DNA from: a virus
DNA length: 33,263 nucleotides
Strand: one strand, 5' to 3'
Virus record (IMG/VR): IMGVR_UViG_3300043331_000142
Span: 1-33,263 of that record
In this document: one piece after another, positions 1 to 33,263 of the stretch
How the letters are laid out: every line of letters starts with the position of its first letter
Position numbering within the stretch: the stretch's first letter is position 1
The notes under the pieces: model-generated
Told to the model about the DNA's origin: nothing
Database searches by the model: none
The model's input: the letters and a program-made list of their open reading frames with translations, nothing else
Position numbers and translations under genes: made by a program

Positions 1-398
1 TTGCTCGCAAGCTCCTGCTCTCGCTTATCAAGCACACCACTAAACACTTTGTGCTGCTCTTCACGCTCGTCAAGCTGAGCCTTACGAGCCTTCAACTGCT
101 CGTCGAACTCATGAGCCTTCCTCAATAATTGATCAAGCTCATTGTTGCGCTCGCGATTCGCCTTTCCTTGACTTTCAAGTTCAGCTTTCGCTTTCCCTTG
201 AGACTCAATAATGCTGTCAGCTTGCGCAGCACGCTTCTTCAACTCTTCCTCTCGCTTCGCAAGTCTTTTTTCCTCCTCTTTAACCTTCGCCTCCCTGTTG
301 CCTATCTCCTCAATACTCTTCTTAACCTTAGCAGGGTCCGCGAAGGCCTCAAGCAAACGCATAAGCCGAATCATCTCGGCAGGAGAAGCAGTTTCCAT
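1..398 (-). CDS. coiled-coil protein, partial (C-terminus off window)
   Basis: The frame is open from ATG at 398 to the left edge, giving 132 complete codons without a stop. The start is preceded by GAGGAGG about 7 nt upstream, a strong ribosome binding site. After about 25 residues the protein becomes very rich in Glu, Lys, Arg and Gln with heptad-like spacing (for example KVKEEEKRLAKREEELKKR), which predicts a long coiled coil. It is the last visible gene of the leftward late block, downstream of the small-terminase-like gene. Scaffold-like or other virion assembly proteins of this composition occur at such places, but no family was recognised and the function is unknown. Confidence 0.8.
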   Translation of the reverse strand, partial: METASPAEMIRLMRLLEAFADPAKVKKSIEEIGNREAKVKEEEKRLAKREEELKKRAAQADSIIESQGKAKAELESQGKANRERNNELDQLLRKAHEFDEQLKARKAQLDEREEQHKVFSGVLDKREQELAS

Positions 399-408
399 CT
401 AAGCCTCC

Positions 409-612
409 TCAGAACGGCGTAGTAAGCGTGACCCACGAATCGTTGGAGGCATCTACCGCCTTCCAAAGCGTGTTATTCGTAGTGTCAAGTATGATTTCAC
501 CTGCGTACTGCGGCGTCACAGAGCCATTAGGCTCTCCAGCATTCTCCCTGTTCGGATAGTCAAACGACTTATCCGTAGGATTGTTCCCACTAAGATCCGC
601 GACTCTAGCCAT
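409..612 (-). CDS. small putative virion protein (67 aa)
   Basis: The start is placed at ATG 612 because AAAGGA lies about 7 nt upstream; a longer in-frame start has no comparable site. The C-terminal half (TPQYAGEIILDTTNNTLWKA followed by SNDSWVTLT) resembles the short beta-rich GEIYLDTT/LW motif that recurs in phage head-fibre and tail-fibre proteins, where it usually forms a trimeric or capsid-bound fold. It sits in the late block between a 90-residue protein and the coiled-coil protein. A head decoration or fibre-base role is an inference from this motif only. Confidence 0.7.
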   Translation of the reverse strand: MARVADLSGNNPTDKSFDYPNRENAGEPNGSVTPQYAGEIILDTTNNTLWKAVDASNDSWVTLTTPF

Positions 613-667
613 TTGACTATCCTTTCGACACAGGGCGGTTCGAATTAAGCTCTCCACATAGGCGAAG

Positions 668-940
668 CTACTTCTCCTCAGTTTCGCAGAGTGTCAACGA
701 CAAGCCACGGTCCATCGCCACTCGTGCGTCGTTTTCGGCAAGCTTAACTTTATCGCCTGCCTTGTACGACTTGCCGTCGATGATAGTACCATCGACATTG
801 ATTGTATACTCTTTCGTGTCATCCTTTCCAACAACACCATCCTTCATCTTCTGCTTCGGTGGATGGTTAGCACTATGCACAGGCGCAGTCGGAAATCCAG
901 CATCGCTAGTCTCAAGTCCATCAGCTGCTTTCTTCGTCAT
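668..940 (-). CDS. hypothetical protein (90 aa) in late block
   Basis: The start at ATG 940 follows AAGGAGG at good spacing; the longer frame to 1039 overlaps the upstream gene and has no such site. The N-terminal 40 residues are polar and rich in Lys, Pro and Asp and look disordered. Residues 45-85 (YTINVDGTIIDGKSYKAGDKVKLAENDARVAMDRG in outline) look like a small beta domain resembling DUF7210-type phage proteins, in which a short strand pair is followed by an 'AGD.V.L....A..L...G' pattern. Such proteins often lie near terminase and portal genes. The function is unknown. Confidence 0.72.
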   Translation of the reverse strand: MTKKAADGLETSDAGFPTAPVHSANHPPKQKMKDGVVGKDDTKEYTINVDGTIIDGKSYKAGDKVKLAENDARVAMDRGLSLTLCETEEK

Positions 941-965
941 CTTGACCTCCTTAGCCAAACTTCTG

Positions 966-1568
966 TTAACCAAACTTCTCCCCGTTAACTTCGATATCCA
1001 CAGGCTTACTGCCCTCGACAAGAACGATGCGTAATTCATTCTTACCCATCATGGCCTTTTCCATAAGTGATCTGGCGCCATGACCTCCTCTGTCAAGGAT
1101 GTCCCGACTCGCTCTTAGACTTACATTGTCATGCTTACTCTTCATAGCATGATGATACACCCGACTCAACGCATCATGCCCATACGCTGCAATACGCGCA
1201 CTAATCAAATTACTATTAACACTAATAAACTCTTGACTTATGTAATCGAAAGCCTCGCCGTATGCCGCGTGCTTCCTAATCGCTTTAACGTCATCAGTCG
1301 TGATTCCGACGGCTTCGGATATTTCACGATTTCCCACTCCGAGAAGAGTGTAGACCAATATGACTGCAATCGCCTTGAGCGTTTCAGGCGGCGCAGGCAT
1401 CTCCTTGAGCGTCCTCTTCGTAGCTGCTTTAAAGTTCTTGGCACTGAGTTCTCTCTCTGCTTCTCGCTCAACATCCTTTATCAGCCGACCGTTATCCATA
1501 ACATATGGATCACCCGGCTTAGGCAGCGCACGCATCTTACCATTTATAGGGGAACTGCTTCTTGGCAT
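966..1568 (-). CDS. probable terminase small subunit (200 aa)
   Basis: Residues 75-98 (GVGNREISEAVGITTDDVKAIR in outline) form a clear helix-turn-helix in an otherwise helical, charged protein, as in small terminase subunits that bind packaging sites. The length suits that family, and the location in the late block, ahead of genes that leave the window on the left, fits terminase. The start is uncertain: GTG 1580 and ATG 1568 are both in frame, and ATG is preferred. It overlaps the upstream 64-residue gene by 25 nt. An alternative is another late DNA-binding protein. The large subunit is not in the window, so this remains inference. Confidence 0.6.
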   Translation of the reverse strand: MPRSSSPINGKMRALPKPGDPYVMDNGRLIKDVEREAERELSAKNFKAATKRTLKEMPAPPETLKAIAVILVYTLLGVGNREISEAVGITTDDVKAIRKHAAYGEAFDYISQEFISVNSNLISARIAAYGHDALSRVYHHAMKSKHDNVSLRASRDILDRGGHGARSLMEKAMMGKNELRIVLVEGSKPVDIEVNGEKFG

Positions 1569-1738
1569 ACAATCACCCACTTATTCTTCGGTAACTTCAT
1601 TTTGTAGCCAAACGCCTTAGCGTCGCTCTCACAATCAATCTTGCTAAGCGACGCATTAGGCGGAAATAACGTACGATCTATGTAGCCACACTCATGCGGT
1701 TGCGCAGCTACACAGACCAACAAAAAGAACCAAGTCAT
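1544..1738 (-). CDS. small exported-type protein (64 aa)
   Basis: The first residues (MTWFFLLVCVAAQ) are a short hydrophobic segment like a truncated signal peptide. The rest is polar with four cysteines in total (residues 9, 17, 36 and 58), suggesting disulphides outside the cytoplasm. The start at ATG 1738 lies 2 nt after the repeated palindrome at 1741-1755, and no Shine-Dalgarno sequence fits in between. Its 3' end overlaps the small-terminase-like gene by 25 nt. No family was recognised. Expression of such a protein in a late operon could relate to the envelope or to lysis, but nothing in the sequence shows this. Confidence 0.6.
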   Translation of the reverse strand: MTWFFLLVCVAAQPHECGYIDRTLFPPNASLSKIDCESDAKAFGYKMKLPKNKWVIVCQEAVPL

Positions 1739-1740
1739 CC

Positions 1741-1755
1741 TGTGTGACTCACACA
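1741..1755. promoter_or_regulatory. palindrome copy (centre C)
   Basis: TGTGTGACTCACACA. It lies one base after the stop of the 125-residue gene and 2 nt before ATG 1738. Confidence 0.85.
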
Positions 1756-1756
1756 G

Positions 1757-2134
1757 CTACCTGGTTCCAAGCGGGTTTCCATCGCCATTCGCTACGGGAC
1801 TCGCCGTGTACGTGTTGGTCGAGAACGCGAGAATGTCGTGGTCGATGGCGGTTTCGTCAGCAGATGCAGTGTTCCGTCCGACAAGAGTTTCAGTCTCGAC
1901 GACCCTGACTCCACCAAGCTCCGAATTAGCTTCGATCCGCCCGAGAGTTTTTGATGCAGCTGAACCGGCCGCAGCGCCATTGAGAGTCTCCATCAATTCA
2001 CGAAGAGCATAAGTGCCCTTCTTGTTAAGCATCTTCGCAGCCTCACGGCGTGCAAAATTAATGCCACTAACCTGTGACAACGTAGCAGCATACTGGGCCC
2101 AAAAGCCACCCTTGACATCAGCAGTCGCACTCAT
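1757..2134 (-). CDS. late protein of unknown function (125 aa), first gene after the leftward promoter
   Basis: The start at ATG 2134 is chosen because TTGGAGG lies about 6 nt upstream; the in-frame ATG at 2146 has no such site. The protein is rich in Ala, Thr and Asn. Its first half looks helical (YAATLSQVSGINFARREAAK) and the second half beta-rich and polar, as in small virion proteins. It is the first gene downstream of the leftward promoter at 2242-2270, with a leader of roughly 100 nt. The stop codon is followed after one base by a copy of the repeated palindrome and then the next gene. No family was recognised. Confidence 0.7.
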   Translation of the reverse strand: MSATADVKGGFWAQYAATLSQVSGINFARREAAKMLNKKGTYALRELMETLNGAAAGSAASKTLGRIEANSELGGVRVVETETLVGRNTASADETAIDHDILAFSTNTYTASPVANGDGNPLGTR

Positions 2135-2241
2135 CGCATCCTCCAAATCGATGGACCGAGAGCCGCGGAAAGACGCGGGCGACGACTCGGCTCCCGGTCC
2201 TGCTTCGCCGATCGGTCGTCACGTCTCGGCCAGCTGCGTGA

Positions 2242-2270
2242 GTTGTAGCATTATTGTAGTCATGTGTCAA
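2242..2270 (-). promoter_or_regulatory. leftward sigma-70-type promoter for the late block
   Basis: On the minus strand TTGACA (2270-2265) is followed by a 17-base spacer and TACAAC (2247-2242), with TGC directly before the -10 (an extended -10). It reads toward the 125-residue late gene. A palindrome copy lies 34 bp upstream, and a divergent promoter begins at 2376. Confidence 0.6.
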
Positions 2271-2303
2271 GCGCGTTTTGTAGCGGTGATAGCAGCGTCG
2301 TGG

Positions 2304-2318
2304 TGTGTGAGTCACACA
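2304..2318. promoter_or_regulatory. palindrome copy (centre G)
   Basis: TGTGTGAGTCACACA between the divergent promoters at 2242-2270 and 2376-2404. Confidence 0.85.
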
Positions 2319-2375
2319 GGATTTTGAGCTATGTTGCAGTGCAGCATTGTTGGAATTTTAGGGTGTATTTTAAGC

Positions 2376-2404
2376 TTGACAAGCGTTTCTTTTTATGATA
2401 TCTT
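2376..2404 (+). promoter_or_regulatory. rightward sigma-70-type promoter
   Basis: TTGACA (2376-2381), a 17-base spacer and TATCTT (2399-2404). The -35 lies within the 11-bp palindrome GCTTGACAAGC, which also occurs at 8292. No gene follows for 1.5 kb, so the product may be a leader or noncoding transcript that reads into the terminator at 2702. Confidence 0.55.
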
Positions 2405-2446
2405 ACTAACCACACAGCAAGATGGTGCGCTGAGCGAGCGCATGTG

Positions 2447-2461
2447 CTCCCCGAAGGGGAG
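2447..2461. other. hairpin with GAA loop
   Basis: Stem CTCCCC/GGGGAG closing a GAA triloop. One of three GAA-loop hairpins in the control region. Confidence 0.6.
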
Positions 2462-2525
2462 GACAGGCGCGAGCGAACAGATATATACAGGCAACAACAT
2501 ATAGCTTTGCTATAATTGCGGCGAG

Positions 2526-2546
2526 CCTCGTCGCGAAGCGACGAGG
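2526..2546. other. 9-bp hairpin with GCGAAGC tip
   Basis: Stem CCTCGTCGC/GCGACGAGG closing GAA. The tip GCGAAGC is the sequence known as an exceptionally stable single-stranded DNA mini-hairpin. Confidence 0.65.
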
Positions 2547-2612
2547 TGAGGGGAAGCAGCGTAACGAACGAAAAATGCGTTTTCGCGGCCATATTTTGCC
2601 CAACAACTTTCC

Positions 2613-2627
2613 TGTGTGATTCACACA
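2613..2627. promoter_or_regulatory. palindrome copy (centre T)
   Basis: TGTGTGATTCACACA, adjoining the -35 of the small-RNA promoter. Confidence 0.85.
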
Positions 2628-2628
2628 C

Positions 2629-2657
2629 TTGACAAGTCCTCATCGCTATGCTAACAT
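2629..2657 (+). promoter_or_regulatory. promoter of a probable small RNA
   Basis: TTGACA (2629-2634), a 17-base spacer and TAACAT (2652-2657), with TGC before the -10. The -35 lies in the palindrome ACTTGACAAGT (2627-2637). A TGTGTGATTCACACA copy ends at 2627 and so touches the -35 region directly, where a bound regulator would affect initiation. Confidence 0.65.
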
Positions 2658-2663
2658 ACCTTT

Positions 2664-2730
2664 GTTCATGACTGTTCCATGAGCATTTCCTCCCTTCACT
2701 TGGCCCCGCATCCGGCGGGGCCTTTTTTCT
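2664..2730 (+). ncRNA. probable 67-nt phage small RNA
   Basis: The transcript is bounded by the promoter at 2629-2657 (start expected near 2664) and an intrinsic terminator at 2702-2728. It contains no credible reading frame. Its single-stranded middle carries TTTCCTCCCTTCAC, a sequence of anti-Shine-Dalgarno type. Bases 2690-2701 are perfectly complementary over 12 nt to 8450-8461, the ribosome binding site of the gene at 8469. An 8-nt part also matches the site before 10730. A role in repressing translation is an inference. Alternatively it could be a short attenuated leader. Confidence 0.55.
2702..2728 (+). terminator. intrinsic terminator
   Basis: Perfect 8-bp stem GGCCCCGC/GCGGGGCC with loop ATCCG followed by six T. 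It ends the small RNA and would stop transcripts from the promoter at 2376. Confidence 0.85.
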
Positions 2731-2744
2731 GTGTGAGTCACACA
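2730..2744. promoter_or_regulatory. palindrome copy (centre G)
   Basis: TGTGTGAGTCACACA, 2 nt after the T-run of the small-RNA terminator. Confidence 0.85.
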
Positions 2745-2800
2745 ACTTTCCGGCGGAATCTAAAACCTCTACACACTCCCACTCCCACCTAGTCCTCATT

Positions 2801-2813
2801 GCGCCGAAGGCGC
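2801..2813. other. hairpin with GAA loop
   Basis: Stem GCGCC/GGCGC closing GAA. It is followed by the alternating TATATA-CTG-TATATA inverted repeat at 2817-2831. Confidence 0.5.
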
Positions 2814-2877
2814 GGATATATACTGTATATATAGCACTTTCCGCAAACACCCTCTTCCTCAACACCCCACAACAGTT

Positions 2878-2907
2878 CGAGCCCCCAATCTTTCGACAGG
2901 GGGCTCG
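2878..2907. other. 9-bp inverted repeat in control region
   Basis: CGAGCCCCC and GGGGGCTCG separated by 12 bases. It has no T-run, so it is not an obvious terminator. Confidence 0.5.
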
Positions 2908-2951
2908 TAACCACATCCGGAAGTACTAGGCAGTATTACAAGTATAATAGC

Positions 2952-2966
2952 TGTGTGAGTCACACA
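2952..2966. promoter_or_regulatory. palindrome copy (centre G)
   Basis: TGTGTGAGTCACACA, just before the AT-rich inverted repeat. Confidence 0.85.
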
Positions 2967-2982
2967 AGTCAAGGGGGTAAAA

Positions 2983-3015
2983 TAAATAAATAATAAGTGT
3001 AGGAATATTTATTTA
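2983..3015. repeat. AT-rich inverted repeat (possible DNA-unwinding element)
   Basis: TAAATAAATA and TATTTATTTA form perfect 10-bp arms around 13 bases, inside about 50 bp of nearly pure A+T (2978-3026). It is the only such stretch in the window and lies about 75 bp from a DnaA box. Confidence 0.55.
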
Positions 3016-3088
3016 TAATAAGAAAACCAACAATGATGTACCTCGCATGGCTCGCCCCCCCACAAGTCAACAGGAGAATAATACCGTC

Positions 3089-3097
3089 TGTGGATAA
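3089..3097 (-). promoter_or_regulatory. DnaA-box sequence
   Basis: TTATCCACA on the minus strand, an exact match to the bacterial DnaA-box consensus, between the AT-rich stretch and the GACTAC repeats. Confidence 0.5.
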
Positions 3098-3335
3098 CGG
3101 GGGGACTACGGGGGGGAGTCAATGTAGTAGTCAATGTAGACAGTGTACATGACTACGCGCTGTAAGCACGCATAACACAACAGCGCAACTTGTTGGTTTC
3201 ACATGCGTTCCGGCGATAGGCCGGCGCCTCAATTCGTAGTATTGCTATCAGTGACTACAGAATGCTGGCGGCGAAACGAGGACAGTGATAGCGAATTGGT
3301 GACGTGATGAGGACGGCACATTAAGTAGCTATATC

Positions 3336-3350
3336 CGCGCCTGCGGCGCG
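3336..3350. other. hairpin CGCGCC/GGCGCG
   Basis: Six-base-pair stem with a TGC triloop in the control region. Confidence 0.45.
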
Positions 3351-3413
3351 TGGTTGACTACAGAATGGAGATAGAACGTGAATACGTTCGTGCCTGTGGC
3401 TGCGTCAAAAACT

Positions 3414-3428
3414 TGTGTGAGTCAAACA
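3414..3428. promoter_or_regulatory. palindrome copy, one mismatch
   Basis: TGTGTGAGTCAAACA, 12 bp before a DnaA-box sequence. Confidence 0.65.
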
Positions 3429-3439
3429 GAAAAATTGAG

Positions 3440-3448
3440 TTATCCACA
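3440..3448 (+). promoter_or_regulatory. second DnaA-box sequence
   Basis: TTATCCACA on the plus strand, exact consensus, 13 bp before the perfect palindrome CGGTTGCAACCG. Confidence 0.5.
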
Positions 3449-3480
3449 GAAATGTTTTTGCGGTTGCAACCGAAAGTTGC

Positions 3481-3508
3481 TTGACAGAAATCCGCAACCG
3501 TCTACGAT
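3481..3508 (+). promoter_or_regulatory. possible rightward early promoter
   Basis: TTGACA preceded by GC, as in the other phage promoters, then a 16-base spacer and TACGAT. The -10 is weak. It would give a leader of about 400 nt before the gene at 3927, containing the long inverted repeat. Confidence 0.35.
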
Positions 3509-3733
3509 CGGCGACGGTCTAAGTGCCCTAGTGGCCGGCTCAGGACCCAATACCAAGGTTTCGCTAATCCAGGCGGGCTCATTGACAACCGAATATGACC
3601 AAATTTCGCGGCGGATGCTATCCGTTCGCTGGCGGTAAGTGGCCGTTCACTAATCGGCCCTAGCGCATTCCAGGCTAACGCGCTGTTAGCAATGCGGCTT
3701 ACACTGGCAACGGACAATCCGAGGCGAAACAAC

Positions 3734-3900
3734 CTAATCGCTTTCACAGTGTAGCGCGACGGTGCTACGCTGTACCTTTCGCTTTTCCGCTATGCATTCG
3801 AGCATTTGCTAGCGATGAGCGGATGATAGCGCAAACAGGACAGCGCAACGGTTCATGGCTGGCCAGCATGATTTACGCGCTACACCGTGAAAGCGATTAG
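3734..3900 (+). other. 24-bp inverted repeat enclosing a structured leader
   Basis: Bases 3734-3757 and 3877-3900 are complementary at 23 of 24 positions and enclose 119 bases. These contain smaller stems, including CGCTA/TAGCG around 3790-3815 and the palindrome GCTGGCCAGC. The right arm ends 26 nt before the start codon at 3927, with the ribosome binding site in between. It could be a structured regulatory leader, a noncoding RNA domain or a DNA cruciform. It matches no riboswitch class that I recognise. Confidence 0.6.
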
Positions 3901-3926
3901 AAAACCCAGCGAAAGGAAAGATAGCT

Positions 3927-4160
3927 ATGGTTCGCAAGGCAAACCAGACTGCTGATACTCGTTCGTTTTCGTTGAAGGTTAGCGAAAAAGGCGCCGTAAG
4001 CTTGTATGGCTTGCGTCGCTTTCCCGTTACCTTTTACGCGGATGAGTGGCGCGCGGTGCTAGGTAAATCCGACGCAATCCTTCGTTTCATCGAAGCTAAT
4101 CGCTCGAAATTGAGCGATAAGCAGGAAAGCGGGGGCGTTGTTGGCGGTACTCGGATTTAG
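3927..4160 (+). CDS. small conserved-type phage protein (77 aa)
   Basis: The start ATG follows GGAAAG at good spacing. Residues 12-58 (SFSLKVSEKGAVSLYGLRRFPVTFYADEW in outline) form an alternating beta pattern ending in a helix. This 'KGAVSVYGLGRFPVTLY' pattern is, to my knowledge, found in short uncharacterised proteins of proteobacterial phages and prophages. As the first rightward gene after the control region, and with a long structured leader, it is probably expressed early. Its stop is followed by two tandem hairpins. The biochemical function is unknown. Confidence 0.8.
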   Translation: MVRKANQTADTRSFSLKVSEKGAVSLYGLRRFPVTFYADEWRAVLGKSDAILRFIEANRSKLSDKQESGGVVGGTRI

Positions 4161-4173
4161 GTGTTGCACTGAT

Positions 4174-4216
4174 TAGGCTAGCGCAAATGCTAGCCTAGTT
4201 CGGGCAACATTGCCCG
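4174..4216 (+). other. two tandem hairpins between early genes
   Basis: TAGGCTAGC/GCTAGCCTA (4174-4197) and CGGGCAA/TTGCCCG (4201-4216) lie back to back. There is no T-run. Possible attenuator, processing site or Rho-related terminator. Confidence 0.5.
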
Positions 4217-4242
4217 TATCCCAGCGATGGAAAGGAAATACA

Positions 4243-4503
4243 ATGCGAACGATCCTGTTAGCTCTGGCGATGCTGCTTGCGTTCTCTCCGGTTGGATTTG
4301 CCCAAGAGGCATCGCAAGGCGCGACAGACTACCGCACGGCCGTCAAGGCGTGCGGTGCGGAGTGGCGCAAGCGTGACGATTATGAGACCAGGAAGGGTCG
4401 CGACGCTTGGAACGAATTCCGCGCCGACTGTGTGGTGCGGCAAGGGTACGTAAGCAAGAAGGATCAGGCGAAAGCGGCCAAGGAGGCGAAGAAGTCGCAG
4501 TAA
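4243..4503 (+). CDS. small secreted protein (86 aa)
   Basis: The start ATG 4243 follows AAAGGA. Residues 1-21 (MRTILLALAMLLAFSPVGFA) are a textbook signal peptide with a likely cleavage after FAQ or FA. The mature part is basic, with two cysteines (in KACGAEW and RADCVV) that could form one disulphide, and ends in a Lys/Ala-rich tail. The pattern 'AWNEFRADCV' resembles small periplasmic proteins common in rhizobial genomes. In an early phage region such a protein might alter the host envelope or block superinfection, but this is only a guess from location and export signal. Confidence 0.8.
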   Translation: MRTILLALAMLLAFSPVGFAQEASQGATDYRTAVKACGAEWRKRDDYETRKGRDAWNEFRADCVVRQGYVSKKDQAKAAKEAKKSQ

Positions 4504-4510
4504 CGTGGTA

Positions 4511-4578
4511 TGGTGGGAGGTGTGATGTCACACCTCCCACCACGCTGGAGTGGGTGTGGCAATTCAGCCACACCCACT
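4511..4578 (+). other. two large tandem hairpins
   Basis: The first is a perfect 15-bp inverted repeat (4511-4525 with 4528-4542) around only two bases. The second has a 12-bp stem (4549-4560 with 4567-4578) and loop AATTCA. They follow the stop of the secreted protein. There is no T-run. Confidence 0.7.
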
Positions 4579-4595
4579 GGGATTTCCTGGCTGAC

Positions 4596-4631
4596 GACAT
4601 AGGGTTGATAGGGGACGGACATAGGGTTGAT
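4596..4631 (+). repeat. direct repeat of GACATAGGGTTGAT
   Basis: Two copies start at 4596 and 4618. The longer form CATAGGGTTGATAGGGG (4598-4614) recurs exactly at 5809-5825 inside a gene and with one change at 9183-9199 before a start codon. Confidence 0.6.
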
Positions 4632-4644
4632 CGGAGCCAAGATT

Positions 4645-4669
4645 GATAGGTCAGGATCGCTGACCTATC
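4645..4669. other. 10-bp inverted repeat just upstream of a promoter
   Basis: GATAGGTCAG and CTGACCTATC around five bases, ending 5 bp before the -35 at 4674. Possible operator or terminator of the preceding transcript. Confidence 0.5.
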
Positions 4670-4673
4670 GGGC

Positions 4674-4702
4674 TTGACTTGGGTAGCAAAAAGTGCTATC
4701 AA
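4674..4702 (+). promoter_or_regulatory. extended -10 promoter of the 320-residue gene
   Basis: TTGACT, a 17-base spacer and TATCAA preceded by TGC. The spacer carries TAGCA, matched by the TGCTA that overlaps the -10. The expected start (near 4709) falls at the palindrome copy 4711-4725. Confidence 0.6.
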
Positions 4703-4710
4703 AGCGGCCT

Positions 4711-4725
4711 TGTGTGATACACACA
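4711..4725. promoter_or_regulatory. palindrome copy, one mismatch
   Basis: TGTGTGATACACACA at the expected transcription start of the promoter at 4674. It is the only copy without an intact GANTC core. Confidence 0.65.
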
Positions 4726-4752
4726 CAAAAATGCCATAGAGAGGAGAAAATC

Positions 4753-5715
4753 ATGGCAAAGCAAGTGCAGAGTGGAAAGGCGAAGACCCCGGATGCAGTG
4801 AAGGCAGCGGCCGGAAAGATTGAGGTAAAGGCGCCGAGTGGAAGGGTACCGAGTAGCTTGCCAGTGCCGCACATAAGCAGCAAGGCACTGAGTACTGATG
4901 TTGGTCCATTGGTGATTGCTAGTCTCGATAAGAGCTATCGAGATGAGCAAAAGGCCAATGAGATGCTAGCTGCTGTGGAGGCGAAGCGGTACGATATGCT
5001 TGGTACGCTTACGTTGGCTGTGGTGAAAGCAGCCAAGGCTGACAAGCAGATTGCAGATGCATTGCCGAGTTGCGTTGGCGAAGACAAGCAAGCGCAAGGT
5101 CGATTGAATGATATGATCGGCATTGCGATTGGTACGCGGGAAGTTGTCACGGTCGGAGAAGGTGACAAGGCAAGAGAGAAAGTACAGGTTGCCAAGGCTG
5201 TGCAGAAATACTTCCCGAGTGCTGGCGACGTACCAAACAGTACTGAAGCAAAGCGGAAAGCTACACTCAGGACTAATTTCGCCACAATGTTCAAGAAGTG
5301 TCAGCAGGCCGCTCTTGGGATATACGAGAATAAGATCGAGGCCAAGATGGACAAGCAAGCAGGTACGTTGCTGCTTACTGGTCCAGAGATCAAGAAGCAA
5401 TTTGGCCAGCCCAGTGTGCTGTTGAATGAAAAGCAGACTGTGGGTGAAGGTGACAAGGCTGTGAAGCTGCAAGAGAAGCCTAGCTACACTGCGATTGCAG
5501 CAAGAGCAGCTGAAGCCCATGGTAAGGTCATGGCAAGGCGGATTGACAGTCGGCAGACTGTGAGTGGTAATGGCAATGTCAATCTCAGCGACAGCTTGGC
5601 CAGTGTGTGCAAGAGCTTGATCAGTATCCTTGGTAAGATCAAGGAATTGACTGATGGGCACAAGAAAGAGCTTGAGGCTGTGTACAATGCAATCGACCAG
5701 CGATTGAGCGACTAA
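4753..5715 (+). CDS. early protein of unknown function (320 aa)
   Basis: The start ATG 4753 follows GAGGAGAAAA; the longer frame runs back into the promoter and palindrome and is rejected. The N-terminal 45 residues are rich in Lys, Ala and Pro and look disordered. The rest is mostly helical and charged, with conspicuous GEGDKA motifs at two places (near residues 135 and 234). The C-terminus (SLISILGKIKELTDGHKKELEAVYNAID in outline) suggests a coiled coil. It has its own promoter and a strong terminator, so it is a single-gene unit likely made in quantity. No family was recognised; DNA-binding or host-takeover roles are possible. Confidence 0.85.
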   Translation: MAKQVQSGKAKTPDAVKAAAGKIEVKAPSGRVPSSLPVPHISSKALSTDVGPLVIASLDKSYRDEQKANEMLAAVEAKRYDMLGTLTLAVVKAAKADKQIADALPSCVGEDKQAQGRLNDMIGIAIGTREVVTVGEGDKAREKVQVAKAVQKYFPSAGDVPNSTEAKRKATLRTNFATMFKKCQQAALGIYENKIEAKMDKQAGTLLLTGPEIKKQFGQPSVLLNEKQTVGEGDKAVKLQEKPSYTAIAARAAEAHGKVMARRIDSRQTVSGNGNVNLSDSLASVCKSLISILGKIKELTDGHKKELEAVYNAIDQRLSD

Positions 5716-5723
5716 CTAGGCAC

Positions 5724-5758
5724 GTGGCGCTGTGTGAGTCACACAGCGCCACCTTTTT
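5724..5758 (+). terminator. intrinsic terminator built on the repeated palindrome
   Basis: The palindrome copy at 5731-5745 is extended on both sides by GTGGCGC and GCGCCAC, giving 14-bp arms around a single central G. CTTTTTG follows. It ends the unit of the 320-residue gene. Confidence 0.8.
5731..5745. promoter_or_regulatory. palindrome copy (centre G) in a terminator stem
   Basis: TGTGTGAGTCACACA, forming the upper stem of the terminator at 5724-5758. Confidence 0.85.
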
Positions 5759-5773
5759 GTGTGGAGATGAGAG

Positions 5774-6205
5774 ATGGATAAGAAGCAGGTAATTGGCCCA
5801 TTGGTTGGCATAGGGTTGATAGGGGCACTGGGTTACGCAACGCATCGGGGTGATATTGTGGTTAAGAGTGATCCTGGTGGTGACATTGTGAGGCGATATG
5901 AGGAATTCTACACCGCGTACAATGCTGGACAGAGGCATGTTATTGCTGGCCGTTGTGCTAGTGCTTGTACTATGCGTTTGGCCTTTGATACCACATGCGC
6001 GTTACCTGATGCAAAGATTGGGTTTCACAAAGCATATTATGTGGACTTTTTTGGCTTGAAGATAGGGAGTGAATGGGGAACGAAGTATATGATGGATAGA
6101 TTGCCAAAGAATGTGCAGGATTGGTGGAAGGGGAGAGGAGTTAGTCACAAGATGGAGTGGCTGGAAGGTGAGGAATTGAAAAAGCTTGTAAAAATATGCA
6201 CATAA
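5774..6205 (+). CDS. membrane-anchored ClpP/crotonase-like protein (143 aa)
   Basis: Residues 6-22 form a glycine-rich transmembrane or signal segment. The rest matches a pattern I know from small alphaproteobacterial exported proteins related to the ClpP/crotonase fold: SDPGG (32-36), RYEEFYTAYNAG, HVIAGRCASACTMRLAF (55-71) and IGFHKAY (82-88). Ser63 in CASACT and His85 lie where a serine nucleophile and a histidine would be expected, but catalysis is unproven. A GGAG ribosome binding site precedes the start. The gene follows the palindrome-based terminator with no promoter seen. It may be a host-derived gene acting in the periplasm, for example against rival phages, but that is speculative. 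Confidence 0.72.
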   Translation: MDKKQVIGPLVGIGLIGALGYATHRGDIVVKSDPGGDIVRRYEEFYTAYNAGQRHVIAGRCASACTMRLAFDTTCALPDAKIGFHKAYYVDFFGLKIGSEWGTKYMMDRLPKNVQDWWKGRGVSHKMEWLEGEELKKLVKICT

Positions 6206-6231
6206 GAGTTGAAAAAGCTTGTAAAAATTTG
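6176..6231 (+). repeat. 23-nt direct repeat at a gene end
   Basis: TTGAAAAAGCTTGTAAAAAT followed by ATG or TTG occurs at 6176-6198, in the last codons of the ClpP-like gene, and again at 6209-6231 just before a promoter. There is one mismatch and the offset is 33 bp. Confidence 0.7.
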
Positions 6232-6234
6232 TGC

Positions 6235-6263
6235 TTGACGAGCGATAGCAAATGTGCTATCAT
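6235..6263 (+). promoter_or_regulatory. extended -10 promoter of the 6325-7500 unit
   Basis: TTGACG, a 17-base spacer and TATCAT preceded by TGC. The spacer and -10 contain GATAGCA-N4-TGCTATC, a perfect 7-bp inverted repeat that could be an operator. Confidence 0.65.
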
Positions 6264-6271
6264 GAGAATTC

Positions 6272-6293
6272 CGCAGCGTCGTGCGGCGCTGCG
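6272..6293 (+). other. leader hairpin
   Basis: CGCAGCG/CGCTGCG around eight bases, directly after the expected transcription start and before the palindrome at 6298. Confidence 0.5.
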
Positions 6294-6297
6294 AATT

Positions 6298-6312
6298 TGT
6301 GTGAGTCACACA
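6298..6312. promoter_or_regulatory. palindrome copy (centre G)
   Basis: TGTGTGAGTCACACA in the leader after the promoter at 6235, directly before the ribosome binding site of 6325. Confidence 0.85.
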
Positions 6313-6324
6313 ACGGAGAGGATC

Positions 6325-6555
6325 ATGAGAGACTTGAAAGCGCACTTGACAGAAGGCTTTCTGTTGTACGTGGAAGACCCTGCTGATAGCTTGTTTCAGC
6401 GTGGGTTCTTGGCTGCGATGTTGGAGATTGGTAAAGAATGCGTGGATGTTGATGAGAAGTTCAAAGGGTTAATGGATAGGGTGAGGAAAGTCAACGATAT
6501 GGAGGCTGGCTATGAGTCTCAAGAACAAGTACGTAGTTCACTCGATGGAGAGTGA
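6325..6555 (+). CDS. small hypothetical protein (76 aa)
   Basis: The start ATG 6325 follows GGAGAGG. The longer open frame back to 6196 crosses the promoter and palindrome and is rejected. The protein is acidic and helical (VEDPADSLFQRGFLAAMLEIGKECVDVDEKF in outline), without a recognised motif. It is the first gene of a five-gene unit bounded by the promoter at 6235 and the terminator at 7518. Its 3' end overlaps the next gene by 44 nt, suggesting translational coupling. The function is unknown. Confidence 0.7.
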   Translation: MRDLKAHLTEGFLLYVEDPADSLFQRGFLAAMLEIGKECVDVDEKFKGLMDRVRKVNDMEAGYESQEQVRSSLDGE

Positions 6556-6718
6556 CGAGAGAGTGGTGGTGCAAGACTTCAGGGAAGCTGAGAGGGTGTG
6601 GAAGGAGTGGAATAGAAGAGGCGATAGAGCAGGAATGTTCTATTGGAATCATGAAGGAGAGTGTGAGAGGAGACATGCGAGTGGAGGGTATCCACTGAGT
6701 ACTGATTATGGAGAGTGA
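6512..6718 (+). CDS. small hypothetical protein (68 aa)
   Basis: The start ATG 6512 lies inside the end of the previous gene, with GGAGG about 7 nt upstream. The sequence (YVVHSMESDERVVVQDF, then AERVWKEWN, then GMFYWNHEGE) alternates beta and helical stretches with many aromatic and charged residues, as in small phage accessory proteins. The pattern 'F.EAE..W....' is common in such proteins, but no named family is claimed. It ends with TGA one base before the next start. Confidence 0.65.
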   Translation: MSLKNKYVVHSMESDERVVVQDFREAERVWKEWNRRGDRAGMFYWNHEGECERRHASGGYPLSTDYGE

Positions 6719-6719
6719 C

Positions 6720-7064
6720 ATGGACTTTGAGAAGTTTCGTAAGAAGCATAATGCGGCTAGGAGAAAGCAGCTTGCGGAACAGCTTAAGTTGCAGGCGGAG
6801 ATTTTGTGTGAGTCACACAAGGAGACGAGAAAGCGGAGAGCGGTTCTGAATAATATGCTGAGTGTCATCTTGGAGTTGTTGAGAGCGGATGCTCATATGA
6901 ACCAAGAGAAGAGAAAGGCACTGGCTCAGCATTTTGAAAATAGTGCCTTTGGCGGCACCCCGATTGTGGAAGTTGGGGATGACGTTTTCGATAGAGACAT
7001 GATCCACATCAACGGGTCATTCGCAGTGAGTGACCTAGCGAAGAAGATGATATGGAAGCAGTAA
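6720..7064 (+). CDS. small helical hypothetical protein (114 aa)
   Basis: Two starts are possible, ATG 6708 and ATG 6720. The second is preferred because it sits one base after the upstream stop and has GGAGAG at close spacing. The first 60 residues are strongly helical and basic (KFRKKHNAARRKQLAEQLKLQAEI). The C-terminal part is shorter and mixed (GTPIVEVGDDVFDRDMIHINGSFAVSDLAKKM in outline). A perfect palindrome copy (6805-6819) is translated in frame as CESHK. No family was recognised. Confidence 0.68.
   Translation: MDFEKFRKKHNAARRKQLAEQLKLQAEILCESHKETRKRRAVLNNMLSVILELLRADAHMNQEKRKALAQHFENSAFGGTPIVEVGDDVFDRDMIHINGSFAVSDLAKKMIWKQ
6805..6819. promoter_or_regulatory. palindrome copy (centre G), intragenic
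   Basis: TGTGTGAGTCACACA inside the gene 6720-7064, read as CESHK. Confidence 0.8.
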
Positions 7065-7250
7065 ATGGGCTGGACTGATGCTGTTGGGATCGAGGAAGTG
7101 GTAAGAGTTGATGGACATACTGTCACACTTGTTGAAAGTGGCGGTATCTACTGGGTGGATATGTGGGACGCAAGTGGAAGTAATCGGTGGCACATGCGTT
7201 TTGATAATCGCACCGATGCAGAGAATGAACTCAAGAAGTGGAGAGACTAA
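7065..7250 (+). CDS. small hypothetical protein (61 aa)
   Basis: The gene begins directly after the previous stop (TAA then ATG), which implies coupled translation. The sequence looks like one small beta-sheet domain (VVRVDGHTVTLVESGGIYWVDMW) followed by a short helix (RTDAENELKKWRD). No motif identifies a family. Its neighbours are equally small, and the group is a typical early accessory cluster. Confidence 0.65.
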   Translation: MGWTDAVGIEEVVRVDGHTVTLVESGGIYWVDMWDASGSNRWHMRFDNRTDAENELKKWRD

Positions 7251-7251
7251 G

Positions 7252-7500
7252 ATGAAAGTGCTGAACCCCGGATTCTACAGGATGAAGGGAGGAAGTGGTG
7301 CTGTTCCATTCAAGAAGGTGGAGCGGGCGTTGGATGATAGACTGCTTCAGATAAAAATGAGTAATGGGAACTGGTGGACGCTGAGGCGGAATGGGAAGAC
7401 GCAGAGATGGAAGACCGATCCGAATAGGATAAGGATTCCATACAAGTACGGATTCTATGAGTATGGGGCGATAGAAACTGAGGACTTTGTGGATGTGTGA
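7252..7500 (+). CDS. small basic hypothetical protein (82 aa)
   Basis: The start ATG 7252 is one base after the previous stop and follows GGAGAG. The protein is basic and rich in Trp, Arg and Tyr (WWTLRRNGKTQRWKTDPNRIRIPYKYGFYEYG in outline), reminiscent of small beta-barrel or nucleic-acid-binding folds, although nothing more specific is visible. Its stop codon TGA lies inside the palindrome copy 7494-7508, and a terminator hairpin follows. It is the last gene of the unit. Confidence 0.65.
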   Translation: MKVLNPGFYRMKGGSGAVPFKKVERALDDRLLQIKMSNGNWWTLRRNGKTQRWKTDPNRIRIPYKYGFYEYGAIETEDFVDV

Positions 7501-7508
7501 ATCACACA
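7494..7508. promoter_or_regulatory. palindrome copy (centre A)
   Basis: TGTGTGAATCACACA. The stop codon of 7252-7500 lies in its left arm. Confidence 0.85.
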
Positions 7509-7517
7509 ACAATGAGC

Positions 7518-7543
7518 AGGACTCCCTGAAAGGGGAGTCCTTT
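7518..7543 (+). terminator. probable intrinsic terminator
   Basis: Perfect 9-bp stem AGGACTCCC/GGGAGTCCT with a six-base loop followed by a short T-run, after the unit of small genes. The T-run is short, so efficiency is uncertain. Confidence 0.6.
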
Positions 7544-7568
7544 GGCTGGTTTGTAGAGGAGCTAGACT

Positions 7569-7760
7569 ATGAAAAAGGACAGAGACGAAGACATCATAAG
7601 CTTGCAGGCAAAGTTGAGAGACGCAAGGCTAGAGTTAGGCAGGATTATTGTGTGGAGTAACAATGATCCTGTGTTTGTAGGGAGTGTGACTCAGCAGGCT
7701 AACATGAAGCTGCTAGATAGGTTGACTGGCTTGGCAAAGATATTGGATTCAAAGACATGA
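7569..7760 (+). CDS. small hypothetical protein (63 aa)
   Basis: The start follows GAGGAG. The protein is helical and charged (LQAKLRDARLELGRIIVW in outline), possibly a short coiled coil. It overlaps the next gene by the four bases ATGA, and the next two genes also overlap, so 7569-8297 forms a tightly coupled trio that ends with the helix-turn-helix protein. No family was recognised. Confidence 0.62.
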   Translation: MKKDRDEDIISLQAKLRDARLELGRIIVWSNNDPVFVGSVTQQANMKLLDRLTGLAKILDSKT

Positions 7761-7963
7761 TTTACCCAAAGCGGTTTAAGGAGAGACAGAGGCTTACGAT
7801 GAGTGAGTGTTTGTTGATGATTACTGAGACTAAGGAGGGCTTGGATGAATTGATAAGCTATCTGAATAGCACGAAGTTTGAAGGTTTTGAAAAGGACTTC
7901 GTGTATGTGAGTACGGACATCTTACCGAAGCTGAAGCAACTGAGGAGGAGATTAGATGCGTAA
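7757..7963 (+). CDS. small helical hypothetical protein (68 aa)
   Basis: ATG 7757 overlaps the upstream stop as ATGA. An internal ATG after AGAGG (at MSECLLM) is an alternative start. The protein is mainly helical (TMSECLLMITETKEGLDELISYLN in outline). It overlaps the helix-turn-helix gene by 8 nt, and a regulatory partnership is conceivable only from this coupling. No family was recognised. Confidence 0.62.
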   Translation: MIYPKRFKERQRLTMSECLLMITETKEGLDELISYLNSTKFEGFEKDFVYVSTDILPKLKQLRRRLDA

Positions 7964-8297
7964 GTTAAGCATCGCTAGACAGAAGCGTGTCGCTGTTGAG
8001 AATTGGTACATCGAGTACAAGGCTTACAGGTTCAAGAAGTATGATCCTGTGCTGGATCAACTGGCGAGGATATTCTTCGGAAGGACGGTGAGGCAGGTTG
8101 CGAAAGCGACGGGGATCAGTGAGAGTACGTTGTACAAGTGGAAGCGTAAGAAGACAAGGAGTCCACGGTTTGCAACTGTGGCAGCGGCCGTGTTGTCATA
8201 TGGTGGTGTGAGTATTGAGTTTGATCCGCGCAGTAATAGGCCGCTTGTGAAAAAGTTAGCGCCTCCTGTGCGGGTCGTGGACCAAGAAAGTGCTTGA
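7956..8297 (+). CDS. helix-turn-helix DNA-binding protein (113 aa)
   Basis: Residues 44-66 (TVRQVAKATGISESTLYKWKR) are a clear helix-turn-helix of the Cro/C1 or transposase-like type, followed by a basic linker and a second segment (PRFATVAAAVLSYGGVSIEF) typical of phage and XRE-type regulators. The N-terminal 30 residues are basic. It closes the 7569-8297 trio and lies just before the promoter at 8294, whose -35 overlaps its stop codon. It is a leading candidate to bind the repeated palindrome or the promoter inverted repeats. No dimerisation or protease domain is present, so it is Cro-like in size rather than a full CI-type repressor. Confidence 0.75.
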   Translation: MRKLSIARQKRVAVENWYIEYKAYRFKKYDPVLDQLARIFFGRTVRQVAKATGISESTLYKWKRKKTRSPRFATVAAAVLSYGGVSIEFDPRSNRPLVKKLAPPVRVVDQESA

Positions 8298-8322
8298 CAA
8301 GCGATGGCAATAGTGCTATCGT
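8294..8322 (+). promoter_or_regulatory. extended -10 promoter of the replication-gene run
   Basis: TTGACA, a 17-base spacer and TATCGT preceded by TGC. The -35 is inside GCTTGACAAGC (8292-8302). The leader to 8469 holds two palindrome copies (8392, 8431). Confidence 0.65.
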
Positions 8323-8391
8323 GGGCTGTTTTGTTGCTTAACCCAAACCGTAGGAGGCCGTGCCAGAGAAGATTGAGAGAGTTCGGTGATC

Positions 8392-8406
8392 CGTGTGAGT
8401 CACACA
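8392..8406. promoter_or_regulatory. palindrome copy, first base differs
   Basis: CGTGTGAGTCACACA in the leader of the 8469 gene, with a perfect copy 24 bp downstream. Confidence 0.7.
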
Positions 8407-8430
8407 GCTAACATCGTTGCGTATCAAGCC

Positions 8431-8445
8431 TGTGTGACTCACACA
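8431..8445. promoter_or_regulatory. palindrome copy (centre C)
   Basis: TGTGTGACTCACACA, four bases before the purine-rich region that contains the ribosome binding site of 8469. Confidence 0.85.
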
Positions 8446-8468
8446 CAAAAAGTGAAGGGAGACAGACT

Positions 8469-8885
8469 GTGACAACCGAGGCATACATTACCAAAATCGT
8501 CAAGGAACTAAACAAACTGGGTCGGAATGGTACAGCAAACCCAGATCAGAAGCACAATGTTGGGAGTTACTTGGGAGAGGCGTTCTTGTGGCAGGAAGTG
8601 ATGCGGTATGCGGAGGGTAGGAGAGACTTGCTGTTTGATAAGATTAAAACAGAGGTAGCTAACTGGGAGGAGTTGGAAGCAGGGGAGCATGAGATAGCCA
8701 GCAGTCCACACTTTGCGTTTGTGTGTAGGGTTAGTAATCCTGTGAGACGGTTTAGTGCGGATGCATTGGCTAAGGAAATGAGGAAGAAGTTCAAGATACC
8801 TGAGCCTGTGGTGAGGGAGATGGTTGAGCAGGCTAAGGTGCCGACTAAGCCAACGGTGAGCAAGAAGGTAATGGAGAGACAGTGA
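8469..8885 (+). CDS. hypothetical protein (138 aa), first gene of the replication run
   Basis: The start is GTG 8469, supported by AGGGAG at 8 nt. The protein is helical and charged with few aromatic residues. The N-terminal third (TEAYITKIVKELNKLGRNG, DQKHNVGSYLGEAFLWQEVMRYAEGRRDLLFDKIK in outline) resembles no family I know. Its ribosome binding site is perfectly complementary over 12 nt to the probable small RNA encoded at 2664-2730, so its translation may be controlled. The leader is about 140 nt and has two palindrome copies. Confidence 0.75.
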   Translation: MTTEAYITKIVKELNKLGRNGTANPDQKHNVGSYLGEAFLWQEVMRYAEGRRDLLFDKIKTEVANWEELEAGEHEIASSPHFAFVCRVSNPVRRFSADALAKEMRKKFKIPEPVVREMVEQAKVPTKPTVSKKVMERQ

Positions 8886-9187
8886 TGGGATTGGTACTAC
8901 AGCCTAGCCTTGATGAGCACACGAGGGCAGAGATTGAAGCCCATGTGGAGCAGGTCAGGGCTAGGCGTATGGTTGCTGCGATTGAGTATCATGAGGGTGT
9001 GAAGCAGAAGTTGGAGTATGAAGCTGAGAAGGTAAGGAAGAAGATGCTCGGTCAATATGAGATGCTTAGGAAAGAGATCGACAGATTGGATCGGGCATTG
9101 GAGAATGTGGAGAAGAGATTGACTACGATCGGTATTCTTCAGCAGGAGATCGGCGTAGTCTATGACATGGCCAATGACTTGACATAG
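8885..9187 (+). CDS. coiled-coil protein (100 aa)
   Basis: ATG 8885 overlaps the previous stop (TGATG); a GTG one codon earlier is possible. Residues 18-85 form a long charged helix with heptad-like Leu spacing (YEMLRKEIDRLDRALENVEKRL), so a coiled-coil dimer is likely. No catalytic motif is present. It may be a structural or adaptor protein of the early phase. The function is unknown. Confidence 0.7.
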   Translation: MGLVLQPSLDEHTRAEIEAHVEQVRARRMVAAIEYHEGVKQKLEYEAEKVRKKMLGQYEMLRKEIDRLDRALENVEKRLTTIGILQQEIGVVYDMANDLT

Positions 9188-9198
9188 GGTTGATAGGG

Positions 9199-9465
9199 AT
9201 GACAACATTCAACGAGTTTCAACGTGAGTTACACCGCAAGGGCATAGAGGCGAATAATGCCTATATGTTCACGCTGCTTTACGAAAGAGTGAGTGAGATG
9301 TCTCAGCGAGTGGAGGAGATGAGTCAGTTGATGATCCACTTTGCGGAGCAGATGCAGTTGTTTGTGCAGTTGAGGGAGAGTGATCAGAAGACGTTGAAGA
9401 AGCTGCAACGGAAGGGCTTGCCTGAAGGTGTTGAGTTTGGAAGCGTCGCGAATGAACCGGAATAG
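9199..9465 (+). CDS. small helical protein (88 aa)
   Basis: The start ATG 9199 directly follows a copy of the dispersed CATAGGGTTGATAGGG repeat, whose purine-rich end may act as the ribosome binding site. The protein is helical and rich in Met and Gln (LYERVSEMSQRVEEMSQLMIHF), with probable coiled-coil character. Its stop TAG is immediately followed by the palindrome copy 9466-9480 and the next start. No family was recognised. Confidence 0.68.
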   Translation: MTTFNEFQRELHRKGIEANNAYMFTLLYERVSEMSQRVEEMSQLMIHFAEQMQLFVQLRESDQKTLKKLQRKGLPEGVEFGSVANEPE

Positions 9466-9480
9466 TGTGTGAGTCACACA
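9466..9480. promoter_or_regulatory. palindrome copy (centre G)
   Basis: TGTGTGAGTCACACA, immediately after stop TAG 9463-9465 and 3 nt before ATG 9484. Confidence 0.85.
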
Positions 9481-9483
9481 GTC

Positions 9484-9777
9484 ATGCGCAAAGTCAAAGG
9501 GTTCTTGACGAGCTTCGGTGCCTTCTTTGAGAGCAGAGAAGAGGCCGAATACCATGAGGCGATAGACTTGCTGGAGACGAATGGAGTCGATGGTGTGTTT
9601 ATCGCCGTATGTAATGAACATCCAGAGCTAGTGCGGAGATATATTGATGCCTTCGAGAAATATACCGCGATTAGTCGAGGTACAACAGACGACGGCGAGG
9701 CAGAAGAAGGTCTTAAGACCTTACTCGAATTCGAGGCTAGTCGCCCTAAGCCAATGTCCAACGTGGGGAGTGGTTAG
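9484..9777 (+). CDS. small hypothetical protein (97 aa)
   Basis: ATG 9484 lies 3 nt after the palindrome 9466-9480, and no Shine-Dalgarno sequence is visible in or before the repeat. The protein is helical and acidic (FESREEAEYHEAIDLLETNGVDGVFIAVCNEHPELVRRYIDAF in outline). Its last 131 bases overlap the nuclease gene in another frame. No family was recognised. The overlap is supported because conserved-looking nuclease residues are encoded within it. Confidence 0.62.
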   Translation: MRKVKGFLTSFGAFFESREEAEYHEAIDLLETNGVDGVFIAVCNEHPELVRRYIDAFEKYTAISRGTTDDGEAEEGLKTLLEFEASRPKPMSNVGSG

Positions 9778-10702
9778 TGCGCAGAAACGGTATGCAAGCA
9801 CCGCAAGGGCTATGGCTCTTGAAGCAGGCGTCACGATGCACGAAGTGTTCGGGGCAGTCAGAATATGGCAACTGGAGCATGTGCAAGGATTGCGAAAGCA
9901 CGCTGATGCTGTTGCCAAAAGAATCTTTGGTATGGATCGTTGGCGAAAGTGCGTCAAAGAATGCACGGCTGACGACGACCGTGAAAATCTTATGCAGCTT
10001 GCATTTGCTGTGCTTCATACTAGTGATTGGATTGACAATCCTGATGACAGTACACGGACCATGACCAATATGGAGTTGGCTAGTATACATTATATTGACG
10101 AGCGTATGCCGTATATGGAGAACTGGCCTATCTATGTGGAGGGTGATAAGGTTGGGATCGAGCAGCATTTTGATTGTGTATTGTATTTTGAGGATGGTGC
10201 GGAGTATCGGTATATCGGGACTATCGATGGGCTGGTAGCTAAGTTGGGGAAGAAAGATGAATGCTATTTGGACGAGAATAAGACGGCGAGTAGGCTTGAT
10301 GCTGGATGGCGAGCAAGTTTCGATATGTCACATCAAATTACAGGATATTGTGCTTGCTCTTGTGTTGTTTTCGGCTTCCCTGTGTTTCGGAGTAGGGTTA
10401 CTGGTGTTAAGATAAAGCCAACGAATAAGGGAGAGGATATATATGTCCTTGAGCCAATCGAGAGAGACGAGCCAAGCATTCAGGCATGGGCACGATGGTT
10501 ACGGAACACTGCTGATCTATATGAGACGTTCAAGGATGACTACGAGTACGCAGATCGGTATACACACAGTTGTAATCGATACTTCCGGCCTTGCTCGTTA
10601 CTCCCCTTTTGCTGTGATTCTCCCGAAGGGAGAGCTGAACAGTGGTCAGAGATGGTGGATGCTGATCCAAGTCCAAGCGAACGGGCTGTGATGGAGTTAT
10701 AG
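9647..10702 (+). CDS. PD-(D/E)XK nuclease with Fe-S-type cysteines (351 aa)
   Basis: The core motif is visible: Asp194 in GTIDGL, then Asp209-Glu210-Asn211-Lys212 (DENK), followed by the Q-containing motif SHQITGYC, as in RecB/Cas4/Exo5-type nucleases. Cys37 (LSQCPTWG) upstream and Cys309, Cys316 and Cys322/323 downstream match the one-plus-three cysteine layout that holds a 4Fe-4S cluster in Cas4 and AddB. ATG 9647 with GGAG upstream is chosen because Cys37 must be included, although this overlaps the previous gene. It probably acts as a DNA exonuclease in phage recombination or host DNA processing, together with the Sak4-like ATPase and the ssDNA-binding protein downstream. The Fe-S cluster is inferred. 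Confidence 0.8.
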   Translation: MPSRNIPRLVEVQQTTARQKKVLRPYSNSRLVALSQCPTWGVVSAQKRYASTARAMALEAGVTMHEVFGAVRIWQLEHVQGLRKHADAVAKRIFGMDRWRKCVKECTADDDRENLMQLAFAVLHTSDWIDNPDDSTRTMTNMELASIHYIDERMPYMENWPIYVEGDKVGIEQHFDCVLYFEDGAEYRYIGTIDGLVAKLGKKDECYLDENKTASRLDAGWRASFDMSHQITGYCACSCVVFGFPVFRSRVTGVKIKPTNKGEDIYVLEPIERDEPSIQAWARWLRNTADLYETFKDDYEYADRYTHSCNRYFRPCSLLPFCCDSPEGRAEQWSEMVDADPSPSERAVMEL

Positions 10703-10721
10703 GATGACACTAAGCGAAGGG

Positions 10722-10834
10722 AGACTGACGTGAGCGACTGCCCGACCTGTAGAGGCACCAACCGAGTTTGGAACAACCTGCTTGAAGAATGGCGAGGATG
10801 TCCAGATTGTGAGGGGAAGACTGACGTGAGCGAC
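10722..10834 (+). repeat. 17-nt direct repeat carrying a translation start
   Basis: AGACTGACGTGAGCGAC occurs at 10722-10738 and 10818-10834, each preceded by a GGGA-type purine stretch. The GTG in both copies is in the same frame, 96 bases apart. Confidence 0.7.
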
Positions 10835-11089
10835 GATGAGCCGTGGCCAGGATACCTAGAAACCGCAGGCATGGGTCCAAGGGAGGCGACGAGCGAACCA
10901 CAGTCTTCAGCTGAATACCGCCAGCAGCGCGGCAGCGATCTTGTGGAGCGGTTGCGCCGCCCCGTAATGGTGCACGCTAACGCAGAGGAAACGAACGCAG
11001 AGCGCCGAGAGGCCGCAGACCGGATCGAGCAGCTTGAGGCGGCGCTGCGTGAGGTTATCTGGCACCATCTGCGGCAACTGCAAGGCTAG
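10730..11089 (+). CDS. zinc-finger protein with a possible internal start (119 aa)
   Basis: The start GTG 10730 follows AGGGAG. Residues 4-28 contain CPTCRG and CPDCEG, two CxxC pairs of the DnaJ zinc-ribbon type that would bind one zinc. The C-terminal half is a helical Ala/Glu/Arg-rich segment (LVERLRRP, ERREAADRIEQLEAALREV) resembling a module common in lambdoid-type accessory proteins. Its base composition is richer in G+C than the flanks, which suggests a mosaic or recombined gene. The ribosome-binding and GTG sequence is duplicated at 10818-10834, in frame, so a shorter product without the zinc finger could be made. The function is unknown. Confidence 0.68.
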   Translation: MSDCPTCRGTNRVWNNLLEEWRGCPDCEGKTDVSDDEPWPGYLETAGMGPREATSEPQSSAEYRQQRGSDLVERLRRPVMVHANAEETNAERREAADRIEQLEAALREVIWHHLRQLQG

Positions 11090-11120
11090 TGCTAGGGTAC
11101 GCCGCTCATGATAAAGAACT

Positions 11121-11135
11121 TGTGTGAGTCACACA
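11121..11135. promoter_or_regulatory. palindrome copy (centre G)
   Basis: TGTGTGAGTCACACA, 3 nt before ATG 11139. Confidence 0.85.
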
Positions 11136-11138
11136 GCC

Positions 11139-11528
11139 ATGATGCAGTTTTTAAGGTTGATCCATTTAGCTCCTGAGATTAGTGAGATAGCGGACAAGGT
11201 GAAGCCGGTGATCGAATTAGCTAAGGTTGTGTGGACTGATATAAAGCCGACTGTGGAGAAGATACTTAATGATCCAGTTGTGAAGAGTATGCTGGAGAAG
11301 GAGAATGAGATACTGGATGTGTATTGGTTACAGGAGAGTCTGAATAAAGTTGGGTTTGTGTTGGATGTAGATGGACTGTACGGCAAGAAGACAAGAGATG
11401 CGGTGGATATATACAGGGTAAGTAAGAACATGCAGCCTAATGGGTGGGCTGATCCAATAATGCGCGCTGCGTTGAAGCTTGATCTAGCAAAGGTGAAGCA
11501 TGAAGAAATTGATGCTCGGTCCAGTTGA
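11139..11528 (+). CDS. protein with peptidoglycan-binding-like domain (129 aa)
   Basis: Residues 63-114 (WLQESLNKVGFVLDVDGLYGKKTRDAV, then NGWADPIMRAAL in outline) fit the PG_binding_1 fold, with the hallmark 'DG.YG..T..AV' motif. The preceding 60 residues are helical without a catalytic motif, so this is not a complete endolysin. The start ATG 11139 lies 3 nt after palindrome 11121-11135 and has no clear Shine-Dalgarno sequence; ATG 11142 is equally possible. It overlaps the Sak4-like gene by 29 nt. A cell-wall-binding protein expressed among replication genes is unusual. Confidence 0.65.
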   Translation: MMQFLRLIHLAPEISEIADKVKPVIELAKVVWTDIKPTVEKILNDPVVKSMLEKENEILDVYWLQESLNKVGFVLDVDGLYGKKTRDAVDIYRVSKNMQPNGWADPIMRAALKLDLAKVKHEEIDARSS

Positions 11529-12336
11529 AGTGGATAGCGGTGCTAAGGCACCAGCGAGGATGTGTATACTGATGTGGGGAGCGGCTGGTACAGGAAAGAC
11601 AACGTTCGCAGCGACGGCTCCTGGGAATAAGCTGTGGCTTAGTTTTGGTGATCAAGAGCATGTGAGTGTTATGCATAGGAAAGACGTGTTGGTAGCAAAT
11701 CTTAGTGAGCTTCACTACGAGGAGTTATTCAAACATGCGCAGAGTGAGAATCCATTTGGGCTGGATCAAGTGCTGGCACAACATACAGACATTCAAACAG
11801 TCGTGGCCGATTCTCTCACCGCCCTTACCTTCGCTGCGCTACAGAAGGCTGTGGGGGATAAGGTGGGTGGCAGTAGGACTTTTACTCCTACGATGGAGAC
11901 TCCCGGAATATCGGCTTACGGTGGCAGAAATGCTATTGTTATGGAATGCGTCAAAGGGCTCATGCGGGTTACGAGCAAGCATGGCGTTCATCTCATAATG
12001 ATCGCACATGAGGATGATCCTGTTGTGGATAAGGAGGGGATTGTGCAGCACATTAGTGTGATGTTAGGTGGGAAGTTGGTTAACAATATGACATTCAGGT
12101 TGAGTGAGATTTGGTGGATGAGCCAGGATGTGACAGGTGACAAGAAGAGGCGACTTGCTGTTAATCCGACTAGGAAGCGGCGACCAATTAAGACGAGGAT
12201 GTTCAGTCATAGGGGACAGCCTGAGTTTGAGTTGAAGTACGATGCAGATAGACCTGACAAGGGACAGATGACGATAGCATCATGGTACGATTTGTGGGAA
12301 AAAGGTGGGATGCAAAAGTTAGAGGTTCCAAAGTGA
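11500..12336 (+). CDS. Sak4-like RecA-fold ATPase (278 aa)
   Basis: Walker A is GAAGTGKTT at residues 27-35 and Walker B is the hydrophobic strand VVADS ending at Asp104-Ser105. The order of motifs and the length match the phage AAA_24/Sak4 group of single-strand annealing or recombination ATPases. A basic stretch (TRKRRPIKTR) near residue 225 may bind DNA. It sits with a DUF669-like ssDNA-binding protein, a nuclease and a helicase, which is the usual setting for Sak4-type recombination. The start at ATG 11500 follows AAGGTG and overlaps the upstream gene; ATG 11512 is an alternative. Confidence 0.8.
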   Translation: MKKLMLGPVEVDSGAKAPARMCILMWGAAGTGKTTFAATAPGNKLWLSFGDQEHVSVMHRKDVLVANLSELHYEELFKHAQSENPFGLDQVLAQHTDIQTVVADSLTALTFAALQKAVGDKVGGSRTFTPTMETPGISAYGGRNAIVMECVKGLMRVTSKHGVHLIMIAHEDDPVVDKEGIVQHISVMLGGKLVNNMTFRLSEIWWMSQDVTGDKKRRLAVNPTRKRRPIKTRMFSHRGQPEFELKYDADRPDKGQMTIASWYDLWEKGGMQKLEVPK

Positions 12337-12491
12337 TGTGCCCTAAATGTAAGAAGCCAGTAACGCTGGATCATACATATAGGATCGTAGATCGGAACAC
12401 AGTGGAGCACACGGATTGTGAGAACCCTGAGTTGGGACAGGGCTTATTGGGCGTGAAACTGGTACCGGAGTTGAAGGAGTCGAAATACTAA
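12336..12491 (+). CDS. small zinc-ribbon protein (51 aa)
   Basis: ATG 12336 overlaps the previous stop (TGATG). The protein starts MCPKCKKPV and contains HTDC about 25 residues later, so C-x2-C and H-x2-C could bind one zinc ion. Proteins of this size next to Sak4-type genes are common but mostly uncharacterised. It may bind DNA or another replication protein. The function is inferred from the motif only. Confidence 0.68.
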   Translation: MCPKCKKPVTLDHTYRIVDRNTVEHTDCENPELGQGLLGVKLVPELKESKY

Positions 12492-12492
12492 G

Positions 12493-12564
12493 CTCCTGAT
12501 CGGAGGCAACTACCCTACACGTGTGTCGTGTAGATGTTAACCGAGTCTGGCCGATCACAGACTC
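12493..12564 (+). other. structured leader of the ssDNA-binding-protein gene
   Basis: Three consecutive hairpins: CTCC/GGAG (12493-12505), CTACACG/CGTGTAG (12515-12533) and GAGTCTG/CAGACTC (12543-12564). They end just before the GGAGG at 12572. They may form a translational operator. Confidence 0.5.
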
Positions 12565-12581
12565 AAACAATGGAGGCCATT

Positions 12582-13091
12582 ATGGCCGACGATGAAGTAC
12601 TAGGCATACTGGAATTGGAAGACAATCTGGCGGACGTTGAGCGCCCGCCGGAGTTGCCACCGGGAGTGTATACTGGTGAAGTGCAGGACGTACAGACGGC
12701 TGTGAGTGGAAAGGGAAACAATTACTTTTCCATCAAGTTCGTTGTCCCGCAGGACCAGCTTCCGGCGGACATTCGCGAGCACTACGAAGATGGTGCCATA
12801 CTGTACTGGAATAGGCAGGTGGTTCCGAAGCGTGGTGATCGGAGAGCATTGTTCAACCTGCGCAAGTTCATTGAAGCGTTGGGGTTGGACACCAATACCA
12901 GCACGATCGATCCGAATGACTGGATGGGCAAGAGTGCTCGTCTGCGAGTTCGGACTGATAAGTGGCAGGGAGAAGACCGCGCACAGATTCAAGCTGTGGA
13001 AGCGGCAGAGCCATCGGCACCGGCAAGGAGGAGAGAGCCGGAGCCTGTGAGGCAAGCGGCGGCTGGTGGGCGTAGAACCGCTCGCCGGTAA
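12582..13091 (+). CDS. probable ssDNA-binding protein, DUF669-like (169 aa)
   Basis: The start ATG 12582 follows GGAGG at 5 nt; the upstream ATG at 12570 would give four more residues. The core (PPGVYTGEVQDVQTAVSGKGNNYFSIKFVV, then ILYWNRQV, then NLRKFIEALGL, then WMGKSARLRV) matches the OB-fold-like layout of DUF669-type phage proteins, in which 'L..G.Y...I' strands are followed by a helix and a second strand set. The C-terminus is Pro/Arg/Ala-rich and disordered. Sak4-type annealing proteins usually work with such a ssDNA-binding partner, and the gene order here agrees. Confidence 0.72.
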   Translation: MADDEVLGILELEDNLADVERPPELPPGVYTGEVQDVQTAVSGKGNNYFSIKFVVPQDQLPADIREHYEDGAILYWNRQVVPKRGDRRALFNLRKFIEALGLDTNTSTIDPNDWMGKSARLRVRTDKWQGEDRAQIQAVEAAEPSAPARRREPEPVRQAAAGGRRTARR

Positions 13092-13103
13092 ACCTGAGCA
13101 AAG

Positions 13104-13130
13104 CCGGGCTGTGTGACTCACACAGCCCGG
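13104..13130. other. palindrome copy extended to 13-bp arms
   Basis: CCGGGC and GCCCGG extend the copy at 13110-13124 to a 27-base hairpin. There is no T-run. It lies 10 bp before the ribosome binding site of the next gene. Confidence 0.7.
13110..13124. promoter_or_regulatory. palindrome copy (centre C)
   Basis: TGTGTGACTCACACA inside a 27-base inverted repeat before the ribbon-helix-helix gene. Confidence 0.85.
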
Positions 13131-13145
13131 TAATCTGGAGGTCAG

Positions 13146-13412
13146 ATGGATAGAATACGCGAAGTGCTAGTTAACCTGTTTGAGATTCCAAGCACTGGAT
13201 CGACTAGGTTAATCGTCAGGCTTTGGGTTGGTGATAAGCCTATGATAGATCGAGCGGCGAGAGCACTAGGTATGACACAGGCTAGGTTTATGCGGACTGT
13301 GTTAGTTAATGCGGCAAGGCAAGTGATGGATGACATTGCTGCAAAAGAGCGGCAGGAAGTAGCAGAAGTGTTGAATATAAGGCATGATTTGCCACCAGGG
13401 ATGAGAAGATGA
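13146..13412 (+). CDS. ribbon-helix-helix-type protein (88 aa)
   Basis: GGAGG precedes the start at close spacing. Residues 20-61 (a beta strand TRLIVRLWV, then KPMIDRAARALGM, then QARFMRTVLVNAARQVM) fit a ribbon-helix-helix or DUF1778-like antitoxin/repressor fold, which binds palindromic operators as a dimer. A large palindrome copy lies just before the gene, as expected for autoregulation. It is a second candidate to read the repeated motif. It overlaps the following 25-codon frame by ATGA. Confidence 0.65.
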   Translation: MDRIREVLVNLFEIPSTGSTRLIVRLWVGDKPMIDRAARALGMTQARFMRTVLVNAARQVMDDIAAKERQEVAEVLNIRHDLPPGMRR

Positions 13413-13486
13413 CGCGGTTTGACATAGAGTTCTTCGGAAGAATGCTCACAATAGGGGTGGTCCTTGCGACCATTATGTTCCCATGA
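13409..13486 (+). CDS. 25-residue membrane peptide
   Basis: ATG 13409 overlaps the preceding stop as ATGA, and its own stop overlaps the next start as ATGA, so the frame exactly fills the gap between two genes. The peptide begins MTRFDIEFFGRM and continues as a hydrophobic segment (LTIGVVLATIMF), consistent with a single membrane span. No ribosome binding site is needed if translation is coupled. The double overlap is the main support. The function is unknown. Confidence 0.6.
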   Translation: MTRFDIEFFGRMLTIGVVLATIMFP

Positions 13487-14703
13487 AAGGTAATCAACTG
13501 TCTATGGAGCAGCAACATGCAGTCGATCTCTGTTGTGACTTCACACAGCCTATTGCCAGTGTTACTGGTGGGGCTGGTACTGGTAAAACTCTTGTGCTCG
13601 GTCATGTATACAAGGAAGTCAAAAGCAGAACTAATCTCGTTGGCCTCTGCGCGCCGACTGGAAGGGCTGCGAAGAGAATCCAGGAACTCACTGGAATTCC
13701 GGCTAAGACTATTCATAGGCTCTTGGAATTCCCATTACCCGATGAGGATATTGGGGATGATCAGGAATTTGGTCAGCCTCGGAGGAATCGACAGAACCCA
13801 TTAGTGCATAGGATGGTCATTGTCGATGAAGCATCGATGATCGATCCGCAGTTGTACAGGTGTCTGCTTGACGCGCTGCCGCCTAATGGAGTCATTAGGT
13901 TCTTTGGAGACAACAACCAACTACCACCGGTGGAATCAGATGGAACATTACCGCCCTTCTTCAAGGTGCTCGAGGAGTTCCCTGCTATCACACTCACTTA
14001 CAACTTCAGGAGCGAGGATGCTATTGTGGGCAACGCTATGCGGATTCTTAGTGGCAGGATACCTATTAGGAACCCTCAGTTCGAAATACTCTATAGTAGC
14101 GAACCCATTAAGCTCCTTATGGAGTTCGTCAACCAAGACTTTACAAGAGACGACCATCAAATCATTGTGCCTACACGACGCGGGAGGGTCGGAACCATGC
14201 GCATTAATCCCTCACTGCAACTGCGTTTTAACCCGCATGGTGATCTACTGCTCTTGCCTAGGTTTGATGGAAAGGAAGCAGATTTGGCGGTACGCGGGGA
14301 TGACAAATTTCTGTGGATTAAAAATGACTACCAATTGAATCTGTTCAACGGAGAGATTGGGCGTATCCAATGGGTGGACCCCGAAGATGGATCGCTTGGG
14401 ATCAAGGCAGACAATAGGGAGATAGAGATACCTGCCAGAGTAAGGACGTACAGTGCGTACTTGAAGACGATGATTAACTACGATCCAAGGAAACAGTTGG
14501 AGCTAGGTTATGCAATCACGACACATAAGGCTCAGGGTAGTGAGTTTGAAACGATCATATACTGTATTGCGAAAGGACATTTTTATCTGCTTAACAGACG
14601 CAACTTCTACACGGCTGTCACGAGAGCGAAGAAGAACGTGATCATCATTAGTGACAGGAATGCGATGCACACCTCGTTGAAATCGTACAAGATGGGAGGC
14701 TAG
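13483..14703 (+). CDS. RecD-like SF1 helicase (406 aa)
   Basis: Walker A GGAGTGKT lies at residues 29-36. Motif Ia (CAPTGRAAKR), the HRLL motif, motif II with Asp115-Glu116 (VIVDEAS), motif III (GDNNQLPPV), motif IV-like YNFRS, motif V (YAITTHKAQGSEF) and motif VI (YTAVTRAKK) follow in order. This is the RecD/Dda/TraA helicase core, which unwinds DNA 5' to 3'. It lacks the long N-terminal domain of bacterial RecD2. It probably works in phage replication or recombination with the polymerase two genes downstream. A degenerate palindrome lies near its N-terminal codons (13531-13547). Confidence 0.9.
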   Translation: MKGNQLSMEQQHAVDLCCDFTQPIASVTGGAGTGKTLVLGHVYKEVKSRTNLVGLCAPTGRAAKRIQELTGIPAKTIHRLLEFPLPDEDIGDDQEFGQPRRNRQNPLVHRMVIVDEASMIDPQLYRCLLDALPPNGVIRFFGDNNQLPPVESDGTLPPFFKVLEEFPAITLTYNFRSEDAIVGNAMRILSGRIPIRNPQFEILYSSEPIKLLMEFVNQDFTRDDHQIIVPTRRGRVGTMRINPSLQLRFNPHGDLLLLPRFDGKEADLAVRGDDKFLWIKNDYQLNLFNGEIGRIQWVDPEDGSLGIKADNREIEIPARVRTYSAYLKTMINYDPRKQLELGYAITTHKAQGSEFETIIYCIAKGHFYLLNRRNFYTAVTRAKKNVIIISDRNAMHTSLKSYKMGG

Positions 14704-14704
14704 C

Positions 14705-15241
14705 ATGGTTAGGTATGTGCTGCTAAATGGTCCGCCTCACTGCGGCAAGACAACAATAGCGAGAGAGTTATGCATAGCGATTAAGGAAAAAGGGAAGTTC
14801 GCTATACAGGACTCGCTGGCTGCACCACTGAAGCACTTCATAGCAACGGCGTTGGGAATTAAGTATGGAGAGACGAATAAGGATCGGGCTATGCCAGAGT
14901 TGAATGGTGTCAGCATTCGACAGTTTATCATAGCGTTGGCTGAGGAACATTTGAGGGATAGATATGGACGAGATTTGTTCGCTCGATGGCTCGTGTACCG
15001 CTCACTACGTTTTCCTGATCGTAAGCCTGACTTCGTTATCGTTGATGATTTGGGTTTTGTTGAGGAAGTAGAAGCAATGCCAAATCATTTCATTGTAAGA
15101 GTGGTAAGGCCAGGGACTTCGTTCGCTATGGATAGCAGATCATACATACGTAGGCCGAATTTTCTATTCGACAATGATTGTTCGTGGATAGATATGGTCG
15201 GCCAAGTCGGTGCGTTGGCTGCAACGTTAGTGGAGGAATAA
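14705..15241 (+). CDS. deoxynucleoside monophosphate kinase-like protein (178 aa)
   Basis: The P-loop GPPHCGKTT is at residues 9-17, followed by a layout (DSLAAPLKHF, then RQFIIALAEEHLRDRYGRDLFARWL, then FVIVDDLGFVEEVE) typical of the phage dNMP kinase family related to T4 gene 1. It would phosphorylate dNMPs to supply dNTPs for phage synthesis. The start at ATG 14705 lies after the helicase stop. Its stop shares one base with the polymerase start (TAATG), so the genes are coupled. Confidence 0.8.
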   Translation: MVRYVLLNGPPHCGKTTIARELCIAIKEKGKFAIQDSLAAPLKHFIATALGIKYGETNKDRAMPELNGVSIRQFIIALAEEHLRDRYGRDLFARWLVYRSLRFPDRKPDFVIVDDLGFVEEVEAMPNHFIVRVVRPGTSFAMDSRSYIRRPNFLFDNDCSWIDMVGQVGALAATLVEE

Positions 15242-17742
15242 TGTTGGTCAAGAGAGATATAACACGCGACGAACTGAGATTTCAGTTTGAGTCACACGCG
15301 AGTGACATGGGCTTGGAAGTGGAGGTATTCAGTGATGGACCAGTTAATGCAGGAGTCGCGATCGTCGGAGAAGGACCTGGAGAGACTGAGATACGGCAAG
15401 GGCTTCCTTTTGTTGGGGGTGCTGGTCGTCTCTTGTGGGATAGCCTCCGGAAGTATGGCCTGCATCGTGGGAATGTATATGTTACTAATGTTGTTAAGCG
15501 GCAGATAAGTCTGTCTAGGAAAGGGAACGAGAAACATGCAGTCCACAGAGACGAGCAGGAGAAATGGGCTGGACTTCTTCAATGGGAACTTAGTCAACTG
15601 CCAAATGTGCGGGCAGTCTTTTGCATGGGCAACTTTGCTCTGGAAGCTCTCACGAACCACGTCGGAGTCACGTCCTGGCGAGGTTCTGTGTTGGATTATC
15701 AACTGCCCAATGGTCAAGCTGGAAAAGTTGTGTGTACAATTAATCCAGCATACGCTCAAAGAGAACTCAAGTTCGAGCCAGTATTCCTTATGGACTGCCG
15801 CAAACTCGACTTGGCTGTCCGCGGAGCTTTCAAGCATCATTATATTGAGGAAATTATCAACCCCACATATAAGGAAGCTATGGCGTTCATCCGGGACATT
15901 GCAAAAGCTGACAGACCTTTTTCGTTTGACATAGAGCAAATCAATGGAGAGACTGCGTGTTGGGGTATTTCGAATAACCCGCATAGGGCGATGTGCATTA
16001 ACTTGCGTGATGCCGAGTCCAATAGGTTCACGGTGTCCGAAGAAACTGACCTTTTATTGGCTATGCAAAGCTTGTGTGACTCACACAAGGTTATTGCACA
16101 GAACGGTTCGTTCGATGCCTACTGGTCAAGGCTCAAGGACTGGCTATCCGTTCGAGTATGGTTTGATATACTACTTGCACATCACGCGCTGTATCCACAA
16201 CTACCGCATAACTTGGCGTTTCTAACTGCGCAGTACACGACTCACCCATTCTACAAAGACGAGGGAAAGGCATGGAAAGAGGGCGGAGACCTAGATCGAT
16301 ATTGGAAATACAACTGCAAGGATGCAGCTATTACGTATGCGGTGTACGAAAAATTGTCGAAAGAATTAAAGCAGGAGGGACTGGAAGACTTCTACTTCGG
16401 CCATGTCATGCGGGCACAACCCCATCTGGTCAGCGCGACTGTGCACGGTGTCGCTGTAGATTTGAGTATGAAAACACGGCTTACCGAGCTTATCACGGAA
16501 GATGTGGCGAAGCTGGAGTCAAATTTCCACAGAATTGTTACGGAATTGACGGAGGAGAGTGACTATCGGCCAAATCCACTATCGCCAGATCAGTTGAAAG
16601 CGTTGTTCTTTGATAAGCTTGGACTGAAAGGGAGGGGGTACAGTACAGACGAAGACAATCGAAACCTTATGCTCAAAGACCCTGCGACTTCACCCCTAGC
16701 CAAGGAGATGCTCGTTGCTTTGCAAAGGTACAAAGAAGAGGCTAAGTTTCTTGGAACATATGCACAGTCAAGAGTATCTAGCGATGGGAGGTATCGGTGC
16801 GAGTACAAGCAGTATGGTGTGGCTAACGCACCTGGAAGGCTGTCCTCTGCCAAACTGCTTACTGGTGAGGGGGGCAATATGCAAAACATTCCAGTGCGAG
16901 CGAGAGGAATGTATGTCGCGGACCCAGGTTGTGTATTTGTCTACTTTGACTTGAGTCAGGCTGAGGCTCAAGTAGTATCGTTCAGAGCAGACATAGCCAA
17001 GTGGAGAGAACAGTATGCGCAAGCTAAAAGAGATGGGGTATACGATAGCCACCGAGCCTTGGCTTCAGAGATGTTTAAGGTACCCTATGATAACGTTCCG
17101 ACAGAAGATTGGGATGCGGACGGTAAGCCTACGATACGTTATACGGCCAAACGGTGCCGTCATGGCCTCAATTACAGAATGGAGCGCTTCAGACTATCAC
17201 AAGTTACGGGGCTACCATATCACGTCGCCTCACGGGCGTTCGCGCTCTATCACTCTATTACACCAGAGCTACGGCGTTGGTGGGAGCAGGAAGAAGCTGA
17301 GTTCAAGAAAACCCGCACGATGTATAATGCCCTTGGACGGAGGTTTAAGGTTGTCCAGAGACTTGACGAAGCGGTTCTCGGTTCCATCATTGCATTCTAT
17401 CCGCAATCTACAATCGGAGATAAAATTACTCAGGTATGGTATCAGTGCGAGGAAGATGATGAATGGCCCGATGATGCTCGCATTGCGATCGATGTACATG
17501 ACAACCTTGTGGGTATTGCAACAGAACGAACGGCGAAAACGGCTCTGAAGATTATGAAAAAATATGCTGAGAGCCCAATATGGATACAAGATGCTTGGAG
17601 GAGAAGGAAGCATGAGCCTCTGAGCATCCCGGCTGAGTTGAAAATGAGCTATCCTACAGTATGGGATGAAAGTAAAAGAGACTTCGTGGAGGATAAGAAA
17701 GGTCTGCATAGATGGAGCACAATGAGAAAGGTAAAGCTATGA
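15241..17742 (+). CDS. UDG-like/3'-5' exonuclease/family A DNA polymerase fusion (833 aa)
   Basis: ATG 15241 follows GGAGG. Residues about 28-190 resemble family 4 uracil-DNA glycosylase (GEGPGETE at 42-49, GLPFVGGAGRLL, NVVK, and a final NPAYAQR near 168, where His is usual). Residues about 215-380 are a DnaQ-like exonuclease with Asp230/Glu232, Asp292 and Tyr357/Asp361. The rest is a Pol I-type polymerase: motif A with Asp570 (FDLSQAEAQVV), motif B R633-x3-K637-x7-Y645, and motif C HDN at 753-755. His641 stands where Pol I has Phe762, and Asn755 replaces the usual Glu. One palindrome copy is translated in frame as CDSHK. This is the phage replicative polymerase. Confidence 0.9.
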   Translation: MLVKRDITRDELRFQFESHASDMGLEVEVFSDGPVNAGVAIVGEGPGETEIRQGLPFVGGAGRLLWDSLRKYGLHRGNVYVTNVVKRQISLSRKGNEKHAVHRDEQEKWAGLLQWELSQLPNVRAVFCMGNFALEALTNHVGVTSWRGSVLDYQLPNGQAGKVVCTINPAYAQRELKFEPVFLMDCRKLDLAVRGAFKHHYIEEIINPTYKEAMAFIRDIAKADRPFSFDIEQINGETACWGISNNPHRAMCINLRDAESNRFTVSEETDLLLAMQSLCDSHKVIAQNGSFDAYWSRLKDWLSVRVWFDILLAHHALYPQLPHNLAFLTAQYTTHPFYKDEGKAWKEGGDLDRYWKYNCKDAAITYAVYEKLSKELKQEGLEDFYFGHVMRAQPHLVSATVHGVAVDLSMKTRLTELITEDVAKLESNFHRIVTELTEESDYRPNPLSPDQLKALFFDKLGLKGRGYSTDEDNRNLMLKDPATSPLAKEMLVALQRYKEEAKFLGTYAQSRVSSDGRYRCEYKQYGVANAPGRLSSAKLLTGEGGNMQNIPVRARGMYVADPGCVFVYFDLSQAEAQVVSFRADIAKWREQYAQAKRDGVYDSHRALASEMFKVPYDNVPTEDWDADGKPTIRYTAKRCRHGLNYRMERFRLSQVTGLPYHVASRAFALYHSITPELRRWWEQEEAEFKKTRTMYNALGRRFKVVQRLDEAVLGSIIAFYPQSTIGDKITQVWYQCEEDDEWPDDARIAIDVHDNLVGIATERTAKTALKIMKKYAESPIWIQDAWRRRKHEPLSIPAELKMSYPTVWDESKRDFVEDKKGLHRWSTMRKVKL
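16073..16087. promoter_or_regulatory. palindrome copy (centre C), intragenic
   Basis: TGTGTGACTCACACA inside the polymerase gene, read as CDSHK, just before the second exonuclease motif. Confidence 0.8.
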
Positions 17743-18122
17743 GCAAGCGAAGGATTCCTGCACACAAGCAAGCAGAAGATGACGTCATGACGCTGGATGT
17801 GTACCAGTTAAGGGCTGCGAATACTGCCGTATACCCCAACAGAATGTCTATGATGGGACTGATGTACTGTGGCTTGAAACTGTCAGGCGAAGCTGGTGAG
17901 TTCGCAGACAAGCTTGGCAAGGTGTTAAGAGACGATCATGGTGAAGTCAGTAAGCTACGGCGGGAGATGTTGATTAAGGAGTTAGGTGATGTGCTGTGGT
18001 ATGTGTCGCAGGCAGCGATCGAGTTGAATATACGGCTGGACGAAGTTGGCAAGCAGAACTTGGAGAAGCTGAGAGATAGGCATGAGCGTGGTGTGATAAA
18101 AGGAGACGGAGATAATCGCTGA
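17739..18122 (+). CDS. MazG-type nucleotide pyrophosphohydrolase (127 aa)
   Basis: The all-alpha NTP-PPase signature is present: GLKLSGEAGEFADKLGK (Glu51 and Glu54) and KELGDVLWYVSQAA (Glu81 and Asp84) supply the usual metal ligands. Such enzymes remove pyrophosphate from (d)NTPs or alarmones, and phage forms may lower dUTP or ppGpp. The start at ATG 17739 shares ATGA with the polymerase stop and follows AGAAAGG. A longer frame to 17712 exists but has a weaker site. Confidence 0.87.
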   Translation: MSKRRIPAHKQAEDDVMTLDVYQLRAANTAVYPNRMSMMGLMYCGLKLSGEAGEFADKLGKVLRDDHGEVSKLRREMLIKELGDVLWYVSQAAIELNIRLDEVGKQNLEKLRDRHERGVIKGDGDNR

Positions 18123-18334
18123 TGTACGAAGGTGATATAGCTCAGGCGTTGATCGCTGCTGGCAGCGATGGACTCCGAATGGCAAGTCTGATGAAGCGGT
18201 TTCAATCCTGTGTGAGTCACACAGAAATGGAGGATATGCTAGATGCGTGGATAAAAGAAGGCAAGGTGCAGATGTTCGTAGTCAATAAGCGTCATCGAGT
18301 TTACAGAGCAACCACGAAGATGTTGGAGAAGTAA
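18122..18334 (+). CDS. small winged-helix-like protein (70 aa)
   Basis: ATG 18122 overlaps the previous stop (TGATG). The layout (DIAQALIAAGSDGLRMASLMKRFQ, then MEDMLDAWIKEGKVQMFVVNKRHRVYRAT in outline) suggests helix-helix-helix followed by a beta wing, as in small DNA-binding winged-helix proteins. A palindrome copy (18209-18223) is translated in frame as CVSHT in the loop between helices. It is the last rightward gene and ends 5 bp from the stop of the converging late gene. Confidence 0.6.
   Translation: MYEGDIAQALIAAGSDGLRMASLMKRFQSCVSHTEMEDMLDAWIKEGKVQMFVVNKRHRVYRATTKMLEK
18209..18223. promoter_or_regulatory. palindrome copy (centre G), intragenic
   Basis: TGTGTGAGTCACACA inside the last rightward gene, read as CVSHT. 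Confidence 0.8.
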
Positions 18335-18339
18335 TTTGT

Positions 18340-21300
18340 CTAGTCTAACCCATATGGGCTCCTTGGATCGATTACAGTGGGATCAACTCCAGGAGCCTGA
18401 TAGCCAACAGCAACACCACCATACGGATCAAGGTCTTCTAGTTTGATCGGCTGACCTGCTTGCTTAGATAGCATATCTTCGACACGGCGAATGGTGAATA
18501 ACAACACCCTCGCCGTGTCTTGTCGAATGTTCTCATAGTGCTCACGGACTTGACGGACGTTGTATGGATCGACGCCGTGCTTGCGTAGGTAGGCACGTTT
18601 CTCTATGTACATTGGTGTGTTCTGAGACTGCTCGATCTTCCAAGTTACAGCGTTGCCTTCATTGACTTTACTTAAGCGTCGAACCTCCTTCGCTGCGTCT
18701 CCGTAGCGATTCCAGATAGAAAGCTGACCAATGCCGCCTTGTGCAGGGTCGTCTTTCTTGAATAGGTTATACACCGTCTTGATGAATGTATCATATAACG
18801 GATTAGTCGGCGGAGGTTGGCTGATACCTGCACTCGGCACTTTGATTTCTTTATCTCCGGGTACGCCTTTCTCGAGCGGCCCAAGCGCTTCCACAGCGAT
18901 CTCGCCTCCGCGTTTGCTTTGTGGCTTAAGGTTAATCAAGCCAGCACCCATATCTGGATGCCATTCACGGAAGAACGAAACCATTTGATCGATGTGCTTT
19001 TGCTTCTTGTGTAGTTCTTCACTGATTGGTGTATTACCAGGAGTCGGCGGATGAATGCCAAGCACATCACGGACAATTGGTGTCTTCTCTGTAACACGAC
19101 GTCCACCAGCCTTCACAGCATTCTCAAAGGCTTTGCCTACGCCTTCAGGTGTCTGTGTGAAGGCTGCTGCTGATTGACCAAACACATCACCAGCACCACC
19201 AGCGAAGGCTCTAATCAGTCCTTCGATTGTAACAGGCAGCCCACCGCGTTGATCATAAGGCTCTGCGCGACGACGATACGCATCACCACTGAAGATTCCT
19301 TGTACGCTGGACAAACCTTGTGTAGCCAACGCCATATTGAACAGAGGCGGTGCAGGTGGCTGAATGGCTACGCCAGCAAAGTTATTAAGTGCTTTCATGA
19401 AGTCTTCACCTTCATGAAACAAACTAGAGCGGAACATATGATCGAAGCCAGCCTCTAGCAGACGAGCGTATATGGATGTTTCGTGGAATCGAGGAAGCTC
19501 GATGCCTTCACTAGCTGGCCTACCAGGGATCGGTATGTATGTGTACATAGTCTGGTTGTAGTCGCTGCGGTAGTTCCTTCTATAGTCATCATATGACATG
19601 CCATTTGGGTCTTTGCCAAGCGAGCGAGTGAATAGATAGTTCATCGCTATCGGCAAGCCGGTGTAGAGCCATAAACGAGCGGTGAATGCAATTGGGTTAT
19701 CGATATAAGCTTCGCCAATTCGTTTGATGCCTTGGACCGTTTGATTGAACCAAGGAGTAGCGCCTCGTCCTAGTACCTCGGCTGTTGCACCCACAGCGCT
19801 TACACCGGCCTTTCCAACAGCACGAGCGCCACTGGCTTGGAATGGAATAGGCGAACCGCCACGGACGAAGAATTGCCCACCACGCTTCGGATCGCCTGTT
19901 AAGTGACGAGCGACGGTAGCCAGTTCAGCTAGGTGCTTCTTGCCTTTGTGCTTACGTATGAATGCTACTTGTGGCGCTGCGTGACTGGCCTCAAGTAGGG
20001 CTGTGTATGACTTAAAGATGTTGTGTAGAGCGTCGTATGAGAAGCGACTCAAAGGATCAGTCGCACCCTCGCGTGCCATAGTATCAAGCTTTCGAATGCC
20101 GTCCTTGATGCCACGTGAGGCTTGTGCTTGTTGTTGTAGAATATCTCCACGGGCTGAACCCACACTACGCAGCTGAGCATGTAGGCTGTTCATGTACTTC
20201 TGAGACAACCATGATCCCATCACATCGGTCGTACCAGGACCAAACACAGAGTTGAGCCAGCGGGCTGAGCCATTATCCAGGGAATGACCAATTGCCTTGG
20301 CCACCTGTGGTAGTAATTGAGCAGGGACTTCGTAGAGTGTTTCAGCGATGCCTGGAGCGCCACCACCTAAGAATCCGGGAGTAATTCGACCACTGTACTC
20401 AGATGGCGTGGTGAGCTTCATGATTGCCCAACTGCGTATGGGACTGGTGATCGCAAACCACGGAGCCAATTGCCCGGTGCTACCAATCTCCAGCATACGC
20501 TTCGTGCCGTAGATCGGGAACATCATGTTGGGCATTACGTATGGGTCCATCTTCAGCGTACTGGCGATGAATGGGTCAGTGCTGTAATATTCCTTTTGCC
20601 CACGACGGAAGCCGACAGAGACTGTATTGAATGGATCGTATTGGTTGGCAATCGCACTCGACGGTGTGATTGTTTGTGTCTTCATGCGTCCTGTCTTCTG
20701 GTTCAGGACTTTTGCTTTGACTGGCGAGATGCGAATGATGCGGCGACCTGTTGAGTCGTGTTTGCGCACAGTGTCTCTGTAGATCATGCCTGCTTCATTC
20801 TCCATGCGCGTGCGGAGACGAACCTGCATGTCGTCGTTGAGTGCCAACGTAGCTCGGCCACGATCAACGTCTGTGTGAGTCACACGCTTCTGACCTTTTG
20901 GAAACGGAATAAAGTTCGGGCGTGTCTTGTTGAGGTAGGCAGCTTGAGCGGGAGTAATGGTTGCGTATTCGCCAGTGGATTCGAATTTACGAATCTCGCG
21001 ATTGAGTTTGACTACGTGTTTCGAAATCTCAGCCAAGCCGGGGTTGGCCCGCTCCATTGCTTTGATTTCGGCGTCAGCCCTTGGTAAGTCATAATTACGA
21101 ATGGTAATCGGTCTAGGAGCCACAGGCTTTTTGGTAGATAGTCGCCTAACAGATTCTTCTTTGATTTCGTCAAGTGTATCTTTCAAGAATAGATACTTAC
21201 TGACCTCTGGTGTATCCAATGGCATCAAGTCACCGAGGGGCACGTCGGTCTTGAAGCGAAAAATCGGTGTCTCGATGCGGCCAGCAGTCACGGCACCTTC

Positions 21301-22680
21301 GACCAATGCTTGTGCAGCACCACGAGTGTGCAACGCGAATTTGTCTTCAATCTCCATCAAGGCAGGTATGGGTACGCCTGCACGATCAGCGACATTGAAC
21401 AAGCCACGATTTACATCATCCAGATGTGTACGAGCAAGATCGACAAGTGTGGTGTCTGTAATAGGACCAAGACCGCCAGGAGGAGCGTATGCATTGACAA
21501 CATCGCGAATCTTAGGCTGCGGTGCGAGTTGGTTAAGCTTAGCCGCTCGGAATATTTTTGGGCCAAACAACATGCCAAGAGTGACAGCGGCGATGCCACC
21601 TAAGATACCATACTCGGACTCTTTGACCTTAGCTGGTCCGCCAGCAGTGTCAACTACTCGCTCGCCCTCTTGAGTCTGGAACTCAAGGCGACGAGGTAAT
21701 TCGGAGCCGATAACAAGTTCTCTGGCCAGCGCTTTGTTTTTCTCAGTCGTGCGCTCCTTCTGAATCTTCTCTAAGAGATCACCATATGCTTTTGGAAGAG
21801 GAGTGCCAGGGGGACGCTTCTTGTGTCGCTCCTCCATCTCCAGCAACTGACGCTCTAAGGTCTGCAATCGAGTCTCCCCGACACGTTGTCCTCTGCGCTC
21901 CCGTTGATCTTTGGGGAGCAGCTTGAAGCCTTGTGCGTCTTTTTCTTGTGCGGCAGCAGGGGAGATTAATGCACTAAGCAACCAAGCAGGCAGGTCGAAT
22001 GGCTTCTCAGGCGCTTGGCGTTGCGTCTCATCGGCAGTGAGTCCAGTCAAGTCTTTGGGTTTGTTGGCTTCGAGATATGTCTGATACGCAGTTAGCGCAG
22101 CCATTGTGGGCAGTGTTGCTTTGCCCATAGGATTGATGCTTTCGCCAGCGAACCCTGAAACTTGCTCAAGTGGATTGAGTAGGTGTTTAGGCTTTGCTCC
22201 AAGCGCGCTGCGAATGAAGTCTTCAGCATCACGTCCAGCCTGCATGGCCTCAGTAATGGCATCTGCGTGCGAGGTTTTAGTCTTCGGGTCAGTTGGCAAG
22301 CGGCGAGCACTGGTCGGTCCAGCGGGTCCGGGTTGCAGAACCATTTCACCCATTGCAGGAATGCCAGCACCAATGTCACCGACGATACGCGGAATGGCAG
22401 CAATAGGACTGACTAGAAGTTGACGCTCAGGCTCTGTGACATAGCGAGTTCCTGCAAGTAGCTTTTGATAGAAATCAGGATCAGCAGACTCAGCACCGAT
22501 TACTTCGGGCCACATTGGGTAAGCAGGCTCGGCTTGAGGCGCAGGAATAGCATCACGTCGAGGCGAGACTTGTCCTGTCAGTGCTTCCTCTTCAAGCACT
22601 TGACGCGCAAGTTCGTCTAACTGGTCCTGAATAACAGGATCAGTCCAATCGATGCCGAAGCCGAATTCGTCATAAGCCAT
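18340..22680 (-). CDS. large virion/DNA-ejection protein, LPD38-like (1446 aa)
   Basis: This is the longest gene of the window and the distal end of the late operon, where podoviruses encode the largest internal virion protein. The N-terminal third is Pro/Gln-rich and low in order. A hydrophobic segment lies at about 358-380 (GILGGIAAVTLGMLFG) and another at about 995-1015 (LWLYTGLPIAMNYLF). The region around them (NQTVQGIKRIGEAYIDNP, FTARLWLYTGLP, DDYRRNYRSDYNQTMY) resembles the LPD38 domain of large polyvalent phage proteins. No transglycosylase motif was seen. ATG 22680 lies 1 nt after palindrome 22682-22696 without a Shine-Dalgarno sequence. One copy (20872-20886) lies in frame. Confidence 0.75.
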   Translation of the reverse strand: MAYDEFGFGIDWTDPVIQDQLDELARQVLEEEALTGQVSPRRDAIPAPQAEPAYPMWPEVIGAESADPDFYQKLLAGTRYVTEPERQLLVSPIAAIPRIVGDIGAGIPAMGEMVLQPGPAGPTSARRLPTDPKTKTSHADAITEAMQAGRDAEDFIRSALGAKPKHLLNPLEQVSGFAGESINPMGKATLPTMAALTAYQTYLEANKPKDLTGLTADETQRQAPEKPFDLPAWLLSALISPAAAQEKDAQGFKLLPKDQRERRGQRVGETRLQTLERQLLEMEERHKKRPPGTPLPKAYGDLLEKIQKERTTEKNKALARELVIGSELPRRLEFQTQEGERVVDTAGGPAKVKESEYGILGGIAAVTLGMLFGPKIFRAAKLNQLAPQPKIRDVVNAYAPPGGLGPITDTTLVDLARTHLDDVNRGLFNVADRAGVPIPALMEIEDKFALHTRGAAQALVEGAVTAGRIETPIFRFKTDVPLGDLMPLDTPEVSKYLFLKDTLDEIKEESVRRLSTKKPVAPRPITIRNYDLPRADAEIKAMERANPGLAEISKHVVKLNREIRKFESTGEYATITPAQAAYLNKTRPNFIPFPKGQKRVTHTDVDRGRATLALNDDMQVRLRTRMENEAGMIYRDTVRKHDSTGRRIIRISPVKAKVLNQKTGRMKTQTITPSSAIANQYDPFNTVSVGFRRGQKEYYSTDPFIASTLKMDPYVMPNMMFPIYGTKRMLEIGSTGQLAPWFAITSPIRSWAIMKLTTPSEYSGRITPGFLGGGAPGIAETLYEVPAQLLPQVAKAIGHSLDNGSARWLNSVFGPGTTDVMGSWLSQKYMNSLHAQLRSVGSARGDILQQQAQASRGIKDGIRKLDTMAREGATDPLSRFSYDALHNIFKSYTALLEASHAAPQVAFIRKHKGKKHLAELATVARHLTGDPKRGGQFFVRGGSPIPFQASGARAVGKAGVSAVGATAEVLGRGATPWFNQTVQGIKRIGEAYIDNPIAFTARLWLYTGLPIAMNYLFTRSLGKDPNGMSYDDYRRNYRSDYNQTMYTYIPIPGRPASEGIELPRFHETSIYARLLEAGFDHMFRSSLFHEGEDFMKALNNFAGVAIQPPAPPLFNMALATQGLSSVQGIFSGDAYRRRAEPYDQRGGLPVTIEGLIRAFAGGAGDVFGQSAAAFTQTPEGVGKAFENAVKAGGRRVTEKTPIVRDVLGIHPPTPGNTPISEELHKKQKHIDQMVSFFREWHPDMGAGLINLKPQSKRGGEIAVEALGPLEKGVPGDKEIKVPSAGISQPPPTNPLYDTFIKTVYNLFKKDDPAQGGIGQLSIWNRYGDAAKEVRRLSKVNEGNAVTWKIEQSQNTPMYIEKRAYLRKHGVDPYNVRQVREHYENIRQDTARVLLFTIRRVEDMLSKQAGQPIKLEDLDPYGGVAVGYQAPGVDPTVIDPRSPYGLD
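20872..20886. promoter_or_regulatory. palindrome copy, one end base differs, intragenic
   Basis: TGTGTGAGTCACACG inside the 1446-residue gene, read on the minus strand as KRVTHT. The same 18 bases occur at 33030. Confidence 0.7.
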
Positions 22681-22681
22681 C

Positions 22682-22696
22682 TGTGTGACTCACACA
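22682..22696. promoter_or_regulatory. palindrome copy (centre C)
   Basis: On the minus strand: stop TAA, ACT, TGTGTGAGTCACACA, G, then ATG 22680. Identical junction at 24925. Confidence 0.87.
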
Positions 22697-22699
22697 AGT

Positions 22700-23092
22700 T
22701 TAGTCTTCAAACACCCGCTCGGGTTCGCGTTGATATTGATCGAGCAATTCTTGGATCAGTACATTAGGCTCACTCGGTGGAGGCAATGGACCTTGTACTG
22801 GACCTGAATCAGACATTGCAGGACCAGCAACTGCTGACCTTGGTCCTGGGCCGCGTTGATTCATCAACTCCATCAATGCACGAATCCAATTCATGACATT
22901 GTATTGCTCATCGGCGGGATCAGAGACTTTGATCTCGCCTCGGTTGCTACGAACGTCAGCGTCTTGTGCGAACATAGAAAGCAAGTCACGCCCCAAGCCA
23001 CGGGGAGCGACCTGCATTGGGTCTGACAGACGATCGTAGGGACGTTTAATCCCTCCAGCCTTCTGCGTGTGTATCTTGGCCCAGTCAGGCAT
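22700..23092 (-). CDS. small late protein (130 aa)
   Basis: The start ATG 23092 overlaps the upstream stop (TAATG) and follows GGGAGGG. The protein is polar, with a Pro/Gly-rich stretch (PGPRSAVAGPAMSDSGPVQG) in its second half and a helical end (VLIQELLDQYQREPERV). It is probably a minor virion or assembly protein of the ejection gene cluster. No family was recognised. Its stop is followed by ACT, a palindrome copy and the start of the 1446-residue gene. Confidence 0.68.
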   Translation of the reverse strand: MPDWAKIHTQKAGGIKRPYDRLSDPMQVAPRGLGRDLLSMFAQDADVRSNRGEIKVSDPADEQYNVMNWIRALMELMNQRGPGPRSAVAGPAMSDSGPVQGPLPPPSEPNVLIQELLDQYQREPERVFED

Positions 23093-23295
23093 TAACGCCC
23101 TCCCATCATTTGTCGTTGGATCATCTCTAACTCAGCTTCAGCAGGAGGCAAGTCAGGGTCTTCATCGGGTGGTATGTCTTCAGGCTGCGCTACATAATTC
23201 GGATCGTTAAGTAGTGTAGACAATTCCTGCAATCGAGGATCGTCAGGGTAGTCAGTGAGTAGTTCTTCTACAAGTGCTCGTGCTTGGTCGGCCAT
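23092..23295 (-). CDS. small acidic late protein (67 aa)
   Basis: The start follows AAAGGG and overlaps the upstream stop (TAATG). The protein is acidic, with a Pro/Asp-rich middle (QPEDIPPDEDPDLPPAEAELE), helical ends and the terminal IQRQMMGGR. Proteins with this kind of composition often fill positions between ejection proteins in podovirus late operons. No family was recognised. Confidence 0.62.
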   Translation of the reverse strand: MADQARALVEELLTDYPDDPRLQELSTLLNDPNYVAQPEDIPPDEDPDLPPAEAELEMIQRQMMGGR

Positions 23296-23699
23296 TACTT
23301 ATCCCTTTCTTGTTCGAGTGTACGTTCCATTTCTTCAAGGTCACGTTTCAGTTTCTCAATCTCTTCGCGTTGTTTTTGTTTCTTCTCTCGACTGCGTATG
23401 GCACCAGGAGTCATGGATAAAGGCTTACCATCAGATCGCTGACCAGGGATGTTGGCGAGTGTCTTGGCTAAGCCCATTGCGTCTGGATCATCAAACTCAA
23501 GATTATACTCCTGAGGAGGATTCATGAGGTTTTGTTTCTCAATGGTTTCCCCCCACATATCTCCTCTATTCGTGCCCATCAACTTCATTAGCTCATTGTA
23601 CAAGCGCTCTTTGTTGACTGGATCAGCTGCATAGTCGAACTCATCCGTGAGCCGATCAGTCATCGAGTGCTCGACAGCGGGGAGCATAGTGCTACGCAT
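23295..23699 (-). CDS. small helical late protein (134 aa)
   Basis: The start overlaps the upstream stop (TGATG) with GGAG about 7 nt before it. The C-terminal 40 residues are a charged coiled coil (REKKQKQREEIEKLKRDLEEME). The N-terminal half contains short helical motifs (LYNELMKLMG). It is coupled to its neighbours on both sides and is probably a minor virion or assembly protein. No family was recognised. Confidence 0.67.
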   Translation of the reverse strand: MRSTMLPAVEHSMTDRLTDEFDYAADPVNKERLYNELMKLMGTNRGDMWGETIEKQNLMNPPQEYNLEFDDPDAMGLAKTLANIPGQRSDGKPLSMTPGAIRSREKKQKQREEIEKLKRDLEEMERTLEQERDK

Positions 23700-23917
23700 C
23701 AGTATTCTCCAGTAGCTACCTTGCCAGACAGCAAATCACGAATCAATTCCTGCACGTTTTGTGCTTCGCGGTCTTCGTGCAGTGGCTCCCGGACCAGAGG
23801 CGATCGGCTCTGATTGAATTGCAAATAATTGTGTCGATCTAACTCTTGCTGCAACGCACGAATACGCGGGTCGTTTAGTGCGTAATGCTTAAGCGCTGGT
23901 CCGAGAATGTCAGCCAT
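23699..23917 (-). CDS. small late protein (72 aa)
   Basis: The start follows GAGG. The protein is helical and charged (YALNDPRIRALQQELDRHNYLQF, then QNVQELIRDLLSGK). It overlaps the next gene by one base and lies 7 bp after the 332-residue gene. No family was recognised. Its position in the ejection-protein cluster is the only hint of function. Confidence 0.62.
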   Translation of the reverse strand: MADILGPALKHYALNDPRIRALQQELDRHNYLQFNQSRSPLVREPLHEDREAQNVQELIRDLLSGKVATGEY

Positions 23918-23924
23918 GTCAACC

Positions 23925-24923
23925 TCAGAAGTATGGATAGTTCGTCTCTGGACGTGCTCTAGGCAGCGGGATGTTCTGGCCTAAGGCACTGCCAAAGTTT
24001 GTTCCAGGAGCGAAGTACTTTGCTATATCCTTTGCGCTAGGTCCGGGCTGTTGTCCACCACTCAGCGAACTGTACATGCGAGCAAAGTCGCCCATGTCAA
24101 TGAATGGGTCATCTGCCGCTTTAAGCTGTGCGTTGTATGCAGCACCTACATTCTTCGATCCAGCATCGATGGCACCGAGTAAGTTACTGGCCATTTGTCC
24201 TTGCTGACCTGCCAACGCTGCGGCTACAGGGCTCTCAGTGGACACGCCTCCACTTGAACCACCTGAAGCTGTCCGTGAGAAGTGCTCCATTGCAGGGATG
24301 TACTTACTAGCGTGTGCTTGATCGCGGCCGAACTTCTCGCCCATAGCCTGCTGACGTGCTTGTAGCATGACTTGAGCAAGCTTTTGGCCAGCAGTATCCG
24401 ATCGATCACGAGAGTTGACGACTGGTAGATTACCCCTCTGTCGAATGCGTTCTCGACCTAAGAGATTCTCTGCCAGTCGCTCACCCTCACCCATACTGCC
24501 TAGCATGAGTTGTGTAACTTCATCTCGAATCGACGCCTCGCTTGGAGGTTGATCAAATCGATACCCTGTGAGCGCTCGATTGTAATCTTCCTCTGCGCCA
24601 ACACCACGCTCGAAAGCACGACGGCGAATGTCACGATCACGACCAGCATCTACACCGAGGCGCTGTGACTCTTCGCCTTCGCGTAGTTGCATGAGAGCGC
24701 GTTGCATAGGAGTGAGAATAGTCTCCCATGTGTTCGTCGCCGAGTTGTATCGCTGCACATTGCCGAAGGCGTCAGTTCGTGCAGCTTGAGCAAAGCGCTC
24801 TTGTCGCGCAGCTTGCTGACGCTGAAACGCCAACTGCTCGGCAGCGATTTCATCGCTGTCGTCCATAAGGTAGTTGAGGCCGGTGATACCGGCTGTGATT
24901 GCTAAGCTGACTGGATCAATCAT
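23925..24923 (-). CDS. putative internal virion protein (332 aa)
   Basis: The N-terminus has a hydrophobic segment (DPVSLAITAGITGLNYLM), then a Gln/Arg/Ala-rich helical stretch (EQLAFQRQQAARQERFAQAAR) and low-complexity linkers, a composition typical of podovirus internal ejection proteins. ATG 24923 lies 1 nt after palindrome 24925-24939 with no Shine-Dalgarno sequence. This junction is identical in sequence to the one before the 1446-residue gene. The family assignment is by composition and location, not by homology. Confidence 0.62.
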   Translation of the reverse strand: MIDPVSLAITAGITGLNYLMDDSDEIAAEQLAFQRQQAARQERFAQAARTDAFGNVQRYNSATNTWETILTPMQRALMQLREGEESQRLGVDAGRDRDIRRRAFERGVGAEEDYNRALTGYRFDQPPSEASIRDEVTQLMLGSMGEGERLAENLLGRERIRQRGNLPVVNSRDRSDTAGQKLAQVMLQARQQAMGEKFGRDQAHASKYIPAMEHFSRTASGGSSGGVSTESPVAAALAGQQGQMASNLLGAIDAGSKNVGAAYNAQLKAADDPFIDMGDFARMYSSLSGGQQPGPSAKDIAKYFAPGTNFGSALGQNIPLPRARPETNYPYF

Positions 24924-24924
24924 C

Positions 24925-24939
24925 TGTGTGACTCACACA
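24925..24939. promoter_or_regulatory. palindrome copy (centre C)
   Basis: On the minus strand: stop TAA, ACT, TGTGTGAGTCACACA, G, then ATG 24923. Confidence 0.87.
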
Positions 24940-24942
24940 AGT

Positions 24943-25437
24943 TTAGCTGCCAAGGTACGACTTGATTGTCTCTTCAATGTCGAGATCGTGAAGTGTTTTG
25001 CCGCGTGGATTTGTGGTCCGCCCTTTTAAGTCTCTGTACGCAGCAATCGGGTCGAAGGAACGTGCTGCTTCTTCATAGCGATTATCGAGCCAGGAACCAG
25101 GCACATCAAACAAATCTCTACCTTCGTGCCGGTGCGATTCTCTTGTCCGCAACTCTTCAGGATCAGGATCATCAACGTAATCCTTCATAGGGAATATATG
25201 GAAGATCGGAGGCTCTCCAGGACTTGGCTTCACTCCTGGCACGGTTGCGTCAGCGTATGGACTCTCAAAGTACCCAAACCGATCAGGATGCTGCAAAGGT
25301 AACTCAGTTATCTCTTCTGGTTGGAATTTACGCATCAGCGATGCAATGAAATCTTGAATAGATTCACCGATCGGCAGTTGATGCCGATACTCTTGCATTC
25401 GCCGTTGTAGTTCTCGACGCGTTTTAAGATTAGCCAT
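24943..25437 (-). CDS. late protein of unknown function (164 aa)
   Basis: The start at ATG 25437 overlaps the upstream stop (TAATG). The first 50 residues are basic and helical (LKTRRELQRRMQEYRHQLPIG). The remainder is rich in Asp, Pro and Arg and contains SPYADATVPGVKPSPGEPP and SWLDNRYEEAARSFDPIAAYRD. Similar layouts occur in small virion-associated proteins, but no named family is claimed. It lies between two putative internal virion genes. Confidence 0.63.
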   Translation of the reverse strand: MANLKTRRELQRRMQEYRHQLPIGESIQDFIASLMRKFQPEEITELPLQHPDRFGYFESPYADATVPGVKPSPGEPPIFHIFPMKDYVDDPDPEELRTRESHRHEGRDLFDVPGSWLDNRYEEAARSFDPIAAYRDLKGRTTNPRGKTLHDLDIEETIKSYLGS

Positions 25438-26387
25438 TAGAATACAAACCTATTAAACTGATTCTTGTTTCCAGGCGTCGTGCCATACGGTTGTTCTTCG
25501 TCTTCGTCTACGTTTGCACCGCTCAAGGCTCTTGGATCGAATCGGAAGTTCTGCGCTCCCTGCGCTCCTCCGGCGATTGCGGCCAAGCCAGAAGTGTCAA
25601 ACAGATTCCCAGTAGGCAGACGAGACTTAAACTGATCACCAAGGCTGTTGATGAAGTCATCGATTGACTGTTGTGACTCTGTTCCGTATTGTGCAGCATT
25701 GAATTGCGTTCCCACAGGTAGCGTTGCAGCCCTTGATCTAGCACGGTTCGCAATATCCCTTTGTGATTGACGACCAGACTCAATCAAGCCAGAGCCAATG
25801 TCGCCAAGTTGCGTACGGACTCGACCTTCTTGCTGACCGAGATTACCCAACGCAGCAGTGGCACCTGTTTGGTTAATCACACCACGCTTCAACAGATTGT
25901 TTATGTAAGCGTCGGCTTCTCCTCGTTGCTGCCCGAGGATATCTGCGATGAACGGGTCATCTAACGTACTACCCACGCGGTCATACTCGAAATCTGGAGC
26001 GAAAAGAGCGTCAAGATCGCGCCCTGCCTTGAAGCGGGCAGCGTCTTGCTCTCGACTAAATGCACGTTCTCCAAGTCCCGTGAGGGCCGATCCAATAGGC
26101 GTGCCAGATGGAAGGCCTGCAAGTGACTCTTGAATAATTGCGTCTATGTCATCCGTGAACATACTAGGATCGAGTCCACGAGACGTTAAGTACTGCAATG
26201 CAGCAGCACGTGAGTTATCTATCGCCCCTGTCCTACTGGTGTTAGCATTGCCACCTACACCGAACTTGCTTGGATCAATACCAAACATTTTCCCAATTGA
26301 AGCGAACCTATCGGCATTCGGAATGCTTGATAAGTCACCACCCTGAGAGGCTTGGAGTAGCGTGTTAAAATCCAATCCAGGAAACAT
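25437..26387 (-). CDS. putative internal virion protein (316 aa)
   Basis: The protein is rich in Gly, Ala, Gln and Asp with helical repeats (RGEADAYINNLLKRGVINQTGA, GLIESGRQSQRDIANRARSRA) and flexible linkers, as in DNA-ejection proteins. It has no transmembrane segment or catalytic motif. ATG 26387 lies in the 2-nt gap after the upstream stop, so coupled translation is likely. Together with 23925-24923 and 18340-22680 it would make a three-protein ejection set, the usual number in podoviruses, but this is inference. Confidence 0.62.
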   Translation of the reverse strand: MFPGLDFNTLLQASQGGDLSSIPNADRFASIGKMFGIDPSKFGVGGNANTSRTGAIDNSRAAALQYLTSRGLDPSMFTDDIDAIIQESLAGLPSGTPIGSALTGLGERAFSREQDAARFKAGRDLDALFAPDFEYDRVGSTLDDPFIADILGQQRGEADAYINNLLKRGVINQTGATAALGNLGQQEGRVRTQLGDIGSGLIESGRQSQRDIANRARSRAATLPVGTQFNAAQYGTESQQSIDDFINSLGDQFKSRLPTGNLFDTSGLAAIAGGAQGAQNFRFDPRALSGANVDEDEEQPYGTTPGNKNQFNRFVF

Positions 26388-26389
26388 GA

Positions 26390-27340
26390 CTAGAGCCCTT
26401 GTTGTTGAAGGAGAAGCTTTATGAATTCTTGAGGATCGTTCATGCCGGTTACAATTTGCTCATGTGGGAGCCTGTCTTCCGTTTCCCAAGGTGGAGTATT
26501 CCGGCGCTGCTTAGGAGTAAAGTCCAATCGTCTTTGTACATTGCGCGCCTCAACTTCACCTGCATGTCTTCGATAAGCTTCCTGTGCGGCCTCAATTGCA
26601 TTATGGTGTGTTCGTTGAGGTAGCTTCCTTGGCAAGCCTAATCGATCTAGTGCCTCTATAGCCTTAAACATCATATCGTTTGGATGCGTTCCTCGAGCGA
26701 AGTCTTCTTGTTGCTGAATCCAATGTTGTAGTTCATGCGCACCAAATGATCGGGCTCGTTCAGGTGTTGCTGCATTGATCGTAAGTTCTCGTGGATTCTC
26801 AGTATAGAGTCCCGACTCTTTCCTAGTTGGTGTAATTACTTTGCTGTATATATCTGCCCTGGGATATGCTTCCGAGAGCTTACGGTGATGGATGGGTCTT
26901 CCTAGAAACCCTGTTCCTTCACCTTGTGTTACTGACAGCATGTCGTCTGGAATTTCATATCGCCACTTTTGATCTGGCCCTTGAAACCAATCAGTGTCTC
27001 GTAAAATCTTCCAGCGGTTCTCACCCCTAGCCAGCATTCGCTGAGCTTCATCAAGAGCATTCAAGTCCGCAGTCTGAGACAGTCGCCCACCGAAAACACC
27101 AGCAGCGCCCTTAGCCGCGAATGGCAGCGACGCTCCTGCTGTTCCTAGTGCTGTGTTCATCGTCTCTCTAATAAGATCGTCTACAGGCTGCGGTGCTTCA
27201 GGGTCATCTGTATAGTCTTCTCGTCTCGTTCCTGCATACTGAGCAGCTTCAAACATGCGCTGCGGCGCACTCGCCAACGCCTTCACAAGCTCGGCTAAAG
27301 CTTGTGTACCAGGATGGTTAAGGCGGTTAATAACGTCCAT
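26390..27340 (-). CDS. metallopeptidase-like polyvalent protein (316 aa)
   Basis: ATG 27340 overlaps the upstream stop (TGATG). Residues 202-206 are HELQH within RSFGAHELQHWIQQQEDFARG, and residues 261-266 are GEVEAR within YRRHAGEVEARNVQRRL. This pair matches a zincin-type domain I know from large polyvalent phage and mobile-element proteins, with an HExxH-like helix and a downstream acidic ligand. The middle (DADWFQG, IPDDMLSV, IHHRKLSEAYP in outline) fits the beta part of that domain. It may cut peptides in the virion or the host envelope during entry. Activity is unproven, and HELQH has all metal ligands in place. Confidence 0.72.
   Translation of the reverse strand: MDVINRLNHPGTQALAELVKALASAPQRMFEAAQYAGTRREDYTDDPEAPQPVDDLIRETMNTALGTAGASLPFAAKGAAGVFGGRLSQTADLNALDEAQRMLARGENRWKILRDTDWFQGPDQKWRYEIPDDMLSVTQGEGTGFLGRPIHHRKLSEAYPRADIYSKVITPTRKESGLYTENPRELTINAATPERARSFGAHELQHWIQQQEDFARGTHPNDMMFKAIEALDRLGLPRKLPQRTHHNAIEAAQEAYRRHAGEVEARNVQRRLDFTPKQRRNTPPWETEDRLPHEQIVTGMNDPQEFIKLLLQQQGL

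Positions 27341-33263: not shown

Follow-up and report, generated by a model that had tools for sequence, protein, structure and literature searches.

The window analysed here, the whole 33,263-nt virus record IMGVR_UViG_3300043331_000142 (positions 1-33,263), carries what its sequence indicates is an alphaR8 (MmgR/suhB/SisA)-type small RNA, which is phage-encoded and probably acts in trans by blocking host ribosome-binding sites. Direct sequence evidence consisted of a promoter, a terminated transcript, a hairpin followed by a UUUCCUCCCU-bearing linker and a terminator, a match to the family model, and syntenic anti-Shine-Dalgarno (anti-SD) units in related phages (Table 1). Host mRNAs were judged likelier targets than the phage gene at 8469, a reading that was absent from the original prediction.

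Architecture and family assignment of the small RNA

A short transcript bounded by an extended -10 promoter and an intrinsic terminator had been predicted at this site, and both signals were confirmed in the sequence. Its description as a small RNA with an anti-SD stretch was likewise upheld, by a comparable syntenic unit in relatives and by the match to a known anti-SD sRNA family. Folding of the RNA at 2664-2730 gave two hairpins with an unpaired linker between them, at -27.3 kcal/mol and z = -5.0, which none of 200 shuffles equalled. The window contained a single copy of UUUCCUCCCU, unpaired after the 7-bp hairpin.

Table 1. Positions of the small RNA, its candidate pairing sites, neighbouring elements and similar RNAs in named phages (window coordinates unless an accession is given)
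Feature	Position	Strand	Basis or remark
Upstream promoter TTGACA-17-TATCTT, extended -10	2376-2404	+	Same order in G006, G008, L117, L118
Palindrome TGTGTGATTCACACA	2613-2627		Ends one base before -35 of sRNA promoter
sRNA promoter TTGACA, 17-nt spacer ending TGC, TAACAT (extended -10)	2629-2657	+	Sequence
AlphaR8/MmgR-like small RNA	2664-2728	+	Start inferred from promoter, end from terminator
5′ hairpin, 7 bp, 7-nt loop	2664-2684	+	Folding
Linker AUUUCCUCCCUUCACUU, single-stranded, anti-SD, 17 nt	2685-2701	+	Folding
UUUCCUCCCU, identical to alphaR8 10-mer core given in PMC12559287	2686-2695	+	Exact match
Intrinsic terminator, 8-bp GC stem 2702-2722, then TTTTTT	2702-2728	+	Folding, sequence
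Palindrome TGTGTGAGTCACACA	2730-2744		Starts just after sRNA terminator
Hairpin element, core CGCCGAAGGCRCGGA	2802-2816	+	Pairs poorly
DnaA-box-like site	3097	-	
Hairpin element, core CGCCGAAGGCRCGGA	3334-3348	-	Pairs well
DnaA-box-like site	3440	+	
12-nt exact complement of 2687-2698	7283-7294	+	Within gene 7252-7500
12-nt exact complement of 2690-2701	8450-8461	+	Over SD of gene 8469
Gene 8469, candidate phage target	8469-8885	+	GTG start, 138 aa, kept in relatives
8-nt common complement GAAGGGAG	10716-10723	+	Before gene 10730
AlphaR8-like sRNA	OP596613.1 16066-16146		Named phage, not annotated as RNA
AlphaR8-like sRNA	PP395640.1 42319-42402		Named phage, not annotated as RNA
AlphaR8-like sRNA	OM681334.1 26411-26491		Named phage, not annotated as RNA
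AlphaR8-like sRNA	KY940711.1 99723-99823		Named phage, not annotated as RNA
AlphaR8-like sRNA	OP596612.1 28671-28769	-	Named phage, not annotated as RNA

When both strands of the whole window were compared with 4,227 Rfam families with E-values, the only match at E ≤ 1 was to RF00519 (suhB/MmgR, alphaR8), at 2667-2737 and over the full length of the model (1-77). The score was 40.4 bits (E = 3.8e-5 for the whole window, 1.6e-7 when a 141-nt stretch was searched), 0.6 bit below the cut-off of 41, and the scan of the window at curated cut-offs returned no family. Among 14 control genomes, RF00519 exceeded its cut-off only in Caulobacter.

PMC12559287 characterizes the alphaR8 hallmark as a 10-nt single-stranded UUUCCUCCCU located 3′ of a weak hairpin, accompanied by a Rho-independent terminator. 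This arrangement of hairpin, open UUUCCUCCCU and terminator with U tail is common to the window RNA, MmgR of Sinorhizobium meliloti and SisA-D of Caulobacter crescentus. Because the full-length RF00519 match is joined by the exact 10-mer in this hairpin/linker/terminator setting, the window RNA is classed here as alphaR8-like. Unlike MmgR and SisA-D, it is phage-encoded, lies between structural and early genes, and has its own strong sigma-70-type promoter. Its neighbours are phage genes, whereas an FGase gene is the neighbour in most alphaR8 species as reported in PMC12559287; that neighbour is not required, since SisB-D lie elsewhere according to the same source.

Resemblance to other RNA groups was less complete. 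SorX (RF02784) matched the window RNA partially, over the hairpin, CU-rich linker and terminator, with 30.9 bits against a cut-off of 46.6, and RF02784 was not reported in the whole-window scan at E ≤ 1. The rhizobial RNAs SmelA075 and SmelA099 share with it an anti-SD loop motif and variable stems, but their core CCUCCUCCC is placed by PMC3927594 in three or four hairpin loops, whereas the window RNA has one UUUCCUCCCU in its linker. Small phage RNAs that act on host or phage RNAs include lambda OOP and PreS, VP882 VpdS, P1/P7 c4 and AgvB; c4 pairs around a ribosome-binding site and AgvB imitates targets of a host sRNA, and PMC12197685 presents none of the five as the phage counterpart of an anti-SD sRNA family found in hosts.

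Similar RNAs in collinear and other phages

Relatives were recruited with the helicase and with the 1757 gene as queries. The helicase query gave 43 loci, from phages collinear with the window and with the same gene order; their longest contigs were mostly 44-52 kb. The window record is probably a fragment. Single-query searches with the 8469 protein or the small terminase recovered no close relatives, and two scans of genome contigs for relatives of the phage family that could link it to a host found none. The main hint toward an alphaproteobacterial host is the alphaR8 match itself. The window also encodes, at 15178-17742 (+), a family A DNA polymerase that has a uracil-DNA glycosylase domain at its N terminus.

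When the window and relative loci were scanned for promoter-to-terminator units measuring 40-115 nt, eight distinct units emerged, five of which contained an anti-SD stretch (window, L113, G006, G008 and L117; the L118 RNA is the same as that of L117). All five had the 1757-gene homologue on one side and the early genes on the other, and this shared syntenic place makes chance a very poor account of the RNA unit itself. Ten more loci were scanned and added one unit, without an anti-SD stretch. An equivalent sRNA promoter preceded the units of G006, G008, L113, L117 and L118, and the upstream promoter came before the sRNA promoter in the window, G006, G008, L117 and L118.

Alignment of the syntenic RNAs revealed TTnCnTCCC in common, as well as an ACT ahead of the terminator. 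The CU stretch was in a hairpin loop in G006 and G008 versus the linker in the window, and no 5′ hairpin was predicted for the L117 RNA. Matches to the family model were rare in relatives, a low background that favors the alphaR8 assignment of the window RNA: RF00519 was matched at E ≤ 0.1 in 1 of the 43 helicase-relative records (E = 0.038) and, among 19 further relatives, only in L113 (E = 0.005, 16.1 bits). The weakness of the L113 match, the lack of any RF00519 match for the G008 RNA and the missing L117 hairpin count against that reading. The syntenic RNAs of the relatives may be alphaR8 RNAs that have diverged, or may have arisen independently. In the small-terminase tree, the five unit-bearing relatives formed a supported clade (99/95), the window stood apart at an uncertain position, and two changes of the label were required; the 1757 tree did not join L113 with the other unit-bearing relatives. 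The stretch examined of L184, the nearest to the window by the 1757 gene, had no such unit.

Direct nucleotide comparison found little. Megablast of window positions 1500-4500 against phage records gave no match, and an 18-nt exact sRNA pattern was absent from the viral contigs. Blastn of the sRNA against the records of the 43 relatives gave five weak matches; the one examined, in L049, falls in coding sequence.

Two further features were noted in the relatives. The syntenic L113 RNA (about 3402-3490, minus strand) has two anti-SD stretches, the second being AUCAUCCUCCUUU, which resembles the 3′ end of 16S rRNA. A different, leftward promoter-terminator unit of 79-98 nt was observed near the same genes in L125 (8868, +) and L144 (3366, +), with a long hairpin and a stretch containing GGAGG; it is possibly a second small RNA.

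Beyond the collinear phages, the pattern UUUCCUCCCU + ACTT + GGNC was found in viral contigs at no fewer than 80 loci (at least 119 stretches). The presence of the 10-mer is uninformative there because the loci were selected for it by construction. Among the 80 listed loci, 78 matched RF00519 at E ≤ 0.1 (49/49 and 29/31 in two batches), with 47 above the cut-off and 33 below; the weakest of these matches are probably chance. The 5′ hairpin, which was not selected for, was present in 73/80, a terminator-like end in 51/80, both in 46/80 and an E. coli-type promoter in 3/80. Of the 47 loci above the cut-off, 27 were >5 kb from both record ends. Twenty proteins encoded close to the RNA, taken from 11 loci among the 80 listed, were compared with PHROGs; at least one phage family was found at 11/11 loci and a large terminase at 5/11. 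In a MAFFT alignment of 17 alphaR8-like RNAs (window, 15 loci and one named phage), the stems were unaligned and RNAalifold gave 2 pairs.

A search of named phages with the phage alphaR8 from locus L255 as query identified five with such an RNA (Table 1), three of them above the RF00519 cut-off: Bradyrhizobium phages ppBeUSDA76-1 (62.8 bits), BDU-MI-1 (37) and ppBdUSDA122-1 (32), and 'Microcystis' phages Mwe-JY08 (62.8) and vB_MweS-yong2 (47). With the window RNA itself as query, four weak matches were obtained, one in BDU-MI-1. In ppBeUSDA76-1 and ppBdUSDA122-1 the RNA precedes the genes for an HNH endonuclease and the large terminase, and in vB_MweS-yong2 it is near the integrase; the Mwe-JY08 copy overlaps a gene annotated as hypothetical on the opposite strand. 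No record feature at the RNA sites of these five phages names an RNA. A literature search found no report of phage-borne alphaR8/suhB/MmgR RNAs, with subscription papers thinly covered and the spelling of the family name varying.

Pairing with gene 8469 and competing explanations

The original prediction had emphasized a perfect 12-nt pairing with the leader of gene 8469, part of it shared with a site near 10717. The pairing is indeed an exact reverse complement that covers the SD of 8469, and GAAGGGAG recurs before the 10730 gene. A match of at least 12 nt arose in 0.5% of 20,000 linker shuffles against 46 hand-listed translation-initiation regions, and in 0.5-1.2% when the CU core was kept in the shuffles. 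By duplex energy with the sRNA, 8469 ranked first of 77 plus-strand SD-starts (-21.0 versus -18.3 kcal/mol for the next), and its ribosome-binding site was predicted to be fairly open. These values favor a model in which the main action of the RNA is to mask the SD of 8469, the first gene of the replication run, and so repress this gene of the phage itself. Against it, the match is not unique, because gene 7252 contains another exact 12-nt match; when genes were called automatically, without the GTG start of 8469, the linker matched 8 nt at best (P = 0.49). The relatives also argued against it: the 8469 orthologue ranked 44/96 SD-starts in G006 and 25/76 in G008 by duplex energy with their own RNAs, and the G006 leader had no matching stretch. 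Control of 8469 as the main role of the RNA was thus not borne out and is unlikely. The proposed check of conservation in both partners gave a divided answer, in that the anti-SD unit is syntenic in relatives but the 8469 pairing is not conserved in G006 and G008. No common target gene of the RNAs from the window, G006 and G008 stood out. Because of these low orthologue ranks and the absence of a common target, the pairing may be possible in the window phage, yet would not be what keeps the RNA. For the 8469 protein itself, a Pfam search returned no family and the predicted structure was a fair model (pLDDT 78.5, pTM 0.54), for which structure comparison at E ≤ 0.001 returned one uncharacterised viral match and no PDB entry.

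Palindromes flank the unit on both sides, the one before the -35 belonging to a phage-wide set. The palindrome TGTGTGANTCACACA of this set occurred at 24 sites between window positions 1741 and 33044 (18 of them exact and 6 differing at one base, against an expectation of 0.04), in what looks like an operator or stoperator-like network. The sites are often directly before SDs or at operon ends, and relatives carry TGTATGA, TGTTTGA or AGTTTGA versions. A palindrome abutting the sRNA promoter, as originally described, was present in the window but not generally: none abuts it in L113, G006, G008 or L117. By this comparison, the putative operator beside the promoter belongs to the window and is not conserved. 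In the early region, GACATAGGGTTGATAGG was also observed in four near-identical copies, at 4596, 4618, 5807 and 9181.

Downstream, 23 sequences (the window plus 22 loci, some being overlapping copies of one record) carried a hairpin with core CGCCGAAGGCRCGGA twice, in inverted orientation and separated by 458-621 bp. The hairpin core is conserved and its complementary arms are lineage-specific (for example, in L061, L081, L105, L113, L117, L119, L122 and L145). On folding, the arms paired (at least 6 pairs) in 30/32 distinct copies versus 41% with arms dealt among copies; this superseded a stem count, blind to bulges, in which 11/32 copies had at least 8 pairs against 0.3 by dealt arms. Together with a cumulative GC-skew minimum near 3000 and two DnaA-box-like sites, the hairpin pair suggests that the region beside the sRNA unit is likely a replication origin.

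In the window, G006, L113 and L117 the unit adjoins this hairpin pair, and it could be a local element that insulates or tunes the neighbouring region by termination, in the manner of an OOP-like RNA beside an origin, without a role in trans. The GC-skew minimum fits such an element, but the anti-SD stretch common to this place and the full-length RF00519 match would be left unexplained, and we regard it as quite unlikely. It is less probable again that the RNA is a decoy, titrating an antagonist of host alphaR8 (a CrfA-like sponge) or occupying Hfq with no direct action on mRNAs: CrfA pairs with the alphaR8 10-mer (PMC12559287) and the window RNA has the same 10-mer, but CrfA-like sponges are not known alongside alphaR8 in the host of this phage. 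Hardly credible is an antisense artefact in which the CU stretch would simply be a leftward gene's SD seen from the opposite strand. A 195-aa minus-strand ORF (2329-2916) does cross the site, but it had no relative in the loci compared (best match outside the window, E = 4.0), and the peptides encoded from minus-strand starts directly following the antisense SD are 3-17 aa long. A cis antisense RNA of the OOP/sar type was also considered and rejected, the strand opposite the sRNA carrying no supported gene.

Proposed role in the host

The trans-acting alphaR8-type reading draws on the known activity of the family. Caulobacter SisA, with the same 10-mer, represses many mRNAs through it (8 of 10 tested fusions responded), including those of TonB-dependent receptors, and its pairing with CrfA is aided by Hfq, as reported in PMC12559287; MmgR limits polyhydroxybutyrate granules in S. 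meliloti (PMC7143759). The window RNA would be made in infected or lysogenic cells and held by host Hfq via its U tail. Its UUUCCUCCCUUCACUU would then pair with the ribosome-binding sites of host mRNAs that are under host alphaR8 control and block their translation, and the linker bearing UUUCCUCCCUUCACUU may also cover the SD of phage gene 8469. TonB-dependent receptors also act as receptors for phages. The outcome would be uptake or an outer membrane rewired in favor of the phage, and the benefit might be receptor loss with superinfection exclusion, or a metabolic change.

More speculatively, and with considerable doubt, phages of alphaproteobacteria might widely carry alphaR8 RNAs, as a viral branch of a core sRNA family of their hosts, and switch off TonB-dependent receptors and other uptake genes via the host anti-SD regulon in infection or lysogeny, so excluding superinfection or redirecting metabolism. 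According to PMC12559287, Rickettsiales are the only Alphaproteobacteria that lack alphaR8 RNAs, and the spread of the family is partly ascribed to lateral transfer. If phages carry functional alphaR8 copies, they would offer a route for the lateral transfer of the family.
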